Of a stretch of DNA of 64,000 nucleotides, positions 1 to 64,000 are shown in pieces. The notes beneath the pieces are model-generated. The model saw nothing but the letters and a program-made list of their open reading frames with translations. It was not told where the DNA came from and ran no database searches. The position numbers and the translations under genes are program-made. Source of the stretch: Clostridia bacterium (lineage in GTDB: Bacteria; Bacillota; Clostridia; Oscillospirales; Acutalibacteraceae); contig JAFQEL010000012.1 in the NCBI GenBank assembly GCA_017399065.1, positions 62,001-126,000 on the forward strand, in the 5' to 3' direction. Positions within the stretch are counted from its first letter, which is position 1. The number at the start of each line of letters is the position of its first letter.

Positions 1-1166
1 AGATATCTTCTGCGTTTGTGGTAGGCGAGCTTGTTTGATGCATCCTCCCACACTTCGCCGATGATTACTGCGTCTTTTTTTTCGCTCTTTACGCAGGCGT
101 TGAGCTTATCGAGAAAATCGTCGGGCAATTCGTCTGCAACGTCAAGTCTCCAACCGGATGCACCGAGCCTGAGCCATTTGCGTATAACACCGTCATCACC
201 GAAAATAAAATCGCAGTAGCTTTCGCTTTTTTCGTTTACATTCGGCAAAGTGTCAAAATCCCACCAGCACTCGTAGTCATCATTCCAACGGCGGAATGTG
301 TACCACGAATAATAGGGTGAACTCTGCGAATTATAAGCACCCGATGTCGGGTATCGGTTCTTTTTGTTGAAATATATGCTGTCGTCGCCGGTGTGGTTGA
401 AAACACCGTCGAGAATTATATCAATACCTTTTTCTTTTGCCTTATCGCATAGAGATATAAAATCGCTTTCACTGCCGAGTAATGGATCGATTCTCGTATA
501 ATCGGCCGTATTGTAGCGGTGGTTTGAGTGAGCCTCGAATATAGGATTGAGATAAATGCAGGTAACACCAAGAGAAGCTATATAGTCGAGCTTTTCTTCT
601 ATGCCCTTGAGGTTGCCGCCGAAGTAATCGTTGTTGAGCACTTTGCCGTTTTCGTTGGGTCTCCATTCGGGCTGAGCACCCCAGTCGTCACGCAGTATGC
701 GATCATTCGGGATTTTCTGCAGCACGGTTTCGGCTCTGTAAAATCTGTCGGGGAAAATCTGATAGATAACGCCGCCTTTAAGAGAGTCGGGAGTTTTGAA
801 ATCTTTCTGATATACTGTCAGCTGCCAGTCTTCGCCGTCGCTGCAGAATTTGCCAACGTTGTTTGCAGTTTTGCGTATTTCGCCTTTGCCGTAGGGGATA
901 TCATACTCAAAATGATACCAATAAAGACCTGCCGACTCGGGAGTGAAGCTGATTTTCCACCATTCTTCACTGCTGCCCTCCATACAGTCCCATTCAAAAT
1001 CGCATCTGTTTTCGGCTTCGCCGTCGCGGTGCCATACAAGCCTTACACCGCTGCACTGCATATCACGGGGAAGGATGACACGTAAACAAACGGTGCAGCC
1101 TTCACAGATTGCACCGAAAATGTTCTTATGAAAATTGAGACGGGAATTGTAGGGAATGTAATGCAT
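1..1166 (-). CDS. GH13 alpha-amylase/neopullulanase-type glycosidase (3' end off window)
   Basis: About 388 N-terminal residues are visible, starting at an ATG at 1166 preceded by AAAAGGAG; the rest lies beyond base 1. Residues 1-120 form a beta-rich N-terminal domain like the starch-binding domain of neopullulanases. The TIM barrel then shows GGVIYQIFPDRF (about 131-142), DGVFNHTG (about 253-260), GWRLDVADE with the expected nucleophile D342, and IIGEVWED with the expected acid/base E371. Known role of the family: hydrolysis of alpha-1,4 (and some alpha-1,6) glucosidic bonds in starch, pullulan or maltodextrin. No signal peptide is visible, so a cytoplasmic maltodextrin/glycogen role fits. 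It lies 14 bases behind mgtE and is probably co-transcribed; glycogen phosphorylase is nearby. The exact substrate is not decided. Confidence 0.9.
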   Translation of the reverse strand, partial: MHYIPYNSRLNFHKNIFGAICEGCTVCLRVILPRDMQCSGVRLVWHRDGEAENRCDFEWDCMEGSSEEWWKISFTPESAGLYWYHFEYDIPYGKGEIRKTANNVGKFCSDGEDWQLTVYQKDFKTPDSLKGGVIYQIFPDRFYRAETVLQKIPNDRILRDDWGAQPEWRPNENGKVLNNDYFGGNLKGIEEKLDYIASLGVTCIYLNPIFEAHSNHRYNTADYTRIDPLLGSESDFISLCDKAKEKGIDIILDGVFNHTGDDSIYFNKKNRYPTSGAYNSQSSPYYSWYTFRRWNDDYECWWDFDTLPNVNEKSESYCDFIFGDDGVIRKWLRLGASGWRLDVADELPDDFLDKLNACVKSEKKDAVIIGEVWEDASNKLAYHKRRRY

Positions 1167-1180
1167 ACGGACTCCTTTTA

Positions 1181-2530
1181 TCAGATAAGGAAAGCCTTTG
1201 CAAGAGCAAAGTAAATAACGAGTGTAACGATATCGACAAGTGTCGCAATCATCGGACCTGCCATAAGAGCAGGGTCAAGTTTTACTATTTTTGCAAAAAT
1301 AGGAAGTGAGCAACCGATAAGCTTGGCGACGACTATAGCGATAAACATTGCAAGTGAAACAACAAGGAAAACCTTAAGGTCACCCTCACTGAATATATAC
1401 ATTCGCAGTATATTTGCAAGACCTAACACGACACCGCAGACCGCGGCAACGCGAAGCTCTTTGAATACGATTTTAAAGTAGTCTTTTATTTCAATTTCGC
1501 CGACTGCAAGACCGCGTATGATAAGGGTTGAAGCCTGACTGCCCGCGTTACCGCCCGTACCCATAAGCATAGGCATTGAAGCGGTAAGAGCGACAAAGCC
1601 CGAAAGCAGGGTTTCGTAGCCCTCGATAATCATGCCTGTAAACGTGCCCGATATCATAAGGATAAGCAGCCAGACGATGCGGTTGCTTGCAAGCTTGAAT
1701 ATACCTGTTTTGAGGTATTCATCGTCTGACGGGGTCATAGCCGCCATTTTTTCAAAGTCCTCTGTGACCTCTTCTTCCATAACGTCAACAGCGTCGTCGA
1801 TTGTAACTATACCGACAAGTCGGCCCTCGTTATCGGTTACAGGCACACTCAGAAGATCGTACTTACGGATGATGTCGGCAACATATTCCTGATCGTCAAG
1901 TGTATTCACACTGATGAGCGAAGCATCCTCCTCCATGATTTCGCTCAGAAGAGTGCTGTCTTCGTTAAAAATGAGCTCACTGAGGTTGATTGTGCCGACA
2001 AGATGACGTGCCTTGTCGATACAGTAACAGGTGTAGATTGTTTCTTTATCGATACCTGTGCGACGGATATTTTCGATAGCCTGTGCAACTGTAAGGTTGT
2101 CGTGAAGCTGCACCATTTCGATTGTCATAATGCTGCCTGCACTGTTTTCGGGGTAACGCAGGAAGCGGTTGATAAGCTGCCTTGTCTCTTTGTCCGCAAT
2201 TTTGAGAACACGTGTTACAACGCTTGCAGGTACTTCCTCAAGGAAGTCAACCGTATCATCGAGGAAAAGCTCATCGACAAGCTCACTGAGCTCTCGGTCA
2301 GTAATCGAGTTAACAATGTTCATCTGGTCTTCGCTTTCGAGGTAGGCGAAAACCTCAGCCGAAATATCTTTTGGCAGTATACGGAACACAAGAAGCTGCT
2401 GTTTGGGTTCGAGCGAGCTGAAGAATTCGGCTATATCAACCTCATTCATTTCAGAAAGCTCAGATTTTAAAGTACCGAACTTTCCTGCACTCAGCAGCTC
2501 GAAAAGTTCGTCAAAAATCTTTTCATCCAT
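1181..2530 (-). CDS. mgtE: Magnesium transporter MgtE
   Basis: About 449 residues. The start is the ATG at 2530 (MDEKIFDELFELL), because AGAAAGGG lies just upstream; an in-frame ATG at 2572 would lie inside the leader hairpin. Order of domains: N-terminal helical MgtE_N domain (about 1-125), paired CBS domains (about 130-250, including GIVTIDDAVDVMEEE), a plug helix and five membrane helices. The family pore signature GTGGNAGSQAS and the C-terminal DPALMAGPMIATLVDI segment are present. Family role: Mg2+-gated Mg2+ uptake channel in the cytoplasmic membrane, closed by Mg2+ binding to the cytosolic domains. Expression is probably controlled by the structured leader upstream. The GH13 gene follows closely on the same strand. 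Confidence 0.95.
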   Translation of the reverse strand: MDEKIFDELFELLSAGKFGTLKSELSEMNEVDIAEFFSSLEPKQQLLVFRILPKDISAEVFAYLESEDQMNIVNSITDRELSELVDELFLDDTVDFLEEVPASVVTRVLKIADKETRQLINRFLRYPENSAGSIMTIEMVQLHDNLTVAQAIENIRRTGIDKETIYTCYCIDKARHLVGTINLSELIFNEDSTLLSEIMEEDASLISVNTLDDQEYVADIIRKYDLLSVPVTDNEGRLVGIVTIDDAVDVMEEEVTEDFEKMAAMTPSDDEYLKTGIFKLASNRIVWLLILMISGTFTGMIIEGYETLLSGFVALTASMPMLMGTGGNAGSQASTLIIRGLAVGEIEIKDYFKIVFKELRVAAVCGVVLGLANILRMYIFSEGDLKVFLVVSLAMFIAIVVAKLIGCSLPIFAKIVKLDPALMAGPMIATLVDIVTLVIYFALAKAFLI

Positions 2531-2753
2531 AAAAATACCCTTTCTGCATATCGTTCCATGCAGAAAGGGCAATGCAAACTAAATCGGCTCTCTGTTACCC
2601 GATAAGGGTGAGGAGGCCAATGCACGCTGAACCGAGGGCACGGAACGGATGCTGTTTTGTTTTAAAAGCCGAGCAACATAAAGGTATGCTGTCCTTACTG
2701 TCCAAAACAGTTTGCCTCCTTTGATAGAGAATTTGAAGCGATAAAACTTCATC
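2531..2753 (-). promoter_or_regulatory. Structured mgtE 5' leader, candidate riboswitch of unassigned class
   Basis: The predicted transcript runs about 220 nt from the promoter to mgtE. Read on the minus strand, a closing helix pairs 2714-2720 with 2611-2617 (7 bp). Inside it, 2703-2710 pairs with 2652-2659 (8 bp) and 2685-2691 with 2674-2680 (7 bp, 4-nt loop). A final perfect 12-bp hairpin (2558-2569 with 2538-2549, 8-nt loop) contains the ribosome binding site AGAAAGGG in its 3' arm and is followed by TATTTTT, so it could end transcription or block translation. I could not find the conserved M-box (ykoK) segments in it. The structure is seen in the sequence; ligand control is inferred from context. 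Confidence 0.6.
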
Positions 2754-2759
2754 TATTCA

Positions 2760-2788
2760 ATTTTAGTATTATAATATCTCTTTGTCAA
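2760..2788 (-). promoter_or_regulatory. Promoter for mgtE
   Basis: Reading the minus strand: TTGACA (-35, 2783-2788), 17-base spacer, TAAAAT (-10, 2760-2765). The predicted start near 2753 puts the whole structured leader in the transcript. Confidence 0.65.
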
Positions 2789-2792
2789 GATT

Positions 2793-5297
2793 TTATTTAC
2801 TTTTTTTAGCCGGAGCCTTTTTTGCTGTTTTCTTTTCTGCTGTTTTTGTTGCGGATTTCTTAGCTGCAGTCTTCTTTTCGGGTTTGGCTGCGGGCTTTAC
2901 TGCAGGCTGAGTATTCCAGATGTTTGCGGCATACTCGTTGATTGCTCTGTCAGCGGCGAATCTGCCTGCACCGGAAATGTTCATAAGTGACATTCTGTTC
3001 CATGTTTCACGGTCTTTCCAGAGCTCCTCTGCCTTAAGCTGAGCCTGACGGTAATCGGCAAAATCAGCAAGAACCATATAGGGATCGTGGTAGATGATAG
3101 AAGCACTGACATCGGGGAACATCTTGCCGTTGATACCCTTGTTGATGAAGTCGATAACCTTGTGGATCTCGCTGTTGTTTTCATAGTAGGTGCGGGGATT
3201 ATAATTCGGTTTAAGCGCATTTGCTTCGGGCGTTTTCATACCGAATATAATGATATTCTCTTCGCCTACTGCATCATGGATTTCAATGTTTGCACCGTCC
3301 ATTGTGCCGAGTGTGACTGCACCGTTGAGCATAAGCTTCATATTACCTGTGCCGCTGGCTTCAGTACCTGCAAGTGATATCTGCTCACTGATATCTGCGG
3401 CCGGCATAAGTGCCTCAGCCATTGATACGTTGTAATCTTCAACAAATACAACCTTGAGTCTGCCTCTTACATCGGGGTCAGCATCAATAAGCTTGCCGAG
3501 CTCACAGATGAAGTTGATGATTCTCTTTGCAACTATATATCCGGGTGCAGCTTTTGCGGCAAAGATATATGTGTGCGGTGTAAAATCACCGTCGGGATTT
3601 TCTTTGATTGCAAGGTATTTTGAGACTATCTGAAGTGCGTTGAGGTGCTGACGCTTGTACTCGTGAAGTCGCTTTACCTGAACATCAAAGATTGAGTTCG
3701 GGTCGATTTTTACACCCTGCTTCTTGAAGATAAGCTTTGCAAAACGCTCTTTGTTTGCAAGCTTGATGCTCTCGAGCTTTGCAAGTACAGCCTTGTCATC
3801 CTTGTATTCACGCAGGTTGATAAGCTCATCAGCGTTGTAAGTGAAGCCGTCGCCGATAAGAGAGGTGAGGTAGCCTGCAAGCTCGGGGTTGGACTGATTG
3901 AGCCAGCGGCGGTGAGCAATACCGTTTGTAACGTTTGTGAACTTCTCGGGTGTGTGACGGTAGTAATCGTTGAATACCGTATCCTTGAGAATCTGGCTGT
4001 GGAGTGCGGAAACACCGTTTACACAGTGACCTGCAACAACGCAGAGGTTAGCCATACGGACAGAACCGTTTGCGATAACAGCTGTACGCTCAACATAGTC
4101 AGCATCCTGAGTGATTGACCAAGCGTATCCTCTGTAACGGTTGTCGATTTCCTTTGTAATTTGATAAATTCTGGGAAGCAGACGGCGGAAGAGGTCTTCA
4201 CTCCAGCACTCAAGAGCTTCCTTCATAACTGTGTGGTTGGTGTATGCAACGGTGTTGCTTACAATTCTCCAGGCATCGTCCCAGCCGTAGCCGCATTCAT
4301 CGAGGAAAATTCTCATCAGCTCGGGAATTGCGAGAGTGGGATGAGTGTCGTTGATGTGGATTGCGTTCTTTTCGGCAAAGTTTTCGATTGAGCCGTAAGT
4401 GCGAAGGTGACGTGCAACGATATCCTGAACAGAAGCGGATACGAGGAAATACTGCTGCTTGAGACGAAGGCTTTTACCCTCAGGGTGGTTGTCGGAGGGA
4501 TAGAGCACCTTGCTGATGACCTCAGCCATAGCATTCTGCTCAACAGCCTTGAGGTAGTTACCCTGGTTGAAGTTTTCCATATCAAGACCGGGTGCCTTTG
4601 CAGACCACAGACGAAGCACGCTTACTGCCTTACCGTCCTTACCCGGCACAAAGAGGTCGTAGGGGACAGCCTTGATAGGTGTATAGTCCTTAAGCTCTAC
4701 GTGGTGATAGTGAGTATCCCAGAAATCTTCTACCCAACCTTCAAAACGGATTTCCTGTGCACTCTGCGGACGCTCTACGAGCCATGCTTCACCGCCGGGA
4801 AGCCAGAAATCGGGCATCTCGGTCTGCCAGCCGTCGATAATCTTCTGCTTGAAGATACCGAACTCGTAAAGAATAGAGTAGCCCATACCGTTGTAGCCCT
4901 GAGTTGCAAGACCGTCGAGATAGCAGGCGGCAAGTCTGCCGAGACCGCCGTTACCAAGACCTGCATCGGGCTCACAGTCGTAAAGCTTCTCAAGTTTGAT
5001 GCCGAATGAGGAAAGTGCCTTGTCTATAGTATCGGTAAGGTTGAGGTTGAAGAGGTTGTTCTTGAGAGAACGGCCCATAAGGAATTCCATTGAAAGGTAG
5101 TAAACGCTTTTGGAATCCGTTTTCTTAGCCTCGTGTGCAAATTCCGCTCTGCCCTTGGTGAGCATATCGCGGATAACCATTGCAACAGCCTTGTAATAAT
5201 GCTCATATGTTGCTTCCTCGGGTGTTACGCCGAAAAAGTGTGAAAGTTTGCCGGCGATAAGCTCCTTTGCTTGTGCCGTAGTTAATGAATAATTCAT
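2793..5297 (-). CDS. glgP: Glycogen/starch/alpha-glucan phosphorylase with Lys/Ala-rich tail
   Basis: About 834 residues from the ATG at 5297, preceded by TTGGAGGTTTTGT; an upstream in-frame ATG lies before the ribosome binding site and is rejected. GT35 family: it releases glucose 1-phosphate from non-reducing ends of alpha-1,4-glucans using pyridoxal phosphate and phosphate. The PLP-lysine region EASGTGNMKLMLNGA is intact, as are GNGGLGRLAACYLDGLA and the KRLHEYKRQ motif. The family core is about 800 residues; here the last 34 residues (about 801-834) are almost only Lys, Ala, Pro and Thr, a basic extension not part of the catalytic fold. A minus-strand TATAAT lies upstream. It sits with mgtE and a GH13 enzyme, suggesting glycogen or maltodextrin turnover. 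Confidence 0.95.
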   Translation of the reverse strand: MNYSLTTAQAKELIAGKLSHFFGVTPEEATYEHYYKAVAMVIRDMLTKGRAEFAHEAKKTDSKSVYYLSMEFLMGRSLKNNLFNLNLTDTIDKALSSFGIKLEKLYDCEPDAGLGNGGLGRLAACYLDGLATQGYNGMGYSILYEFGIFKQKIIDGWQTEMPDFWLPGGEAWLVERPQSAQEIRFEGWVEDFWDTHYHHVELKDYTPIKAVPYDLFVPGKDGKAVSVLRLWSAKAPGLDMENFNQGNYLKAVEQNAMAEVISKVLYPSDNHPEGKSLRLKQQYFLVSASVQDIVARHLRTYGSIENFAEKNAIHINDTHPTLAIPELMRIFLDECGYGWDDAWRIVSNTVAYTNHTVMKEALECWSEDLFRRLLPRIYQITKEIDNRYRGYAWSITQDADYVERTAVIANGSVRMANLCVVAGHCVNGVSALHSQILKDTVFNDYYRHTPEKFTNVTNGIAHRRWLNQSNPELAGYLTSLIGDGFTYNADELINLREYKDDKAVLAKLESIKLANKERFAKLIFKKQGVKIDPNSIFDVQVKRLHEYKRQHLNALQIVSKYLAIKENPDGDFTPHTYIFAAKAAPGYIVAKRIINFICELGKLIDADPDVRGRLKVVFVEDYNVSMAEALMPAADISEQISLAGTEASGTGNMKLMLNGAVTLGTMDGANIEIHDAVGEENIIIFGMKTPEANALKPNYNPRTYYENNSEIHKVIDFINKGINGKMFPDVSASIIYHDPYMVLADFADYRQAQLKAEELWKDRETWNRMSLMNISGAGRFAADRAINEYAANIWNTQPAVKPAAKPEKKTAAKKSATKTAEKKTAKKAPAKKSK

Positions 5298-5354
5298 ACA
5301 AAACCTCCAAAAAAGTTGGTAAAAAACTATGTCTTTTATGACATCTGTATACAT

Positions 5355-5360
5355 ATTATA
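5355..5360 (-). promoter_or_regulatory. -10 element for glgP
   Basis: Minus-strand TATAAT about 58 bases before the glgP start. The -35 is poor: TATTGA at a 17-base spacing, or TTGAAA at only 15. Confidence 0.45.
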
Positions 5361-5398
5361 CTAAAATTGCACTAATTTCAATACCTAATAGAAAAAAT

Positions 5399-5435
5399 AT
5401 TAAAAAAGATTGATTTTTTTGCAAAATCAATCTTT
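5399..5435 (-). terminator. Terminator after mazF
   Basis: A perfect 13-bp inverted repeat (5405-5417 with 5423-5435, 5-base loop) is followed on the minus strand by TTTTTT. It ends the nnr-lipoprotein-mazF unit before glgP. Confidence 0.75.
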
Positions 5436-5456
5436 GGTATGCGTTTAAAAGTATAA

Positions 5457-5819
5457 TTATATGCTTGCTACGCTGCTGTCGAGTCCGAAACTGACGCTGA
5501 GAGCCTTATTGATTCTGCTCATATCTACTGCGTCAAGATTGCCCATTTTTTCTTTGAGCCGTCTTTTGTCAATTGTTCTTACCTGCTCCAAAAGCACGAT
5601 TGAATCTTTGGCAAGACCGCAGCCGTCTGCATTGACTTTGATATGAGTCGGTAAGCCTGTTTTATATTTCTGGCTTGTTATTGCGGCGGCTATTACGGTC
5701 GGGCTGTATTTATTGCCGACATCATTCTGTACGATAAGTACGGGGCGTATTCCACCCTGCTCAGAGCCGACGACGGGGCTTAAATCTGCATAATATATTT
5801 CTCCTCGTTTTACATTCAT
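5457..5819 (-). CDS. mazF: MazF/EndoA-type mRNA endoribonuclease, no antitoxin visible
   Basis: 120 residues, the normal MazF/PemK length. Reads MNVKRGEIYYADLSPVVGSE with GGIRPVLIVQND and AAITSQ, placing Arg25 and Thr48 exactly where Bacillus subtilis EndoA has its catalytic pair, so an active sequence-specific single-strand RNase is expected. In Bacillus and many clostridia the order is lipoprotein-alr-mazE-mazF, with the ribbon-helix-helix antitoxin directly before the toxin. Here the 107 bases upstream hold no credible mazE and the previous gene is a lipoprotein, so alr and mazE seem to be missing locally. The antitoxin may lie elsewhere. Last gene of the nnr operon. Confidence 0.92.
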   Translation of the reverse strand: MNVKRGEIYYADLSPVVGSEQGGIRPVLIVQNDVGNKYSPTVIAAAITSQKYKTGLPTHIKVNADGCGLAKDSIVLLEQVRTIDKRRLKEKMGNLDAVDMSRINKALSVSFGLDSSVASI

Positions 5820-5926
5820 AATCTCACTCTCCGATTTATATGTGCGGCTGCACCGCTTGTATAGTTATTTTTGCCGTCAAGCGTTGTACTTAATCATCGG
5901 GGAGCTGATTTTTTTACTAAGATATA

Positions 5927-6415
5927 CTATGTAATCTCTTTGAATTTGACAGTGATATCCTTATCTTCGTACTCAATAAATGTTGGAGTAAAATTCTCTT
6001 TATTTAAATACATTATATAGTTACCGTATTTAGATGTGCCTTGCAGTATATACGTCTGCTCGTTTACGGTTGCGCTTTCGGGGAGAGATACTATGGCTGA
6101 ATATATGGCGTTTATCAGCTGTGTCTGGTTTTGAGTTTCATCGGCTGTAAATTCAAGCTCACCGAGTGAGTATGTTGTTGTGTTGCCGTCAGTTGAAAAC
6201 GTAAGGCCGCTGATTTCTTCAGGCGAAGAAAAAACAGCGCTGCAGCCGTTTTCGTTGCAAGTGAAATCGGCTGTATACGCTGTTTCGTTAAATTGAATAT
6301 TCATTTCGGCGTTAAAAACACGGTTTACGCATATCTCGGCAGGCTTGTTATTAAAACTGCAGGAACAGAGCAGAATAACAGGGATAAGAGCCGATAATGC
6401 GAAGAGTTTTCTCAA
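5927..6415 (-). CDS. Small membrane-anchored lipoprotein
   Basis: 162 residues. A short basic start, hydrophobic core and lipobox ending LLCSC (Cys about residue 19) mark a lipoprotein anchored on the outer face of the membrane. The mature part is a mixed beta-rich domain ending IEYEDKDITVKFKEIT, which resembles the LolA/LppX-like fold of lipoproteins encoded beside alr and mazEF in other Firmicutes. That comparison rests on length, ending and gene order, not on a search. It starts 24 bases after nnr and is followed by mazF. Function unknown. Confidence 0.75.
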   Translation of the reverse strand: MRKLFALSALIPVILLCSCSFNNKPAEICVNRVFNAEMNIQFNETAYTADFTCNENGCSAVFSSPEEISGLTFSTDGNTTTYSLGELEFTADETQNQTQLINAIYSAIVSLPESATVNEQTYILQGTSKYGNYIMYLNKENFTPTFIEYEDKDITVKFKEIT

Positions 6416-6439
6416 GTTGCTGTCATCCTTTCCGAAAAA

Positions 6440-7951
6440 TTATTCGTAGTCAGAAAGCAGCCTCGGTAAAATTTTAATCATATCAGTCGGAGTCATACCG
6501 GCTTCGGAGAGTGTTTTTGCTGCAACGTCACCGCAAGCGCCGTGGATGTATGTGCCGAGCATTGCCGACTGCATGGCAGAGTAACCCTGTGCGACAAGAC
6601 CTGCAATTATACCTGCAAGCAAATCACCGCTGCCGCCGCGTGCCATACCTGCATTGCCTGTGCGGTTTACATAAACCTGCTCGCCATCGGATACAACAGT
6701 ATTTGCACCTTTAAGCACAACTACAATGCCAAACTGTTTTGCTACGGCTTTTGTGAGCAGAATTCTGTTTGACTCTACCTGTTCTACACTCAGTCGCAAC
6801 AGCCTTGCCATTTCTCCGGGATGAGGAGTTATAATCGCTCTTCCTCTGACTGCTTCCAGCATATTTATATTCGCAGATATAATATTTATGCCGTCAGCAT
6901 CAATAACGGTCGGGCAGGTAGTGCTTTTGAGAAGCTCTTCGACAACACTTGATGTGCCAAGTGTGTTGCCCAGACCGCAACCCACCAGCATACAGTCTGA
7001 TATTTCTGCGGCAGGAATAAGTAAATCAAGAGCACCTCTTGCGAGAAAACCATCCTCACAGCAGGGGAGCGGCATCATAATCGGTTCGTTGAGCTTTGGT
7101 GCTATTGCAGAATAAGCATCAACGGGGAATGCACAGGTGACAAGACCTGCACCTATTCTCACAGCACCTGAGGCGGCGAAAAATGCCGCGCCCGGATATT
7201 TTTTACTGCCGCAAACGCTCAGCACCTTGCCGTAGTCGCCTTTGTTTGAAAGGGGATTGCGTCTCTCAAAATTCGGCTTAAAGCTTTTGGGTAATACAAA
7301 GAATTCTTCTTGTACTGCAGATTCGTCGAGACCTATATCAACCGTTTTCACCTTGCCGCAGAAAGAACACGCAGGCTTGAGCACATGTGCAGGCTTGCGG
7401 CAGCTGATTGCAAGCGTCAGGTCAGCTTTTATACATTCGCCGTTTACCGCACCTGTGTCGCACTCTGCACCGCTTGGCAGGTCGATTGCAACTACTTTTG
7501 CCTTTGAAGAATTAACTGCGGCGAAAATCTCGGCTGTGCTGTCGTCTGCCTTGCCCTTGAAACCGAAGCCGAATACGCTGTCAATAATAACGTCGGCTTT
7601 TCTGATAATTTCAGAGGATTTTTCTTTTTCTGTCAGCCAATCAGTAACAGATATACCGTTCATTCTGCGGTACATCGTAACAGCATCGTCAGCAACAGGC
7701 TTACCGCAGGCAAGAATAACACTTACGTTATAGCCTTTTGAGCGAAGATACTCTGCGGCAACAAAGCCGTCACCGCCGTTTTTGCCCTTGCCGCAGATAA
7801 CTGCGACCTTTTCGTTCATTGTAAGATATGCTTTTTCAGTAAGGTTTGCACAGGCAACACCTGCACTATACATCATATCAATGTAGGCATAGCCTTTTTC
7901 GTTGGCGTTAGCCTCAATCTGTTTCATCTGAGCGGAAGTGTAAATTTTCAT
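6440..7951 (-). CDS. nnr: Bifunctional NAD(P)H-hydrate epimerase/dehydratase
   Basis: 503 residues with both repair domains. Residues about 1-215 are the YjeF_N epimerase (VICGKGKNGGDGFVAAEYL; VVAIDLPSG), which interconverts R and S hydrates of NAD(P)H. Residues about 230-500 are the ribokinase-like dehydratase (ITPHPGEMARLL; GNAGMARGGSGDLLAGI), which uses ADP to regenerate NAD(P)H. The length is typical for the fused form. First gene of a three-gene minus-strand unit with a lipoprotein and mazF. No strong promoter was found in the 63 bases upstream, so it may also be read from the GH38 gene. Confidence 0.95.
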   Translation of the reverse strand: MKIYTSAQMKQIEANANEKGYAYIDMMYSAGVACANLTEKAYLTMNEKVAVICGKGKNGGDGFVAAEYLRSKGYNVSVILACGKPVADDAVTMYRRMNGISVTDWLTEKEKSSEIIRKADVIIDSVFGFGFKGKADDSTAEIFAAVNSSKAKVVAIDLPSGAECDTGAVNGECIKADLTLAISCRKPAHVLKPACSFCGKVKTVDIGLDESAVQEEFFVLPKSFKPNFERRNPLSNKGDYGKVLSVCGSKKYPGAAFFAASGAVRIGAGLVTCAFPVDAYSAIAPKLNEPIMMPLPCCEDGFLARGALDLLIPAAEISDCMLVGCGLGNTLGTSSVVEELLKSTTCPTVIDADGINIISANINMLEAVRGRAIITPHPGEMARLLRLSVEQVESNRILLTKAVAKQFGIVVVLKGANTVVSDGEQVYVNRTGNAGMARGGSGDLLAGIIAGLVAQGYSAMQSAMLGTYIHGACGDVAAKTLSEAGMTPTDMIKILPRLLSDYE

Positions 7952-7970
7952 ACTCTTGCCTCTTGTTAAG

Positions 7971-8005
7971 AGAGTTGACTATCCGATTCGGGATTAGTCA
8001 ACTCT
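7971..8005 (-). terminator. Hairpin between GH38 and nnr
   Basis: An 11-bp perfect stem (7971-7981 with 7995-8005) directly follows the GH38 gene. There is no clear T-run on the minus strand, so termination may be partial. Confidence 0.4.
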
Positions 8006-8014
8006 CAAAGATTT

Positions 8015-10492
8015 TTATTTTACGATACCTTCAAGGAAGTTGACCTCGTCAACTTTGCCTTGAGCATCAATACGGAATGTCTTTATTTCGTGCGGCAGGA
8101 AGTCAACCTTGAATGCTGCATCGAGCATATCACACATAATGTATGTGCGGGTCTTTTTGCCCTGGGTTTCAAAGCATCTGATGATTGCGTCGCCTGAGCC
8201 GTCTTCGCAGAATTTGAATGCTGTTGCGATAATGTTGTCTGCAGTAATTTCAAGGAAGCTGTCTTTCTGCGGTCTGCCGTTGCCCTTGTGGTAGCTTTCT
8301 GCTACAGTAACGGGTCTGCAGTTGAACTTTGCGGCGAGCTTCATAATCTCTGTGTTTTCAACTTCACCCTCGTGCGGGAATATTGCATATTCAAATCTCT
8401 GTATACCTTCGTCTGTGAAGTTGAAGTCTGCGGCAGGTCTGTGTGAGTAGTGATCAGCAAAAATAACGTTTCTGATAGCTGTCATACGCAGTGTTGTATC
8501 GGGACAGTCGTAGCTGTATTTGCCGTCGTTGATAACCGCGATACCTGCACGCTTGCCGCCTATTGTTGATGTAATATCAGCCCACTGCTGAGTCGGCTCT
8601 TCTTCACCGTTGCAGGGACGCTTGATGTAACCGCAGGGAATTTCGTAAGTAGAAATTGCATCAGTACCGCCGATGTTAAAGGGAATCTTAAGCATTGTAA
8701 ACTGTTCGCTCCAGTTAGCCTTGCACTTTACTCTGATAACCTTTTTGCCATCTGTCAGGCAGAATTCCTGAGTGAGTGTTGAGGTGTTGAATGTGTATTT
8801 TATTCTTACGCTTGCGCGAAGCGGACCCTGCTCAACAAGCTCGATGGATTTAACATCCATAAGACCCTTTATCTTGTTAAACTTGAATACGTTGTGAGCC
8901 CATGTGTCTGTTTCGTGGTCGTCAATAACAAACGGCATAGCAAGGAAAGAATTTTCAGCATAGTTGATGCCGCTTGTCTTATCAACAAGTTTTGAAATAC
9001 CGCCTGCTTTTTCTGTGAATTCAACTCTGATAAGGTCGTTTTCCATAAAGAAAACATCATCAGACTGACCGCAGGTAAGTGCACTCTTCAGTTCGGGCAT
9101 CTCTGCTTCAAAGCTGAGCCAGTATGTAGCGTAGCCCATTGCAGGAACTTTAGCCATAAACAGTGTGTCAAGATGGCTGTCGTTAGAGCGTGATGAGCGG
9201 ATATTCTGGAAGAGAACATCGTTACCGTCGCTGTCTGTTACTTTTTCGCTCGGATGATAAACGCGTACGGGCATATCAATATCAAATGAAAGGGGATTGA
9301 ACACAACTATAGGTCTGGGGAAGTCGCGTCTTGCACCGAGGTTGCGTACCTCTGTGCAAACAGGGTCAGATACACCCTCAACCCATGTATCAATCTGTCT
9401 TGCAATCTTGATAAGCGCAGTGTTGTATATTTTTGATGCAACGTCGAGTGCGTAGCCGCTGCTCTCCTTTACATCTTCATAGGCTTCCATAATTGAACAG
9501 CCGCAGAGAATATCGTGGAACTGATTGAAGCATACATTTCTCCATGCTTCTGCAAACTGCTTTGTTGCGGGTGTTGCATCTGCAACCTTTGAAGCAATTG
9601 TATTGAACTTTTCTGCTGCTGCAAGCTGATTTTCGCACTTTCTGTTGAGCTGTTTTACAAGTGAAGTTGCTGAGTAGCAGCCGCTTGCGTGGTGCTGAAG
9701 GTCGTCAGTCCATACAGGAATATCGAGCGGAGTGATGAGCATCTCACGGAAGTAATCGTCGGGATTGGAGAATTCAAGCTCACAGAATTCTTCCTTCTTC
9801 ATTTCTTCCATAAGGTATTCAATATCGCCTCTGGAAGGTCCGCCGCCATGGTTGCCGATACCGTAGAAGAGCATCATGCCGTGACCGGAATTATCTGAAC
9901 GTTCTGCGTATTCCTTGATTTTTTCTTTAAGATGTTCGGGACCGCAGTGGCCGTAGCCCTCGGGAATGTGGTAGGTGAGTACTCTTGAGCCGTCGGGGCT
10001 GTCCCACCAGAAAGCATTCTGCGGAATTTCAGCGTTTTCGTGTTGGCCGGGACGCATCATAACATATGCACACATACCGCCCTGACGAAGAAGCTGGGGC
10101 ATCATTGCGTTGTGACCGAAGGAGTCAACATTGTAGCCTGTTTTGCAGATTTTGCCGAATTTTTCGTAGTAGTAGAGCTGGCTGTAGAGAGCCTGGCGTG
10201 CAAAGCTCTCACCGCTTGGCATATTGCAGTCGGGCTGTACCCACCAGCCGTTGACTATGCACCAGCGACCTTCTTCAACTCTCTGCTGAATCTCTTTGAA
10301 CATATCGGGGTCGATTTCCTCAACCCAGCGGTAATATGCGGCGGAGGAGCAGGTGAAAACAAAGTCGTCGTATTCGTTAAGTCTGTCGAGTGCTGAGCGG
10401 AATGTCTGCATTACCTCATTGCAGCCCTCCTGCCAGCGCCAGAGCCAGATGGGGTCAAGATGAGCGTTGCCGATAAGATGTACTTTTGCCAT
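8015..10492 (-). CDS. GH38 alpha-mannosidase
   Basis: 825 residues starting MAKVHLIGNAHLDPIWLWRW. His11 and Asp13 in NAHLDPIW are the expected zinc ligands, and GYNVDSFGHN carries the expected nucleophile Asp123. The N-terminal seven-stranded barrel, three-helix bundle and long C-terminal beta-sandwich region fit class II alpha-mannosidases, which remove alpha-mannose from N-glycans or mannosides. No signal peptide, so it probably acts in the cytoplasm on imported oligosaccharides. The start has TTAGGGAGGAG upstream and lies 15 bases after the 593-residue unknown protein, clearly the same operon. The specific mannosidic linkage cannot be told. Confidence 0.93.
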   Translation of the reverse strand: MAKVHLIGNAHLDPIWLWRWQEGCNEVMQTFRSALDRLNEYDDFVFTCSSAAYYRWVEEIDPDMFKEIQQRVEEGRWCIVNGWWVQPDCNMPSGESFARQALYSQLYYYEKFGKICKTGYNVDSFGHNAMMPQLLRQGGMCAYVMMRPGQHENAEIPQNAFWWDSPDGSRVLTYHIPEGYGHCGPEHLKEKIKEYAERSDNSGHGMMLFYGIGNHGGGPSRGDIEYLMEEMKKEEFCELEFSNPDDYFREMLITPLDIPVWTDDLQHHASGCYSATSLVKQLNRKCENQLAAAEKFNTIASKVADATPATKQFAEAWRNVCFNQFHDILCGCSIMEAYEDVKESSGYALDVASKIYNTALIKIARQIDTWVEGVSDPVCTEVRNLGARRDFPRPIVVFNPLSFDIDMPVRVYHPSEKVTDSDGNDVLFQNIRSSRSNDSHLDTLFMAKVPAMGYATYWLSFEAEMPELKSALTCGQSDDVFFMENDLIRVEFTEKAGGISKLVDKTSGINYAENSFLAMPFVIDDHETDTWAHNVFKFNKIKGLMDVKSIELVEQGPLRASVRIKYTFNTSTLTQEFCLTDGKKVIRVKCKANWSEQFTMLKIPFNIGGTDAISTYEIPCGYIKRPCNGEEEPTQQWADITSTIGGKRAGIAVINDGKYSYDCPDTTLRMTAIRNVIFADHYSHRPAADFNFTDEGIQRFEYAIFPHEGEVENTEIMKLAAKFNCRPVTVAESYHKGNGRPQKDSFLEITADNIIATAFKFCEDGSGDAIIRCFETQGKKTRTYIMCDMLDAAFKVDFLPHEIKTFRIDAQGKVDEVNFLEGIVK

Positions 10493-10507
10493 TTCTTTTC
10501 TCCTCCC

Positions 10508-12289
10508 TTATTCCTCAATAAATCCGTAATACATACCGATCCAGTAGCCGAATGTGTATACGTAACAGCTTTCAACAACGTAAATTCCGCCTGAGTCCTC
10601 GTCTTTGAATTCCCACGGATTACGGTCGAATTTTGCAATAAAGTGCTCATCGGGCTGAAGCTTTGCCGATGTTTCGATATAGTCATAGCACCAACGGTGC
10701 TTCTTTGCAATATCAAAGCGTGTGTCCATACTGACGCCTGCAGCAAGTCTGCTGACGTTGAAGCGCTCAAACCACTTTGCGTTCTTTTCAAGGTCAATGC
10801 CCTCGGTGCCTACGCTGAGTGCAAAGGGATACTCGTAGCCGGGTGTGTTTTCACGGCATACTGTACCTCTCCATGTGTTAAATGCACGTGTATAGATATC
10901 AAGCAGTTTTTCGTCTTTTTCGAGTGTGGCAAGCATCCAGAATGATGATACGGCAAGCATATTGTCGCCGTACATAAGCTCTGCGGCGATATCGTTACCC
11001 TCGAAGAGTGAGGTCTGGAAAGCTCTGTCATAGTGCTTGAGCGTAAGGTCAGCATAGCCCATATCTATGAGCTTGTTGTATTCGTCTGTCCATTTGCTGT
11101 CGCCTGTGATATACTCGGTAACCTTGAGGTAGGCGAGAAGCTCAGCGGAGTTAAGGCAGGCATCAGTCCAACCCATAAAGGTGTTGAAATAGTCAAGGTT
11201 CCACTTTGCCCATGTTGTCGGCTTACCGTCGCATTCGACAAGCTGATATCCGCCTTCGACAATGTGAGTCATTAGTGCGGTTGCAGTCTGCTTGATAAGC
11301 TCATCAAGCTCGGGATCGACATCTGCAAGGAACATATGTGCAAAGAGCATCTGCATAAAGTGAGCGGTAACCTCGTCACTGCTTGTGTCGCCCTTGTAAA
11401 CCATACCTTCTTCGGTATAGCCGTGCTCTGTGAAGCAACGGCGGAGTCTTTCGGGAATTGGAGCACTTGCGTCTATTTCAAGGTTTGCAATGCCTTTTTT
11501 CTTTGAGAATGATGTTTCAACGCAGGTAGCCTTGTCGCCGTGTACACGGTAGAAAAGACCGTCATCGGGAATCGGTTCGTCGTGCATCATATAGCTTCGT
11601 GCGGGGAAACCGTTTCCTCTCTTTGAAATATGCATGAAAAGAAGGCAGGTTTCACAGGTGCGTATGGCAAGCTCTTTTGCTGCAACTGTTTCGGGTGCAG
11701 CGTCGCCGAGCTCACGTCTGAGTGTTGCGTAGCGGAAGAGTGTACCGACAGAGAACCATGATGTGAAGCCGCCGTCATTATCACAATGACCGTAGGGTAC
11801 TTTTGAGCTGAAGTCTCTCGGGATTGTGAGATCCTTCTGGCTCATCATACCGCGTCTGTTGACGATATCGAGTGACTCCTGAAGAAGCATTTCAGCCTTT
11901 TCTCTTGTTGAAAGAGGCTTCATTTCTATATGTACAACGCCTGTTTCGGTCTGTACCCAGCAGCCTTTATCGCCGTCGCTGATTATTGAAACAACAACGT
12001 TGTCATAGAGATAACGGTTTGCAGTGAAGTGCATAGTCTTATCCTCATCGTCCTCTTCTGCAGGACACCAACGTGTTACACCGCCGTTTGAGCCGAGCCA
12101 CATTGTGCCGTCTTCATTGACAGCGTGGCAGGTGTAGTCCTTCTTGCGTGAGGGCAGGGGGATTTTGACGGATGAGAGGTCGGGCTTTAACGACTCTGCC
12201 GAAAAGAGCTCGGCAGGCACTGCCGCATCATCCTTTGCGTAGAATGTGCAGAATCTGTTGAGTGTGGTTTTAAGCTTGATAGTTTTCAT
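10508..12289 (-). CDS. Protein of unknown family linked to GH38, possible alpha-barrel glycosidase
   Basis: 593 residues, not recognised. The ATG at 12289 follows AAGGAGGACAAG. Residues about 45-125 contain two propeller-like strands of the sensor type (DGTMWLGSNGGVTRW and GCWVQTETGVVHIE). From about 130 on the sequence is helical, with many aromatic and acidic residues (HCDNDGGFTSWFSVG; KWNLDYFNTFMGWTDACLN; ELMYGDNMLAVSSFWML), which looks like an (alpha/alpha)6 toroid as in several glycosidase and lyase families. No signal peptide. The tight pairing with GH38 suggests a partner step in mannoside or glycan breakdown. That is inference; no catalytic residues can be named. Confidence 0.6.
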   Translation of the reverse strand: MKTIKLKTTLNRFCTFYAKDDAAVPAELFSAESLKPDLSSVKIPLPSRKKDYTCHAVNEDGTMWLGSNGGVTRWCPAEEDDEDKTMHFTANRYLYDNVVVSIISDGDKGCWVQTETGVVHIEMKPLSTREKAEMLLQESLDIVNRRGMMSQKDLTIPRDFSSKVPYGHCDNDGGFTSWFSVGTLFRYATLRRELGDAAPETVAAKELAIRTCETCLLFMHISKRGNGFPARSYMMHDEPIPDDGLFYRVHGDKATCVETSFSKKKGIANLEIDASAPIPERLRRCFTEHGYTEEGMVYKGDTSSDEVTAHFMQMLFAHMFLADVDPELDELIKQTATALMTHIVEGGYQLVECDGKPTTWAKWNLDYFNTFMGWTDACLNSAELLAYLKVTEYITGDSKWTDEYNKLIDMGYADLTLKHYDRAFQTSLFEGNDIAAELMYGDNMLAVSSFWMLATLEKDEKLLDIYTRAFNTWRGTVCRENTPGYEYPFALSVGTEGIDLEKNAKWFERFNVSRLAAGVSMDTRFDIAKKHRWCYDYIETSAKLQPDEHFIAKFDRNPWEFKDEDSGGIYVVESCYVYTFGYWIGMYYGFIEE

Positions 12290-12317
12290 CTTGTCCTCCT
12301 TGAAAGGATTTTATGTA

Positions 12318-12345
12318 TTGACTTTTATTTTAAACGTATTAAAAT
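12318..12345 (+). promoter_or_regulatory. Promoter for the Cys-rich gene
   Basis: TTGACT (12318-12323), 16-base spacer, TAAAAT (12340-12345), about 32 bases before the ATG at 12377. Confidence 0.5.
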
Positions 12346-12376
12346 CTATTTAAATTGACGATTGGAGTTTTAAATA

Positions 12377-12880
12377 ATGAATATTGAAAATAAACAGCTC
12401 AGAGAAGCTCATGCTTTGCTTGAAAATACAACACCGTTAGGCAGAAACGACTGCGGAAGCGTATGTGAGGCATACTGCTGCAGTGATGCGCTCGGCGACA
12501 GTATGGAACTTTTTCCTTATGAGAAGGATATTTTTGAAAAGCTTGACGGATTCGAAGTGATTGACGGCGAAATCCCTGCCGTTAAGTGCAACGGCACTTG
12601 CAAGCGTGAAAACAGACCGCTTGCCTGCAGGATATATCCGCTTTTTCCGCTTGTTGTAAATGAAAACGGTGAAGAGCGCATCCGCGTGATTTATGACCCG
12701 CGTGCAACAGCTTCCTGTCCGTTGTGTGCGCATAAAGCAAAGCTTGACAGGCGCTTTGTGAGAGCAGTGAGAAGAGCGGGCAAGTATCTGCTCAATGACG
12801 AAAAAACTGCCGGGTATCTAAGAAAGACAAGCGAATATCTTACTGAACTTATCGAGCTTGAAATAAAGCTGGGCTTATAA
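12377..12880 (+). CDS. YkgJ-like Cys-cluster protein
   Basis: 167 residues with nine cysteines. The pattern C26-x3-C30-x3-CC34/35, then C71-x3-C75, RPLACRIYPLFP (C84) and CPLC (114, 117) follows the layout of the YkgJ family, whose members are thought to bind zinc or an iron-sulfur cluster. The C-terminal 50 residues are helical and basic. GGAG lies upstream of the ATG. The gene stands alone between the divergent glycosidase operon and the converging amidase gene. No function is known to me for this subgroup. Confidence 0.65.
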   Translation: MNIENKQLREAHALLENTTPLGRNDCGSVCEAYCCSDALGDSMELFPYEKDIFEKLDGFEVIDGEIPAVKCNGTCKRENRPLACRIYPLFPLVVNENGEERIRVIYDPRATASCPLCAHKAKLDRRFVRAVRRAGKYLLNDEKTAGYLRKTSEYLTELIELEIKLGL

Positions 12881-12979
12881 CCGATGTATGTAAAGGCAGC
12901 AAAAACTGCCTAAATAATTATATAATTTTATCTATTCTATATTATCTGTTTGTTTTTTTCAAGGTATTTAACAAAAAAT

Positions 12980-13534
12980 TCATTCTTCAAGCGGTTCTAT
13001 TCCGCCTTCAATAAGTGTACGGAAGCAGACATCGCGTATTTGTGACTCGAAGCGTATGCCGTCAATATGCAGATACCTTATATATGTGTAGTCATAATCG
13101 CTGAGCGGTCGGTCAAGGTAATCGTCTGAGTGAGCGGCTATCAATATTTCACCGTCATCCTTTATGTCGGTTATTATAATTGTGTGGTAGAATGTGCCTT
13201 CCTCGTTGCCTAGCTGTATTACATCGCCCGGCTCCATTTCTTCACGTGTTGTTTCACGCGCAAACGGCCCCTGCTCCTTATTGTTGATTATAAAATCATA
13301 AAAGAATGCAACTCCGCTCCATGAGGGTGTTCTGTCATTTGATGATATATAATACCAACCGTAGGTAGGAGTGTAGTTCATCACACAGCCGCCTGCAAAA
13401 ATGCACTGTGAAACAAAGTTTGTACAGTCACCGCCGATTCCGTTGAAGCTGAAAAACAGCGGATTGCGGTCAAGTGCCCATCGGCGTGCATATTCGAGCG
13501 CGTTTTTTCTATTGTATTCTTTGGTTACAAGCAT
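12980..13534 (-). CDS. Amidase-domain (Amidase_6, NlpC/P60-like) protein
   Basis: 184 residues. Shows the family pattern of a Tyr/Ala-rich helix (NALEYARRWALDRNP), the Cys motif GIGGDCTNFVSQCIF with the likely nucleophile at about residue 36, a Trp-rich middle, EPGDVIQLG and a likely catalytic His in TFYHTIIITD. These proteins are cysteine peptidase-fold amidases often linked to cell-wall or spore functions. There is no signal peptide, so it may act inside the cell, for example in the mother cell, but nothing here proves that. GGAGGTTTTCGGCA precedes the ATG. It points towards the Cys-rich gene and away from the DUF554 gene. Confidence 0.8.
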   Translation of the reverse strand: MLVTKEYNRKNALEYARRWALDRNPLFFSFNGIGGDCTNFVSQCIFAGGCVMNYTPTYGWYYISSNDRTPSWSGVAFFYDFIINNKEQGPFARETTREEMEPGDVIQLGNEEGTFYHTIIITDIKDDGEILIAAHSDDYLDRPLSDYDYTYIRYLHIDGIRFESQIRDVCFRTLIEGGIEPLEE

Positions 13535-13584
13535 TGCCGAAAACCTCCTTGCATTATTTTACGCATTGGATTTGTGCTTAGTGC

Positions 13585-13613
13585 TTGTACATATAAATGA
13601 TTGGTGATATAAT
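13585..13613 (+). promoter_or_regulatory. Promoter for the DUF554 gene
   Basis: TTGTAC (13585-13590), 17-base spacer, TATAAT (13608-13613), 32 bases before the ATG at 13646. Confidence 0.65.
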
Positions 13614-13645
13614 AATCCGGATTCAGGTTTTTCAGAGGTGAATAT

Positions 13646-14350
13646 ATGGAAAAAATTCTTTCCCTTACCGGCTCTTTTATAAATGTTGCTCTGGTCCTCA
13701 TAGGCGGTGCATTGGGCTTGCTGCTCAAAAAAGGCTTGCCCGAGCGTGTATCGGATGCTGTTATGAAGGCGCTTGGTCTTTGCGTGCTGTACATAGGTAT
13801 TGACGGCTGTCTTGAGGGCAGTAATGCGTTGATAGCTGTTATTTCTATGGCAGTAGGCACGATATTCGGCAGTGCGGTCGATCTTGATAAGCATATGAAT
13901 AATTTTGCCGCAAAGGTTGAGAAAAAGCTGAGTAAAAAATCAGACGGCAAGACAAATATGGCTCAGGGTATGATTTCGGCAACGCTGCTTTACTGTGTCG
14001 GTGCAATGGCTGTTGTCGGCTCGCTTGACAGCGGTATCAGCGGCGATTACAGTACGCTTGCCACAAAATCCGTCATAGACGGTGTTTCTTCGATAGTGCT
14101 CGCATCAACACTCGGCTACGGTGTGCTTCTGAGCGTAGTGCCGCTTTTCATATATCAGGGCGGAATAACTTTGCTTGCGGGCTTTGTCGCACCTTTTCTC
14201 AACGACTATACTGTAGCACAGATGACCTGTGTCGGTTCTCTTCTGATCATTGCAATAGCACTCAATATGCTCGGTATAACAAAAATCAAGGTTATGAACA
14301 GCCTGCCTGCCGTATTTTTACCCGTTATTATATGTCAGTTCATAACATAA
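13646..14350 (+). CDS. DUF554 (YdfK-type) integral membrane protein
   Basis: 234 residues with about six to seven hydrophobic segments. The N-terminal half has NVALVLIGGALGLLLKKGLP and the family region LYIGIDGCLEG; a cytosolic basic loop with KVEKKLSKKS follows, then GAMAVVGSLDSGISGD and four more helices. This is the usual layout and length of DUF554 proteins, which sit in the cytoplasmic membrane and have no established function. AGAGGTGA precedes the start. It is read divergently from the amidase gene and ends before the lipoprotein cluster. Confidence 0.85.
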   Translation: MEKILSLTGSFINVALVLIGGALGLLLKKGLPERVSDAVMKALGLCVLYIGIDGCLEGSNALIAVISMAVGTIFGSAVDLDKHMNNFAAKVEKKLSKKSDGKTNMAQGMISATLLYCVGAMAVVGSLDSGISGDYSTLATKSVIDGVSSIVLASTLGYGVLLSVVPLFIYQGGITLLAGFVAPFLNDYTVAQMTCVGSLLIIAIALNMLGITKIKVMNSLPAVFLPVIICQFIT

Positions 14351-14384
14351 AAGTAAATTTATACGGTTTGTTATTATTTTTTTG

Positions 14385-14414
14385 TTGACTCTTACCTATG
14401 TTTTTTGGTATAGT
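14385..14414 (+). promoter_or_regulatory. Promoter of the lipoprotein cluster
   Basis: TTGACT (14385-14390), 18-base spacer, TATAGT (14409-14414), about 58 bases before the first lipoprotein. Confidence 0.6.
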
Positions 14415-14472
14415 GTATAAGGATACTTTCAATCAGATCCTAATTTACAAAACGAAATGAGAGGGAAAACCA

Positions 14473-15381
14473 ATGAAAAAAGCACTTTTTTCAGTTCTCG
14501 CACTTCTGCTTGCAACTGCAATGGTAGTATCTTTTGCAGCTTGCGGCGGCAACGAAGAGCCCGAAACCACAACTGTCCCTAATGTTGAGGCTGATGCAAC
14601 AGAAAGCGGCGACATTGTTGAAGGCGATACAACAGCAGCTGAAGGCGACACAACAGTTGCAGATGAAACTACAGCAGCTGATGCGACAACAGACGTTGAT
14701 GCAACAGCAGACGCAAACGCAACAACAGTCGCAGGTGAGACCACAACCGCAGCAGGTACAGCTATTCCTCAGGGTCCTGCAGCTATCGTAGCTCTTTACA
14801 ATGAGGCAACAGCAAAGGCTGTTTCAGCAAAGCCCGGTTATAAGAAGACTGTTACAACAAAACTCAATGACCTTAAGATGGGTGCACTTGCAAAAATTGA
14901 CCTTGTTCGTGAAACAGTAGGCGATTTCCTCGGCGAGGGTACAGAGACTGCAACTGTTGCCAAGGGAAAGGCAAGTAAAGAAATTGTTAAGAGCACACTC
15001 ACAGCAGCTGATGTTGCAAATGCTACCTGCAAGCTTTCAGCAGACGGCAAATATTATGAAGTAACAATCACTGTTAAGAACGAAAAGAACCCTCTTAAGG
15101 GTAAGAGTGCTCTCAACAGATTCACAAATGACTATAAAGATATCAACGAAATGAGAGCCGGTCTTGAGGAGGCAGGCGCTGCTGTCGAAACTATTGATAT
15201 CACTGTAAAAACCGCTACTATTAAGGCTAAGATTGCTGTTGATACAAAGGCTTTCAGCTCTGTTGACTACACAATCAGCTCTGATGCTTACCTTACAAAT
15301 GTTAAGTATACAATTGCTAAAGTTAAGGTTGTTACAGGTAACATCTACACAACAGTTAAGTATTCAGGCTTCGCATATTGA
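14473..15381 (+). CDS. Lipoprotein A of a tandem triplet, Thr/Ala-rich linker
   Basis: 302 residues. Signal peptide with lipobox SFAAC (Cys24) followed by GGNEEPETTT. Residues about 28-97 are a low-complexity linker of Thr, Ala, Asp and Glu with units like GDTTAAEGDTT. The mature domain (about 100-302) is predicted to be mixed alpha/beta and shares with its two neighbours the segments VGDFLGEGT and NRFTNDY. It is the most divergent of the three. AGAGGG precedes the ATG. No known domain recognised; likely a surface-exposed domain held off the membrane by the acidic Thr-rich stalk. Confidence 0.8.
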   Translation: MKKALFSVLALLLATAMVVSFAACGGNEEPETTTVPNVEADATESGDIVEGDTTAAEGDTTVADETTAADATTDVDATADANATTVAGETTTAAGTAIPQGPAAIVALYNEATAKAVSAKPGYKKTVTTKLNDLKMGALAKIDLVRETVGDFLGEGTETATVAKGKASKEIVKSTLTAADVANATCKLSADGKYYEVTITVKNEKNPLKGKSALNRFTNDYKDINEMRAGLEEAGAAVETIDITVKTATIKAKIAVDTKAFSSVDYTISSDAYLTNVKYTIAKVKVVTGNIYTTVKYSGFAY

Positions 15382-15445
15382 TAAGGCTGATAAGGCAATC
15401 AATATCAAAGATAAATCAATTAACTCAACGAAAGGAAATTAGACC

Positions 15446-16369
15446 ATGAAAAAGCTTTTAGCACTCCTTATGGCACTTGTACTCACACTCTCACTTGCTG
15501 CTTGCGGCGGCAATGAGACACCCGAAACAACAACCAACCCCGATGAAGTAACAGATGCTGTCGATGCAACAACAGCAGGCGATGTTGCTGACGACACAAC
15601 TGCAGCAGAAGGCGAGACAACTGCAGCAGAGGGTGACACAACAGCAGCAGAAGGCGATACAACTGCAGCTGATGCTACAACAGACGCAAATGCAACAACA
15701 GTTGCAGGCGAGACAACTGCAGCAGCTTCATCTGATATGACTGCAGCTGAGTTTGCAGCATTCTTCAATGCTGAAACAGCAAAGATCGCAAAGAGCGGCA
15801 AGTATTCCTACAACAGAGTTTGTGCATACACAAAGAACATCGACCTCGGCAGCTCACTTGCAACAAATGCTATCAATGGCGTTATTACCGCTATTGATAA
15901 AAACTCAAATCTTGATACAGTTGTCGGTGACTTCCTCGGCATCGGTACAAAGAAGGGTACACTTCCCAAGGACGATGTTGACAGCGATTACAAAGTAAAG
16001 GCTACTTCTCTCAAGCCCGCTGACCTTGGTTCATTCAAGGCTTCTAACGGCACATATACATTCACACTTGCTAACGCTACCAACCCCAAGAAGACAGGTG
16101 CAACTCCCTTCTCAAGATTCACAAACGACTTCATCACACACGAAGAGGTTGTTGACGGTATCGCAGGCTTCACAACAGCTATCAAGGTAAACAGCACAAC
16201 TGTTAACTACAAGAAAATCAATGTTACAGTTACTGTTGCTGACGGCAAGATCACATCTATCAAGTACTCTTATGAGTTTGATGCACAGCTTTCCCTTAAG
16301 GTAGGCTTCGCTATCACAGGTACAGGTGCTGCTAAAACAAACGGTGCATTCACAGGTATCAGCTATTAA
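15446..16369 (+). CDS. Lipoprotein B of a tandem triplet
   Basis: 307 residues. Lipobox LAAC (Cys20), then a Thr/Ala/Glu/Asp linker (about 25-95) made of near-identical seven-residue units EGDTTAA/EGETTAA, encoded by repeats of about 21 bases. The folded part begins MTAAEFAAFFNAETAKIAKSG, runs through VVGDFLGIGT, PFSRFTNDF and VNYKKINVTVTVADGK, and ends in a beta-rich tail. It is clearly paralogous to the next gene and more weakly to the previous one. AAAGGAAAT precedes the ATG; the gap from gene A is 64 bases, so joint transcription is likely. Function unknown. Confidence 0.8.
   Translation: MKKLLALLMALVLTLSLAACGGNETPETTTNPDEVTDAVDATTAGDVADDTTAAEGETTAAEGDTTAAEGDTTAADATTDANATTVAGETTAAASSDMTAAEFAAFFNAETAKIAKSGKYSYNRVCAYTKNIDLGSSLATNAINGVITAIDKNSNLDTVVGDFLGIGTKKGTLPKDDVDSDYKVKATSLKPADLGSFKASNGTYTFTLANATNPKKTGATPFSRFTNDFITHEEVVDGIAGFTTAIKVNSTTVNYKKINVTVTVADGKITSIKYSYEFDAQLSLKVGFAITGTGAAKTNGAFTGISY
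15590..15670 (+). repeat. 21-base coding repeats in the lipoprotein B stalk
   Basis: Three to four tandem units encode EGDTTAA or EGETTAA. Similar but less regular units occur in genes A and C. Such repeats can change copy number by slippage and so alter stalk length. Confidence 0.6.
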
Positions 16370-16394
16370 TCTACAGTTATAACTTAAAACTTTT

Positions 16395-16420
16395 GCCTCC
16401 GTATCAGATGATGCGGAGGC
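16395..16420 (+). terminator. Hairpin between lipoproteins B and C
   Basis: A 10-bp stem (16395-16404 with 16411-16420, one G-U pair, 6-base loop) followed only by ATTTC. It may reduce but not stop read-through into gene C. Confidence 0.5.
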
Positions 16421-16451
16421 ATTTCAATAAGTGAAAGTAAGGGATTTTATT

Positions 16452-17333
16452 ATGAAAAAGCTTATGGCAATTATTCTTGCAATTACTCTTGTGCTTTCTC
16501 TTGCAGCCTGCGGCGGCAATGAAACACCGGAAACAACAACCGTACCCGGGGTTGAAGCTGATGCGACAACGGGTGAAACAGTTGATGAGACAACAGCGGC
16601 AGAAGCTGACACTACAGCAGTTGATTCTACAACAGCTGCAGACGAAACTACAGCACCCGAAGAAACTATAGCAGAGGACAACACGACCGTTCCCTCAGGA
16701 GATATGACAAGAGCTGAATTTGCCGATTTCCTCAATGCGGAAACAGCAAAGATTGCAAAGAGCGGTACATATGACCTTGTCAGAAAATGCTCTTACACAA
16801 GGGCTGTGGATATCGGCGGTGCAACCGAGCCTATTAATGCAATTATCAAAGCTATTGATGAGAACTCAAGTATTGATTCCGTAATCGGCATCTTCCTTGG
16901 TATGGGTACAACTCAGGGTAAAATTCCGAAAGATGATATAAAGGGCGATTACAAAATCAAAGCTTCATCCGTACGCGAGAGTGACCTTGGCTCATTCACA
17001 GCTTCAAACGGTGTTTATACCTTTACTCTTGCAAAGGTAAGCGACCCCAAGAAAACCAACGCAACACCTTTCGCAAGATTTACAAACGATTTTGTTACTC
17101 AGGAAGAGGTTGAGGCAAGTATTGCCGAGTTTACAAGCGCGATCAAGGTTAAAGAAACGGCGGTTAACTACTGGAATATCAAGGTTACCGTTACTGTCAA
17201 AGACGGTAAAATTGCCGAGATGAAGTATTCATACGACTTTGATGCAATGCTTGCTGTTTCGGTTGCTTTTATTACCGTACCAGGTGACGGCGCCGCAGTA
17301 AATAACACAACATATTCAAATATCAGATATTAA
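16452..17333 (+). CDS. Lipoprotein C of a tandem triplet
   Basis: 293 residues from the ATG at 16452 (MKKLMAIILAITL), chosen because AAGGGA lies 7 bases upstream and the signal peptide begins there; an in-frame start at 16431 gives an unlikely extension. Lipobox LAAC (Cys20), acidic Thr-rich linker (about 26-80), then a domain closely matching lipoprotein B (AEFADFLNAETAKIAKSG, PFARFTNDF, GKIAEMKYSYDFDA). The linker here is less repetitive and ends with a Pro. A strong two-way terminator follows. Confidence 0.8.
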   Translation: MKKLMAIILAITLVLSLAACGGNETPETTTVPGVEADATTGETVDETTAAEADTTAVDSTTAADETTAPEETIAEDNTTVPSGDMTRAEFADFLNAETAKIAKSGTYDLVRKCSYTRAVDIGGATEPINAIIKAIDENSSIDSVIGIFLGMGTTQGKIPKDDIKGDYKIKASSVRESDLGSFTASNGVYTFTLAKVSDPKKTNATPFARFTNDFVTQEEVEASIAEFTSAIKVKETAVNYWNIKVTVTVKDGKIAEMKYSYDFDAMLAVSVAFITVPGDGAAVNNTTYSNIRY

Positions 17334-17344
17334 GCAGATAAAGC

Positions 17345-17383
17345 AAAAGCCTGCAGTGATGCATTGTCACTGCAGGCTTTTTT
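17345..17383. terminator. Bidirectional terminator between lipoprotein C and phosphoesterase
   Basis: A 12-bp perfect stem (17348-17359 with 17367-17378, 7-base loop) is flanked by AAAA on the left and TTTTTT on the right, so it can end transcripts from both converging genes. Confidence 0.85.
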
Positions 17384-17393
17384 CTGCTTTTAA

Positions 17394-18842
17394 TTAACCG
17401 AAGAGACCTTCAAAAAGAGGAATATCATAGCCGAGCTGAGTGTTGTCATAATATCTGCCGATATTGTTGAAGAAGCCTGCAATAAAGCCGATTACCTCAA
17501 CAAGCGGATAGTACCACTTTGCAGGTGTTTTGTATACGTGACCGCCTTCGTCTGTAGTCTTTTCTATTGTGATACTGCCGATTTTTTCGTCGCTCTCAAG
17601 CACGTAAGAATTGATGACAATTGAATCTTCACTGAAATCAATAAGGTTGTATATCTTTTCTTCCGTAAGGTAAGCGTGGCCTATATTTTCGCTAAGACCT
17701 ACGTTTTCGTCGTTGCGGGGGTTGTTGATTGAACCCGATACCATATAAACAGTACCTTCGGGGTTTGTTACTGTGCCGCCGTTTTCTGTTGCAGCTACTG
17801 TTTTGTTGTTGTACATTACGTTTGAAATTGTGTAGTAATGGCTGTGACCGAGAAGACAAAGGTCAAGACCGAATTCATCGGCAATGGGTGCCCACATCAA
17901 ACGAAGCATTTCGTTTTCACTCTCGCGGCTGGGGATTCTTGCACTGTAGAGGTCGTGGTGCATTACAGCTACTCTCCACTTTACGTCGGGGTTGGCTTCG
18001 ACTGCTGCCTTTACAAATCTGCGATGGTCACCCATACTGATGTTGTTGCTGTCCATAATAAGGAAAAGCACATCGCCTTTGATAAACCAGTAGTCTGTGC
18101 CGACGTAGGATTTGAGTCGCATTTTTGCTGTGTTAGGCTGGAAAGTGAAATAGCGGTAGTCAACACTTTTTCTGTCGTGGTTGCCGATTGCCGTTGCAAA
18201 TGGAATTGATTTTATGTAAGGCGTTGAGCAGAGACCTACATATTCATCCCTAAGTCCGTCGGATGCCTGGTCGCCTGCTGAAAGTATAAGATCTACAGTG
18301 TTGCCTTTCAGTGCGGCTTTTGTTACAGCGGCGGTGATTACAGAGTTTAGGTTGTATGCCTTGTCACGAATTGCGTTTTCATCAACGTCGCTTTTGGAAA
18401 TATGAATATCGGTAGTATACAATGCAGTGAATGACTTGTTGTTATTTGTGGTGAAGGAATATATGTCGCTTCTGAAATCACCTGACTCACAGTAGTAGCT
18501 GTATGCTTTGCCGGCTTCAAGGCCGCTTATTACTGCACCGAGTCTGTGATCACCGTCGGGTGTTGCTTTTGCGGTTGCTGTGAATGTACCCGCTTTGTTA
18601 CCTGTGGCATCAAGCAATGTTACACTGCCGCTGTCAACGTCGGAGTACCATGAAATGTATCTTTCTGTTTCATTGTTGCCGGGTGTCATCATAACAGCTG
18701 CATCAATGATTTCTGTTGATGCCGCATAGTATGAATCCCACGCATCTTTTGTTAAGCTCTGTGCATTAGATACAAATGCTGTGCCTGTAATAAATATTAC
18801 GATTGCTGTTGCCAAGGATAAAAATCTGCGTAATTTCTGCAT
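17394..18842 (-). CDS. Secreted metallophosphoesterase with Fn3-like N-terminal domain
   Basis: 482 residues. Signal peptide (about 1-28), then a beta-sandwich domain (about 45-140) like the N-terminal domain of purple acid phosphatases (ERYISWYSDVDSGSVTL). The calcineurin-like core follows, with metal motifs DIHIS, LILSAGDQASDG, AIGNHDRK, VMHHD and GHSHYY. Likely exported and acting on phosphate esters outside the membrane; substrate unknown. The C-terminal end has a hydrophobic helix (VEVIGFIAGFFNNIG) that may anchor it. AAAGGAG precedes the ATG. It is divergent from another, unrelated-looking phosphoesterase. Confidence 0.85.
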   Translation of the reverse strand: MQKLRRFLSLATAIVIFITGTAFVSNAQSLTKDAWDSYYAASTEIIDAAVMMTPGNNETERYISWYSDVDSGSVTLLDATGNKAGTFTATAKATPDGDHRLGAVISGLEAGKAYSYYCESGDFRSDIYSFTTNNNKSFTALYTTDIHISKSDVDENAIRDKAYNLNSVITAAVTKAALKGNTVDLILSAGDQASDGLRDEYVGLCSTPYIKSIPFATAIGNHDRKSVDYRYFTFQPNTAKMRLKSYVGTDYWFIKGDVLFLIMDSNNISMGDHRRFVKAAVEANPDVKWRVAVMHHDLYSARIPSRESENEMLRLMWAPIADEFGLDLCLLGHSHYYTISNVMYNNKTVAATENGGTVTNPEGTVYMVSGSINNPRNDENVGLSENIGHAYLTEEKIYNLIDFSEDSIVINSYVLESDEKIGSITIEKTTDEGGHVYKTPAKWYYPLVEVIGFIAGFFNNIGRYYDNTQLGYDIPLFEGLFG

Positions 18843-18876
18843 ATCAATTCTCCTTTGTAAATTTTAATGATAAGTG

Positions 18877-18906
18877 ATTATATATCTAAATCGGAATAAA
18901 AGTCAA
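18877..18906 (-). promoter_or_regulatory. Promoter for the secreted phosphoesterase
   Basis: Minus strand: TTGACT (18901-18906), 18-base spacer, TATAAT (18877-18882). Confidence 0.6.
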
Positions 18907-18933
18907 TAAGATAAGATATTTTTGTCCGACTTG

Positions 18934-18962
18934 TTGACCGCTGTAATCTCTTATGGTAAAAT
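18934..18962 (+). promoter_or_regulatory. Promoter for the cytoplasmic phosphoesterase
   Basis: TTGACC (18934-18939), 17-base spacer, TAAAAT (18957-18962), about 35 bases before the ATG at 18997. It is back to back with the promoter of the divergent gene. Confidence 0.65.
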
Positions 18963-18996
18963 TTATACATATCAAATTTGTCAGGAGTGTTTAACT

Positions 18997-20202
18997 ATGT
19001 CCGATTTCAAACCTGTACTCAGATTTATCGCTTCGAGCGATATTCACTATAACCGTGAAGACCCGTCAAGGCTTCGCAATTACGAGCATGGCCTTGCTCT
19101 TGCATACGAGTATGCCGCAGGTCAGGAATACGATAAAATTGATGCTCTCTACGTTGTGGGTGATTTTGCTGACAGCGGAAGTGAAGAGCAGTTCAACGAT
19201 TTCCGTAAAACCCTCGATACCTGCATCAGACCCGAAACAAAGTGGATGCTTACAATGGCAAGCCACGAGTATTTTTCAGATGGTGGTGAAGAAGGTGCAC
19301 TTAAAAGGCTTAAAGAAATTATGAAGCAGGAGCCGGATAACCACATTGTTATCAACGGCTTTCACTTTATCAGCGTTACCACAACACGCGGCTGTAAATT
19401 CAGCGACGAAAAGCGTGAATGGATTAAGAAAGAGCTTGCTGCAGCTGCTGCGGACGATCCCTTCAAGCCGATTTTCTTCTTCCAGCATCCCCATATTCAG
19501 GGAACTGTTTACGGTAACGTATATTGGGGCGAAGACGAAATTACAGATATACTTATGAATTATCCGCAGATTATCGATTTTTCAGGTCACTCCCATGCTC
19601 CCGTCAACGATCCGCGTTCGATTCATCAGCAGCACTTTACCTGTGTAGGTACAGGCAGCTTCAAGTATTTTGAGCTTGATGAGTTTGACAAGGTTTACGG
19701 TACTGTTCCTCCTAATGAACAGAATGCCGCACAGTTTATAATTGTCGAGGCTGATGCCGCAGGCAAGGTTGTTATCAGACCTTATGATGTTATTACAGAG
19801 AGGTTTTTCGGTTACGAGTGGACTGTGGAAACACCATGGGATCCCGACAGCTTTAAATATACAGATGAACGTTACCTGACTGATGTAAGACCGTATTTTG
19901 CTCTTGATGCAAAGCTTGAGCTTACGGTTGACGGCGACAGTGTAAACGTTAAATTTGACCAGGCAAAGATTGAAGAAGACAGAGTAAACGACTATAAAGT
20001 CACTGTCAGACGAAAGTCGGATAACGCTATCGTCAAGCAGGTGTGCTTCTGGTCAAGATACTATCTCAACGATATGCCCGAAACTGTTGAGCAGAAGATA
20101 ACAGAGCTTGAGGCAGGGGAGTATATCGCAGAAATCACAGCACAGGGCTTCTGGAAAAACAAGTCAATCAACAAGCTCTGCGGTGAGTTTACAATTAAAT
20201 AA
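18997..20202 (+). CDS. Cytoplasmic calcineurin-like phosphoesterase
   Basis: 401 residues from the ATG at 18997 (MSDFKPVLRFIASSDIHYN), supported by CAGGAGTG upstream; an in-frame start at 18922 would precede the promoter and is rejected. Metal motifs: SDIHYN, YVVGDFADSG, FFQHPHIQG and DFSGHSHAP. The expected GNHE/D motif reads ASHEYF, a variant with Ser for Asn. Residues about 300-400 form a C-terminal beta domain. No signal peptide. Substrate unknown. Confidence 0.8.
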   Translation: MSDFKPVLRFIASSDIHYNREDPSRLRNYEHGLALAYEYAAGQEYDKIDALYVVGDFADSGSEEQFNDFRKTLDTCIRPETKWMLTMASHEYFSDGGEEGALKRLKEIMKQEPDNHIVINGFHFISVTTTRGCKFSDEKREWIKKELAAAAADDPFKPIFFFQHPHIQGTVYGNVYWGEDEITDILMNYPQIIDFSGHSHAPVNDPRSIHQQHFTCVGTGSFKYFELDEFDKVYGTVPPNEQNAAQFIIVEADAAGKVVIRPYDVITERFFGYEWTVETPWDPDSFKYTDERYLTDVRPYFALDAKLELTVDGDSVNVKFDQAKIEEDRVNDYKVTVRRKSDNAIVKQVCFWSRYYLNDMPETVEQKITELEAGEYIAEITAQGFWKNKSINKLCGEFTIK

Positions 20203-20207
20203 TATAT

Positions 20208-20241
20208 ACCGCCCTTCTTTCATAAGATTAAGAAGGGCGGT
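20208..20241 (+). terminator. Hairpin after phosphoesterase that holds the uppP ribosome binding site
   Basis: A perfect 12-bp stem (20208-20219 with 20230-20241, 10-base loop) followed by GATTTATTT. Its right arm AAGAAGGGCGGT contains the only good ribosome binding site for uppP (ATG at 20251), so folding could both end the upstream transcript and lower uppP translation. Confidence 0.65.
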
Positions 20242-20250
20242 GATTTATTT

Positions 20251-21078
20251 ATGTTTACCGAGGTGCTCAAGGCGATTTTTCTCGGCATTGTTGAAGGTGT
20301 AACAGAATGGCTTCCCGTCAGCAGTACGGGTCATATGTTGCTTGCAGATGAATTTCTGACACTCAATTTAAGCAAAGAATTCAAAGAAATGTTTTTTATA
20401 GTGATACAGCTCGGCGCGATTCTGGCGGTCATTTTACTGTTTTGGAAAAAGATGATTCCGCTTGATTTTTCAAACGGAATCAAGCTTAAAAATCAGACTT
20501 TATCGTTATGGTTTAAGGTTGCACTTGCGTGCGTGCCCGGTGCCGTAATAACTCTGCTATTTGACAATTTTATTGAGTCACATCTTCACACACCCGCTGT
20601 GATAGCCTCTGCGCTTGTCTTTTACGGCATTGCTTTTATTTTGGTTGAGCTTAAAGCCGAAAATAAAACGGTGAAAACTCAAGCGTTGGAAGAGATTTCA
20701 TATAGAGAAGCGCTGCTTATCGGTCTGTTTCAGGTGCTTTCGATAATTCCGGGTACATCACGCTCGGGTGCTACAATTATCGGCGCACTGATTATAGGTG
20801 TGTCGCGTGTTGCAGCGGCTGAGTTTACTTTTTTCCTTGCCGTGCCCGTAATGTTGGGGCTGAGTTTCATAAAGCTTTTAGGCTTTGGATTTGATTTTAC
20901 AGCTAAGGAAATTGCCGTGCTTGCTGCAGGCTCACTTACAGCTTTCCTTGTTTCGCTTGCGGTTGTAAAAGGTCTTATGAATTACGTTAAACGTAAAGAT
21001 TTTAAGGTGTTCGGATATTACCGCATTATACTAGGTGCGGTTATTCTGGTGTATTATTCACTTTGGGGTAATATATAA
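20251..21078 (+). CDS. uppP: Undecaprenyl-diphosphate phosphatase
   Basis: 275 residues with about eight membrane helices. Family motifs are present: GIVEGVTEWLPVSSTGHMLL near the N-terminus and FQVLSIIPGTSRSGATI in the middle, which carry the conserved Glu, Ser and Arg residues of BacA/UppP. It dephosphorylates undecaprenyl diphosphate at the membrane to recycle the lipid carrier for peptidoglycan, and gives bacitracin resistance when abundant. The ribosome binding site lies in the hairpin described just upstream. Confidence 0.95.
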   Translation: MFTEVLKAIFLGIVEGVTEWLPVSSTGHMLLADEFLTLNLSKEFKEMFFIVIQLGAILAVILLFWKKMIPLDFSNGIKLKNQTLSLWFKVALACVPGAVITLLFDNFIESHLHTPAVIASALVFYGIAFILVELKAENKTVKTQALEEISYREALLIGLFQVLSIIPGTSRSGATIIGALIIGVSRVAAAEFTFFLAVPVMLGLSFIKLLGFGFDFTAKEIAVLAAGSLTAFLVSLAVVKGLMNYVKRKDFKVFGYYRIILGAVILVYYSLWGNI

Positions 21079-21083
21079 CAAAC

Positions 21084-21110
21084 CCCGGCAGATATTTGAA
21101 ATCTGTCGGG
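21084..21110. terminator. Hairpin between converging uppP and MFS gene
   Basis: A 10-bp stem (21084-21093 with 21101-21110, one G-U pair). T-runs are weak on both sides. Confidence 0.45.
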
Positions 21111-21119
21111 TGGTTAAGT

Positions 21120-22346
21120 TTATGTGTTGCGTTTTTTTATTTTCGTCACAATTACCGAAATGCAGCATACCGCAAAGGCGGCAACAGTAAACAGCAATAT
21201 ACATATAAATACATCGTTCCAGCCCTTGGTGTCTGCGATTTTGCCGAGAAGTGAAGTGGCAAGCGTACTGCCGACGTAACAGAAGGTATTGAGCAGACCT
21301 GCCGAAAGACCCGAGTCGATTTTGTCACGTGAATAAAGCGGCACAACGCTTGTTATGACATTGTTTATTGCTGACATAAGGCAGGCAATACCGCCGAAAA
21401 GTGTGAGGGTAAGCGGAGCGGATCTCAGATTTATCGTGAGTATTATAAGAGCTGCCAGTACAGTTGATGCTGAATAGAATATACTGTTGAGTACATTTTC
21501 GTTTTTATATTTTTTATGAAGTGTTTTTACAAGTGATGCACCGAAAATTGAAAGCACGGGAAGAAGAAGAGTGACGATAATTGAAAGTGAAGCAGGGACG
21601 CCGAACTCTTCTTTTAGTATTGACGGTACCCATGTGGTCACACCGTCCTTAATAAAGCCGTTTGTTACTGCAGAAATCAGAATTACGATAACCGTAAAGA
21701 TAAAAACGGGAGTAATTCTGAGCTTGCCTGTCATTTTTGAGCTTGAGGCATTCGTTACATTTTGATGATTCTGTATGGTTCCTATACCTGTAAACCAAAG
21801 TAACGCCATAATACCTGCAAGTGCCGCGGCAACATAAAAAATTGAAGTCCAGCTCATCTTAAGTGCGGAGAAAAGGGCTGAAAGACCGTAGGCTGTGAAT
21901 GTGCCTGCCGCTACAGTCGTGCTCATTGCCATTACCGCCTTTGAAAGCTTGCTGTCAGCAAGATTGTCCGATAAGGTTTTTATGAGAGACGACCAGAGTA
22001 TCGACTGGAAAATACCATTTAGAAGCCAAAGTATTTTCATTGTACCGATACCGTTGCACCACGTCATACCAAGATTGATAACACACGAGGCAGCAAGAGC
22101 TATAGTTACGGAATATTTTGTATTATATTTCTTTGACAGCAAGCCGTTGACAAGCTGACCTGCACCGTAAGCAAAAAAGAAAAATGAGCTGACGGTGCCT
22201 GCAGCTTCTTTGGTTACATTCAACTGCTCCAGTATTTCAACCATAGATGCGTTGTAGTTAAGCCTGGCAACATAAGCGGCTGTATATGCCGCCCAGCAAA
22301 GAAATATTAGGAAATTTGATTTTTTGTTATTGAGCGAGTTGTGCAT
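21120..22346 (-). CDS. MFS transporter, organophosphate-antiporter-like
   Basis: 408 residues with about 12 hydrophobic helices. The first helix WAAYTAAYVARLNYNASMVEI and the following FFFFAYGAGQLVNGLLSKKYN resemble GlpT/UhpT-type (OPA) members of the major facilitator superfamily, which exchange sugar phosphates or glycerol phosphate for phosphate. Substrate assignment is uncertain. The ribosome binding site is weak (AAAGAAAAG). It is read in the same direction as thyX, which lies upstream... on the minus strand thyX comes first only by position; the two are separated by 59 bases with a hairpin. Confidence 0.8.
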   Translation of the reverse strand: MHNSLNNKKSNFLIFLCWAAYTAAYVARLNYNASMVEILEQLNVTKEAAGTVSSFFFFAYGAGQLVNGLLSKKYNTKYSVTIALAASCVINLGMTWCNGIGTMKILWLLNGIFQSILWSSLIKTLSDNLADSKLSKAVMAMSTTVAAGTFTAYGLSALFSALKMSWTSIFYVAAALAGIMALLWFTGIGTIQNHQNVTNASSSKMTGKLRITPVFIFTVIVILISAVTNGFIKDGVTTWVPSILKEEFGVPASLSIIVTLLLPVLSIFGASLVKTLHKKYKNENVLNSIFYSASTVLAALIILTINLRSAPLTLTLFGGIACLMSAINNVITSVVPLYSRDKIDSGLSAGLLNTFCYVGSTLATSLLGKIADTKGWNDVFICILLFTVAAFAVCCISVIVTKIKKRNT

Positions 22347-22378
22347 AATAAATCTTTTCTTTCGTTTTACGTTACAAA

Positions 22379-22397
22379 CCCTCGGCTTAACCGAGGG
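22379..22397 (-). terminator. Hairpin after thyX
   Basis: A 7-bp GC-rich stem (22379-22385 with 22391-22397, 5-base loop) with TTTG following on the minus strand. Likely a modest terminator between thyX and the MFS gene. Confidence 0.5.
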
Positions 22398-22405
22398 CTT
22401 GATTT

Positions 22406-23773
22406 TTATACACTGTATTTTTCTTTAATTTCCGCTGCTCTGCCGCAGGTGAGTCTGCCTTCGGGGCAGTAGCCTTGTACATAACAGCTCGGGCCGTAGT
22501 AGCGGAAAAGCTCGGGCTCTTCATTTCGGAGTATCTTGAGCATTTGGTTTGCGTAAATCTGGATTTCCCACTGTGCTCTTGTACAGCTTCTCAGCTTCAT
22601 AAACAGCATTAACTCTCTGCCGTTCATTGTTGATACAATGCTGAGGGTGTTGCCGCTTAAGATAAGGTAGGGCAGTGCCTCTTCTTCGCCGCCATTTTTA
22701 AACTCTTCATAAAGTGCAACGCTGTTTTCAAAGCAAGCGTTGTAAGAAACAAAAATTTCTTCGTCAGAAGAAATGCTCTCAGGCTTGACCCAATCGTTAC
22801 GGTCAACGGTACTAAGAGCGGGAATCTGGATTGAATGAATTCTGTGTCTTGCAAAGTGGGTGAGAGTAGAGAGCGAAACCTTGTTGAGTGCGAATGTGAA
22901 CTGTACGCTCTCGAGTGCTCTCGGGCGTGAACATTCGGTAACAGCCTTGATGATTTTTGCTCTTGTTTCGCTGTCTTCAACCGATTTTTTTACAGTTTCG
23001 GCAGAGTAAATGTTTGCTTCAAGCATTGCCGCCGTTGCAACAGTCTTTGCCGCATCCTTACTGCCGCTTATGTATTCGACAAGCTCATCGGGTGAAGCCT
23101 TGCGGTCTGCCTCGATAAAGCTGAGGTCAAGCACGTCGGATTTTTTGGGCTTACGCTCCTCAAATCCTGTAAGCACACCGGGTGCAATCTTATTTACCTG
23201 CTCAAAAAGCTGTTTGCCGAGTGCATAAATCTCTGGTACTTTACTGCCTCTGCCGTGAAGCATTGCGTGAAGCACGTGGAGCATCTCTCTGCCGCCGATT
23301 GAACAGAAGAAATTGCTGTAGAAGCAGTAGGGAAGTACAAAGCGAGCATCTTCCTTAGGTACGCCTGCATCGGTCATCTTCTTGTAGGTTTCAAAAAGCG
23401 ATGTGATGTGAGAAATGTATTTTGCTTTGTTTTCTTCACTTTTAAATTCGGGTACATAAAAGCCTGCATCGTAGAAGTCAACATATCTGCGTGACTTTAC
23501 GGTAAATGATGCAAGTCTGAACTCAATCATAAACTGCTCAACAATAACGGAAACGTCATTAAATGCGAGGTTGAACATAATGTGCTCAACGGTTGAGTTG
23601 TGACCTGAGCGTGTAACTTTATCAATAAGATTTGCGTTTTTTTCATTATCCTGCGACTTTTCCCATATGCCGAGTGCGTTGCCGGGCTGGGTTGAGATTC
23701 TGCCGCCTGCGGCACACATTTTTTCGCCGCAGTTGCTGTAGCCGAGTACATATACGCCGGATTTATATTCCAT
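22406..23773 (-). CDS. thyX: Tandem-domain FAD-dependent thymidylate synthase
   Basis: 455 residues, twice the usual ThyX length of 210-250. Residues about 50-200 form one ThyX domain (SGHNSTVEH; S89 and S94-R95-R96-Y97) and about 245-430 a second (RPRALESVQFTF; RHR at 309-311; KLRSCTRAQWEIQIYANQM). The canonical signature RHRxxSxNxxSxRY is divided: the first domain reads EFRLASFTVKSRRY and lacks RHR, the second reads RHRIHSIQIPAL and lacks the SxRY part. This suggests a fused pseudo-dimer in which each half supplies part of the active site. Family role: flavin- and methylene-THF-dependent conversion of dUMP to dTMP. GGAGG precedes the ATG. Confidence 0.88.
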   Translation of the reverse strand: MEYKSGVYVLGYSNCGEKMCAAGGRISTQPGNALGIWEKSQDNEKNANLIDKVTRSGHNSTVEHIMFNLAFNDVSVIVEQFMIEFRLASFTVKSRRYVDFYDAGFYVPEFKSEENKAKYISHITSLFETYKKMTDAGVPKEDARFVLPYCFYSNFFCSIGGREMLHVLHAMLHGRGSKVPEIYALGKQLFEQVNKIAPGVLTGFEERKPKKSDVLDLSFIEADRKASPDELVEYISGSKDAAKTVATAAMLEANIYSAETVKKSVEDSETRAKIIKAVTECSRPRALESVQFTFALNKVSLSTLTHFARHRIHSIQIPALSTVDRNDWVKPESISSDEEIFVSYNACFENSVALYEEFKNGGEEEALPYLILSGNTLSIVSTMNGRELMLFMKLRSCTRAQWEIQIYANQMLKILRNEEPELFRYYGPSCYVQGYCPEGRLTCGRAAEIKEKYSV

Positions 23774-23812
23774 ATCAGAAACCTCCGAAAAAGAGTGGAT
23801 TTAAACATATTT

Positions 23813-23840
23813 ATACTATAATAAAACATTTATAGGTCAA
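23813..23840 (-). promoter_or_regulatory. Possible promoter for thyX
   Basis: Minus strand: TTGACC (23835-23840), 16-base spacer, TAGTAT (23813-23818). Confidence 0.4.
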
Positions 23841-23881
23841 AAGTCAAGAAAGCATTTTAATTTAAGTTGTTGGATCGGCTA

Positions 23882-23910
23882 TTGATACTTGGCTTAGTAT
23901 ATGATAAAAT
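23882..23910 (+). promoter_or_regulatory. Promoter for the histidine phosphatase operon
   Basis: TTGATA (23882-23887), 17-base spacer, TAAAAT (23905-23910), 40 bases before the ATG at 23950. Confidence 0.6.
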
Positions 23911-23949
23911 TGTTTGAACGATAAAAAATTTTGTTAAGAGGGTAAGGAT

Positions 23950-24564
23950 ATGGAAAAGCTTGATTCGTTGCAGATAGTTTTTATAAGACACGCAGAAACA
24001 AACTATACCGATATCGGTGACCGTGACCCGAGTGATGGAGAGCTTACCGCTAAAGGTGAGCAGCAGTGCGTTGAGCTGGGAGAAAAGCTTAAAGAGTTGC
24101 CGATTGATGCATACTTTACAAGCTCTCTGCTCCGCAGCTTTAAAACGGCTGTCGGAGTCTGTAACGCAAAGGATGAAGTACCCTTACTTGAAATCTGCCC
24201 CGAGCTTGTGGAATGCGGCTGTACTCCCGGATATTACGGCTGCAGTGAAAAATATCTTCAGCGGTATTATAAAAACACAAAAATGTGCGATAAGCTTTTC
24301 GGTACTGTAAACTATGATTTCGGTTGTGAAGCTTTTGAAGATAACGTTATCCGTGCCGAAAAAGTGATTTCTTACATCAAAAACAGATTTACATACGGTG
24401 ACCGTGTTGCCGTTTTCAGCCATCATGGATTTCTTGAGTATCTTATTCCTACGGCTTTGGGAGTTGATCCCCATATATTCAGGTTTGCTCTTGATAATAC
24501 CTCAATTACGGTTGTTGATTTCTGCCGTGACGGTAACGCAGTGCTCCGCTGTGTCAATAAATAA
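23950..24564 (+). CDS. Histidine phosphatase family protein
   Basis: 204 residues. The phosphohistidine motif IVFIRHAETN (His14) and the second catalytic His in AVFSHHGFLEY are present, as is YFTSSLLRSFKTA. These are features of the phosphoglycerate mutase-like phosphatase superfamily. Several Cys residues in the middle (CPELVECGCTPGYYGCSEKY) are unusual. Substrate unknown. It leads a likely plus-strand operon with an MFS transporter and a GH106-like glycosidase, so a sugar phosphate is a reasonable guess only. GAGGGTAAGG precedes the ATG. Confidence 0.85.
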   Translation: MEKLDSLQIVFIRHAETNYTDIGDRDPSDGELTAKGEQQCVELGEKLKELPIDAYFTSSLLRSFKTAVGVCNAKDEVPLLEICPELVECGCTPGYYGCSEKYLQRYYKNTKMCDKLFGTVNYDFGCEAFEDNVIRAEKVISYIKNRFTYGDRVAVFSHHGFLEYLIPTALGVDPHIFRFALDNTSITVVDFCRDGNAVLRCVNK

Positions 24565-24616
24565 AAAGCGGTAAATCGCTAATATATATTAAATTGTTTT
24601 TCAGAGGTATCTGCTT

Positions 24617-25798
24617 ATGACAACTATACTCCTCATTATAATCTATATTGCATTTATAGGTCTCGGAGTGCCGGATTCTCTTATCGGCTCTGCGTGGCCG
24701 GCAATACATACGGAACTTACCATTCCTGTTGAAGCGGTAAGCGTTATTACGTTGCTTATTTCGGGCTGCACCGTATTATCAAGTATGTTCAGTTCAAAGA
24801 TTCTCAATAAACTCGGAACTGCGAAGGTTACGGCTTTCAGTACTGCTATGACTGCAGCTGCACTGCTTGGTTATTCTTTTGTACCGTCTTTCTGGTTTAT
24901 GATTCCGCTTGCGGTTGTTCTCGGCTTCGGTGCAGGTGCGATTGACTCGGGCCTCAATAACTATGTGGCTCTTCACTGCAAGGCAAGCCATATGAATTTT
25001 CTTCACTGTTTTTACGGTGTGGGCGTATCTCTCAGCCCTTATCTTATGTCGCGGGCATTAAGCAATATAGGATGGCGAGGCGGTTACCGCTATGCGTTTT
25101 ACGTTCAGGCAGCTATTGCAATAATGCTTATTCTTTCAATTCCGCTTTGGAAAAAGAGCTCTTCCGCTGAACAGGCTGAAGAAGAAAAAAGTATAAACCT
25201 TTCTGTTTTGCAAATGGCTAAAATGTCACAGGTACGGCTTGTGTGGCTGATTATGCTTGTGACCAATGCAATCGAGTATGCCTGCGGAGTATGGGGCAGT
25301 ACATATCTTGTTGAAGAAAAAGGATTCGGGACAAAGTACGGTGCACTTGCGTTGACAATATATTATGTCGGTATGTCCATCGGCCGATTTGCTTCAGGCT
25401 TGCTTGCCGATAAAATCAGCACGTGGAAGAGAATCGGTATAGGTACAGCTATTCTTGCTCCTGCTGTTATAGTTATGCTTCTTCCGTTGAGTGGCGTTTT
25501 TACGGTAATCGGCTTATTCCTTATAGGTTTAGGTAACGGCGCAATTTATCCGAATATGATACACCTCACACCGCACAATTTCGGCAAAGAAATGTCGCAG
25601 TCAATTATGGGCTCGCAGATTGCTTTTGCTTATATCGGTGTTATGCTTGCACCCCCGATGGTAGGCCTTGTGAGCGGAATTTTCGGAATAAAGATATATC
25701 CTGTTCTGCTTGCCGTGCTTTATGTAACGATGGTTATTGCACTTAAATGTTTTATCGGGTGTTTGAAAAAACAAGGCAAATATGATGCGAAAGTTTAA
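24617..25798 (+). CDS. MFS sugar transporter-like protein
   Basis: 393 residues, about 12 membrane helices. The N-terminal IYIAFIGLGVPDSLIGSAWPAI and later GFGAGAIDSGLNNYVALHC are typical of the FucP/YfkF-like MFS branch. AGAGGT lies upstream of the ATG. The gap to the following glycosidase is about 17 bases, so they are co-transcribed, suggesting that it imports the glycan cleaved by that enzyme. The substrate is not shown by the sequence. Confidence 0.8.
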   Translation: MTTILLIIIYIAFIGLGVPDSLIGSAWPAIHTELTIPVEAVSVITLLISGCTVLSSMFSSKILNKLGTAKVTAFSTAMTAAALLGYSFVPSFWFMIPLAVVLGFGAGAIDSGLNNYVALHCKASHMNFLHCFYGVGVSLSPYLMSRALSNIGWRGGYRYAFYVQAAIAIMLILSIPLWKKSSSAEQAEEEKSINLSVLQMAKMSQVRLVWLIMLVTNAIEYACGVWGSTYLVEEKGFGTKYGALALTIYYVGMSIGRFASGLLADKISTWKRIGIGTAILAPAVIVMLLPLSGVFTVIGLFLIGLGNGAIYPNMIHLTPHNFGKEMSQSIMGSQIAFAYIGVMLAPPMVGLVSGIFGIKIYPVLLAVLYVTMVIALKCFIGCLKKQGKYDAKV

Positions 25799-25815
25799 GT
25801 TTTCAGGTGTTGATG

Positions 25816-28083
25816 ATGAATAATAATGAAAAATTTGATCTGAACTGTTTTAAGTTCCCCGATGCTTCTTATTCACCCGTATATATCTGGGTTTGGAATG
25901 ATATATGCACCCGTGAGATTATAGATGAACAGCTTGCTGAAATGCAAAGGCTCGGCATACGTGCGTTTTATATTCTTCCCGAACCGAAAGAATTCAGACC
26001 CGACAGCATGCCCACAAGCCTTTCACCCGAATATCTTTCCGAAGAATACTTCGAGCTTTGTGCTTATGCAATTGACAAGGGAACTGCTCTCGGAATGAAC
26101 TGCTGGATTTATGACGAGGGCGGCTGGCCTTCGGGAGGTGCCTGCGGAAGGGTGGTTAAAGATCACCCTGAGTATTCTGCGGGCGGCAATTATCCCGATT
26201 TGCTTAATAAAAAAGCAACGGAATATTTTATTGAAACAACTCACGAAAACTATGTGTCGGCAACACGTAATTTTTCTGCCGTATTTACCGATGAGCCGAA
26301 AGCTCCGTCAAATCCGTTCAGTAAAGAATTAGCCGATAAATATGAAGAAATATACGGGGAGTCATTTTTGCCGTATCTTCCGCTCATTGAAAACGAAGAA
26401 ATGCCGACAAAAGAAAACATTCATATACTTCACCGTTGGTATGATTTATGCAGCCGTACGTTTTGCGAAAGCTATCTGCTCCCATGCAAAAAATGGGCAA
26501 ACAAAAACGGTTTTGCTTTTACGGGTCATCTTGATAAGGACCACAGCCCCGACGGTTGTATGAACGGCGGCGGTAACTTCAACCTGATGCGTGCATTAAG
26601 GTGCTTTGATATCCCCGGCATTGACGTCATATGGCGTCAGATTTATCCCGAAAGCAAAGTTGATATCAAGGACGATATGAACGCTTATAACGGATTCTAT
26701 CCGAGATATGCTTCGTCTGCCGCCGCACAGAACGGTACAAAGTGTGCAATGAGTGAGATTTTCGGCGTTGCAGGTCCGGGACTCACTTACGATATGATGA
26801 GATACACTGTAGGTTTTCAGGCTGTGCGGGGGATAAATATTTTCAATCTGTTCAATTTTCCGCTCGGACGTAAAGGTCAGCTTCTTGCACAGGAGTTGCC
26901 GATTTTTACCGAAAATCAGCTGTATTACCGTTATCTCGGTCAGTTTAACCGCTATACAGAGCGTCTGTCTTACGTATCGTCTGTTGGAGAAAGAGTATAT
27001 GAAACTGCACTTTACTATCCTGTTTCTGATTTTCAGGGCAGACTAAACGCAGAAAAAGTTGCAAACGAGTTTGACTCTGTCGGCAGAAAGCTCGAAGATA
27101 TGTCGGTGGATTTTGATATCGTTGACGATGACGTTATACAGACTGCCGAAATAAACGACAACGGCTGTATGCGTATCGGCAGAGCAGAGTACAAGCATAT
27201 TATCATTCCCGAAGGTGCTTTTGTTCCCGAAGCTACGCAAGCAGTGTTGAATAAATTTGTCTGTTGCGGCGGAAAAGTTACCTGTGATATTTCAGAAGCA
27301 AAACCGGTAATACAGACAAACTGTGCCGGCTTACGTGCAATGCACAGAAAAACGGAGAACGCAGACATTTATATTCTCTTCAATGAATCGGAAGAATTTA
27401 CTGATTACCGTATTAATTTACCTTCATCAAAAGGTTATCTGCTTGACCTGATGAGCGGTGATTTACAGCATTTACAAGCTGAAAACGGTGTTTTGTACGT
27501 TTCTCTTGTGACAGGTGAATCGGCTGTTGTGCTGCTGACGGACGAAGAATACAATGCAGAAAAAATAAAAGACTACAAATCGAAGCTTGATATATCCGAT
27601 AATTTTACATTTCGCAAAACAACAGAACTTGTCTTAGGTGAAAACGGCTTTGAAAATATCAATTATTCCGAAAAAGCGGTTATGACAAACCTCGGTAATT
27701 GGTCTTGTGAAGTCGGCAGTGCTTATTCCGGCAGCTGTATTTATGAAACCACATTTACACTGCCCAATGAAATGATAGGTAAAGAGGGTGAAATCAGTCT
27801 TGGCGAAGTGCATTTCTCTGCTTGTGTATACTTGAATAAAAGCTGTCTGGGCACGGTTCTGATGCCGTCGTACAGGCTGAAAATACCGTCGGGTTTGCTT
27901 AATAAAGATAACGAGTTGAAGATTGTTGTAACAAATACTTCGGCAAATCGGTATCTGAACACCGATTATTTTGATAAGTGGAGCATAAAAGAGCTTTCAC
28001 CGTATTTTGAACCGGAGCTTGATTATGCAAAAGACTCCGTATCAGGCGGATTGTACGGGCCTGTTGTTTTATATACAGAATGA
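25816..28083 (+). CDS. GH106-like glycosidase (possible alpha-L-rhamnosidase)
   Basis: About 755 residues. Several start codons are in frame (GTG 25807, TTG 25810, ATG 25813, ATG 25816); I chose 25816 because CAGGTG then lies at a proper distance. The N-terminal barrel shows PVYIWVWNDICTREIIDEQL, MQRLGIRAFYILPEP and NCWIYDEGGWPSGGACGRV, a pattern of large GH106-type enzymes acting on alpha-L-rhamnosides. A glutamate in AVFTDEPKA may be catalytic. Residues about 610-755 form a galactose-binding-like jelly roll (LGNWSCEVGSAYSG; VYLNKSCLG). No signal peptide. It follows an MFS transporter, fitting import and cytoplasmic cleavage. The family call is by motif memory. Confidence 0.7.
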   Translation: MNNNEKFDLNCFKFPDASYSPVYIWVWNDICTREIIDEQLAEMQRLGIRAFYILPEPKEFRPDSMPTSLSPEYLSEEYFELCAYAIDKGTALGMNCWIYDEGGWPSGGACGRVVKDHPEYSAGGNYPDLLNKKATEYFIETTHENYVSATRNFSAVFTDEPKAPSNPFSKELADKYEEIYGESFLPYLPLIENEEMPTKENIHILHRWYDLCSRTFCESYLLPCKKWANKNGFAFTGHLDKDHSPDGCMNGGGNFNLMRALRCFDIPGIDVIWRQIYPESKVDIKDDMNAYNGFYPRYASSAAAQNGTKCAMSEIFGVAGPGLTYDMMRYTVGFQAVRGINIFNLFNFPLGRKGQLLAQELPIFTENQLYYRYLGQFNRYTERLSYVSSVGERVYETALYYPVSDFQGRLNAEKVANEFDSVGRKLEDMSVDFDIVDDDVIQTAEINDNGCMRIGRAEYKHIIIPEGAFVPEATQAVLNKFVCCGGKVTCDISEAKPVIQTNCAGLRAMHRKTENADIYILFNESEEFTDYRINLPSSKGYLLDLMSGDLQHLQAENGVLYVSLVTGESAVVLLTDEEYNAEKIKDYKSKLDISDNFTFRKTTELVLGENGFENINYSEKAVMTNLGNWSCEVGSAYSGSCIYETTFTLPNEMIGKEGEISLGEVHFSACVYLNKSCLGTVLMPSYRLKIPSGLLNKDNELKIVVTNTSANRYLNTDYFDKWSIKELSPYFEPELDYAKDSVSGGLYGPVVLYTE

Positions 28084-28092
28084 CAAACAATC

Positions 28093-28127
28093 ACCTCTCT
28101 TTGTCAGAATGACAAGGGGAGGTAATT
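28093..28127 (+). terminator. Terminator after the GH106-like gene
   Basis: A 13-bp stem with two G-U pairs (28093-28105 with 28111-28123, 5-base loop), followed by AATTTTGT. Confidence 0.7.
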
Positions 28128-28169
28128 TTGTATTAAGATAATTTTAATTATTACAAATAAATTAAATAA

Positions 28170-28198
28170 TTGAAATATCAGAATTATTGTGTTATAAT
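28170..28198 (+). promoter_or_regulatory. Promoter of the tmk-mltG operon
   Basis: TTGAAA (28170-28175), 17-base spacer, perfect TATAAT (28193-28198). The leader to the first gene is about 80 bases. Confidence 0.75.
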
Positions 28199-28283
28199 GT
28201 CAAATGTATAATTAGGTGTATTATGTTTTGCTAAATTCTGTATGTACGGAGGAAGGCTGTTTTTTACGGCTTGTTAAAAGAAA

Positions 28284-28955
28284 ATGGGTAAAATGATAGT
28301 AATAGAAGGTCTTGACGGAAGCGGTAAATCAACTCAGATTTCACTGCTTAAAGAGTATCTTGAATCAAAGGGTTGTGCTTACAGACAGATTAAGCTGCCC
28401 GATTATGAAGACCCGTCAAGCACACTTGTGCGTATGTATCTCGGCGGTGCTTTCGGCAAAAAGCCCGAGGATGTCGGTGCTTTTGCCGCTTCTGCGTTTT
28501 TTGCAGTTGACAGGTTTGCAAGCTTCAAACAGCACTGGCAGGCAGATTACGAGTCCGGCAAGCTTATTCTTGCCGACCGTTACACCACCTCTAACGCATA
28601 CCACCAGCTTGAAAAAATGCCCCATGAGGCTTGGGATAGCTATATTGAGTGGCTTGAAGATTTTGAATATGTAAAGCTTGGTATACCGAAGCCTGATGCA
28701 GTTATCTATCTTGATATGCCTATTGAGATTTCACAGCAGCTTATGTCGCTTCGCAGTGAAAAGACAGGCGAGAAAAAAGATGTGCACGAGGCTGATGTCG
28801 GATACCTTTACCGTTGCCGTGAGGCAGCTATGTATGCCGCAGAAAAAATGGGTTGGCACGTTATTAATTGTGCTGAGGACGGTAAGCCGCTTTCAATAGA
28901 AAAAATTGCAAAGATGATTATTGATGCATTACCCGGAGAGTTAGTTTATGCTTGA
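28284..28955 (+). CDS. tmk: Thymidylate kinase (dTMP kinase)
   Basis: 223 residues. Walker A VIEGLDGSGKST near the start, the DRY motif in ILADRYTTSNAYHQL and KPDAVIYLDMP are as in dTMP kinases, which phosphorylate dTMP to dTDP with ATP. Two ATGs are possible (28284 and 28293); neither has a strong Shine-Dalgarno, the better spacing being GGGTAAA before 28293. The lid region (SLRSEKTGEKKDVHEADVGYL) looks functional. It starts an operon and overlaps the next gene by 8 bases. With ThyX 5 kb away, both dTTP steps are in the window. Confidence 0.88.
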   Translation: MGKMIVIEGLDGSGKSTQISLLKEYLESKGCAYRQIKLPDYEDPSSTLVRMYLGGAFGKKPEDVGAFAASAFFAVDRFASFKQHWQADYESGKLILADRYTTSNAYHQLEKMPHEAWDSYIEWLEDFEYVKLGIPKPDAVIYLDMPIEISQQLMSLRSEKTGEKKDVHEADVGYLYRCREAAMYAAEKMGWHVINCAEDGKPLSIEKIAKMIIDALPGELVYA

Positions 28956-29838
28956 ATTTCACCCTATAACGCTTGCAGATAAATCCCGTGCCGAAAAGAT
29001 TCTGTTCGACACCGATAATATGGGCTGTGAATACTGCTTCGGTACACTGTTTATCTGGAAAGATGTATATAAAACACAGATCGCTTATCACGGTGATATG
29101 CTCGTAGCCAAATATTATATGCAGGATGGTGTCAACTACTGCTGTCCTACGGGTGACGGAGACTTTGCCGAAATGGTTGAGCTTGTTATTGAGGATGCTC
29201 ACCGCGAAGGTGTAAAACCTGTGATTGCCGGTTGCTCTCTTGCTGAAAAGCAGAAGCTGGACGAGCTTTTTCCCGGTAAATTCACCTTTACTGCAGACGA
29301 CAGTAAGTTTGATTATATTTACAAAAGTTCTGATCTTGCCACGCTTTCGGGCAGAAAATATCACGGCAAGAGAAATCATATTTCCGCTTTTATCAAGAAC
29401 AATCCCGACTGGAGCTTTGAAGAGATTAACCCTGCAAATATAGGCCAGTGTGCTTCCATGAACGAGCGTTGGCTTATGCTCAACGAGTATAAGGACGAAG
29501 AGGCAATTTCGGCCGAGCATAACGCACTTAATGTTGCTCTGGCTCATTTTGATGAGCTCGGCTTTTACGGCGGTCTTATCCGTGTAGGTCACGAGGTCGT
29601 TGCATTTTCCTTCGGCGAAAAGCTGAAAGACGGTATTTTCTGTACTCATTTTGAAAAAGCGTATTCATCAATTCAGGGTGCTTATCCTATTATTAACCGC
29701 GAAATGGCGATTCGCCTTTGCGATGAGTATGAGCTTATCAACAGAGAAGAGGATACGGGTGCACCGGGTCTGCGTAAGGCCAAACGCTCTTACTATCCCG
29801 AGATATGGCTTGAAAAATATATTGCCGAGTGTGATTGA
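28948..29838 (+). CDS. DUF2156 (phosphatidylglycerol lysyltransferase C-terminal-like) protein
   Basis: 296 residues. Shows the DUF2156 pattern of two GNAT-like halves: N-terminal FHPITLADKSRAEKILF and YCFGTLFIWKDVY, then LSGRKYHGKRNHISAFIKN, a segment that precedes the second half, and the ending TGAPGLRKAKRSYYPEIWLEKY. Related domains in MprF-type proteins transfer amino acids from tRNA to lipids, but this soluble form has no membrane segment and its substrate is unknown. It overlaps tmk by 8 bases and the following GNAT gene by 4, so translation is coupled. Confidence 0.82.
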   Translation: MLEFHPITLADKSRAEKILFDTDNMGCEYCFGTLFIWKDVYKTQIAYHGDMLVAKYYMQDGVNYCCPTGDGDFAEMVELVIEDAHREGVKPVIAGCSLAEKQKLDELFPGKFTFTADDSKFDYIYKSSDLATLSGRKYHGKRNHISAFIKNNPDWSFEEINPANIGQCASMNERWLMLNEYKDEEAISAEHNALNVALAHFDELGFYGGLIRVGHEVVAFSFGEKLKDGIFCTHFEKAYSSIQGAYPIINREMAIRLCDEYELINREEDTGAPGLRKAKRSYYPEIWLEKYIAECD

Positions 29839-30491
29839 TTTTGGTTAAGTTTGAAATTGAAGAGTTAAGGCAAGATGCCGTAAAGCTGTGGCAGGAGGCA
29901 TTCGGAGACAGTGAAGAGTATATTGACTTTTTTCACTCTGCTCACGATTCCTGCGTTTGTTTAATGCTGACAGATGGCGATGAGCTTACGAGTGCACTCT
30001 ATCTGATTGACGGTGAGCTTTGTGGTCAGAAGGGATATTACCTTTTTGCCGCCGCTACTTTTATGAAATTCAGAGGCAGAGGATATATGGCAACTCTGCT
30101 GAAAAAAGCGGAAAGCTTTGCAAAAGACAACGGCAAAAGCTTTATTGCCCTTGTACCTGCGGAAGGAACACTCTTCGATTATTACTCACGCTTCGGCTAT
30201 AAAACAGCTTTTTATGCAAAAAAGCAACCGCTGCCAGAAAGAATAAATGATGCCGAAAACAGCTTTATCTGGTGCAGTGCGCATACGGAATATATAATGC
30301 GTGAGCACGAAAAATACGGCACAGATATTTATGAAAAAGACGGTGTGATATATTCTGTTTTTGATGGCAGATATATCAAAGTGCCTGCAGAGAAAAGCGA
30401 AGAATACCGCTACGGTATGCTGTTGCCGCTTGATGACGGTGCCGATAAATTGACAGAACTCAATTCATATATAGGACTTACGCTTGAATGA
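29835..30491 (+). CDS. GNAT family N-acetyltransferase
   Basis: 218 residues, starting at a TTG (29835) that overlaps the stop of the previous gene as TTGA. The acetyl-CoA binding region reads AAATFMKFRGRGYMATLLKKAE, a good match for GNAT motif A (RGxGxA-like), followed by FIALVPAEGTLFDYYSRFGYK. The C-terminal third is atypical and may recognise the substrate. Substrate unknown. It is translationally coupled to the DUF2156 gene, and the pair may act in one pathway. Confidence 0.78.
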   Translation: MILVKFEIEELRQDAVKLWQEAFGDSEEYIDFFHSAHDSCVCLMLTDGDELTSALYLIDGELCGQKGYYLFAAATFMKFRGRGYMATLLKKAESFAKDNGKSFIALVPAEGTLFDYYSRFGYKTAFYAKKQPLPERINDAENSFIWCSAHTEYIMREHEKYGTDIYEKDGVIYSVFDGRYIKVPAEKSEEYRYGMLLPLDDGADKLTELNSYIGLTLE

Positions 30492-30504
30492 AGGAGGAAG
30501 TTAA

Positions 30505-31047
30505 ATGATTTATGTTTTTCTTGCAGAGGGTTTTGAAGAGGTCGAAGCTCTTGCGACGGTCGATGTGCTCCGCAGAGCAGGTCTTGATGTTAAGACGGTA
30601 GGCGTTACCGGTGCAACGGTGAGCGGATCTCACTCGATTCCTGTTGAATGCGATACGGTAATCGAAGCCGTAGAACCTGATGACAGTATTGAGGCTGTTG
30701 TGTTGCCCGGCGGTATGCCCGGTACACTAAACCTTGAAAAGGATGAGAAGGTAATTTCTTTTATTGACTATGCTTACGAAAACGGAAAGTACGTCTGTGC
30801 AATCTGTGCCGCACCGAGTATTCTTGGTAAAAAAGGTTTGCTTGAAGGTAAAGAGGCAATCTGCTTCCCGGGTTTTGAAGAGTATCTTTACGGTGCAACG
30901 ATCAGTGAGAAATCGGTTTGCGTTGACGGTAAGATAATCACCGCTAAAGCTTGCGGTGTTGCTCTTAAATTCGGCAAAGTAATTGCCGAGCAGTTTATAG
31001 GCAAAGAAAAAGCAGATGGGCTTTGGGAGACGCTTTATAATGATTAA
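30505..31047 (+). CDS. DJ-1/PfpI family protein (YajL-like)
   Basis: 180 residues. EGFEEVEALATVDVLRRAG with the conserved Glu14, VVLPGGMPG and the nucleophile elbow AICAAPSILG (Cys101) are typical of the DJ-1 subgroup. Such proteins are linked to protection of proteins or thiols against reactive carbonyls and oxidants; the exact role is disputed. GAAGGAGGAAG precedes the ATG. It ends 8 bases into the 5-formyl-THF cyclo-ligase gene. Confidence 0.92.
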   Translation: MIYVFLAEGFEEVEALATVDVLRRAGLDVKTVGVTGATVSGSHSIPVECDTVIEAVEPDDSIEAVVLPGGMPGTLNLEKDEKVISFIDYAYENGKYVCAICAAPSILGKKGLLEGKEAICFPGFEEYLYGATISEKSVCVDGKIITAKACGVALKFGKVIAEQFIGKEKADGLWETLYND

Positions 31048-31618
31048 AGATATCAGACCCGAAAAAAATGAACTGAGAGCTTTATCTCTTGAATGGCGCA
31101 AAAATCTAGGTCGGAGTGAAAAACAGCGTATGGATTTTAAAATCCAGAATAAATTCCTCACACTGTGGAAATTCCGTGAGGTCAGCACAGTTCTGGCTTA
31201 TTGCTCAAAGCCTCTGGAGATAGATACTTCCTTTATAATTGAGCGTGCGCTTGCAATCGGCAAAAAGGTTGCAGTACCGAGATGCGTACCCGGTACGCGT
31301 GATATGGATTTTTATCTTATCAAAGATAAATCTGACCTTGCTCCGGGAGCATTCGGTGTGCTTGAGCCTGATCCGGAAAAATGCGAGCTTCTCAAGGATT
31401 ACACCTCGAGTGTATGTATTGTGCCTGCATTGATGTATGATACAGAAGGCTATCGTCTTGGCTACGGAAAAGGATATTATGACAGATTCCTTTCAGGCTA
31501 CAGCGGAGCGTGTATCGGACTCGGGTATTCAAATTTGATAAAAGATAATTTACCTCACGGTAAATATGACCGTAAAGTGGATATAATAGTAACCGAAAAA
31601 GATAACTATTTTTGCTGA
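31040..31618 (+). CDS. 5-formyltetrahydrofolate cyclo-ligase
   Basis: 192 residues from the ATG at 31040 (MIKDIRPEKNELRALSLEWR), which overlaps the DJ-1 stop; GGGAG lies upstream. It has the basic N-terminal ATP-binding part and the family signature YDTEGYRLGYGKGYYDRFL. The enzyme converts 5-formyl-THF to 5,10-methenyl-THF with ATP, feeding the folate pool used by ThyX. An earlier in-frame ATG at 31016 would deepen the overlap and lacks a ribosome binding site. Confidence 0.93.
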   Translation: MIKDIRPEKNELRALSLEWRKNLGRSEKQRMDFKIQNKFLTLWKFREVSTVLAYCSKPLEIDTSFIIERALAIGKKVAVPRCVPGTRDMDFYLIKDKSDLAPGAFGVLEPDPEKCELLKDYTSSVCIVPALMYDTEGYRLGYGKGYYDRFLSGYSGACIGLGYSNLIKDNLPHGKYDRKVDIIVTEKDNYFC

Positions 31619-31654
31619 GCGTGATTTTGATTACGCTGTTCAAAGGAGTTACAT

Positions 31655-33325
31655 ATGGACGATAAGAAGAAGTTTGAAATTGAATTTGACGATGACTTTG
31701 ATTCTTGGCTTGCTCAGCATGAGCAGGCTACCAAAGATCTGAAGCCGTCAACACCTGCACAGCCGAAGCCTGCGGCACCTGCACAGCCGAGACCTGCGGC
31801 ACCTGCACAGCCGAGACCTGCGGCACCTGCACAGCCGAAGCCTGCGGCACCTGCGCAGCCGAAGCCTGCGGCACCTGCGCAGCCGAAGCCTGCGGCACCT
31901 GCACAGCCGAAGCCTGCGGCACCTGCACAGCCGAGACCTGCGGCACCCGTACAGCAGAGACCTGATTCACAGCAATTCAAGCCTGTCAGTTCAAACGGTG
32001 ATCCTGCCGTTCCTGTAAGCCGCCGCGAGGTTGTTAAGAACTTTAAGTTACAGATTGATGAAGAAGAATACAATAAACCGGCATATGAGGAGCCTGCACA
32101 GCCTGCTAAAAGAAGGGATAAGTCTGTTTATTTTGCAGGACGAAAGCCTTCAAAAGCTCAGATTGAGCACAGAAATGCTCAGGAAAAGGCAAGAGAAGAA
32201 AAGAAAAAGGCTGTAGCTGAACAGCGTGCAAAAGACCGTGATAAGGTTGAAAGACTCAGGCGTATCCTTGTTTTTGTTATTATATTTTTCTGCTCGGCAG
32301 TTCTGTCAACATACGGTATATCATGTATAAATGACGTGCTTGCGCTAAACAGAAAAGATGAGCTTGTAACCGTCAATATAGAGAAGGATGCTGACTATAA
32401 AGAGATAATAGATACCCTTGGTGACAACGGACTTATCAAACATGAGTGGTTCTGTAAGATAATAACCAAATTCAGAGGTTTTGATGAAAAAAGCTATCTT
32501 AACGGTCTGCATTATCTTACTGCAGATATGGGCGTTGAGGGTATGCTTACCGCAATGCTTGAAAATCAGATGTCAGATAAGACTATTCGTCTCTCCTTCC
32601 CCGAAGGATGGACTATACCGCAAATAATTAACAAATTGGACGAGAATAACGTTTGTCCTGCGGAGTATATCTATGCGGCACTTAAAGAGGTTGAGTTTGA
32701 ATACGGATTTGTCGGCTCAATTCCGAAGGACGGTGCCCGTTGCTACACCCTTGAAGGATATATATTCCCTGATACCTACGATTTCTTTGTAAGTGAAAAA
32801 CAGAACGGTATTGGTGAAAACCCGACAAGTATTATCAATAAATTCCTCGGCAACTTTGAATCAAAGTGGAGTGAAGTGTACACACAGCGAGCCGAAGAGC
32901 TTGGACTCACTATGGACGAGGTTATTATCATAGCTTCAATTATTCAAAAAGAAGCTGCCGATAAGAGTCAGATGGGCAAGGTTTCTTCCGTTATCCATAA
33001 CCGACTCAATAACCCGTCGTCATATCCTACGCTCGGCTGTGATTCGACAAAAAATTACGTTAACAACTACCTTGCACCGGTACTGGGTACTGCAGGTGCG
33101 AGCTCATACCTCGGCGGTTACGATACCAACAGCATCCGTTCAGGCTTGCCTGTCGGTCCTATCTGTAACCCCGGTGTCGATGCTATTGAGGCGGCACTCA
33201 ACCCCGATGATACAGATTACTTCTATTTCTGCCATAACGAGGCAGGTAAGATCTATATGGCAAAAACCTACAGTGAGTTCCAGGCCAACTGGGCACAGGT
33301 ACTCAGAGATAATGAGGCAGACTGA
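31655..33325 (+). CDS. mltG: Endolytic murein transglycosylase MltG with long repeat N-terminus
   Basis: 556 residues. Residues about 34-97 are eight tandem octapeptides of the type PAQPKPAA or PAQPRPAA, then a basic stretch, one membrane helix (about 202-222) and the YceG-like extracellular domain. The catalytic Glu region ASIIQKEAADKSQMG and SGLPVGPICNPGVDAI are present. MltG cuts nascent peptidoglycan glycan strands at the outer face of the membrane. The Pro-rich tail faces the cytoplasm and is much longer than in most homologues; it may bind division or wall-synthesis proteins. AAAGGAG precedes the ATG. Confidence 0.93.
   Translation: MDDKKKFEIEFDDDFDSWLAQHEQATKDLKPSTPAQPKPAAPAQPRPAAPAQPRPAAPAQPKPAAPAQPKPAAPAQPKPAAPAQPKPAAPAQPRPAAPVQQRPDSQQFKPVSSNGDPAVPVSRREVVKNFKLQIDEEEYNKPAYEEPAQPAKRRDKSVYFAGRKPSKAQIEHRNAQEKAREEKKKAVAEQRAKDRDKVERLRRILVFVIIFFCSAVLSTYGISCINDVLALNRKDELVTVNIEKDADYKEIIDTLGDNGLIKHEWFCKIITKFRGFDEKSYLNGLHYLTADMGVEGMLTAMLENQMSDKTIRLSFPEGWTIPQIINKLDENNVCPAEYIYAALKEVEFEYGFVGSIPKDGARCYTLEGYIFPDTYDFFVSEKQNGIGENPTSIINKFLGNFESKWSEVYTQRAEELGLTMDEVIIIASIIQKEAADKSQMGKVSSVIHNRLNNPSSYPTLGCDSTKNYVNNYLAPVLGTAGASSYLGGYDTNSIRSGLPVGPICNPGVDAIEAALNPDDTDYFYFCHNEAGKIYMAKTYSEFQANWAQVLRDNEAD
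31754..31945 (+). repeat. 24-base tandem repeat in mltG
   Basis: Eight in-frame 24-base units (plus a decayed ninth) encode the PAQP(K/R)PAA octapeptides. Units differ by only a few bases, so copy-number change by slippage is likely. Confidence 0.9.
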
Positions 33326-33327
33326 TT

Positions 33328-34557
33328 ATGATTAAACCCGAACTTTTATCACCGGCAGGCGACAGAGAACGTCTTGAAGCCGCCGTATTGTATGGTGCAG
33401 ATGCGGTTTACCTTGGTTCTACAAGCCTTGGTATGCGTGCTGCTCCGCAGAATTTTGATGCTGAGCAGCTCAGGAGTGCTGTTGAACTTTGTCATGGTAA
33501 GGGTAAGAAGGCTTATCTTACCTGTAATGTGCTTGCTCACAACAGTGATCTTGAGAATCTGCACGGTGTTATTGATTCTGCTGTTAATGCAGATGTTGAT
33601 GCTATGATTATTTCTGATATGGGTGTGCTTTCTGTGGTCAAAAGGCTTGCACCCGATATGGAAATTCACATTTCAACACAGACAGGTCTTGTGAATTACG
33701 AGGCGGCAAGAGCGATGTACGATATGGGCGCAAAGCGTGTTGTGCTTGCCCGTGAGCTGTCTCTTGAGGAGATTGCCGAAATAAGAGCAAAAACACCGTC
33801 TGAGCTTGAGATTGAGTGCTTTGTACACGGTGCGATGTGCGTTTCGTTTTCAGGCAGATGTCTGCTCTCTAACTACTTCCTCGGCAGAGATTCCAACAGG
33901 GGAGAGTGTGCTCAGCCCTGTCGCTGGAAATACGCTATAATGGAAGAAAAACGCCCGGGCTTTTATCTGCCGATAGGCGAGGATCACAGCGGTACATACA
34001 TTATGAATGCACGTGATATGTGTATGATTGAGCATATACCTGAAATGATAAATGCAGGCATTACCTCTTTTAAGATTGAGGGAAGAGCGAAGTCATCGTA
34101 TTATACTGCAGTTATTACCAATGCATACCGAGCTGCTATTGACGGATATCTGAAGAATCCGACAGATGATTATAAGCCTGAGCAGTGGATGATTGACGAA
34201 ACACGAAAAGTCAGCCACAGAGAGTACTGTACAGGCTTTTTCTTCAGTGACCCGAGAGACGATGCACAGATTTATTATGACGGTGTGTATAAGCGCAACT
34301 GGAATGTTATGGCAGAGGTTAACCGCCAGGAAAACGGCAGACTTTATGTTACTCAGCGCAACCGCTTCTTTGAGGGTGACGAGCTTGAAATAATGGTTGC
34401 AGGCTCCGAGCCGATAACCATTCGTGTTGAGGAGCTCAGAAACGAAAAGGATGAGCCGATTGAAGTTGCACCGCATCCGATGATGAAGTGCAGTTTCAGG
34501 TGTGATGTGCCTGTTCATGCAGGTGCACTCGTACGTAAGATTGCGGACGAAGAGTAA
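33328..34557 (+). CDS. U32 family peptidase-like protein (TrhP/RlhA type)
   Basis: 409 residues. TIM-barrel start PELLSPAGDRERLEAAVLYGADAVYLG... is followed by the U32 signature ECFVHGAMCVSFSGRCLLS and Cys residues in GECAQPCRWKY that can hold a cluster. Family members TrhP and RlhA hydroxylate uridine or cytidine in tRNA or rRNA rather than acting as peptidases; the subgroup here is not decided. It starts two bases after mltG and ends the operon at a clear terminator. Confidence 0.88.
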   Translation: MIKPELLSPAGDRERLEAAVLYGADAVYLGSTSLGMRAAPQNFDAEQLRSAVELCHGKGKKAYLTCNVLAHNSDLENLHGVIDSAVNADVDAMIISDMGVLSVVKRLAPDMEIHISTQTGLVNYEAARAMYDMGAKRVVLARELSLEEIAEIRAKTPSELEIECFVHGAMCVSFSGRCLLSNYFLGRDSNRGECAQPCRWKYAIMEEKRPGFYLPIGEDHSGTYIMNARDMCMIEHIPEMINAGITSFKIEGRAKSSYYTAVITNAYRAAIDGYLKNPTDDYKPEQWMIDETRKVSHREYCTGFFFSDPRDDAQIYYDGVYKRNWNVMAEVNRQENGRLYVTQRNRFFEGDELEIMVAGSEPITIRVEELRNEKDEPIEVAPHPMMKCSFRCDVPVHAGALVRKIADEE

Positions 34558-34563
34558 AGATAC

Positions 34564-34600
34564 CAGCAGACAGAGGTTTAGCGACTTCTGTCTGCTGTTT
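34564..34600 (+). terminator. Terminator after the U32 gene
   Basis: An 11-bp perfect stem (34564-34574 with 34587-34597) followed by TTTGTTT. Confidence 0.75.
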
Positions 34601-34628
34601 GTTTAATAAAAAGTTTAAATATAAAGCC

Positions 34629-34657
34629 TTGCCTTTTATATGTATATATAGTAAAAT
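34629..34657 (+). promoter_or_regulatory. Promoter for pcrA
   Basis: TTGCCT (34629-34634), 17-base spacer, TAAAAT (34652-34657). Confidence 0.55.
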
Positions 34658-34684
34658 ACTATTATCTTATAATGGTGGTATATT

Positions 34685-37066
34685 ATGTTCAGTCAGAGAT
34701 TTATTGAGTTAAGAAGACAGGTTATTGAGAAGCAATTCGGCAGAATGAACGGCATGCAGCAGAGTGCTATTTTCAGCACTCAGGGTCCCTTGCTTGTGCT
34801 TGCAGGTGCAGGCAGCGGCAAGACTACAGTGCTCGTCAACCGAATTGCCAATATTATGCAGTTCGGCGATGCATACTATTCCGATTACTGCTGCCGACCT
34901 GTTATGCAGAGCGATATTGACGCTATCGAAGCTTATCTTGCAGGCGACGATTTTGCCTATGCCGAAATTGACGACCTTATGCGTGTCAACACTCCGCGTC
35001 CGTGGGAGATACTTGCTATCACTTTCACCAATAAGGCGGCAACCGAGCTTAAAGAAAGGCTTGAGCGTATGCTTGGCCCCGACGGCTCGGAGATATGGGC
35101 GAGCACTTTCCACGCTGCCTGTGCACGTATTCTTCGCAGATACGGTGAGCGTATAGGTTTCTCAAATCATTTTACTATTTACGATACCGACGATTCACGC
35201 AGAGCTATGAAGGAGTGCCAGCGTGCACTCAATATTGAAGAGCGTATTATAGGATATAAAGCTGCTCTTGCTGAAATCAGCAAGGCAAAGGACAGCCTTA
35301 TAGGTCCCGAAGAATTCAAGCAGACTGCAGGAAGCGATTTCAGACTGCAGAAGATAGCGGCACTTTATGAGCACTATCAGCAGAACCTTCAGCGTGCTGA
35401 CGCTATGGATTTTGACGATATTATTTTTAATACGGTCAAACTGCTTGAAACAGATAAAGAGGTGCTTGAATACTATCAGAACCGCTTTAAATACATAATG
35501 GTTGACGAGTATCAGGATACCAACCACGCACAGTACAGGCTTGTCAGCATCCTTGCCGCAAAGCACAGAAATCTTTGCGTTGTCGGCGACGATGACCAGA
35601 GTATCTATAAATTCCGCGGTGCTACGATTGAGAATATTCTCAGCTTTGAGAAACAGTTTAACGCAAAGGTTATTCGGCTTGAGCAGAATTACCGCTCTAC
35701 CCAGACTATTCTTGATGCAGCAAATGCAGTTATTGCAAACAACGAACAGCGTAAGGGCAAAAACCTCTGGACAGATAACGGTGAGGGTGAAAAAATCATT
35801 CTAAACACCTCATACGATGAACAGTCCGAGGCAAGGTTTATTGCCGATACCGTTCTTGACGGTGTTGCGACGGGTCAGCGTTACAGCGATTTTGCCGTGC
35901 TTTACCGTGCAAACGCTCAGTCAAACGCAGTTGAAAACGCGTTTGTGCGTATGGGTATTCCGTACTCGATTTTCGGCGGTCACAAATTCTATGACCGTAA
36001 AGAAATCAGGGATGCGATAGCTTATCTGACAGTTATAAACAACACTGCGGACGATATAAGGCTTCGCAGAATCATTAATGAACCCAAGAGGGGAATAGGC
36101 GACACTACCGTTTCAAACGCGGCAGATATCGCAACTTCACTCGGAATCAGCCTTTTTGAGGTTATCTCCAATTCCGAGGATTATCCGCAGCTTAAACGCG
36201 CTTCGGGCAAGCTTAAAGATTTTTCCGCTATGATAAGCTCGTTTGTTGAAAAAGCAGAAGAGCTTTCACTCAAGGATCTGTTTGACACCTGTATGAAAGA
36301 GAGTGGCTATGTCGATTCGCTTGCACTTGACCCGCAGACCTATACCGAAAGGCTTGCCAATATCAACGAGCTTTCAAACAACCTTCAGCGATATACCGAG
36401 GAGAATGACGAGCCGTCGCTTACGGGCTTCCTCGAAGAGGTTGCACTTATGACTGACCTTGACAATATGAACGAAGAGGCAGACAGAGCTGTTATGATGA
36501 CTCTACACTCTGCAAAGGGTCTTGAGTTCAATAACGTCTTTATCGTCGGTATGGAGGAAGGCGTCTTCCCGGGTATGCAGGCAATCTACAATCCGGGTGA
36601 AATTGAAGAGGAGCGCAGGCTTGCTTACGTCGGTATTACACGTGCCAAGAAAAAACTCTACCTTACCAAAACCCGTACAAGAATGCTGTACGGATCAACC
36701 ACGCACAACCGTGTTTCACGTTTTGTCGATGAAATTCCCGTAACGCTTATCAAGAATACGGGTGTTGCGGCACAGCCTCCGATGTTTGGCGGCGGAATGG
36801 GCGGTATGCGTGACAACTCAGTCGGCGGCAATCCGTATGCAACACAGTTTAAGAAGGCTACTGCAGCACCAAAGCCTGCACCAAAGCCTGCCGAGCAGCC
36901 GCCTGTAAATCTTTCTGTAGGCGACAGTGTTTCGCACGGCACATTCGGCACGGGCGTTGTGCTCTCTGCAAAGCCTATGGGTAACGATATCCTGCTTGAA
37001 ATCGCTTTCGATAAAGCCGGTACTAAGAAGCTTATGGCAAAGTTTGCCAAATTAAAGAAGATATAA
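34685..37066 (+). CDS. pcrA: ATP-dependent DNA helicase PcrA/UvrD
   Basis: 793 residues, superfamily 1A. Helicase motifs in order: Q-motif MNGMQQSAIF, Walker A AGAGSGKTT (about 41-48), Ia AITFTNKAA, II VDEYQDTNHAQ, III GDDDQSIYKFRGA, IV LEQNYRS, V MTLHSAKGLEF and VI YVGITRAKKKLYL. Between Walker A and motif Ia there is an extra segment (about 60-104, rich in Asp, Tyr and Cys) not found in Bacillus PcrA. The C-terminus has a Pro/Ala linker and a small SH3/Tudor-like domain (VSHGTFGTGVVLS). It unwinds DNA 3'-5' in repair and replication. Confidence 0.95.
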   Translation: MFSQRFIELRRQVIEKQFGRMNGMQQSAIFSTQGPLLVLAGAGSGKTTVLVNRIANIMQFGDAYYSDYCCRPVMQSDIDAIEAYLAGDDFAYAEIDDLMRVNTPRPWEILAITFTNKAATELKERLERMLGPDGSEIWASTFHAACARILRRYGERIGFSNHFTIYDTDDSRRAMKECQRALNIEERIIGYKAALAEISKAKDSLIGPEEFKQTAGSDFRLQKIAALYEHYQQNLQRADAMDFDDIIFNTVKLLETDKEVLEYYQNRFKYIMVDEYQDTNHAQYRLVSILAAKHRNLCVVGDDDQSIYKFRGATIENILSFEKQFNAKVIRLEQNYRSTQTILDAANAVIANNEQRKGKNLWTDNGEGEKIILNTSYDEQSEARFIADTVLDGVATGQRYSDFAVLYRANAQSNAVENAFVRMGIPYSIFGGHKFYDRKEIRDAIAYLTVINNTADDIRLRRIINEPKRGIGDTTVSNAADIATSLGISLFEVISNSEDYPQLKRASGKLKDFSAMISSFVEKAEELSLKDLFDTCMKESGYVDSLALDPQTYTERLANINELSNNLQRYTEENDEPSLTGFLEEVALMTDLDNMNEEADRAVMMTLHSAKGLEFNNVFIVGMEEGVFPGMQAIYNPGEIEEERRLAYVGITRAKKKLYLTKTRTRMLYGSTTHNRVSRFVDEIPVTLIKNTGVAAQPPMFGGGMGGMRDNSVGGNPYATQFKKATAAPKPAPKPAEQPPVNLSVGDSVSHGTFGTGVVLSAKPMGNDILLEIAFDKAGTKKLMAKFAKLKKI

Positions 37067-37096
37067 TAAAATTCTATTATAAAGGAGATATACGCA

Positions 37097-38020
37097 ATGA
37101 TTAAATCCATCCCTAACGGTGTTTACCCGACTATGGTAACTCCCTATACGGCAGACAACAAGATCGACTACAATGCTGTAGAGCAGCTTATCGACTGGTA
37201 CTGCAAAAAAGGCGTTGACGGTATTTTTGCCATCTGCCAGTCAAGTGAAATTTTCTTTCTCTCTTTTGAAGAGAGATTGGAGCTTCTCAAGTTTATCGTA
37301 GATCGTGCTCCGAAGAATATTTCAATCGTTGCTTCGGGACATACGGCAGACGATATCGGCACACAGCTTGAAGAGGCTAAGGCTTTTGTAGATGTCGGTA
37401 TTGACGGCTATGTTTTCATCTCAAACCGTCTTGCAAAGCAGGATGAGAGCGACGATGTTTTCCTTAAGAACGTTGATATCTTTATGAATGAGATTCAGGA
37501 TACTGCATTCGGTATTTATGAATGTCCGTACCCCTACAAGCGTCTTATGACTCCCGAAACTCTCGGCGAGCTTGCACGTACCGGAAGATTTACATTCCTT
37601 AAGGATACCTGCTGTAATCCCGCTCAGATCAAGGCTAAGCTTGAAGCTGTCAAGGGTACGGGTATGAAGATCTATAACGCTAACTCCGCGACTCTTCTTG
37701 AAACTCTCCGTATGGGTGTTTCAGGCTTCTCGGGTGTTATGGCAAACTTCCATCCCGAGCTGTATGCATGGCTTTGCAAGAATTACGATAAGGAGCCCGA
37801 AAAGGCAGAGATGGTACAGGATATTGTCGGTTTCTTCTCTGTTGCAGAGTGCCAGGTTTACCCCATCAATGCAAAGTACTATCTTGGTCTTGACGGTGTT
37901 GATATGGGTTATACTTCACGTTCACGCAATATGGATGATTTCTTTATCGGCCGTAAATATGAAATTGAGCAGATGTACAGAGTTACTCAGCACGTCAAAG
38001 AGCAGCTCGGTATAGAATAA
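37097..38020 (+). CDS. Dihydrodipicolinate synthase/N-acetylneuraminate lyase family protein
   Basis: 307 residues, (beta/alpha)8 aldolase family. The Schiff-base lysine lies in FTFLKDTCCN (Lys169) and the assisting tyrosine in GIYECPYPYK (Tyr141). The loop that reads GTTGE in DapA or GSTGE in sialate lyases is CQSSE (47-51), so it is probably neither; a pyruvate-dependent lyase for a sugar acid is more likely. AAAGGAGATATACGCA precedes the ATG. It follows pcrA by 30 bases. No neighbour gives the substrate. Confidence 0.85.
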   Translation: MIKSIPNGVYPTMVTPYTADNKIDYNAVEQLIDWYCKKGVDGIFAICQSSEIFFLSFEERLELLKFIVDRAPKNISIVASGHTADDIGTQLEEAKAFVDVGIDGYVFISNRLAKQDESDDVFLKNVDIFMNEIQDTAFGIYECPYPYKRLMTPETLGELARTGRFTFLKDTCCNPAQIKAKLEAVKGTGMKIYNANSATLLETLRMGVSGFSGVMANFHPELYAWLCKNYDKEPEKAEMVQDIVGFFSVAECQVYPINAKYYLGLDGVDMGYTSRSRNMDDFFIGRKYEIEQMYRVTQHVKEQLGIE

Positions 38021-38063
38021 GTTTCAAACAAAAAGGAAATACAGCAAGAAAGGCGGACTTTAT

Positions 38064-39476
38064 ATGAAGAAACCGTTTAAAGTAATAATTTCGGCTTTTA
38101 TGTCACTTGTTCTTACTTTCACGCTTGTGTCTTCTGCATTTGCTACCGAAACGCAGGCTTGTGACTGCGACAATGCTCCCGTTATTTTTGTAAACGGTAT
38201 CGGCGGTATGATTTATGCAACCGACGAAAACGGTGAGGAATTTGAAATATTCCCTATTGAGAGCGACACAATGACAAGCGTTATTCTTACATATCTGCCG
38301 GTTGCTCTTATCAACGGTATTTTTGGCGGTTGGGAGTCATTTGCAAAATCGCTCGATAAAATGCTTTGCGAGCTTTTTGCAGGTATGGATTGCGATAATG
38401 AGGGTAATTCAGTTTTGCCTGCTTATGCGGATGAATGTGACCCTGCTACAATGGATGAACATCTTGATGATAACGAATTCAACTTTCTCTATGATTGGCG
38501 TCTTGACCCTTATGAGTCAGCAGCCGAGCTCGATGCATATATTGACGAGATAATCGAAGCAACAGGTCACGAAAAGGTTATTATCAACGCATACAGTGAG
38601 GGCGGAGAGATAGCTCTTGCTTACTTCGACGAATACGGCTCGGAGAAGGTAGAGATGTTTATTTCTCAGTGCTCCGCTTTCCAGGGTCTTACACTTATCG
38701 GCAAGCTTTTTACAAATGACTGCTCGGTTGATGCAAATCAGCTTGCAAACTTCCTCGGTACAATGATGCCTGCTGCAAACGTTGATGATGGCGTCACAAC
38801 TCTGCTTTCTGTGCTTAAGTATACAGGCATTTATCATCTGCTTACAGGTCTTGTAAATAAGATTCTTGATGAATGCTTTGACACGATATATAACGGCTTT
38901 GCAAAGGAGATATTTGCCTGTATGCCCGGTGTGTTCAACTTTGTGCCTGCCGAGTATTTCGATGATGCGATAGATATGGTATTCGGTGATGACCCTGAAT
39001 ATGCCGTACTTGTTGAGAAGCTCACAAGATACCACAACGCACAGATAAATGCAGAGGAAATACTCAAGGCAGAGCAGGAGAAGGGTATGGCAATAGCTGT
39101 TGTTTCTCACTACGGTTGTTATCCGCTTCCGCTTGTAGGCGATATGGCTTATCAGTCTGACGCTCTTATCGACTCTGCAAATTCTTCGGGCGGTGCAACG
39201 TTTGCTCCTATGGGCGAGTCCTTCGGCGATGAATATAAGCAGAAGGTTGATGACGGTCATAACCACATTGCTCCCGACGGCAGTGTTGATGCTTCAACAT
39301 GTATGTTCCCAGAAAGCACGTGGTTTGTCAGCGGCTTCTCACACTGGTGCTATTCCACAAACCTTATTGAGTGGCTTGAGGCGTATGACGGTCAGCCGAC
39401 TGTTACTTCAACACCCGAATTCCCGCAGTTCCTTGTAGGCAACCCTGCAGATAATACTGTCAGTGCTATGGAATAA
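38064..39476 (+). CDS. Secreted alpha/beta-hydrolase (lipase/acyltransferase-like)
   Basis: 470 residues. Signal peptide ends near AFA-TE (residue 27). FVNGIGGMI is placed like the oxyanion loop of lipases, NFLYDWRLDPYESAAELDAYI resembles LCAT-type enzymes, and the nucleophile elbow is NAYSEGGEIAL (Ser178), with Ala in place of the usual first Gly of GxSxG. A large helical lid region (about 200-330) follows, and a likely catalytic His lies in SGFSHWCYS near 430. Probably acts on lipid esters outside the cell; specificity unknown. AGAAAGGCGG precedes the ATG. Confidence 0.7.
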   Translation: MKKPFKVIISAFMSLVLTFTLVSSAFATETQACDCDNAPVIFVNGIGGMIYATDENGEEFEIFPIESDTMTSVILTYLPVALINGIFGGWESFAKSLDKMLCELFAGMDCDNEGNSVLPAYADECDPATMDEHLDDNEFNFLYDWRLDPYESAAELDAYIDEIIEATGHEKVIINAYSEGGEIALAYFDEYGSEKVEMFISQCSAFQGLTLIGKLFTNDCSVDANQLANFLGTMMPAANVDDGVTTLLSVLKYTGIYHLLTGLVNKILDECFDTIYNGFAKEIFACMPGVFNFVPAEYFDDAIDMVFGDDPEYAVLVEKLTRYHNAQINAEEILKAEQEKGMAIAVVSHYGCYPLPLVGDMAYQSDALIDSANSSGGATFAPMGESFGDEYKQKVDDGHNHIAPDGSVDASTCMFPESTWFVSGFSHWCYSTNLIEWLEAYDGQPTVTSTPEFPQFLVGNPADNTVSAME

Positions 39477-39519
39477 TACCTTAAAATAAATATTTCTTTC
39501 TCTTTATTGCGACTGAATT

Positions 39520-39566
39520 CTCACCGCTCTTGCGTTAGTATTGATGCAAGGGCGGTGAGTTGTTTT
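39520..39566 (+). terminator. Terminator overlapping the spoIIGA ribosome binding site
   Basis: A 14-bp stem with one G-U pair (39520-39533 with 39546-39559, 12-base loop) followed by TTGTTTTT. The right arm ends GGGCGGTGAG, which is also the Shine-Dalgarno of spoIIGA, and the T-run covers its start codon. Confidence 0.75.
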
Positions 39567-40579
39567 TGAAACAGGTGATATATGTTGACGTGCTTTTTGC
39601 ACTCAATATGATTGTCAGCTTTTTGCTTATCAATGCCGCGGGTATGCTGTGCCGTGAAAGACCAAAAACTCTGCGGGTATTGGCAGGCTCTTTGTTGGGT
39701 GGCGTATATTCGCTGAGCATATTTCTGCCGAGCTTACATACTGTGTTTGTGCTGCTTTTTAGAATAGTTTTTCTTGCCGTTGTCAGCTTTTGCGTATTCG
39801 GCTTCGGCTCTGTGAGGCGGTTTCTGCGCTGCTTCGGTACGCTTGTCGTTGTGACTCTCGGCTTTGCAGGGCTGATAACTGCGGTATGGCTTTTAGTGAA
39901 ACCGCAGGGGCTGGCAGTTCGTAACGGCTCGGTATATTTTGATGTCAGCTTTCTTGCACTTGTGCTCGGAGGTACGGCTTTTTATATTGCTGCCCGTATT
40001 TTCGGTAAAATTTTCGAGAGGAATCACCGTGAGCAGATGCGGGTGAAGGTTAATATTACTTACAACGGCAAAACAGTTGCGGCAGATGGCCTTATCGATA
40101 CGGGTAACACGCTTAAAGACAGCTTCAGTGGTAAAAGCGTCACGGTAATTGACAGAAATCTTGCCCTTCGGTTGTTACCGCTTGAGTGTGCTGCGGCAAC
40201 GTTTTCACCTGTATGCAGTGAATTGCCGCAGGGTATGCATCTTACGGTTTCGAACACTGCAGGCGGTACTTCGCTGATGTGTGTATTCAACGCGGACAGC
40301 ATTGAAATAAGTTCAGAATGCGGTAATGCGAAATTTGAAAATCCGTCTGTTGCCGTGGGTGCGGTGACAAGCTTCGGGTCAGATTGTTCCGTGCTGCTTA
40401 ATGCCGATACGGCAGATTATATTACGGGAGGAAGAGAGTATGATAAAAAGAATCAGAAGATGGATAAAAAGGTTAAGGTCAAAATTCGGAAAAAAAGGAG
40501 TTTACTACATAAACGGACCAGAGACCCTGCCTGCACCGTTGACAGCACAGCAGGAGAGGGAGGCTATGAGTCGGATTGA
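39566..40579 (+). CDS. spoIIGA: Sigma-E processing peptidase SpoIIGA
   Basis: About 337 residues. Start taken as the TTG at 39566 because GGTGAG lies 7 bases upstream; TTG 39560 is too close. Five membrane helices fill residues 1-150, and the cytosolic C-terminal domain holds [15 protein letters not shown] with the single catalytic Asp (about 178) of this retroviral-type aspartic protease. It cleaves the pro-sequence of SigE, encoded next. The frame runs 140 bases into sigE, adding about 45 basic residues ([17 protein letters not shown]) that have no counterpart in the Bacillus protein. Confidence 0.93.
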
Positions 40580-41141
40580 AGAAGGAGATGAAACCGCACG
40601 TGAGCTTCTGATTGTGCATAATTTAAGGCTTGTTGTATATATTGCCCGCAAGTTTGAAAACTCGGGAGTAGGAATTGAAGACCTTATATCAATCGGCACA
40701 ATAGGTCTGATAAAGGCTGTGAATACATTTTGTCCGTCACGCAATATCAAGCTTGCAACCTACGCTTCACGCTGTATTGAAAATGAAATACTTATGCATC
40801 TGCGGAAAATTTCCAATATGAGGACTGAAGTATCGATTGACGAGCCTCTTAATATTGACTGGGACGGAAACGAGCTTTTGCTGTCGGATATTTTAGGCAG
40901 TGATTCGGACAGTATTAACGTTGATATTGAGCACGAGGATGAAGCAAATAATCTGATAGCTATAGTCAATACGCTAAACGAGCGTGAGCAAACTATAATG
41001 CGGCTTCGTTTCGGTATAGGCAGTGAGCGTGAGCACACGCAGAAAGAGGTTGCTGATATGCTCGGTATATCGCAGAGCTATATTTCAAGGTTAGAAAAAA
41101 GAATAATAGAGCATATAAAAAAGGAAATGGTATTGAATTAA
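40440..41141 (+). CDS. sigE: Sporulation sigma factor SigE (pro-form)
   Basis: 233 residues from the ATG at 40440, preceded by GGGAGGAAGAGAGT; an in-frame ATG 13 codons earlier lacks a site. Residues about 1-20 are the basic amphipathic pro-sequence ([20 protein letters not shown]), followed by [14 protein letters not shown], where the Bacillus protein is cut. Sigma regions 2 ([45 protein letters not shown]) and 4 ([19 protein letters not shown]) are intact. It directs mother-cell transcription early in sporulation. Overlaps spoIIGA by 140 bases; a terminator follows. Confidence 0.97.
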
Positions 41142-41161
41142 ATTTAATATTGTTATAATAT

Positions 41162-41195
41162 ATAGGCGGACATTTTGTCTGCCTATCGATTTTTT
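41162..41195 (+). terminator. Terminator after sigE
   Basis: An 11-bp stem with one G-U pair (41162-41172 with 41176-41186, 3-base loop) followed by CGATTTTTT. Confidence 0.8.
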
Positions 41196-41225
41196 ATATA
41201 ATAAAATTGCATTGGTGGTGAATTA

Positions 41226-42389
41226 ATGAAAACTGCGGCTGTTGTTGCCGAGTACAATCCGTTCCACAAGGGACACGAATATCAGCTTGAAATGACACAC
41301 CGTGCAGGCGCAACGCATATAGTTGCGGTTATGAGCGGCAACTTTGTTCAGCGTGGTGAAGCGGCGGTTTTCGATAAATTCCTGCGTGCCTCTGCGGCTG
41401 TTAAGTGCGGCGCCGACCTTGTTGTCGAGTTGCCTTTGCCGTGGGCTGTGAGCGGTGCACAAACCTTTGCGCGTGGTGCGGTAAGCATTGCCGATGCACT
41501 CGGCTGTGTCGATATGCTGTCTTTCGGCTGTGAATGCGGTAAAGCAGATATGTTGATTAAGGTTGCAGATTCTCTGTATTCGTCTGAGTTTGAGGAGCAT
41601 TTAAATGCTGCTTTGCCGGAGTGTACGTCGTTTGCGGCAGCTCGTCAGCGTGCGGTAGGCGATATACTCGGCAGTGAATATTCGACATTACTCGAAAGTC
41701 CGAATAACATACTTGCAATTGAATATATTGCGGCAACAAATCTCTTTAATTCTTCGTTTGAGCTTAATGCGGTGTCCCGAATTGGAGACGGATATAACTA
41801 TGAAAAATATTCCGGCGAAAGTTTTGCATCTGCTACAGCAATACGGGGACTTATAAGAAACGGAGAAGATTATTCGTCGCTTGTACCTGAAAAAGCAAAA
41901 GAGCTTTATTCTGACGAATTTTCGGATGAGAGCAGACTTGAAACGGCTGTGCTGTATGCACTGCGAAAGCTGAACGTAACTGATATTGCGCTTGCTCCCG
42001 ATGTATCTGAGGGACTTGAAAACAGAATTTACTCTGCGGTGCGTGAAGCGTGCAGGGTGGAGGAACTGTTGGAGATGATTAAGACAAAGCGATATCCTAC
42101 AGCAAGGTTAAGGCGGATAATTCTCAGTCTTTTCCTCGGTATAAAAGCAGAGCATACACAAGGTATGCCGCCTTATATACGCATACTTGCCTGCAACGAA
42201 GAAGGCAAAGAGATTCTTTCTGCGGCAAAGCCGAAAGTGCCGCTTATCTCCCGTGCGGCGCAGTTTAATGCGCTCGAAGGCAGGGCAAAAGAAATTTTCA
42301 ATCTTGAATGTACAGCAGATGATATTTATGCACTCAGCTTTTCTCCTGCAAGAGAGTGCGGTGCAGACTATAAAACAAAAATATTTTAA
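41226..42389 (+). CDS. tmcAL: tRNA(Met) cytidine acetate ligase TmcAL
   Basis: 387 residues. The nucleotidyltransferase signature VVAEYNPFHKGHEYQL is at the start, followed by VMSGNFVQRGEAAVFDKFLRA and VVELPLPWAVSGAQTFA, as in TmcAL. The enzyme uses ATP and acetate to acetylate the wobble cytidine of elongator tRNA-Met. Length is close to the Bacillus protein (about 415). TTGGTGGTGAATTA precedes the ATG. It follows sigE where Bacillus has sigG. Confidence 0.93.
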   Translation: MKTAAVVAEYNPFHKGHEYQLEMTHRAGATHIVAVMSGNFVQRGEAAVFDKFLRASAAVKCGADLVVELPLPWAVSGAQTFARGAVSIADALGCVDMLSFGCECGKADMLIKVADSLYSSEFEEHLNAALPECTSFAAARQRAVGDILGSEYSTLLESPNNILAIEYIAATNLFNSSFELNAVSRIGDGYNYEKYSGESFASATAIRGLIRNGEDYSSLVPEKAKELYSDEFSDESRLETAVLYALRKLNVTDIALAPDVSEGLENRIYSAVREACRVEELLEMIKTKRYPTARLRRIILSLFLGIKAEHTQGMPPYIRILACNEEGKEILSAAKPKVPLISRAAQFNALEGRAKEIFNLECTADDIYALSFSPARECGADYKTKIF

Positions 42390-42404
42390 ACGGAGGTTAC
42401 TGAT

Positions 42405-43229
42405 ATGTATCTCGGAATTATAAACGGTTGGTCTGACGGATGTATCAAGGCTGTCAGCGAAAAAGGACTTAAGTGGGTTGAATTCTGTGTCAATCACAAT
42501 TATGACAGTGCCGAAGTGCTTGCTCAGGCTGACGAAATCAAGGCAAGCTGTGAGAAGTACGGTGTGCGTGTAGGCTCAATAGGCAGATGGGGTATGGATA
42601 GGGTAGACGATAACGGAGAGGTTATCCCCGAAGCATTGCAGCACGATAAAAACTGTATCGACCTTGCTTCAAAGCTCGGCTGTCCCGTATTTAACTGCGG
42701 CTGTAATGAGGTTGAAACAAAGGGCTTTATGGAAAACTGTGATATCGCGGTCAATTATCTCTCACTGCTTATTGAATACGGCAAAGAGCGTAATGTTAAA
42801 ATTGCCGTCTATAACTGTGATTGGGCAAACTTCGTGGTAGAAGACAACGCATGGTCGGTTGTGCTTGGCAGACTGCCCGAGCTCGGCATAAAGTATGACA
42901 CATCGCACTGTATCAACAGAGGCGGCGATTACCTGAAAGAAATGGAAAAATGGGGTGACAGATTCTATCACTTCCATATCAAAGGCACGCTATATATCAA
43001 CGGTGAGCATTACGATGACCCGCCTGCAGGTTTGGATGATGTAAAGTGGGGCGCTGTTTTTGCTCTGCTTTACATAAAGAATTACAACGGTATGCTCTCT
43101 ATCGAGCCTCATTCAAATAAATGGCACGGTGCGGTAGGTCAATGGGGCATTGATTACACAATCAACTTTGTAAAGCCTTTTATTATGCCTGAGGATTATT
43201 CGTACAGCGAAAATCCGTATATGCCGTAA
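42405..43229 (+). CDS. Sugar phosphate isomerase/epimerase (xylose isomerase-like TIM barrel)
   Basis: 274 residues. Metal-binding TIM-barrel features: KWVEFCVNHNYDSAEVLAQ, GCPVFNCGCNEVE, VKIAVYNCDWANFV, GIKYDTSHCINRGGDY, FYHFHIKGT and LSIEPHSNKW, the last carrying the usual final Glu ligand. The family includes inosose, hydroxypyruvate and sugar isomerases; the substrate is not evident. ACGGAGGTTACTGAT precedes the ATG. Followed after 17 bases by a formyltransferase-like gene. Confidence 0.82.
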   Translation: MYLGIINGWSDGCIKAVSEKGLKWVEFCVNHNYDSAEVLAQADEIKASCEKYGVRVGSIGRWGMDRVDDNGEVIPEALQHDKNCIDLASKLGCPVFNCGCNEVETKGFMENCDIAVNYLSLLIEYGKERNVKIAVYNCDWANFVVEDNAWSVVLGRLPELGIKYDTSHCINRGGDYLKEMEKWGDRFYHFHIKGTLYINGEHYDDPPAGLDDVKWGAVFALLYIKNYNGMLSIEPHSNKWHGAVGQWGIDYTINFVKPFIMPEDYSYSENPYMP

Positions 43230-43246
43230 AAGGAGATGTGAATAAA

Positions 43247-43942
43247 ATGAAAAAAATAAAAGTTGTTATGTTTGCGAAAGCACATAATGCTTTTTGTGAT
43301 TATGCCGAAGCATTATTAAAAACAGTATTAAAAGAGGATGAGTTTTTATCTTTTCGTGGTGTAGTAGGTGATGAGTTTAGTTATGATATAAACGAGTATC
43401 AGGCGGATTATGTTATTTCGTTTGTGTCACCGTGGATAATCTCAAAATCTGTTCTTGATTCAGCTCAAAAAGCGGCTATCAATTTTCATCCGGGATCTCC
43501 TGATTATCCCGGTACAGGATGCTATAATTTTGCTCTTTATGAAAACAGCAAGGTGTACGGTGTAACGGTTCACCATATGAAAGAGAAAGTTGATTCCGGC
43601 GATATTGTTATGACGTCTTATTTTGATATTATGCCATACGATACGGTCGAAACACTTAAGCTTAAATCGATGAACCATCTGTTATATCTTTTTGAAAAAG
43701 TGCTTGCTAATATATGTGCAGGGGAAGATTTGCCTGTTTCTGAAGAAAAATGGCAGCGTAAACCTTTTACCAGAAAAGAGATGTACGAGCTTTTTGAAAT
43801 TGACCCGCTGAAGCACGATGAAGAAGAAGTTGCCCGCCGTATACGTGCCGCAACCTATCCTTCTTGTCCGGGAGCATATATTGTGGTCAATGGCGAAAGG
43901 CAGTATCTCCCTTTTGAAAAGAGAGAACCAATCGTTGGTTGA
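43247..43942 (+). CDS. Formyltransferase-fold protein (Fmt/GART-like)
   Basis: 231 residues from the ATG at 43247, with AGGAGA upstream; a GTG at 43238 is too close to that site. The formyltransferase hallmarks are INFHPGSPDYPGTGCYNFALY, carrying the catalytic His and matching the HPSLLP region, and VTVHHMKEKVDSGDIV. The N-terminal Rossmann part is short (KVVMFAKAHNAFCDYAEALL) and there is no full-length Fmt C-terminal domain, so it is not standard methionyl-tRNA formyltransferase; sugar-amine formylation is possible. Codon use in the first 250 bases is more AT-rich than in neighbouring genes. Confidence 0.78.
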   Translation: MKKIKVVMFAKAHNAFCDYAEALLKTVLKEDEFLSFRGVVGDEFSYDINEYQADYVISFVSPWIISKSVLDSAQKAAINFHPGSPDYPGTGCYNFALYENSKVYGVTVHHMKEKVDSGDIVMTSYFDIMPYDTVETLKLKSMNHLLYLFEKVLANICAGEDLPVSEEKWQRKPFTRKEMYELFEIDPLKHDEEEVARRIRAATYPSCPGAYIVVNGERQYLPFEKREPIVG

Positions 43943-43968
43943 AATTTTTATTAAAATTTCAAAATAGC

Positions 43969-43997
43969 TTGCATATTTTGTGTTTTAGTGATAAAAT
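43969..43997 (+). promoter_or_regulatory. Promoter for putP
   Basis: TTGCAT (43969-43974), 17-base spacer, TAAAAT (43992-43997). The leader is about 63 bases. Confidence 0.6.
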
Positions 43998-44066
43998 AGC
44001 ATATATTTTATCTTTGTAACGCTTTAATTTGCTAAAGCATTACGGAAAAGAGAGGTTTTTAAAATT

Positions 44067-45584
44067 ATGACAGCACAACTTGCAGCATTTATTTTGTATT
44101 TCGTTGTTGTCCTTGGTATCGGCCTCTTCTTCTTTATCAAGTCGAAGAGCGGAAGTGAAAGGGACTACTTTCTTGGCGGACGTTCAATGGGTCCGTGGGT
44201 CACAGCACTCAGTGCACAGGCATCCGATATGAGCGGATGGCTGCTTATGGGATTCCCCGGCAGCATTCTTGCTTTCGGTATGGGTCAGGTCTGGATCGGT
44301 ATCGGTCTTGCGCTCGGCACAGCTGCTAACTGGATTTTTATTGCACGCAGGCTTCGTGCTTTCTCCCAGACTGCAAACGATTCAATCACAATTCCGCAGT
44401 ATCTTTCAAACCGCTTTATGTCAAAAAGCCCCGTGCTTCAGATAATCTGTGCGATTGTTTTTCTTGTTTTCTTCACAATTTACGTTGCATCAAGCTTCGT
44501 TGCAGGTCAGAAGGTTTTCATTCAGGTTGTTCCGCAGCTCGCCGAAAGACCTGAAATCGCACTTATTATCTTCGCAGTTATCATTATTGCTTACACTTTC
44601 CTCGGCGGCTTCAAGGCTGTTTGCTGGACTGATTTTTTCCAGGGCCTTATGATGCTCGCAGCTCTTCTGGCTGTTCCTGTTGTTCTTGTTGCGGTTAAAG
44701 AAATCGACTACAGTGTTTTCGAAACTGTCGAAGGTGGCGTTAATCCGCTCAATCCTTTTGCTGCAAGCTGGCAGGATATAGCTTCAGGTCTTGCATGGGG
44801 TCTCGGTTACTTCGGTATGCCTCACATTCTTGTAAGATTTATGTCAACCAAAAATACAAAAGTTCTCAAAAAATCAGCTACCATCGGTATCGTATGGGTT
44901 ATCCTTTCACTCGGTGCTGCAATTGCTATGGCTCTTCTTGGCAGAGGCTATGCTCCCACACAGTCTCTTGTTGCTGCAGAAACTCAGGAGCTTGTATTCG
45001 TAACTCTTGTTCAAGATATATTCAACGGTCCTTGGGCATTTGTCGCAGGTCTTCTTCTTTCCGCTATCGTTGCTGCTGCAATGAGCACGGCTGATTCACA
45101 GCTTCTTGTTGCATCATCCTCTTTCACAAGCGATATCTACAAGCCTGTTTTTCGCAAGAAGGCTTCCGACAGGGAAACTCTCTGGGTAGGCAGAATTGTT
45201 GTTCTTATCATCGCTGTTGTTGCTTATTTTATTGCAAGCAGCAAATCTGAAGGCGCAGCAAGCATTATGACACTGGTTGATAATGCATGGGGCGGCTTCG
45301 GTTCAGCTTTCGGTCCTGTTATTATTCTTTCTCTTTTTTGGAAGAGACTCACATATAAGGGTGCTGTAGCAGGTGTTATCGGCGGTGCAGTTGTCGATGT
45401 GCTCTGGATGAACCTCTTTGTTGGTGACGGAGCTCTTGTTTACGACACAGGTGTATACGAGCTTCTTCCCGGCTTTATTGCAGGTCTCATCTTCTGTGTC
45501 ATTGTTTCTCTTATCGACAAGAAGCCCTCTTCAGAGATTATAAGTCTCTTTGAAACTGCTTCTGAAATGACAAAGGTAGATTGA
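44067..45584 (+). CDS. putP: Sodium/proline symporter PutP
   Basis: 505 residues, about 13 membrane helices, solute:sodium symporter family. GRSMGPWVTALSAQASDMSGWLLMG carries the Na+-site region of PutP, and AAAMSTADSQLLVASSSFTSDIYK is the conserved segment of helix 9. Imports proline with Na+ across the cytoplasmic membrane. AAAGAGAGG precedes the ATG. It is a single transcription unit with its own promoter and terminator. Confidence 0.93.
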   Translation: MTAQLAAFILYFVVVLGIGLFFFIKSKSGSERDYFLGGRSMGPWVTALSAQASDMSGWLLMGFPGSILAFGMGQVWIGIGLALGTAANWIFIARRLRAFSQTANDSITIPQYLSNRFMSKSPVLQIICAIVFLVFFTIYVASSFVAGQKVFIQVVPQLAERPEIALIIFAVIIIAYTFLGGFKAVCWTDFFQGLMMLAALLAVPVVLVAVKEIDYSVFETVEGGVNPLNPFAASWQDIASGLAWGLGYFGMPHILVRFMSTKNTKVLKKSATIGIVWVILSLGAAIAMALLGRGYAPTQSLVAAETQELVFVTLVQDIFNGPWAFVAGLLLSAIVAAAMSTADSQLLVASSSFTSDIYKPVFRKKASDRETLWVGRIVVLIIAVVAYFIASSKSEGAASIMTLVDNAWGGFGSAFGPVIILSLFWKRLTYKGAVAGVIGGAVVDVLWMNLFVGDGALVYDTGVYELLPGFIAGLIFCVIVSLIDKKPSSEIISLFETASEMTKVD

Positions 45585-45605
45585 TAACTCAATACATAAA
45601 ATATC

Positions 45606-45645
45606 AAGCCGTACGGTTTCACTGAGACCGTACGGCTTATTTTAT
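45606..45645. terminator. Terminator between converging putP and the alarmone synthetase gene
   Basis: A perfect 12-bp stem (45606-45617 with 45627-45638, 9-base loop) followed on the plus side by ATTTTATT. On the minus strand the flank is T-poor, so it mainly serves putP. Confidence 0.75.
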
Positions 45646-46322
45646 TGGCTGTTAACTTGTTTCCTGAGTGCTTCCATTCTCAGGTCGAGTGCGGCACTTT
45701 GTTCGGCGCAGAGTTTTAATTCGTCTGCCATCTCTTGTGTAAACTCAAAATCTTTTTTGTATCGGAGTTGATGCTCAAGGCTTGCCCAGAAGTCCATAGC
45801 AAGTGTGCGAAGCTGAATTTCAACCTTCATCAGCCGCTTTTCGTGTGCAAGGTAAATCGGTACGGCGACTATAAGGTGCAGACTTCTGTAGCCGTTTTCC
45901 TTGGGTTCGGCTATGTAATCTTTTTTACGTATGAGCATAATATCATCCTGCTTGAGGAGTGCGTCTGCGAGCAGATACACATCTTCGGGGAAAGTACATA
46001 TAACTCTTATACCTGCAACGTCATTTATATACTTCTCTACCGAGTCAACCTCAAACGGAAGGCCTTTTCGCTCAAGCTTTTCCGTGATGCTGTCGAAAGA
46101 TTTGATTCGTGTCTTTATAGAGCTGATCGGATTGCGGTCGTGCTCAAGCGAAAACTCTTCATTCAGCACCTTAAATTTCGTTTCGATCTCCATCATAGCG
46201 CATCGGTAGTATGACATCAACAGGTCAAAATCCTTCATTCTTTCCTGTATCCACTCTATCATATCCGAGTCGATGCGCTGCATCAGTTTTACGGCTTTTT
46301 TAGCCTTGCTTTTCTGTTCCAT
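45642..46322 (-). CDS. Small alarmone synthetase ((p)ppGpp synthetase, RelQ-like)
   Basis: 226 residues with only the RelA/SpoT synthetase domain. Motifs: RIKSFDSITEKLERKG, INDVAGIRVICTFPEDVYLLADAL, PKENGYRSLHLIV and KVEIQLRTLAMDFWASLEHQLRYKK. It lacks the HD hydrolase and the TGS/ACT domains. It makes ppGpp or pppGpp from GDP or GTP and ATP. It overlaps the end of the histidine kinase gene by 23 bases and is the last gene of the two-component operon, so alarmone production may be tied to the signal sensed by that kinase. Confidence 0.9.
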   Translation of the reverse strand: MEQKSKAKKAVKLMQRIDSDMIEWIQERMKDFDLLMSYYRCAMMEIETKFKVLNEEFSLEHDRNPISSIKTRIKSFDSITEKLERKGLPFEVDSVEKYINDVAGIRVICTFPEDVYLLADALLKQDDIMLIRKKDYIAEPKENGYRSLHLIVAVPIYLAHEKRLMKVEIQLRTLAMDFWASLEHQLRYKKDFEFTQEMADELKLCAEQSAALDLRMEALRKQVNSQ

Positions 46323-47847
46323 CTGTTAATTCCTCTTGTGCTTTTTTGATATAGAATCCGAAAACTACGCCGCCTTCGACGTTTTCGACCGAGTAAGGCA
46401 TACGGTGAAGCTGCTGTATAGCCTTTACTATTGAAAGACCTATGCCGAAGCGACCTTCAGCTCTGGAGTGAGCTTTGTCCGAACGGTAGAAGCTTTGCCA
46501 CAGACTCGGCATTTCTTCTTCGGGTATATGGTCACCCGTGTTGAAAACGCTTACTTTGACGGATGTTGAAGTTTCGGAAGCTGAAATGATAATCTTTTTA
46601 TCTCCCTTAGCGTGTGAGAGTGCGTTGGATACGTAGTTGTTAAGTACCATATGGAGCTTATCCGGGTCGCCGTATCCCGTAAGATCATCGGGAATGCTTC
46701 TGACTATTTCTATTCCTTTTTCTTTTGCAAGTATATCGTATGAGTCGGTACTCTCGATGATAAATTTTTTTATGTCAAATTCACACGGATTGAGCGTATA
46801 GGCACCCGATTCGAATTTTGACAGCTCCATCATCTCACACACAAGACGATTCATCTTGTGTGTTTCTTCTATTATAATGTCGCAGTATTCGTCACTGCTC
46901 TGAGAATTGGTTTTGATACCGAGCTTGAGACCTTCGGCGTAGCCCTGGATTATTGCAATCGGAGTTTTAAGCTCGTGTGAAGCGTTTGAAACAAACTCCT
47001 TGCGCATTTTTTCAACACGTCTTTCATGTTCAATATCAGCTTCAAGCTTTTCGTTCTTTTGTTTCAGGTCACGAAGCGTTTTGTCAAGCTCTCCTGAAAG
47101 TGTGTTTATGCTTTGACCGAGCTCACCGATTTCGTTATTACTGTATGGTGGACATTTCTGAGAAAAATCCATTTTTGCCATAGCTCTTGTAATCTTGTTC
47201 ATTTCGACAAAAGGTCTTGTGAAATGGTGAAGGTATAAATACAATGAAATCATAATAAGAGCAAAGGTTATTATTGCGACAAAGCTGACGTAGCGTGTGG
47301 TTGCATTTGATGCGTTTTCAATGTAGTTAAGCTGTGAATAAACCTTGAGTGTACCGCCTTGACCGAGAGGCGCGGTATACATCATATATTGGAGGTTGGT
47401 TTTCTCATCAACGAGTCTTTCCAAGCAGGCACCGGAAGAGAGATCCTTATGGTTTGTGACCTTCAGATTCCTTTTGGTAAGAATTTCAAGCAGATCCACT
47501 TTGTTGCCGTTCTCCCAATCCTGCATTAGCCTGCTTACAGTTGAGTCATAAACAAGCTTGTTACTTTCGTTGTAGATTTCTACCTCAATGTTATTGCTTT
47601 CTTCAATAATTGCCATATCATTGTAAAAATCGTCACTTTGTAAAATCAAAGTCTCAATATCCTCACCCAGCTCTTGCATATAGTAGCTTTGTCTGAGTGT
47701 ATAAACCAGCGGAATTAGCTGAGAATTTGCAATAAGAATGGCAAAGCTGCCTATGCATATAAAGAATGCGGCGATTCCGAAAAGCTGAGCTCGCATTGAA
47801 TATTTTCTGCTCATCAGCTTGGGAAAAAGTTTTCGTAGTAGTTTCAT
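46300..47847 (-). CDS. Membrane sensor histidine kinase
   Basis: 515 residues. Two membrane helices (about 22-44 and 188-206) flank an extracellular sensor domain of about 140 residues. Then a HAMP region (about 207-260), a short coiled coil (LKQKNEKLEADIEHERRVEK), the phospho-acceptor FVSNASHELKTPIAII (His291) and the ATPase domain (N box VLNNYVSNALSHA; G boxes VFNTGDHI and GRFGIGLSIVKAI). It starts 4 bases after the response regulator. The ligand is not apparent. Confidence 0.93.
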   Translation of the reverse strand: MKLLRKLFPKLMSRKYSMRAQLFGIAAFFICIGSFAILIANSQLIPLVYTLRQSYYMQELGEDIETLILQSDDFYNDMAIIEESNNIEVEIYNESNKLVYDSTVSRLMQDWENGNKVDLLEILTKRNLKVTNHKDLSSGACLERLVDEKTNLQYMMYTAPLGQGGTLKVYSQLNYIENASNATTRYVSFVAIITFALIMISLYLYLHHFTRPFVEMNKITRAMAKMDFSQKCPPYSNNEIGELGQSINTLSGELDKTLRDLKQKNEKLEADIEHERRVEKMRKEFVSNASHELKTPIAIIQGYAEGLKLGIKTNSQSSDEYCDIIIEETHKMNRLVCEMMELSKFESGAYTLNPCEFDIKKFIIESTDSYDILAKEKGIEIVRSIPDDLTGYGDPDKLHMVLNNYVSNALSHAKGDKKIIISASETSTSVKVSVFNTGDHIPEEEMPSLWQSFYRSDKAHSRAEGRFGIGLSIVKAIQQLHRMPYSVENVEGGVVFGFYIKKAQEELTDGTEKQG

Positions 47848-47851
47848 CGGT

Positions 47852-48532
47852 TTATTCCGCCTCTATTTTATAGCCTATTCCGTAAACGGTTTTAAGGTGA
47901 GCATCGCCCCATTTGCCGAGCTTTGTGCGAAGCCTTGCGACGTGGCTGTCTACAGTGCGTATATCTCCTGCGTAGTCATAGCCCCAGATATCATCGAGAA
48001 GCTGCTCACGGGAAAATACCCTGCCCACGGAAGAAAGAAGCTTGAGAAGTATGTTGTATTCCTTAAGAGTGAGCTCAAGTGCGCGGTTGTCGAGCGTTAT
48101 AACGTGGGCAACCTCGTCAACCGTAAGACCGTCGAGTGAAACCGTTTCTGTTTTTGCTTCAGGCTCTCCGCTTGACCTGCGGATAAGTGCGGCAACTCTT
48201 TTCATAAGTACGCTCGGACTGAAGGGTTTTGTGACATAGTCGTCCGCACCGACCTCAAAGCCCATCAGCTCGTCAAATTCCTCACTTCGTGCGGTGAGCA
48301 TAAGTATCGGCACGTCAGACGTTTTGCGTATTCTCTTACAAGCTTCCCAACCGTCGATATTCGGCATCATAACGTCGAGGATTATTGCGGCGATATCGTC
48401 GTGTGCGGCAAAAAGCTCAAGTGCTACATCACCGTCGTTTGCTTCAAGAGGCTCGTATCCTTCGCTTACGAGAAAGTCACATACAAGTCTGCGGATTCTT
48501 GCTTCATCGTCTGCGACAATTATCTTTTTCAT
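47852..48532 (-). CDS. OmpR/PhoB-family response regulator
   Basis: 226 residues. The receiver domain has acidic residues Asp8/Asp9, phospho-acceptor Asp53 in ILDVMMPNIDGWE, and VTKPFSP with the conserved Lys. The C-terminal winged helix includes LTLKEYNILLKLLSSVGRVFSREQLLDDIWG and VDSHVARLRTKLG. Binds DNA as a dimer to control genes, probably including its own operon. First gene of RR-HK-alarmone synthetase. Confidence 0.95.
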   Translation of the reverse strand: MKKIIVADDEARIRRLVCDFLVSEGYEPLEANDGDVALELFAAHDDIAAIILDVMMPNIDGWEACKRIRKTSDVPILMLTARSEEFDELMGFEVGADDYVTKPFSPSVLMKRVAALIRRSSGEPEAKTETVSLDGLTVDEVAHVITLDNRALELTLKEYNILLKLLSSVGRVFSREQLLDDIWGYDYAGDIRTVDSHVARLRTKLGKWGDAHLKTVYGIGYKIEAE

Positions 48533-48567
48533 ATCTTTTTTCCATCCTTTTTCTATTTTATGATTCT

Positions 48568-48596
48568 ATTTTATCATAAGCGTTTTTTTACCGCAA
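48568..48596 (-). promoter_or_regulatory. Promoter for the two-component/alarmone operon
   Basis: Minus strand: TTGCGG (48591-48596), 17-base spacer, TAAAAT (48568-48573). Confidence 0.55.
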
Positions 48597-48636
48597 TATC
48601 TTTAATAATCAGTTTACAAATTTGCAACAGCTTTAC

Positions 48637-48666
48637 GTAATATTAGTCGAACGGATTACATAAATA
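48637..48666 (+). promoter_or_regulatory. Sigma-E-like promoter of the spoIVFA/FB operon
   Basis: GTAATATT (48637-48644), 14-base spacer, CATAAATA (48659-48666). The -35 fits the Bacillus sigma-E consensus GKMATATT and the -10 matches CATACAHT at six of eight positions. The Bacillus spoIVF operon is sigma-E controlled, and sigE lies 8 kb away. Confidence 0.6.
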
Positions 48667-48708
48667 TTTACTCAGTAGTAAAAAATTTTAATATAAGGGG
48701 AGATTTAT

Positions 48709-49488
48709 GTGGACGAGTTTGATGAAACCTATTCCGATTCCCGCAGAATAAAGGCGGAAAAGAATAAGAAAAGTAAAAAACACGACTGGCTTGTGTCACT
48801 GTCTGCTGTACAGCTGATGCTTGCGTGTATCGGCATAGCTTTACTGTTGGCTGTTTCAAAGTCGTCACCGTCAACGTTTTTTGCACTCAAGGATGAATTT
48901 GACATATTTATGCAGACTGATATGAGTGTGCGTGAGGTTGCAGGTAAGATTTATTCGGTGCTTGTTCCTGAAGATAGAACGGATGAATCGGCTGACAATG
49001 CCGAAAAAGTTACTGAAGAAACATCAGCTTCAGGCGGAGAAGATATTGAAATATATGAAGCGACTCAGAACGTCTGCTTTGCGCCGTTTGATACAACTGT
49101 TGATATTGTAAAGCCGACTGAAGGTGAGATAACGTCACGCTTTGGCTACAGGTATCATCCGATTACGGGTAAATTCGGTGTACATAACGGTACGGATATT
49201 GCCGCACCTGAAGGTACTCCTATATATGCTGCATTTAACGGCAGGGTAGAGGAGATAGGACACAACAGTGTGAGAGGTAATTATATTCTTCTCTCTCACG
49301 GCGGGGATACGCAGACACTGTATCTGCACTGCAGCGAGATTGTAGCCCCGGAAGGTGCTGTTGTAAGACAAGGTGAGATTATAGCAAAAGTCGGAAGCAC
49401 CGGGTATTCTACGGGACCTCATCTTCATTTCTCAATTCTTATAGGCGGTAAATACTGCAATCCGGAGTGGTTGATAAATGACCTTTAA
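48709..49488 (+). CDS. spoIVFA: SpoIVFA-like M23 (LytM) membrane protein
   Basis: 259 residues from a GTG at 48709, with AAGGGGAGA upstream; the ATG at 48707 is out of frame and gives only 14 codons. A cytosolic basic start, one membrane helix (about 30-50), a linker and a C-terminal M23 domain (SRFGYRYHPITGKFGVHNGTD; PHLHFSI). The zinc-site histidine of HxxxD in the Bacillus enzymes appears as HNGTD, so activity is possible. The place before a SpoIVFB-like protease and a sigma-E-like promoter support a SpoIVFA role; by sequence alone it is simply an M23 peptidase. Confidence 0.75.
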   Translation: MDEFDETYSDSRRIKAEKNKKSKKHDWLVSLSAVQLMLACIGIALLLAVSKSSPSTFFALKDEFDIFMQTDMSVREVAGKIYSVLVPEDRTDESADNAEKVTEETSASGGEDIEIYEATQNVCFAPFDTTVDIVKPTEGEITSRFGYRYHPITGKFGVHNGTDIAAPEGTPIYAAFNGRVEEIGHNSVRGNYILLSHGGDTQTLYLHCSEIVAPEGAVVRQGEIIAKVGSTGYSTGPHLHFSILIGGKYCNPEWLINDL

Positions 49489-50074
49489 AATAAAAGGAAG
49501 CTGTGTAAGTATCAGCTTCTTTTTCTTTGTTACGGTGTGTGTGGCACTTGTGCTTGATACAACCGATACGGCGGTGACAGCTCTTTGGGCGGCGGGCTTG
49601 CACGAGGGAGGTCATCTGCTTTGTATGCTCTTCTACGGCGAGCGTCCGTCGAGTATTTTTATCGCACCTTTCGGCTTCAGCATAACGAGGTGCGGCATGA
49701 GCAGCTACCGCAGAGAGATGATCATTGCCTTTGCAGGACCTCTTGCAAACATTATTGCGGCATTTGTTATGTTTATTATTGTGCTTATTTGTCATCAGAC
49801 AAGGCTTATAAAACCGATTGCCGTCAACTTATCACTTGCACTGTTTAATCTTTTGCCTATCGAGCCGCTTGATTGCGGCAGGGCAGTACGCTGCTGGCTT
49901 ATGTGCAGGATGAATACGCTAAGAGCCGAAAAAACAGTTTTTATAATCGGTGCGGTTTGTCTTGTGCCTGTTGCTGCAATGGGCTTTTTAGTGCTTATTA
50001 AGAGCAGATATAACATAACTCTTTTGCTGGCGAGCATTTATTTGTCCTATATGCTCTTGAAAAGAAGAGAATAA
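49478..50074 (+). CDS. spoIVFB: SpoIVFB-like M50 intramembrane metalloprotease
   Basis: 198 residues, mostly hydrophobic with about six helices. The zinc motif is HEGGH in AAGLHEGGHLLCMLFYG, and the second motif reads LFNLLPIEPLDCGRAVR, where most family members have LDGGR; the metal-binding Asp is kept. In Bacillus, SpoIVFB cleaves pro-SigK in the mother-cell membrane and is held inactive by SpoIVFA. It is shorter than the Bacillus protein (288) and lacks the C-terminal CBS domain, as is common in clostridia. It overlaps the M23 gene by 11 bases. Confidence 0.82.
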   Translation: MTFKIKGSCVSISFFFFVTVCVALVLDTTDTAVTALWAAGLHEGGHLLCMLFYGERPSSIFIAPFGFSITRCGMSSYRREMIIAFAGPLANIIAAFVMFIIVLICHQTRLIKPIAVNLSLALFNLLPIEPLDCGRAVRCWLMCRMNTLRAEKTVFIIGAVCLVPVAAMGFLVLIKSRYNITLLLASIYLSYMLLKRRE

Positions 50075-50114
50075 TCCTATATAATAGATGCACTATTGTT
50101 TTTTGGAGGAATTT

Positions 50115-51989
50115 ATGCTTTCCGAAAAGATTGAAAGAATACTACCGCTTGTTCAGAAGCCCGGCAGATATACGGGCGGTGAGCTGAACAGCGTTGTAAA
50201 GAATGCATCAGAAGTCGATATCCGCTATGCTTTCTGCTTCCCCGATACTTACGAGGTAGGTATGTCGCATCTGGGTATCAAAATACTCTATTCGCTTGTC
50301 AATGCCCGTGAGGATGCTTGGTGCGAGCGTGTGTTTGCTCCGTGGGTTGATATGGAAGAGCAGATGCGCAAGAATAACATTTTGCTCTACGGACTTGAAA
50401 GCGGCGATCCTATAAAGGATTTTGACTTGGTTGGTTTTACGCTTCAGTATGAGATGAGCTATTCAAATGTGCTCAATATGCTCGATCTTGCAGGTATACC
50501 TCTTAAGTCGGCAGACAGACACGAGCTGACTCCGATTGTTATTGCAGGCGGTCCTTGCGTATGTAATGCAGAGCCTATGGCAGACTTCTTTGATATAATG
50601 CTGCCGGGTGAGGGCGAAGAGGTTACAAACGACCTTATAGACCTACTTAAAGAGCATAAAGCAAAGGGCTCCACAAAGCAGGAATTTCTGCTTGAGGCTG
50701 CAAAAATAAAGGGTATATACGTGCCGTCACTCTATGATGTGGAATATAACGATGACAATACAGTCAAGGCGATAAAGCCTCTCGGCACAGCTCCCGAAAA
50801 GGTAGAGAAGCGTATAATTTCCGACCTTGATAAAGTCTATTTCCCCGATACTTTTATTGTGCCTTCTGTCGAGATAATTCACGACAGAGCTGTTGCGGAA
50901 ATATTCCGCGGATGTATCCGTGGTTGCCGTTTCTGTCAGGCAGGTTATATCTACCGTCCTATCCGTGAAAAACAGGCTGATACAGTTAATCGCAACTGTA
51001 AGAGTATCTGTGATTCAACAGGCTATGATGAGGTCTCTTTATGCTCCCTAAGTACAAGCGACTATACCAATCTTGAGGAGCTTCTGAATAAGCTTCTTGA
51101 CTGGACGGAAAAGGATAAGGTTAATATTGCTCTGCCTTCACTACGTGCCGATAATTTCTCCAAGGAGCTTTCCGAGCGTCTTGCTTCTGTCAGACGAAGC
51201 GGCCTTACCTTTGCTCCCGAGGCGGGCACACAGCGTATGCGTGACGTTATAAATAAAAATATCACTGAGGAAGAAATTCTTTCTGCCGCACGCAAGGCTT
51301 TTGACGGCGGCTGGACAAGCGTCAAGCTCTACTTTATGCTCGGTTTGCCTACGGAAACTGATGAGGATATTGTTGCCATCGCTCAGCTTGCACAGAAGGT
51401 GGTTGAAGAGTTTTATCACAACCCCAATAAACCAAAGGGTAAGAGTGTAAATGTCAGTATCAGTGTTGCTCCTTTCGTGCCTAAGCCGTTTACCCCTTTC
51501 CAGTGGGAGGCACAGAATACAAAAGAGGAGCTGCTCCGTAAACAGCAGCTTGTTATCAACAGTCTTACGAGCAGAAAAATTTCACTCACCAGACATAATA
51601 CAGAGATGAGCTTCCTTGAAGGTGTTTTTGCACGAGGTGACAGGAGACTTTCCGCAGTTATCGAAACTGCTTGGCGAAAAGGCTGTAAGCTCGACGGCTG
51701 GGAAGAGTGCTTCAGACTTGATGACTGGATGCAGAGCTTTGATGATTGCGGAATCTCACCTGAGTTTTATGCAAACCGTGAGCGTACGCTTGACGAAATT
51801 TTGCCGTGGGATCATCTTGATTACGGTGTAACAAAGGCTCACCTTGTAAGAGAATACAACAAAGCTCACAATAATGAAACCACACCGCACTGCCGTGAGA
51901 AATGTGCAGGCTGCGGAGCGAATAAACTGAACGGAGGCGAGTGCGATGCGTTGCGTGAGAGTGCTGCTTGCAAAAAGAGGCAGAGCTAA
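50115..51989 (+). CDS. TIGR03960-family radical SAM protein
   Basis: 624 residues from the ATG at 50115 with TTTTGGAGGAATTT upstream. An N-terminal Rossmann-like, B12-binding-type domain (about 20-190, with GMSHLGIKILYSLVN) precedes the radical SAM barrel, whose cluster motif is CIRGCRFCQAGY. A Cys-rich end (CREKCAGCGANKL) could bind a second cluster. This family is encoded beside spoIVFB and a DUF2344 gene in many Clostridia. Its chemistry is not established to my knowledge. It overlaps the next gene by 44 bases. Confidence 0.88.
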   Translation: MLSEKIERILPLVQKPGRYTGGELNSVVKNASEVDIRYAFCFPDTYEVGMSHLGIKILYSLVNAREDAWCERVFAPWVDMEEQMRKNNILLYGLESGDPIKDFDLVGFTLQYEMSYSNVLNMLDLAGIPLKSADRHELTPIVIAGGPCVCNAEPMADFFDIMLPGEGEEVTNDLIDLLKEHKAKGSTKQEFLLEAAKIKGIYVPSLYDVEYNDDNTVKAIKPLGTAPEKVEKRIISDLDKVYFPDTFIVPSVEIIHDRAVAEIFRGCIRGCRFCQAGYIYRPIREKQADTVNRNCKSICDSTGYDEVSLCSLSTSDYTNLEELLNKLLDWTEKDKVNIALPSLRADNFSKELSERLASVRRSGLTFAPEAGTQRMRDVINKNITEEEILSAARKAFDGGWTSVKLYFMLGLPTETDEDIVAIAQLAQKVVEEFYHNPNKPKGKSVNVSISVAPFVPKPFTPFQWEAQNTKEELLRKQQLVINSLTSRKISLTRHNTEMSFLEGVFARGDRRLSAVIETAWRKGCKLDGWEECFRLDDWMQSFDDCGISPEFYANRERTLDEILPWDHLDYGVTKAHLVREYNKAHNNETTPHCREKCAGCGANKLNGGECDALRESAACKKRQS

Positions 51990-52602
51990 ATATACATCAC
52001 ATCTTGATATGCAGCGTTGCATGATGCGTGCCGTACGCCGTGCCGGAATTGAGCTGTGGTATACAGAGGGCTTCAACCCTCACCCTTATGTCACATTTGC
52101 TTTGCCGCTTCCTCTCGGTGTCGAGAGTGATGGTGAGCCTGTTGATATACGCCTTGAGGGTGATATGACCAACAACGAGGTGCGTGACAGACTCAACGAA
52201 ACAATGCCTGAGGGTATTGAGGTCGTTGATGTTGTCGATGCGGTCAATAAGCCGGGTGATATCGCTTTTGCACGATATCATATTGAGCTTTATCCGAAGG
52301 AGGGACTTGCAGACAAGATATCTTCCGCACTTGAAAGCGGTAACCTGCCTGCAGAAAAGCTCGGTAAAGCAGGCAGAAAAAAGGTTACAAAGCAGATTAA
52401 TGTAAGCGAGCTTATGGGCGAGTATACGGTGCAGGATAACGGTGAGAGCGTTTTTATTGATATTGTTCTTGCGGCAGGCAGTCAACGTAACGCAAGCCCG
52501 TTTATACTCATTGACGCTCTTTCAACTGCTATAGGTGAGGGCATAGAATATAAGAAAATTACCCGTAAAGCAATTTTACTTGCAAATCTCGAAAAATTTT
52601 AA
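51946..52602 (+). CDS. TIGR03936/DUF2344 radical SAM-associated protein
   Basis: 218 residues, starting at the ATG at 51946 with ACGGAGGCGAG upstream, inside the end of the radical SAM gene. The N-terminal KRGRAKYTSHLDMQRCMMRAVRRAG and TEGFNPHPYVTFALPLPLGVES are the family hallmark. It always accompanies TIGR03960-type genes and is presumed to act with that enzyme, possibly on RNA. Function unknown. Normally rng and rplU follow in Clostridia; here the block stops and rplS begins. Confidence 0.88.
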   Translation: MRCVRVLLAKRGRAKYTSHLDMQRCMMRAVRRAGIELWYTEGFNPHPYVTFALPLPLGVESDGEPVDIRLEGDMTNNEVRDRLNETMPEGIEVVDVVDAVNKPGDIAFARYHIELYPKEGLADKISSALESGNLPAEKLGKAGRKKVTKQINVSELMGEYTVQDNGESVFIDIVLAAGSQRNASPFILIDALSTAIGEGIEYKKITRKAILLANLEKF

Positions 52603-52610
52603 AAAAGTAC

Positions 52611-52639
52611 TTGCAATTTGGAAATGTTTGTGTTAATAT
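52611..52639 (+). promoter_or_regulatory. Promoter for rplS
   Basis: TTGCAA (52611-52616), 17-base spacer, TAATAT (52634-52639). The predicted start at about 52646 is exactly where the leader's outer helix begins. Confidence 0.7.
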
Positions 52640-52645
52640 ATCTAA

Positions 52646-52740
52646 GCGTTTGTTGTCCGTCGTTATCCGCGACGGGTATTAATGCAAATAACATTAAGGC
52701 TGGCGGTCCTCTTTCGCAATAATTCATTCGATACGAACGC
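52646..52740 (+). ncRNA. Structured rplS leader, likely L19 autoregulatory RNA
   Basis: An outer helix pairs 52646-52652 with 52734-52740 (one G-U). Inside are a 6-bp hairpin (52657-52662 with 52670-52675), a second 6-bp hairpin (52679-52684 with 52692-52697) and a GGCTGGCGG-containing segment. Position, size and shape match the L19 ribosomal-protein leader of Firmicutes, which lets L19 limit its own production. Assignment is by position and fold; the consensus was not aligned. Confidence 0.6.
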
Positions 52741-52766
52741 CTGAAAAAATTATGGAGGAAATCAAA

Positions 52767-53111
52767 ATGGACGCATTGAAACTTATTGCACAGGACAGCA
52801 TCAAGGCTGAGAAGCCCGTTGCCGAAGTTGGTGACACAGTCAGAGTTGACGTTAAGATCCGTGAAGGTGACAGAGAAAGAATTCAGGCTTTCGAAGGCAT
52901 CGTTATCGCTCACAAGGGCAGCGGTGTTTCCGAGACATTCACAGTACGCCGTGTTTCCTACGGTGTAGGTATTGAGAGAGTTTTCCCTGTTCACTCTCCC
53001 AATGTTGCTAAGGTTACCACAATCAGAAAAGGTAAGGTTCGCAGAGCAAAGCTCTACTACCTTCGTGACAGAGTCGGTAAGGCAGCTAAGGTTAAGCAGG
53101 ATCTTAAATAA
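52767..53111 (+). CDS. rplS: 50S ribosomal protein L19
   Basis: 114 residues from the ATG at 52767 ([17 protein letters not shown]); TATGGAGGAAATCAAA is the ribosome binding site, so the upstream in-frame ATG at 52752 is not used. [23 protein letters not shown] and [27 protein letters not shown] are typical of L19, which lies at the 30S-50S interface. Full normal length. Alone between its leader RNA and a strong terminator. Confidence 0.97.
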
Positions 53112-53134
53112 TTTGATTTTTGCTGAACAAAATG

Positions 53135-53166
53135 AGGAACAAGTCTTGTACTTGTTCCTTTTTTTT
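53135..53166 (+). terminator. Terminator after rplS, carrying a promoter
   Basis: A 9-bp perfect stem (53135-53143 with 53151-53159, 7-base loop) followed by eight T residues. Its loop and right arm overlap the -35 of the next promoter. Confidence 0.85.
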
Positions 53167-53174
53167 GTTATAAT
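53146..53174 (+). promoter_or_regulatory. Promoter for the signal peptidase operon
   Basis: TTGTAC (53146-53151), 17-base spacer, TATAAT (53169-53174), placed inside the rplS terminator. Confidence 0.65.
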
Positions 53175-53228
53175 ATATTATGAGCAACTATTTTTGCTCG
53201 TAATTAATCCGTTTTAGCAGGTGACGAA

Positions 53229-53822
53229 TTGAAAATTACCGAATATAATAAAAAATATAATATTCCTGCCGAACAGTCTGTAAATACAAAAGAGAAAAAG
53301 AACAAGGCGGCAGAGGCAATGTTCGACTGGATAACATCGGTTGTTATTGCAGTTGTGTTCCTTTGTGTTGTTTTTACATTTTTTGTTCGTCCTGTAAAAG
53401 TAGACGGCGACTCTATGCTGCCGACACTGCAGGATAAAAACTGGCTTGTGGTTTCTGCTTTTGACAGTAATCCCGAACAAGGGGAAATAGTTATTGTTAC
53501 ACAGCCTAACAAAACCTCGACGGGCGGTCCTGTTGTCAAGCGTGTTATTGCGGTAGGCGGTCAGGTTATTGATATCGACTTTAAAAGCGGTACGGTTTAC
53601 GTTGACGGCAAAGAAATTGATGAACCGTACATACTTGAAAAAACCTACAGAAGCTTTGACGTGCAGTTTCCCTTGACCGTTCCTGAAGGATATCTCTTTG
53701 TAATGGGTGACAACAGAAACGACTCTCTTGACAGTCGTTCTTCGCGCATAGGTCTTATAGATGAACGTTATGTCCTGGGCAGTTGTCTTTTCAGAATTTA
53801 TCCCTTTGGCGGTGTGGATTAA
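53229..53822 (+). CDS. Signal peptidase I (first of two)
   Basis: 197 residues from a TTG at 53229, with CAGGTGACGAA upstream. One membrane helix (about 32-53), then the catalytic Ser in VDGDSMLPTL, the catalytic Lys in VVKRVIAVGG and the S26 box MGDNRNDSLDSRS. It cleaves signal peptides on the outer face of the membrane. A paralogue follows 18 bases later, with about half the residues shared by eye. First gene of lepB-lepB-rbgA-rnhB-UPF0102. Confidence 0.95.
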   Translation: MKITEYNKKYNIPAEQSVNTKEKKNKAAEAMFDWITSVVIAVVFLCVVFTFFVRPVKVDGDSMLPTLQDKNWLVVSAFDSNPEQGEIVIVTQPNKTSTGGPVVKRVIAVGGQVIDIDFKSGTVYVDGKEIDEPYILEKTYRSFDVQFPLTVPEGYLFVMGDNRNDSLDSRSSRIGLIDERYVLGSCLFRIYPFGGVD

Positions 53823-53839
53823 TCAGGAGGATTTGAAAT

Positions 53840-54439
53840 ATGAATGAAGAAAACATAAACGTACAGAATGAAGCTGTTTCACAAAAAACTGACAAAAAAA
53901 GTCCCATTCAGCTTGTGGTAGAATTGGTTTCAATTATTGCAACTTCAATTGTTGCCATAATGCTTATTTTTACATTTGCGTTCCGTATTGTAGGTGTAAG
54001 CGGTCCGTCGATGATGAATACGCTTGTCAACGGTGACTGGCTTATGGTATCAGCTTTTATTACTGAGCCCGAACGCGGTGATATTGTTATCATCACACAG
54101 CCCAACAGCTTCAACGAGCCTATTGTCAAGCGTGTTATTGCCGTAGGCGGTGATACGATCGATATTGATTTTGAAACAGCAACAGTTTCGATAAACGGTA
54201 AGGCTATTGATGAACCTTATCTTGCTACTCCTACTACTACCGATGAGGGTGCATGGCAGTATCCGCTCACTCTTAAAGAGGGTCAGGTATTTGTTATGGG
54301 TGATAACCGTGAGCATTCGTCTGACAGCCGCTCACCCGATATCGGTCTTATCGATGAAAACTATATACTCGGTCAGGTGCTTCTCAGATTTTCTCCGATA
54401 AGTGAATTTAAAATTTTCGGTGATTACGATTATGAATGA
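53840..54439 (+). CDS. Signal peptidase I (second of two)
   Basis: 199 residues, ATG at 53840 with AGGAGGATTTGAAAT upstream. Same layout as the previous gene: one membrane helix, VSGPSMMNTL with the catalytic Ser, IVKRVIAVGG with the Lys and VMGDNREHSSDSRSPDIG. The duplication may allow different substrates, as with the multiple Sip proteins of Bacillus. Its stop overlaps the start of rbgA by 8 bases. Confidence 0.95.
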   Translation: MNEENINVQNEAVSQKTDKKSPIQLVVELVSIIATSIVAIMLIFTFAFRIVGVSGPSMMNTLVNGDWLMVSAFITEPERGDIVIITQPNSFNEPIVKRVIAVGGDTIDIDFETATVSINGKAIDEPYLATPTTTDEGAWQYPLTLKEGQVFVMGDNREHSSDSRSPDIGLIDENYILGQVLLRFSPISEFKIFGDYDYE

Positions 54440-55295
54440 TACACAAAAGCAGGTTGTACAGTGGTTCCCCGGTCATATGGCAAAGACCCGCAGGCTTATC
54501 AAAGAGAGTCTGCCTATGGTCGATGCCGTAACCGAGCTGATAGACGCACGTGTGCCGGTCAGCAGCAGGAATCCTGAGCTTGATGAAATGACTGGTTCAA
54601 AGCCCAGAATAATTCTTCTCAATAAATGCGACGTTGCAGACGAAAATGCAACACGTCTGTGGCTCGATTATTTCAATTCCAACGGTGCTCACGCTATTGC
54701 GGTTGATTGCCGCAGTGGTAAGGGTCTGCAGAATTACCGTCCGCTTGTACGCAAGGTGCTTGCCGACAAAATCCGTGCCAACGAAGAAAAGGGCATGGCG
54801 GGCAAGAGTCTTCGCGTTATGGTTGTCGGTATTCCAAATACCGGTAAGTCTTCGTTTATCAACCGTATGATAGGTACGAGTAAAGCAAAGGTCGCCGACA
54901 GACCCGGTGTTACAAAACACAATCAATGGTTTAATATCGGCGGCGGTATTGAACTGCTCGATACTCCCGGTGTACTCTGGCCTAAATTTGATGACCCCAA
55001 GGTGGGCGACAGACTTTCCTTTATAGGTTCTGTTAAGGATGAGGTTGTCGATGTTGAAACTATGGCTGTACGTCTTATAGAAGTGCTTGCAAAGGACTAT
55101 ACCTCAATGCTGACCGAGCGATATAAGCTCGGCAATATCGAAGGGTTTGAGGATTACGAGATTCTTGAGCTTATAGGCCGCAAACGCGGTATGCTTATAA
55201 GCGGCGGCGAGATTGATACGGAGCGTGCCGCAAACACTCTGCTTGACGAATACCGTGGCGGTAAGCTCGGCAAAATTACACTCGAAAGGCCGTGA
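54432..55295 (+). CDS. rbgA: Ribosome biogenesis GTPase RbgA (YlqF)
   Basis: 287 residues from the ATG at 54432 (MNDTQKQVVQWFPGHMAKTRR), overlapping the previous stop. Circularly permuted GTPase: G4 LNKCD comes before G1 GIPNTGKSSF and G3 DTPGV, with DRPGVTKHNQW between. A C-terminal ANTAR-like helical domain follows. It helps assemble the late 50S subunit. The order rplS-rbgA-rnhB is conserved in Firmicutes and supports the call. Confidence 0.96.
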   Translation: MNDTQKQVVQWFPGHMAKTRRLIKESLPMVDAVTELIDARVPVSSRNPELDEMTGSKPRIILLNKCDVADENATRLWLDYFNSNGAHAIAVDCRSGKGLQNYRPLVRKVLADKIRANEEKGMAGKSLRVMVVGIPNTGKSSFINRMIGTSKAKVADRPGVTKHNQWFNIGGGIELLDTPGVLWPKFDDPKVGDRLSFIGSVKDEVVDVETMAVRLIEVLAKDYTSMLTERYKLGNIEGFEDYEILELIGRKRGMLISGGEIDTERAANTLLDEYRGGKLGKITLERP

Positions 55296-55300
55296 GATAA

Positions 55301-55897
55301 ATGCCCGATTACGAATACGAATCAAAAGCATCTGCTATGGGCTACGACAATATCTGCGGTGTAGACGAAGCCGGCAGAGGGCCGCTTGCAGGTCCTGTTT
55401 ATGCGGCGGCTGTTATTCTGCCGCAGGGCCTTGTTATTGATGGGCTCAACGATTCAAAAAAACTCAGCGAAAAAAAGCGTGAGCTTTTATACGATAAAGT
55501 TATTGAAAATGCAATTGCCTGGTCTGTCGGTGTTGCTACAGAGCAGGAGATAGACGAAGTCAATATTCTTCAGGCAACATATCTTGCGATGCGCCGTGCA
55601 GTAGAAGGGCTTGAGGTTAAGGCCGACTATGCACTTATTGACGGTAACCGTATGCCTCCGCTTTCAATAGAAGGTGAAACGGTAATCAAGGGAGATGCAC
55701 TGTCGATGAGTATTGCTGCAGCTTCAATAATAGCAAAAGTAAGCCGTGACAGATTTATGCTTGAAATTGATAAGGAATATCCCGAATATCAGTTCAGTAA
55801 ACATAAGGGCTACGGCACAGCACTTCACTACGAAATGATTGAGAAATACGGCGTTTCGCCTGTGCATAGACGAAGCTTTCTCAAAAAACTGTTATGA
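55301..55897 (+). CDS. rnhB: Ribonuclease HII
   Basis: 198 residues. CGVDEAGRGPLAGPVYAAAV carries the catalytic Asp22-Glu23 pair, followed by NDSKKLSEKKRE and GDALSMSIAAASIIAKVSRD with a further active-site Asp. Removes ribonucleotides from DNA and RNA-DNA hybrids. Ends four bases into the next gene (ATGA), so the two are translationally coupled. Confidence 0.96.
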   Translation: MPDYEYESKASAMGYDNICGVDEAGRGPLAGPVYAAAVILPQGLVIDGLNDSKKLSEKKRELLYDKVIENAIAWSVGVATEQEIDEVNILQATYLAMRRAVEGLEVKADYALIDGNRMPPLSIEGETVIKGDALSMSIAAASIIAKVSRDRFMLEIDKEYPEYQFSKHKGYGTALHYEMIEKYGVSPVHRRSFLKKLL

Positions 55898-56259
55898 ATA
55901 TAAAACGTATTAAAGGTGACGTCGGTGAAGCTTATACGGCAAAATGGCTCAGGCGTCACTTCTACAAGGTGATTGATACAAATTATTCCTGCCGTTTCGG
56001 TGAGGTCGATATTATTGCCCGTAAGGGTGAGTATATCTGCTTTGTCGAAGTCAAGACTAGGTCAGTCAATGCTATTGACAGGCCTGCAAGTGCGGTGGGC
56101 TATGCAAAACAGCGCAGACTTATTACAACAGCACAGCATTATCTTACCTTGAATCCTACCGAACTTCAGCCTCGCTTTGACGTTGCTGAGGTTATAACAC
56201 AGGATGATAAGGTAACAGATTTTAATTATATAGAAAATGCATTTGATGAAATTATTTAA
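55894..56259 (+). CDS. UPF0102/YraN-family nuclease-fold protein
   Basis: 121 residues. The Holliday-junction-resolvase-like motif is GEVDIIARKGEYICFVEVKTR, with the Glu/Asp/Glu-x-Lys set expected for metal binding. The family is small, conserved next to rnhB, and of uncertain role in DNA handling. It begins inside the rnhB stop codon and is followed at once by thrC. Confidence 0.9.
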   Translation: MNIKRIKGDVGEAYTAKWLRRHFYKVIDTNYSCRFGEVDIIARKGEYICFVEVKTRSVNAIDRPASAVGYAKQRRLITTAQHYLTLNPTELQPRFDVAEVITQDDKVTDFNYIENAFDEII

Positions 56260-56276
56260 AGGTGGTCTTTAAATTG

Positions 56277-57770
56277 ATGTACACAAGCACAAGAGATAAT
56301 TCAGTTCACGTATCTGCCGCACAGGCAATCGCAAACGGTATCTCGAAAGACGGCGGACTTTTTGTCCCTACACAAATCCCGACTCTTACGGCAGATGAGC
56401 TTAAAGAACTTGTCGGTAAGGACTATCAGGGCAGGGCAGTAGCTGTGCTCTCAAAGTACCTTTCCGACTTCACCGAGCAGGAGGTTGCAGAATGTGTAAG
56501 CGGCGCATACGGCGGCGGTAAGTTCAGCAGCGACAAAACAGCTCCCGTTGTAAAGCTTGATTCTTCTGCTTATATTCAGGAGCTCTGGCACGGCCCTACC
56601 TGCGCATTCAAGGATATGGCTCTGCAGATTCTTCCTTATCTTCTCACACGTGCCGCAGCTAAAACCGTAGGCGATAAGCAGATTGTAATTCTCGTTGCGA
56701 CATCAGGTGATACAGGTAAGGCTGCACTTGAGGGCTTCAAGGATGTACCCAATACGAAAATTCTTGTTTTCTATCCGTCAGACGGTGTCAGCGCAATGCA
56801 GAAACTGCAGATGATTACCCAGGAGGGTAACAATGTCGGCGTAAGTGCAATCAAGGGTAACTTTGACGATGCACAGAGCGGTGTCAAGGCTATCTTCACC
56901 GATCCTGAGGTTGCAAAGCTCCTTGAGGATAACGGTATGCAGTTCTCTTCCGCAAACTCAATCAACTGGGGCAGACTTGCACCGCAGATTGTTTACTATA
57001 TCTCAGCTTACTGTGATATGGTAGAGCAAGGTGCAATCAGCCTTGGCGATAAGATCAACGTCTGTGTTCCCACAGGTAACTTCGGCAATATCCTTGCCGC
57101 TTACTATGCAAAGGAAATGGGTCTGCCGATTGAGAAGCTTATCTGTGCTTCCAATGCAAACAATGTCCTTACCGACTTCCTTTCAACAGGTACTTACGAC
57201 CGTAACCGCAGCTTCTACGCTACGATCTCACCCTCAATGGATATCCTTATTTCCTCTAATCTTGAGAGACTTCTCTATATCCTCAGCGGTTGTGACGGCA
57301 AGAAGGTTGCAGGCTATATGGCTGAGCTTTCCGCAACAGGTAAGTACACTGTTGATGCTGATATTCTTGCAAAGATAAACTCACACTTTGCCGCAGGCTG
57401 CTGTGACGATGCCGAGACAAAGGCAACAATCGGCGAAGTTTACAGTGATAAGAAATACCTCTGCGATACACATACTGCTGTTGCTGTCAAGGTATACGAC
57501 GAGTACCGTGCTTCAACGGGTGATGTAACTCCTACCGTTATTGCCTCTACAGCAAGCCCGTTCAAGTTTACTGCAAGCGTGCTTTCAGCTGTTGATGCTT
57601 CACTTGTCAAGGGTGAGGAGTATGAGATGACAAAGACTCTTGCTGACGCAACAGGTGTTGAGTGCCCCGTACAGCTTACAGGTCTTGAGAATAAGACTGT
57701 ACGCTTCAGCGATGTTATTGATAAGAGCGATATGCGTAAGGCAGTATTCGCAATGCTCGGTATAAACTAA
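56277..57770 (+). CDS. thrC: Threonine synthase
   Basis: About 497 residues. Start taken as ATG 56277 (MYTSTRDNSVHVSAAQAIANG); TTG 56274 and GTG 56262 are also in frame, with AAAGGTGG upstream. The long ThrC form: HGPTCAFKDMALQILP carries the PLP-binding Lys, and VATSGDTGKAALEGF and PTGNFGNILAAYYAK hold the phosphate loops. Converts O-phosphohomoserine to threonine. No other threonine genes are near; it seems to be the last gene of the rnhB operon. Confidence 0.94.
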   Translation: MYTSTRDNSVHVSAAQAIANGISKDGGLFVPTQIPTLTADELKELVGKDYQGRAVAVLSKYLSDFTEQEVAECVSGAYGGGKFSSDKTAPVVKLDSSAYIQELWHGPTCAFKDMALQILPYLLTRAAAKTVGDKQIVILVATSGDTGKAALEGFKDVPNTKILVFYPSDGVSAMQKLQMITQEGNNVGVSAIKGNFDDAQSGVKAIFTDPEVAKLLEDNGMQFSSANSINWGRLAPQIVYYISAYCDMVEQGAISLGDKINVCVPTGNFGNILAAYYAKEMGLPIEKLICASNANNVLTDFLSTGTYDRNRSFYATISPSMDILISSNLERLLYILSGCDGKKVAGYMAELSATGKYTVDADILAKINSHFAAGCCDDAETKATIGEVYSDKKYLCDTHTAVAVKVYDEYRASTGDVTPTVIASTASPFKFTASVLSAVDASLVKGEEYEMTKTLADATGVECPVQLTGLENKTVRFSDVIDKSDMRKAVFAMLGIN

Positions 57771-57791
57771 TTACAAAGAAAGGCTAATGGA

Positions 57792-58484
57792 ATGTCATTA
57801 TTTGCAATCGGTGATACACATCTGTCTTTCGGCGTCGAAAAGCCGATGGATGTCTTTCACGGCTGGAATGATTATGAAAAGCGGCTTGAGAAAAACTGGC
57901 GCAGTATAGTAGGTGATGATGATACCGTGCTTATCTGCGGCGATGTTTCCTGGGGAATGAAGCTTGGTGAAGCTTTGCCCGATTTCAAGTTTCTTGATTC
58001 CTTGCCCGGCAAAAAGCTGCTGATGAAGGGTAACCATGACTATTGGTGGGAAACCAAAGCTAAGATGAAACGCCTTCTTGATGACAATTCCATTGGCTCG
58101 ATAGATTTCTTGTTCAACAACGCTGTTCACCTCGGTCCGATAAGCGTTGCAGGTACAAAAGGCTGGTTTTACGACAGCGGTGCAGAAGATGAGGAAAAGG
58201 CGCTCAACCGTGAGCTATGCCGTCTGCGTCTTTCACTGCAGGAGGCTACAAAGCTCGGCGGCGAGCCTGTGGCCTTTCTTCACTATCCGCCGATCAGCAA
58301 CAGAGCTGTCTGCGAGCAGATAGTGGACCTGCTTACAGAGTTTGGTGTAAAACGCTGTTATTATGCTCATCTTCACGGTGCCTCGATCAAAAATGCATTT
58401 ACGGGTGAGTATAGGAATATCAGATTCCACCTCATTTCAGGTGACAGCCTCGGATTTTGTCCGAAATTAGTGGAAAAATTTTAA
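57792..58484 (+). CDS. Calcineurin-like metallophosphoesterase
   Basis: 230 residues, cytoplasmic. Metal motifs: AIGDTHLSFG, LICGDVSWG, LMKGNHDYWW, FLHYPP and YYAHLHGAS, a full set. It belongs to a group of small Firmicute phosphoesterases often next to tig or clp genes; substrate unknown. AAAGGCTAATGGA precedes the ATG. Confidence 0.85.
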   Translation: MSLFAIGDTHLSFGVEKPMDVFHGWNDYEKRLEKNWRSIVGDDDTVLICGDVSWGMKLGEALPDFKFLDSLPGKKLLMKGNHDYWWETKAKMKRLLDDNSIGSIDFLFNNAVHLGPISVAGTKGWFYDSGAEDEEKALNRELCRLRLSLQEATKLGGEPVAFLHYPPISNRAVCEQIVDLLTEFGVKRCYYAHLHGASIKNAFTGEYRNIRFHLISGDSLGFCPKLVEKF

Positions 58485-58533
58485 AAAAATTCATAATTTT
58501 ATTTCCAAAACTATAGCCTTTTTGAAATTTACA

Positions 58534-58542
58534 TGCTATAAT
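58534..58542 (+). promoter_or_regulatory. Extended -10 promoter for tig
   Basis: TGCTATAAT, an extended -10 with perfect TATAAT (58537-58542); the -35 is poor. About 32 bases before the tig start. Confidence 0.6.
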
Positions 58543-58574
58543 ACCTTGGTTATAAAAATAGGAGGATTTTAAAA

Positions 58575-59981
58575 ATGAGCTTAAAATCAGTAAAAGAAGT
58601 AGAAGCTAACGTACATGAACTTACCGTAACTATCGATGCCGACACATTCAAGGCAGCAACGGTAAAGGTTTACAACAAGCAGAAGAAGGATATTTCTGTT
58701 CCCGGTTTCCGTAAAGGTAAGGTTCCGATGCATATGATCGAGAAGCTTTACGGTAAGGGTGTATTTTATGAAGATGCCCTCAACGATCTCTTCCCCGCAA
58801 CAGTTGATGCAGCAGTTGCTGAGTCAGGTATCGACGCTGCAAGCGCACCCTACGATGCAAATGTTGTCGAAATCGGCGATAACGGTGTTGAAATGACAGT
58901 TAAGGTTGCAACAAAGCCCGATGTCGAAGTAGGCGAGTACAAGGGCATGAGCGCAGAGAAGGCAGCTGTTGAGGTTTCTGATGACGAGGTCAATCACGAA
59001 CTTGACCATCTCCGTGAGCAGGGCTCAAGACTTGTCAACGTTGACGACAGATCTGCTAAGGACGGCGATATCGTTACAATCGATTTCGAAGGTTTTGTTG
59101 ACGGCGTTGCATTCGACGGCGGCAAGGCTGAAGGTTACGATCTTACTCTCGGCTCCGGTTCATTCATCCCCGGCTTCGAGGAGCAGATTGTCGGCAAGTC
59201 GATCGACGAGGAGTTTGACGTGAACGTTACATTCCCCGCTGAGTATACACCCGAGCTTGCTTCCAAGGAAGCTGTTTTCAAATGCAAGCTCCACAAGATC
59301 AGCGTTAAAGAGCTTCCCGAGCTTGACGATGAGTTTGCAAAGGATCTCGGCGAGTATGATACACTCGACGAGCTCAAGGCTGGCATCAAGAAGGATATCA
59401 CAGAGCGTAAGCAGCAGGATGTTGACAACGCATTCGAGAACGCTCTTCGTGAGCAGCTTGTAGAAAACCTCAAGGCAGAGATTCCCGCAATTCTCCTTGA
59501 TGAGGCTTTCCAGCAGAATAAGGACAGCTTCATTCAGCGCTTCGAGTCACAGGGTATCAGCTATCAGCAGTACCTTCAGTACACAGGTATGGATGAGAAG
59601 ATTCTCGACGAGCAGATCAGAGAAGAGGCTGTTAAGCAGCTCAAGCTTCGCTATGCGCTTGAGAAGATCGCTCAGCTTGAAGGCTTCGAGGCTACAGACG
59701 ATGATGTAGCAGCAGAGTACGACAAGATTGCTACCACATACGGTATCGATATCGAGACAGTCAAGAAGGTTGCTCCCGTAGAGAGCATCAAGGCAGACAT
59801 CGTTGTACAGAAGGCTATGCAGTTTGTAGTTGACAACGCAAAGGCTGCAAAGAAGAAGGCTGCCCCCAAGAAGAAGGCCGCTCCTAAGGCTGAAGCAGAG
59901 GGCGAGGAGAAGCCCGCTCCCAAGAAGAAGGCTGCTCCCAAGAAGAAGGCTGCAGAGAAAAAGGCTGAGGACGCTGAATAA
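58575..59981 (+). CDS. tig: Trigger factor with Lys/Ala/Pro tail
   Basis: 468 residues. The N-terminal ribosome-binding loop reads ISVPGFRKGKVPMHMIEK, a PPIase domain (about 150-240) includes GDIVTIDFEGFVDGVAFDGG, and the helical chaperone domain follows. The last 46 residues (about 423-468) are a low-complexity run of KKKAAPKKK units with acidic patches, absent from standard trigger factor. It folds nascent proteins at the ribosome exit. AGGAGGATTTTAAAA precedes the ATG. Placed before clpP-clpX as usual. Confidence 0.95.
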   Translation: MSLKSVKEVEANVHELTVTIDADTFKAATVKVYNKQKKDISVPGFRKGKVPMHMIEKLYGKGVFYEDALNDLFPATVDAAVAESGIDAASAPYDANVVEIGDNGVEMTVKVATKPDVEVGEYKGMSAEKAAVEVSDDEVNHELDHLREQGSRLVNVDDRSAKDGDIVTIDFEGFVDGVAFDGGKAEGYDLTLGSGSFIPGFEEQIVGKSIDEEFDVNVTFPAEYTPELASKEAVFKCKLHKISVKELPELDDEFAKDLGEYDTLDELKAGIKKDITERKQQDVDNAFENALREQLVENLKAEIPAILLDEAFQQNKDSFIQRFESQGISYQQYLQYTGMDEKILDEQIREEAVKQLKLRYALEKIAQLEGFEATDDDVAAEYDKIATTYGIDIETVKKVAPVESIKADIVVQKAMQFVVDNAKAAKKKAAPKKKAAPKAEAEGEEKPAPKKKAAPKKKAAEKKAEDAE

Positions 59982-60021
59982 ATTCAGGTCTTATCGGTCT
60001 ATAATAAATTTCAGCAAAACG

Positions 60022-60056
60022 ACCGGCAGACCCTTCATTGTTAAGAGTCTGCCGGT
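60022..60056 (+). terminator. Hairpin between tig and clpP
   Basis: A perfect 10-bp stem (60022-60031 with 60047-60056) followed by TTGTAAT; probably partial termination. Confidence 0.55.
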
Positions 60057-60089
60057 TTGTAATAATAATTAAGGAAGGAAGATGTAACT

Positions 60090-60671
60090 ATGAGTTTAGT
60101 CCCGTACGTAATTGAACAGACGAGCAGAGGAGAAAGACAGTTTGATATTTTCTCCAGACTTTTAAATGACAGAATTATTGTCCTCTCCGACGAGGTAAAC
60201 GATGCAACAGCAAGCCTTGTTGTCGCTCAGCTCCTTTTCCTTGAGGGTCAGGACAGTGAAAAGGATATCAGCCTTTATATCAACAGCCCGGGCGGCTCTG
60301 TTTCCGCAGGTCTCGCAATCTACGATACAATGCAGTACATTAAGTGTGATGTTTCTACAATCTGTATGGGTATGGCTGCAAGTATGGGTGCATTCCTGCT
60401 TTCCTCCGGTGCAAAGGGTAAGCGTTTTGCTCTCCCCAACAGCGAGATTATGATTCACCAGCCCCTCGGCGGTACAAGAGGCCAGGCTTCAGATATTCAG
60501 ATTGAAGCCGAGCACATTATCAAAATCAAGAACAACCTCAACAAGATTCTTGCAGAGAATACAGGCAAGTCTGTCGAAACAATCGCTCTCGATACCGACA
60601 GAAACAACTGGATGAGTGCAGAGGAAGCTGCAGCATACGGCCTTGTTGATAAGGTTCTTTACAAGAGATAA
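60090..60671 (+). CDS. clpP: ATP-dependent Clp protease proteolytic subunit
   Basis: 193 residues. The N-terminal [21 protein letters not shown], the serine motif [16 protein letters not shown], the His in [17 protein letters not shown] and the Asp region are intact. Forms the 14-mer barrel that, with ClpX, degrades regulatory and damaged proteins. AAGGAAGGAAGATG precedes the ATG; clpX follows after 21 bases. Confidence 0.97.
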
Positions 60672-60692
60672 TTTTTTAAGGAGAATTCCGCA

Positions 60693-62015
60693 ATGTCCAG
60701 AGATGGCGAAATGAGAGAAAAACCTGTTCGCTGTTCGTTCTGTAATAAGCTCCAGAGTCAAGTCGATAAGCTTATCGCAGGCCCCGGTGTGTTTATCTGT
60801 AACGAATGTGTCGAACTTTGCTACAATATAATTGAGGATGAAGAAGCCAATGCTCCTAAGGCAAAGTCTGATTCAAAGGGTGGATTTACTTTGCCGAAAC
60901 CTATGGAAATCAAGCAGAGACTTGATGAGTATGTTATCGGTCAGGAAGAGGCTAAGGTCGTCCTCAGTGTTGCTGTTTATAATCATTATAAGCGTATTTT
61001 CTTCGGTGCCGATTCCGATGCCGAAATACAGAAGAGTAATATCCTTATGCTCGGTCCTACAGGTGTAGGTAAAACTATGCTTGCGCAGACCCTTGCAAAG
61101 ACTCTCGATGTACCCTTTGCCATAGCCGATGCAACAACTCTAACAGAAGCAGGTTATGTCGGCGAAGATGTTGAGAATATTCTGCTCAGACTTATCCAGG
61201 CTGCAGATTTTGATATCGAGCGTGCAGAGCGTGGTATCATATATGTTGATGAGATTGATAAGATTGCACGCAAGTCCGAAAGCACATCCATCACACGTGA
61301 CGTAAGCGGTGAGGGCGTACAGCAGGCACTGCTCAAGATTATTGAGGGTACTGTTTCAAATGTACCCCCCGGAGGCGGCAGAAAGCATCCGCAGCAGGAG
61401 TTTATTCAGATCGATACTTCCAATATCCTCTTCATCTGTGCAGGTGCATTTGACGGTATGGAGAAGATAATTGAGAAACGTATCGGCGGTTCTGCTCTTG
61501 GCTTTGAGGCTGAGATAAAGGATAAGCGTCAGCTTGAGACCGACTATATTATGGGTCAGGCAATCCATCAGGATCTTGTGAAGTTCGGCCTTATTCCCGA
61601 GCTTGTCGGCCGTATGCCTGTTCTCACAGCTCTCCACGAGCTTGACCGTGATGCTCTTGTTAAGATTCTCAGCGAGCCTAAGAACTCTATCGTCAAGCAG
61701 TATACACAGCTTGTCGGTATGGATGATGTTGAGCTTGTATTTGAGCAGGAGGCACTTGAGGCTATTGCCGATAAAACTCTTGAGAAAAAGACAGGTGCAA
61801 GAGGTCTTCGCTCTATTATGGAGCAGACTCTTATTCCGATTATGTTCAAGGTTCCTTCTGAGCCTACAATTTCAAAGGTTATCATCACAGCTGACTGTGT
61901 GAAGAACGGTACAGCTCCCGATGTCGAGCGTGACGAAACCCGTACCGAGCATAAGCTCACCACTGTGCAGGATTTTTCTGTTGAGAAATCAAAGAAAAAA
62001 AGAACAGCTCGTTAA
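60693..62015 (+). CDS. clpX: ATP-dependent Clp protease ATP-binding subunit ClpX
   Basis: 440 residues. An N-terminal zinc finger (CSFCNK, then CNECVELC), Walker [13 protein letters not shown], Walker [12 protein letters not shown], the pore loop [14 protein letters not shown] (ClpX usually has GYVG here and IGF contacts to ClpP elsewhere) and sensor 2 [10 protein letters not shown]. Unfolds substrates and feeds them to ClpP. TTAAGGAGAATTCCGCA precedes the ATG. The tail is Lys/Arg-rich. Confidence 0.97.
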
Positions 62016-62019
62016 ATCA

Positions 62020-62055
62020 AAAAGACAACTCACTGTTAGTAGAGTTGTCTTTTTT
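62020..62055 (+). terminator. Terminator after clpX
   Basis: A perfect 12-bp stem (62020-62031 with 62042-62053, 10-base loop) continuing into a T-run. Confidence 0.85.
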
Positions 62056-62096
62056 GTCATTCTATGCATCTTTTATGATGATGGTCTTATGCGTAG

Positions 62097-62116
62097 GGGC
62101 GATTCACGAATCGCCC
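62097..62116. repeat. Short palindrome of GGGCGATTC type
   Basis: Two 9-base arms (62097-62105, 62108-62116) with a 2-base loop. I recall near-identical dispersed copies in gut Clostridia genomes; no second copy occurs in this window. Confidence 0.5.
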
Positions 62117-62138
62117 GGAAATTAAATCCTTTCATGTC

Positions 62139-62160
62139 CTTCTGAGCGAAGCGAAGAATC
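62139..62160. repeat. Dispersed GAGCGAAGCGAAGAATC-type element
   Basis: TTCTGAGCGAAGCGAAGAAT is a sequence I recall as a widespread intergenic repeat in Firmicutes. Copy number cannot be checked here. Confidence 0.45.
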
Positions 62161-62167
62161 TTTACAG

Positions 62168-62215
62168 GCTCCCTCGTTGAGGGAGCTGTCAAAGCGTAAG
62201 CTTTGACTGAGGGAG
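62168..62215. repeat. Double-hairpin repeat (CTCCCTC type)
   Basis: Two adjacent perfect stems: 62168-62175 with 62179-62186 (3-base loop), and 62188-62195 with 62200-62207 (GTAA tetraloop), then TGAGGGAG. The form suggests a non-autonomous mobile or REP-like element. Confidence 0.55.
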
Positions 62216-62342
62216 TTTCGTCTTCGTAATTCTATCAAAGCAGGGTAGGAAAAGATAATAGAGAATATTGAATAGATAATAAATAATAGATATATCAAAA
62301 CACCGATGAATTCCAACAGGAAAACATAGGTGTTATTGTTGC

Positions 62343-62371
62343 TTGCATTATGTTTTTTGCTGTGTTATAAT
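62343..62371 (+). promoter_or_regulatory. Strong promoter before the BspA-like gene
   Basis: TTGCAT (62343-62348), 17-base spacer, perfect TATAAT (62366-62371). The predicted start at about 62378 coincides with the base of a long hairpin. Confidence 0.75.
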
Positions 62372-62376
62372 ATCGT

Positions 62377-62485
62377 TGCGAAACAAATCTTAATATTCCT
62401 GACACAAGTGTGTAATTTTATCTTTTGGTAAAAATACATGCTCATTTTTCGCATACTTGTGTTATGGGAGAAGATTTGTTTCGCA
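62377..62485 (+). ncRNA. Long three-part hairpin in the BspA-like leader
   Basis: From the base upward: a perfect 15-bp helix (62377-62391 with 62471-62485), an internal loop, a 13-bp helix with two G-U pairs (62400-62412 with 62452-62464), then a 7-bp apical hairpin (62416-62422 with 62427-62433). This could be a leader RNA or a separate small RNA ending at the next terminator, total about 163 nt. I recognise no named class. Confidence 0.6.
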
Positions 62486-62508
62486 GCAATCGGAGCAATG
62501 TGTTTTTC

Positions 62509-62540
62509 GTGCGCAGCTTCGGTTGCGCACTTTTTATTTT
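62509..62540 (+). terminator. Terminator just before the BspA-like start
   Basis: A 9-bp stem with one G-U pair (62509-62517 with 62522-62530) closed by a UUCG tetraloop and followed by TTTTTATTTT. It lies between the promoter and the ribosome binding site of the next gene. Confidence 0.8.
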
Positions 62541-62558
62541 AACAGGAGGTAAAATTAA

Positions 62559-64000
62559 ATGAAAACACCAAAAAAAGCATTGGCTGTGGTTATGTGCGTT
62601 GTTATGATGTTGACCGCCACACCTCTCAGCGGTTTTATTGGACTTGATTTAACAGGTCTGTTTGATTTCAAAGCAGAAGCAGCAACGTATTCCGGCAGCT
62701 GCGGTGATAACCTCACATGGGTGCTTGATACAGACTCTGGTGTACTCACAATCAGCGGTACGGGTGCGATGGAGGATTATACATCTTCATCTGATATACC
62801 GTGGGATTCATGCTACTCATCTGTCAAAACGGTCATAATAGGCGATAGTGTAACAACCATTGGTAAAAAAGCGTTCTGTGTTTGTTATTATCTCACAAGC
62901 GTAAAAATCGGTATCAATGTAACATCCATTGGTGAATCTGCGTTCTATAATTGCCACAGCCTTATAAGCGTAACAATTCCTGACAGTGTAACAACTATAG
63001 GTAATTATGCGTTCTCTTGGTGCAATAGTCTCGCAAGCATAACAATTCCCGACGGCGTACCAACTATCGGTTCTTGTGCGTTCTATAATTGCCGCAACCT
63101 TATAAGTGTAACAATTCCCGACAGCGTAACAGTTATCGGTGGTGATGCGTTTCGTGGTTGCACTAGCCTCACAAGCGTAACGATCGGAGACAGCGTAACA
63201 ACTATCGGTGAGTGTTCGTTCTATAATTGCACCAGTCTCACAAGTGTAATAATTCCCGACAACATAACAACCATCGATTATGGTGCGTTTGGGAATTGCA
63301 GCAGTCTTTCAGACGTCTATTATTCCGGTAACGAAGATCAATGGGAACGGATAGCGATAAAGAGTAGCAACGAGTGCTTATTAAACGCAAATATACACTA
63401 CAATTCCATCGGCGATAATCCTACACCCGACAATCCTACACAATTAACTTTGATATCAACTTACCCTGCAAGCGGCGCAACTCAGCTTTCGTATGAAGAT
63501 GATTTGGTTTTAACATTCAATATGAATGTTGAGCGTGGATTATCAACGTTGCATGATGACGGAATTGCATTAGGTATTTATGATTACGATACCGATGAAT
63601 TGGTAAAAAAGATAGATGAATTTTATATAGGGTACAAACATAACGGCAAAACTATGACGTTTGAAGATGCTTTCCGTAAACTTGAACCCGGCAGAAAGTA
63701 TTATATTAAAATCGCAAGCGATGCAGTGCGTTCTAAAACTGCCGATAAAACTTTGTTTTTTAAAGGAATAAATAACAAAGATGACTGGACTTTTTCGTAT
63801 TTTAGTCCAACACAAAAACAAGGCTATTCACTTGATGTGTATTCATCGGACAGAGCGGTTAATATTTCAAAAGGTGAATCTCAAAAAGTAAGTATTGTGC
63901 TTTTGCTTAACGGCGAGCCGTGCGAGCAGGATGGAATATCGTTAAGTGTTGCAAATAACGGTGTGGCTGAAATTAACAGCATTGAACGAGAAAGCGACAG
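62559..64000 (+). CDS. BspA-like leucine-rich-repeat surface protein (3' end off window)
   Basis: About 480 residues are visible and the frame is open at the window edge. ATG at 62559 with AACAGGAGGTAAAATTAA upstream. Signal peptide (about 1-47), then a segment with GVLTISGTGAMEDY, six to seven LRR_5 units of about 23 residues (pattern SVTIPDSVTTIGNYAFSWC) to about residue 260, a SDVYYSGNEDQWERI end cap, an Asn/Pro/Thr linker and a C-terminal beta domain that resembles Big_5 (TLISTYPASGATQLSYEDDLVLTFNMNV). BspA-type proteins bind host or plant surfaces. The cell-wall anchor, if any, would be beyond the window. Confidence 0.88.
   Translation, partial: MKTPKKALAVVMCVVMMLTATPLSGFIGLDLTGLFDFKAEAATYSGSCGDNLTWVLDTDSGVLTISGTGAMEDYTSSSDIPWDSCYSSVKTVIIGDSVTTIGKKAFCVCYYLTSVKIGINVTSIGESAFYNCHSLISVTIPDSVTTIGNYAFSWCNSLASITIPDGVPTIGSCAFYNCRNLISVTIPDSVTVIGGDAFRGCTSLTSVTIGDSVTTIGECSFYNCTSLTSVIIPDNITTIDYGAFGNCSSLSDVYYSGNEDQWERIAIKSSNECLLNANIHYNSIGDNPTPDNPTQLTLISTYPASGATQLSYEDDLVLTFNMNVERGLSTLHDDGIALGIYDYDTDELVKKIDEFYIGYKHNGKTMTFEDAFRKLEPGRKYYIKIASDAVRSKTADKTLFFKGINNKDDWTFSYFSPTQKQGYSLDVYSSDRAVNISKGESQKVSIVLLLNGEPCEQDGISLSVANNGVAEINSIERESD

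Follow-up and report, generated by a model that had tools for sequence, protein, structure and literature searches.

A probable Mg2+-responsive leader-peptide attenuator upstream of mgtE in a Clostridia bacterium

mgtE is a classic target of the M-box, which raises the question of what controls an mgtE gene whose structured leader carries no recognizable M-box. Such a gene (1181–2530, minus strand) is found in the window, the 64,000-nt stretch of DNA of a gut-dwelling Clostridia bacterium that was analyzed here. It encodes a genuine MgtE Mg2+ channel with MgtE_N, CBS, and MgtE domains (Pfam PF03448, PF00571, and PF01769) and is preceded by a leader of about 220 nt (approximately 2753–2531, minus strand), whose transcription presumably starts near 2753. 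A consensus scan recovered the clear promoter described in the original prediction as TTGACA-17-TAAAAT at 2788–2760 (minus strand, 11 of 12 consensus matches), and TTGACA together with a TAAAAT-like box recurs in most leaders of the genus. The leader is unusually stable, with a minimum free energy (MFE) of -77.6 compared with -54.3 +/- 4.4 for dinucleotide shuffles (z -5.35). At its end, a 15-pair hairpin resembling an intrinsic terminator (2571–2536, minus strand) is followed by TTTTT, with a T-tail that extends to 2531. The 3' arm of this hairpin contains the mgtE Shine-Dalgarno (SD) sequence AGAAAGGG (2538–2544), located 7 nt upstream of the ATG at 2530, so that the proposed hiding of the ribosome binding site was confirmed. 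Leader and hairpin are kept in the genus, and the view of a conserved cis-regulatory mgtE leader with an expression platform is upheld. Upstream, a reading frame resembling glycogen phosphorylase with a lysine/alanine-rich C-terminal tail (2793–5354, minus strand) adjoins the mgtE promoter region with its end, and a small protein like PemK/MazF-type toxins is encoded at 5457–5819 (minus strand).

An Rfam search of the window yielded no family reaching threshold and none near threshold in the leader. The M-box core that had been reported as missing is indeed absent: with the cutoff relaxed to E<=10, the leader yielded no match to RF00380, significant or otherwise, and neither did 20 sister leaders at the same cutoff; the window's genome has none either. 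The M-box model does find matches elsewhere in the family, in 26 of 200 genomes, and among the more distant mgtE genes, about 19 have an M-box upstream.

What had been overlooked is that AAAGGAGG (2722–2715, minus strand; invariant in eight members of the genus) constitutes the SD sequence of an open reading frame inside the leader. This upstream ORF (uORF; 2705–2595, minus strand) starts with TTG 9 nt downstream, comprises 36 codons plus TAA, and encodes MDSKDSIPLCCSAFKTKQHPFRALGSACIGLLTLIG. It is open in 8/8 species of the genus with a near-constant length (35–39 codons) and stop position; the peptide reads MDSKDSIPLCCSxFKTKQ..., and its stop lies just upstream of the terminator. The SD sequence and the first codons belong to a near-invariant 70-nt block common to the eight species (2722–2650, minus strand; AAAGGAGGCAAACTGTTTTGGACAGTAAGGACAGCATACCTTTATGTTGCTC....TTAAAACAAAACAGC in the alignment), for which the MFE fold predicts helices 2704–2710/2652–2658 and 2685–2691/2674–2680. 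In a near relative (L094), ATG replaces TTG and the peptide begins MDGADSIPLRC with synonymous changes; here the two helices of the block are gone, while MDxxDSIPLxC is kept. An alternative frame starting from CTG in the same block was rejected, as it has no standard start and stays open for varying, non-conserved lengths. Small DNA matches in other genomes (L009–L013) likewise turned out to be unrelated. One of them is the dnaA start region of another genus (L009:1501–1544; AAAGGAGGCAAACCGTTTTGGA), which begins with TTG, is nearly identical to the region around the uORF start, and illustrates a working TTG start at such spacing.

Beyond the genus, leader DNA can no longer be aligned, yet an SD-led uORF with an acidic N-terminus is found at the same position, followed in the same order by the P1 parts described below and the terminator/SD hairpin. 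Examples of these N-termini among the relatives, which include Candidatus Limimonas of the family Acutalibacteraceae, are MDSKDGGNATVPVRL, MEGDATPRSC, MEPDGCCFRL, MDSGDSNPKG, MGSSDIPNPRSR, and MSSDGSYGQR. Among 147 distinct family mgtE leaders without a detected M-box, 121 (82%) contain an SD-led uORF of 15–50 codons, compared with 13.6% of shuffles, and in 54 of the same leaders, residues 2–6 include two or more acidic ones (0.5% expected from shuffles). Asp or Glu occupies residue 2 in 129 of 189 selected uORFs (68%) versus 91 of 1574 SD-led null ORFs (6%) from the same loci, with a p of about 1e-87 that overstates independence because the sequences are related. The same test covered 16 corA uORF peptides, chosen by eye from the list of such uORFs, and the null set still holds some corA uORFs, which makes the comparison conservative. 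In a control-gene test restricted to long upstream gaps, 3 of 138 other genes scored versus 31 of 51 mgtE genes, and one of the three was a mis-called mgtE. Proline is common at residues 5–9 and arginine near residues 10–12. A Pro-Arg-Ser motif at codons 8–12 (L021, L023, L028, L030, L037, L040, and L045) is almost always written CCN-CGA-AGT, so that the conserved arginine is repeatedly encoded by CGA, usually a rare codon.

Selection acts on the peptide and not on the RNA alone. Over 61 non-overlapping nearest pairs, on which this result rests (within the genus alone there are too few changes to tell), pN/pS for codons 2–12 is 0.52 in frame (bootstrap 0.43–0.62), compared with 1.16 and 1.14 when read out of frame, and changes are in excess at third positions (189 versus 110/112). 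The same analysis revealed neither in-frame constraint nor third-position excess in codons 13–24. The selected peptide therefore comprises about a dozen residues, with little or no protein-level selection on the remaining codons. In the window, the constrained stretch corresponds to codons 1–12 (2705–2670, minus strand; D2, D5, and P8), which are putatively ribosome-destabilizing. Within the genus, synonymous divergence of uORF codons 2–19 is only 0.13 compared with 0.60 in mgtE, at similar pN; the RNA sequence is thus constrained beyond the peptide in this genus. An attenuator with overlapping structures should show such synonymous constraint, but it would fit an aptamer too.

The original prediction closed the leader with an AGGAGGC/GCCTCCT helix. 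Both segments (2720–2714 and 2617–2611, minus strand) are present, complementary, and kept in the genus, with one partner going to G-U in two species; the MFE fold uses other pairs, and AGGAGG is the ribosome-binding site of the uORF. This pairing (P1; 2720–2611) thus joins the uORF SD (2714–2720) with a distal uORF segment (2611–2617), and an analogous SD:distal-uORF pairing is better than in shuffles in 52% of 151 leaders. P1 competes for GGCCTC with a second hairpin, P4 (2620–2613/2592–2584, minus strand), in which GGCCTC pairs with GAGAGCC just downstream and which overlaps the uORF stop. P4 covaries in the genus: 4 of its 8 pairs show double compensatory changes, 97% of cells are paired, and 0 of 500 shuffles reach its covariation score. 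The helix pairs of the invariant block hardly vary, so that covariation is uninformative there, and no RNA core is common to the genera. In equilibrium folding with ribosome-occluded segments, the very stable terminator never opens, and a comparison of its arms with upstream segments yielded no consistent complementary partner and no consistent antiterminator.

We consider the leader likely to be a leader-peptide attenuator that senses Mg2+ through ribosome destabilization. The ribosome would initiate at the strong SD and UUG of the uORF, whose first codons, Met-Asp-Ser-Lys-Asp-Ser-Ile-Pro, belong to the phylum-wide acidic and usually proline-containing N-termini before Mg2+ transporter genes. 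With ample Mg2+, the uORF would be completed, the terminator/SD-burying hairpin would form, and mgtE would be off. At low Mg2+, the ribosome would be destabilized on the acidic/Pro codons and drop off early, upon which the distal uORF RNA (the P1/P4 switch) may fold differently and mgtE may be transcribed and translated. A ribosome completing the ORF would have to open P1, and one leaving at codons 5–8 would not; P1/P4 might act on the terminator through a kinetic effect during transcription. Computational support comes from the short ORF that, led by an SD, lies ahead of a Mg2+ transporter gene, from its peptide-level constraint, from the acidic/proline residues near its N-terminus (also enriched across the family), from the tie to Mg2+ transporters, and from P1/P4 and the hairpin that buries the mgtE SD. 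Drop-off at low Mg2+ and the regulatory direction are suggested by the targets and by MgtL and MgtQ.

Comparable uORFs occur before mgtE in other families of the class (MDSGPLPGYF, MDSDPLPGKY, MDSSPLPEGK, and MDTGPVPRKS) and in the rest of the phylum (MDSDGYPRKS, MSSDPYPSCIK, and MDADPRSMN), where MgtE is 37–44% identical; some mgtE leaders outside the family contain no detectable uORF. Furthermore, at 13 of 30 family corA loci, a uORF with an MNPDP, MSPDP, MSADP, or MKPDP start lies about 70–200 nt upstream. As both mgtE and corA carry such uORFs, the motif goes with two Mg2+ transporter families. The corA uORF loci (L300, L304, L306, L308, L310–L313, L315–L317, and L320) have starts close to the EPDP of E. 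coli MgtL. No CorA match was found in the window's genome and no mgtE in the viral contigs searched. Tandem mgtE genes were observed in several genomes of the class (G548:C20, G595:C60, G528:C21, and G654:C32). The idea of the uORF as a simple M-box replacement is too simple, as several M-box leaders also carry a downstream uORF, for example MDTGSTGGIVPRSS (L210) and the above MDTGPVPRKS (L264). Tandem arrangements of an M-box and an acidic uORF were seen in the mgtE leaders of L189, L207, L208, L210, L212, and L264, which suggests two Mg2+ sensors in series. On balance, we lean towards the broader reading that acidic/proline leader peptides with Mg2+-dependent drop-off are a phylum-wide control in Bacillota_A, situated before mgtE and corA, where they often take the place of the M-box and sometimes follow it. 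The full-text literature within reach, which excludes subscription papers, preprints, and supplements, describes no leader peptides of this kind ahead of mgtE or corA in Bacillota, and priority is therefore not established.

Several other explanations deserve to be weighed. A riboswitch restricted to the genus, with the 70-nt block as aptamer for Mg2+ or another ligand and the ORF incidental or secondary, would account for the near invariance of the block at the nucleotide level, the low synonymous divergence, and the stable fold, but it appears unlikely, as relatives without the block keep a uORF in the same place with the same kind of N-terminus, selection acts at the peptide level, and neither a covarying core common to the genera nor an Rfam match exists. 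The riboswitch aptamer of unassigned class that was originally proposed is thus not borne out: what is conserved most strongly between genera is a short acidic ORF and not an alignable RNA core. The proposed link to metals is probably right. The other option put forward, a very divergent M-box, is refuted at the level of sequence and covariance models and retains a next to negligible probability: although mgtE genes elsewhere in the family do have M-boxes, the searches of this leader, its sisters, and the genome were empty, and where an M-box is present, the uORF can follow as a separate element.

The remaining alternatives accept the uORF and differ in its role. The attenuator could respond to a signal other than Mg2+, such as charged tRNA, slow CGA/proline codons, or the general translation rate, in line with the common proline and arginine positions and with the Pro codons implicated for MgtL (PMC11552253); we regard this as rather improbable, given that the most conserved feature is the acidic residue 2, no run of one amino acid occurs, and the two targeted transporter families are unrelated. 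Alternatively, the uORF product could be a small protein that acts on MgtE in trans; this has precedents in the Mg2+-transporter regulators MgtR and MgtU of Salmonella (PMC8092293) and would agree with the conserved N-terminus, yet it is very unlikely because constraint is confined to codons 2–12 and the remainder is free in sequence and length.

A handful of enterobacterial leaders are known in which the ribosome itself senses Mg2+ while it translates. Should mgtE and corA be preceded by the same device throughout the Clostridia and their relatives, the stability of the ribosome would serve bacteria in general as a Mg2+ sensor, one that arose repeatedly or is very old, and the widely assumed M-box control of mgtE in Bacillota would need revision. 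The proposed attenuation is directly testable by reporter.

Among the known systems, the M-box (RF00380) shares with the present leader a terminator platform and the Mg2+ control of mgtE that is proposed here, and it occurs elsewhere in the family, in other genera, but its aptamer is lacking here and elsewhere it can coexist upstream of the uORF. In the B. subtilis mgtE riboswitch, NusG pausing matters (PMC12288461). As in some relatives studied here, a conserved uORF follows an M-box at pe20 of M. tuberculosis (PMC12810186), although the mycobacterial peptide has an unknown role and is not a case of acidic-leader attenuation. The Thioalkalivibrio mgtE motif (PMC11109978) is likewise a structured leader before mgtE and a proposed riboswitch candidate; it belongs to another lineage, has another structure, and the passage describing it mentions no uORF.

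The enterobacterial leader peptides are closer. At low Mg2+, E. coli MgtL is aborted at EPDP, and mgtA can then be transcribed (PMC11282234; PMC11552253); two acidic residues alone are insufficient (PMC11282234), and D2/D5/P8 of the window peptide is weaker than EPDP. Like mgtL of E. coli and Salmonella mgtA, the uORF is short, precedes a Mg2+ transporter gene, has an acidic/proline N-terminus, and its completion is expected to be inverse to transporter expression. mgtL differs in its Rho-dependent terminator and shorter peptide, compared with an intrinsic-type terminator/SD hairpin and 20–45 codons here, where the targets are MgtE and CorA in Bacillota; homology is not demonstrable and the resemblance is one of composition only. 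Salmonella mgtQ, whose Asp2 and Glu5 are needed for mgtB expression (PMC8092293), shares acidic codons 2 and 5 (Asp2/Asp5 here), a strong AGGAGG SD, and a sequestered downstream SD, but it has 8 codons, is intergenic within an operon, and exerts translational control only. corL of enterobacterial corA, finally, also starts with UUG (PMC11552253) and is translated inversely to transporter expression, and differs in being Rho-dependent and in having only one proline and fewer acidic residues.

Follow-up and report, generated by a model that had tools for sequence, protein, structure and literature searches.

A probable riboswitch-like transcription attenuator with strand exchange ahead of surface-protein genes in gut Clostridia

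The locus and its conserved hairpin

The window, which here means the whole 64,000-nt stretch of DNA that was analysed, originates from a Clostridia bacterium (Acutalibacteraceae; assembly GCA_017399065.1, contig JAFQEL010000012.1, positions 62,001 to 126,000 of the forward strand). Towards its end it carries, from 5' to 3', an extended -10 promoter, a 109-nt hairpin, a terminator with a UUCG loop, a Shine-Dalgarno sequence and a gene for a BspA-type leucine-rich repeat (LRR) protein. The ORF upstream, presumably clpX by resemblance, ends at 62015 and is followed by a T-rich hairpin before the element, which thus stands at the head of a separate transcription unit. The intergenic region at 62100-62160 contains the repeat-like words 'gattcacgaatcgccc' and 'tctgagcgaagcgaagaatctt', with similar words near elements of relatives (L010 and L016). 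The parts of the locus are as follows.

62343-62371, + strand: promoter, with -35 TTGCAT at 62343-62348, a 17-nt spacer and the extended -10 TGT-TATAAT (TGTTATAAT) at 62363-62371
~62378, + strand: expected RNA start, predicted from the promoter
62377-62485, + strand: three-tier hairpin (fold z -7.4; P1, P2b and P3 covary in 89 copies)
62377-62391 with 62471-62485, + strand: P1, the outer stem (sequence and covariation)
62392-62396, + strand: conserved internal loop AAUAU, 5' side, between P1 and the variable P2
62406-62412 with 62452-62458, + strand: P2b (covariation, 89 copies)
62416-62422 with 62427-62433, + strand: P3 (covariation, 89 copies)
62430-62443, + strand: pseudoknot strand 1, AAAAAUACAUGCUC, the P3 3' strand plus loop GCUC, pairing with the linker
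62486-62508, + strand: linker with two further conserved partners, pseudoknot strand 1 and the terminator 5' arm
62493-62507, + strand: pseudoknot strand 2, GAGC-A-AUGUGUUUUU, within the linker and doubling as the antiterminator strand
62486-62526, + strand: antiterminator, linker GCAAUCGGAGCAAUG with terminator 5' arm and loop CGCAGCUUCGGUUGC
62509-62535, + strand: intrinsic terminator, read from the sequence as a 9-bp hairpin with UUCG loop (62509-62530) and a U run (62531-62535)
62544-62549, + strand: Shine-Dalgarno AGGAGG, 3' of the terminator, from the sequence
62559-64000, + strand: gene for a BspA-type LRR secreted protein, ATG at 62559, continuing beyond the window end

An earlier sequence-only reading had placed a promoter so that the RNA starts at the base of the 109-nt hairpin, followed by the UUCG terminator and only then the ribosome binding site of the BspA-like gene. 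Sequence and coordinates of these parts are as it described them, with the start near 62378 a prediction; the pseudoknot and antiterminator formed through the linker went unseen by that reading. The protein encoded by the complete ORF (L007 2559-5744) is 1061 aa long; its N-terminus resembles a signal peptide and it contains LRR_5 repeats (Pfam LRR_5, E 2e-60).

The 216-nt stretch from promoter to gene folds at -72.8 kcal/mol, compared with -44.3 (sd 3.8) for 200 shuffles, none of which was as low (z -7.4). Covariation with related loci, a check that the sequence-only reading had proposed, was assessed on 89 distinct copies found by BLAST or by a covariance model, and the stems do covary. P1, P2b, P3 and the terminator are together 96.3% paired, with 361 doubly changed cells against 89.1 in shuffles, a comparison in which the relatedness among copies is still contained in control (a), as in the other covariation tests. 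Changes on both sides occur in 29 of the 33 pairs of these four stems, and in eight of the nine terminator pairs. The promoter belongs to the conserved unit: among 133 related copies each base of the TG in the extended -10 is 91% conserved, and in 104 of them the end of the best -10 lies exactly 4 nt ahead of model position 1. This recurring position puts the element far beyond chance.

P1 is conserved in sequence and not only in pairing. Above it, the 5' side of the internal loop has the consensus U.AAUA, of which the unpaired T, A, T and A are kept in 77/87, 85/88, 80/88 and 84/88 copies, and an unpaired CAA 3' of P1 is kept in 85/88, 84/88 and 79/87. Because these bases are conserved while unpaired, the internal loop and the CAA are suggested by their sequence as a candidate recognition site. 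The length of P2 is variable and moderately constrained (17-25 nt on the 5' side in the middle 80% of copies).

Two exclusive pairings of the linker

The loop after P3 and the linker vary together across the aligned copies, and the pairing that this reveals is a pseudoknot of AAAAAUACAU-GCUC with GAGC-n-AUGUGUUUUU, 14-16 bp in length and worth -14.5 kcal/mol as a duplex in the window. Across the 89 copies 92.8% of its cells are paired and 75 are changed on both sides, compared with 20.5 in shuffles (0/500 as high), and slid registers reach at most 66.2% pairing. The pseudoknot is 94.9% paired in a second set, A2 (90 copies), in which the linker/terminator half varies little because its members were picked by the linker/terminator pattern. 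The antiterminator is 91.3% paired over nine pairs in the 89 copies, with 21 doubly changed cells against 10.8 (0/500 shuffles as high); doubly changed pairs were no more numerous than in shuffles (5 versus 4.5; 261/500). The window antiterminator has a duplex energy of -20.1 kcal/mol versus -14.1 kcal/mol for the terminator.

Both pairings were also seen in an alignment-free comparison of the duplex energy of a copy's own segments with that of segments from different copies, which left out 26 of 142 distinct sequences that were off the anchor pattern. Own segments bind better for the pseudoknot (loop and linker; z -12.1 in 116 copies, -11.2 in 90 representatives) and for the antiterminator (linker and terminator arm; z -6.9 and -5.8, respectively), and four control segment pairs gave no effect (-0.4 to +1.5). 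In genome G494, diverged copies preserve both complementarities with other letters, as read by eye.

The linker bases are common to pseudoknot and antiterminator, and these two exclude each other; the terminator 5' arm is in turn common to antiterminator and terminator. Since linker and arm are each shared, there are two compatible sets, pseudoknot with terminator, or P3 with antiterminator. Two features expected of an attenuator are found here, an intrinsic terminator ahead of the start codon but behind the promoter and a conserved alternative pairing that excludes it, as is one feature expected of a riboswitch, a conserved folded domain coupled to an expression platform.

These pairings bear on two simpler views of the leader. 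The hairpin could be a passive 5' stabiliser or insulator, with a leaky terminator setting the expression level alone, and the 5' end of the transcript, judged from promoter position, does fall in P1 in most copies. However, a covarying pseudoknot and antiterminator are not predicted by such a role, which we regard as improbable. A leader-peptide attenuator coupled to the ribosome might be considered for those copies, such as the second one of the window genome, with an open frame from a loop AUG to the terminator. Yet conservation does not extend to the loop AUG, one of 89 RNAs has an AUG at an SD-like distance, and no frame is stop-free throughout the 51 sequences (of 89 rows) that were long enough, leaving this explanation with very little credit.

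Distribution and the genes behind the element

The element belongs to a large RNA family in gut Clostridia and is not an isolated oddity. The window genome (G000) has one further copy (L002 833-1072), in which the sequence of the outer stem differs and its pairing is kept, ahead of an LRR_5 gene that also matches dockerin. Two 5S rRNA genes lie side by side ~400 nt upstream of this second copy. A DNA search in relatives gave matches in 27 of 59 genomes, and a covariance model, R1, built from 23 aligned copies matched 69/197 genomes (45/111 genera) in an order sample and 77/291 genomes (50/181 genera) in a class sample. In a phylum-wide sample (398 genomes, E 1e-6), in which few members of the class were seen, R1 matched only the window's own genome. 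Twelve rich genomes chosen for full scoring contain 9 to 25 copies each, and one element count was made after leaving out four antisense and two weak matches. The exact linker-terminator pattern occurs in at least 118 stretches in named genome contigs; among the 80 loci listed for it, nearly all belong to metagenome-assembled Clostridia, Oscillospiraceae or Ruminococcaceae, and herbivore guts are the source of many.

Tandem elements, with the next copy 46-178 nt on, occur at 13 loci, counted from 15 listed because L189 repeats L093 and one match at L111 is weak. Two or three elements stand in tandem before one gene at L150 (6404-7239), L074, L099, L112, L198, L199, L204, L206 and L207, each element apparently with its own promoter, and at L150 the beginning of the gene recurs, as a truncated copy, behind the first two. 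Elements were also seen on two unverified and unannotated human-faecal contigs named 'Bacteriophage sp.' (L218 2075-2231 and L219 3975-4133), which may be bacterial.

With up to 25 copies per genome and a patchy distribution, the family could be taken for a mobile, MITE-like palindromic repeat. Against this, stem sequences differ among the copies of one genome while pairing is kept, the orientation to promoter and gene is fixed, plasmids gave no element match, and viral contigs gave no match to the exact pattern, the two faecal 'phage' contigs being the most that could be counted; a mobile repeat is therefore highly implausible.

The element is placed directly ahead of genes. In 89 of 131 copies the U run is followed within 40 nt by the start of an ORF that has a Shine-Dalgarno sequence and encodes at least 40 aa, compared with 2/131 on the divergent side and 148/2720 random positions; the remaining 42 copies have no ORF that passes this simple downstream test. 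A signal-peptide-like N-terminus, called by a simple hydrophobicity rule, was found in 56 of 73 controlled proteins (at least 100 aa) versus 197 of 818 mechanical background ORFs of the same loci. Pfam matches for 91 downstream proteins (two of 93, from L113 and L101, were left out) comprise LRR_5 (18), dockerin (9), Listeria-Bacteroides repeat (8), ricin-type lectin (4), CHAP (4), AMP-binding (3) and C-type lectin (3). The controlled genes are diverse, with no common metabolic pathway. In the window genome both leaders precede LRR_5 genes, and as LRR_5 matches occur in ~16 ORFs (counted by hand), most of its BspA-like genes are without a leader.

Several controlled proteins (L001, L002, L010, L084 and L104) have in common a signal-peptide motif like PLSGF(I/V)GLDL. 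The main non-exported target seen is an AMP-binding, acyl-CoA synthetase-like enzyme without a signal peptide (L023, L127 and L136). Many leaders of G494 stand ahead of BspA-like proteins and at least three ahead of AbrB-like small proteins, as labelled by eye; those after the leaders L209, L211, L216 and L217 look AbrB/SpoVT-like with a zinc-ribbon tail. Such AbrB-like proteins may be regulatory proteins that are controlled in the same way.

The sequence-only reading had left two options, an attenuator for the surface protein or an independent 6S-like RNA. The former is supported by the mutually exclusive and covarying terminator, antiterminator and pseudoknot and by the placement of an ORF with its Shine-Dalgarno sequence; the 6S-like option is not. 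Were the ~160-nt terminated product a small RNA in its own right, either 6S-like or acting in trans, the gene behind it would be incidental. A strong promoter, a strong terminator and the tandem copies would suit such an RNA, but ORF starts close behind the U run are far above controls and the conserved antiterminator pairing would be superfluous. The 6S RNA of this genome also lies elsewhere (G000:C25:33687-33880; 56.1 bits versus a gathering score of 46.4) and the element itself is unmatched by the 6S model (RF00013). The element is similar to 6S RNA in length and in its long hairpin, and differs from it in the conserved terminator and the gene behind. We therefore hold an independent small RNA to be unlikely.

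Proposed mechanism and known RNA classes

The element is probably a cis-acting, riboswitch-like transcription attenuator that uses strand exchange and mostly precedes genes for exported or surface proteins. We infer termination, read-through and which state would be signal-bound. RNA would begin at the base of P1 from a constitutive-looking promoter, and the P1-P2-P3 hairpin would fold first. In the off state the linker would pair with the P3 3' strand and the adjoining GCUC, nucleating at GCUC and then displacing the P3 5' arm in a toehold-like exchange that opens P3; this pseudoknot would tie up the antiterminator strand, so that the terminator could form and the gene would be off. In the on state P3 would stay intact and the linker would pair with the terminator 5' arm, so that transcription could continue into the gene for the surface protein. 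The choice between the states may fall to a signal received at P3, the pseudoknot or the conserved internal loop, with stabilisation of P3 predicted to turn the gene on and stabilisation of the pseudoknot to turn it off. As the pseudoknot joins the top of a ~30-bp stem to the stem base, the linkers must stretch or the stem bend.

Nearest-neighbour sums over 87 rows (two of 89 left out), which ignore the topology cost of the pseudoknot, favour pseudoknot plus terminator by a mean of 5.1 kcal/mol (sd 4.8), this set being lower in 76/87; an earlier comparison with a shorter antiterminator, superseded by this fuller version, had the off state lower in 85/87. For the window (L001) the gap, summed by hand and with the pseudoknot cost again ignored, is ~2 kcal/mol. 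The modelled energies suggest, by inference, a default off state near balance between the two.

What would work the switch can be pictured in two ways. Tentatively, the family may represent a new class of riboswitch, a pseudoknot RNA that works by strand exchange and through which one shared small signal sets the exported and adhesive proteins on uncultured gut Clostridia. It is also quite possible that, instead of a small molecule, an RNA-binding protein (an antiterminator or a terminator-promoting factor) acts at P1, the internal loop or P3. The sequence conservation of P1, the diversity of the controlled genes and the AbrB-like small proteins under the leader in some carriers are in keeping with a protein, though LoaP specifically does not fit: it scores over the cut-off in 47 of 291 genomes, which are 47 of the 214 non-carriers and none of the 77 carriers, and it was rejected as a general partner. 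Leaders that depend on LoaP for processive antitermination have a 5' hairpin before terminators in Clostridia and belong to long biosynthetic operons. The element is likewise a 5' leader hairpin before a terminator in Clostridia, but it mostly serves single surface-protein genes, in carriers without LoaP over the cut-off.

Among small signals, c-di-GMP made by GGDEF proteins was rejected as a general signal, as 26 of the 77 carriers have no GGDEF match (counted by hand), including the window genome, which is 99% complete. The c-di-GMP riboswitch models of Rfam gave no match to the window element. These riboswitches often stand before surface-protein genes with several per genome, and in both placement and multiple copies they resemble the element. 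More generally, some transcriptional riboswitches have a terminator and antiterminator controlled by a pseudoknot. With these the element has in common a conserved 5' domain, an exclusive terminator and antiterminator, a strand sequestered by a pseudoknot, a position directly before the gene and sometimes a tandem arrangement; unlike them, its linker replaces the P3 5' arm, its promoter lies within the conserved unit and it has no Rfam match.

The sequence-only reading could name no class for the hairpin, a statement that holds within Rfam 15. The Rfam scan including 6S that it had suggested found no family at gathering score anywhere in the window, and relaxed thresholds on the window gave unrelated families alone, all scoring well short of gathering. 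Rfam 15 likewise gave no match at gathering score to the elements of 20 member loci and of 19 further loci (18 G494 stretches and L002).

No description of the family was found in the literature covered, which included the available text of PMC8632094, PMC11109978 and PMC8040213; subscription papers, preprints and supplementary tables lay outside this search, and for that reason the family may already stand, unnamed, in some large list of candidates. One such list is that of Fremin and Bhatt 2021 (PMC8040213), with 3161 unnamed intergenic candidates from human microbiomes, and this set could include the family. The main text of that paper has no occurrence of BspA, pseudoknot or Ruminococc. 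In kind, the element is probably a transcription attenuator; as a family that unites a strand-exchange pseudoknot, a promoter of its own and a surface-protein regulon, it appears to be undescribed.

If a new riboswitch class is the true reading, BspA-type LRR, dockerin, lectin and CHAP proteins would be switched by it at up to 25 sites per genome, some genes by elements in tandem. The way in which gut Clostridia encounter fibre, the host and their neighbours is set by their surface and secreted proteins, and hardly anything is known about what switches these. For an orphan switch that is common and structurally defined, a ligand or partner protein would name a surface-changing signal of mostly uncultured bacteria, and the three competing pairings give exact, testable compensatory changes. 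Two other RNAs, Gut-1 and drum (L035 846-1027 and L210 1894-2014), lie near elements.
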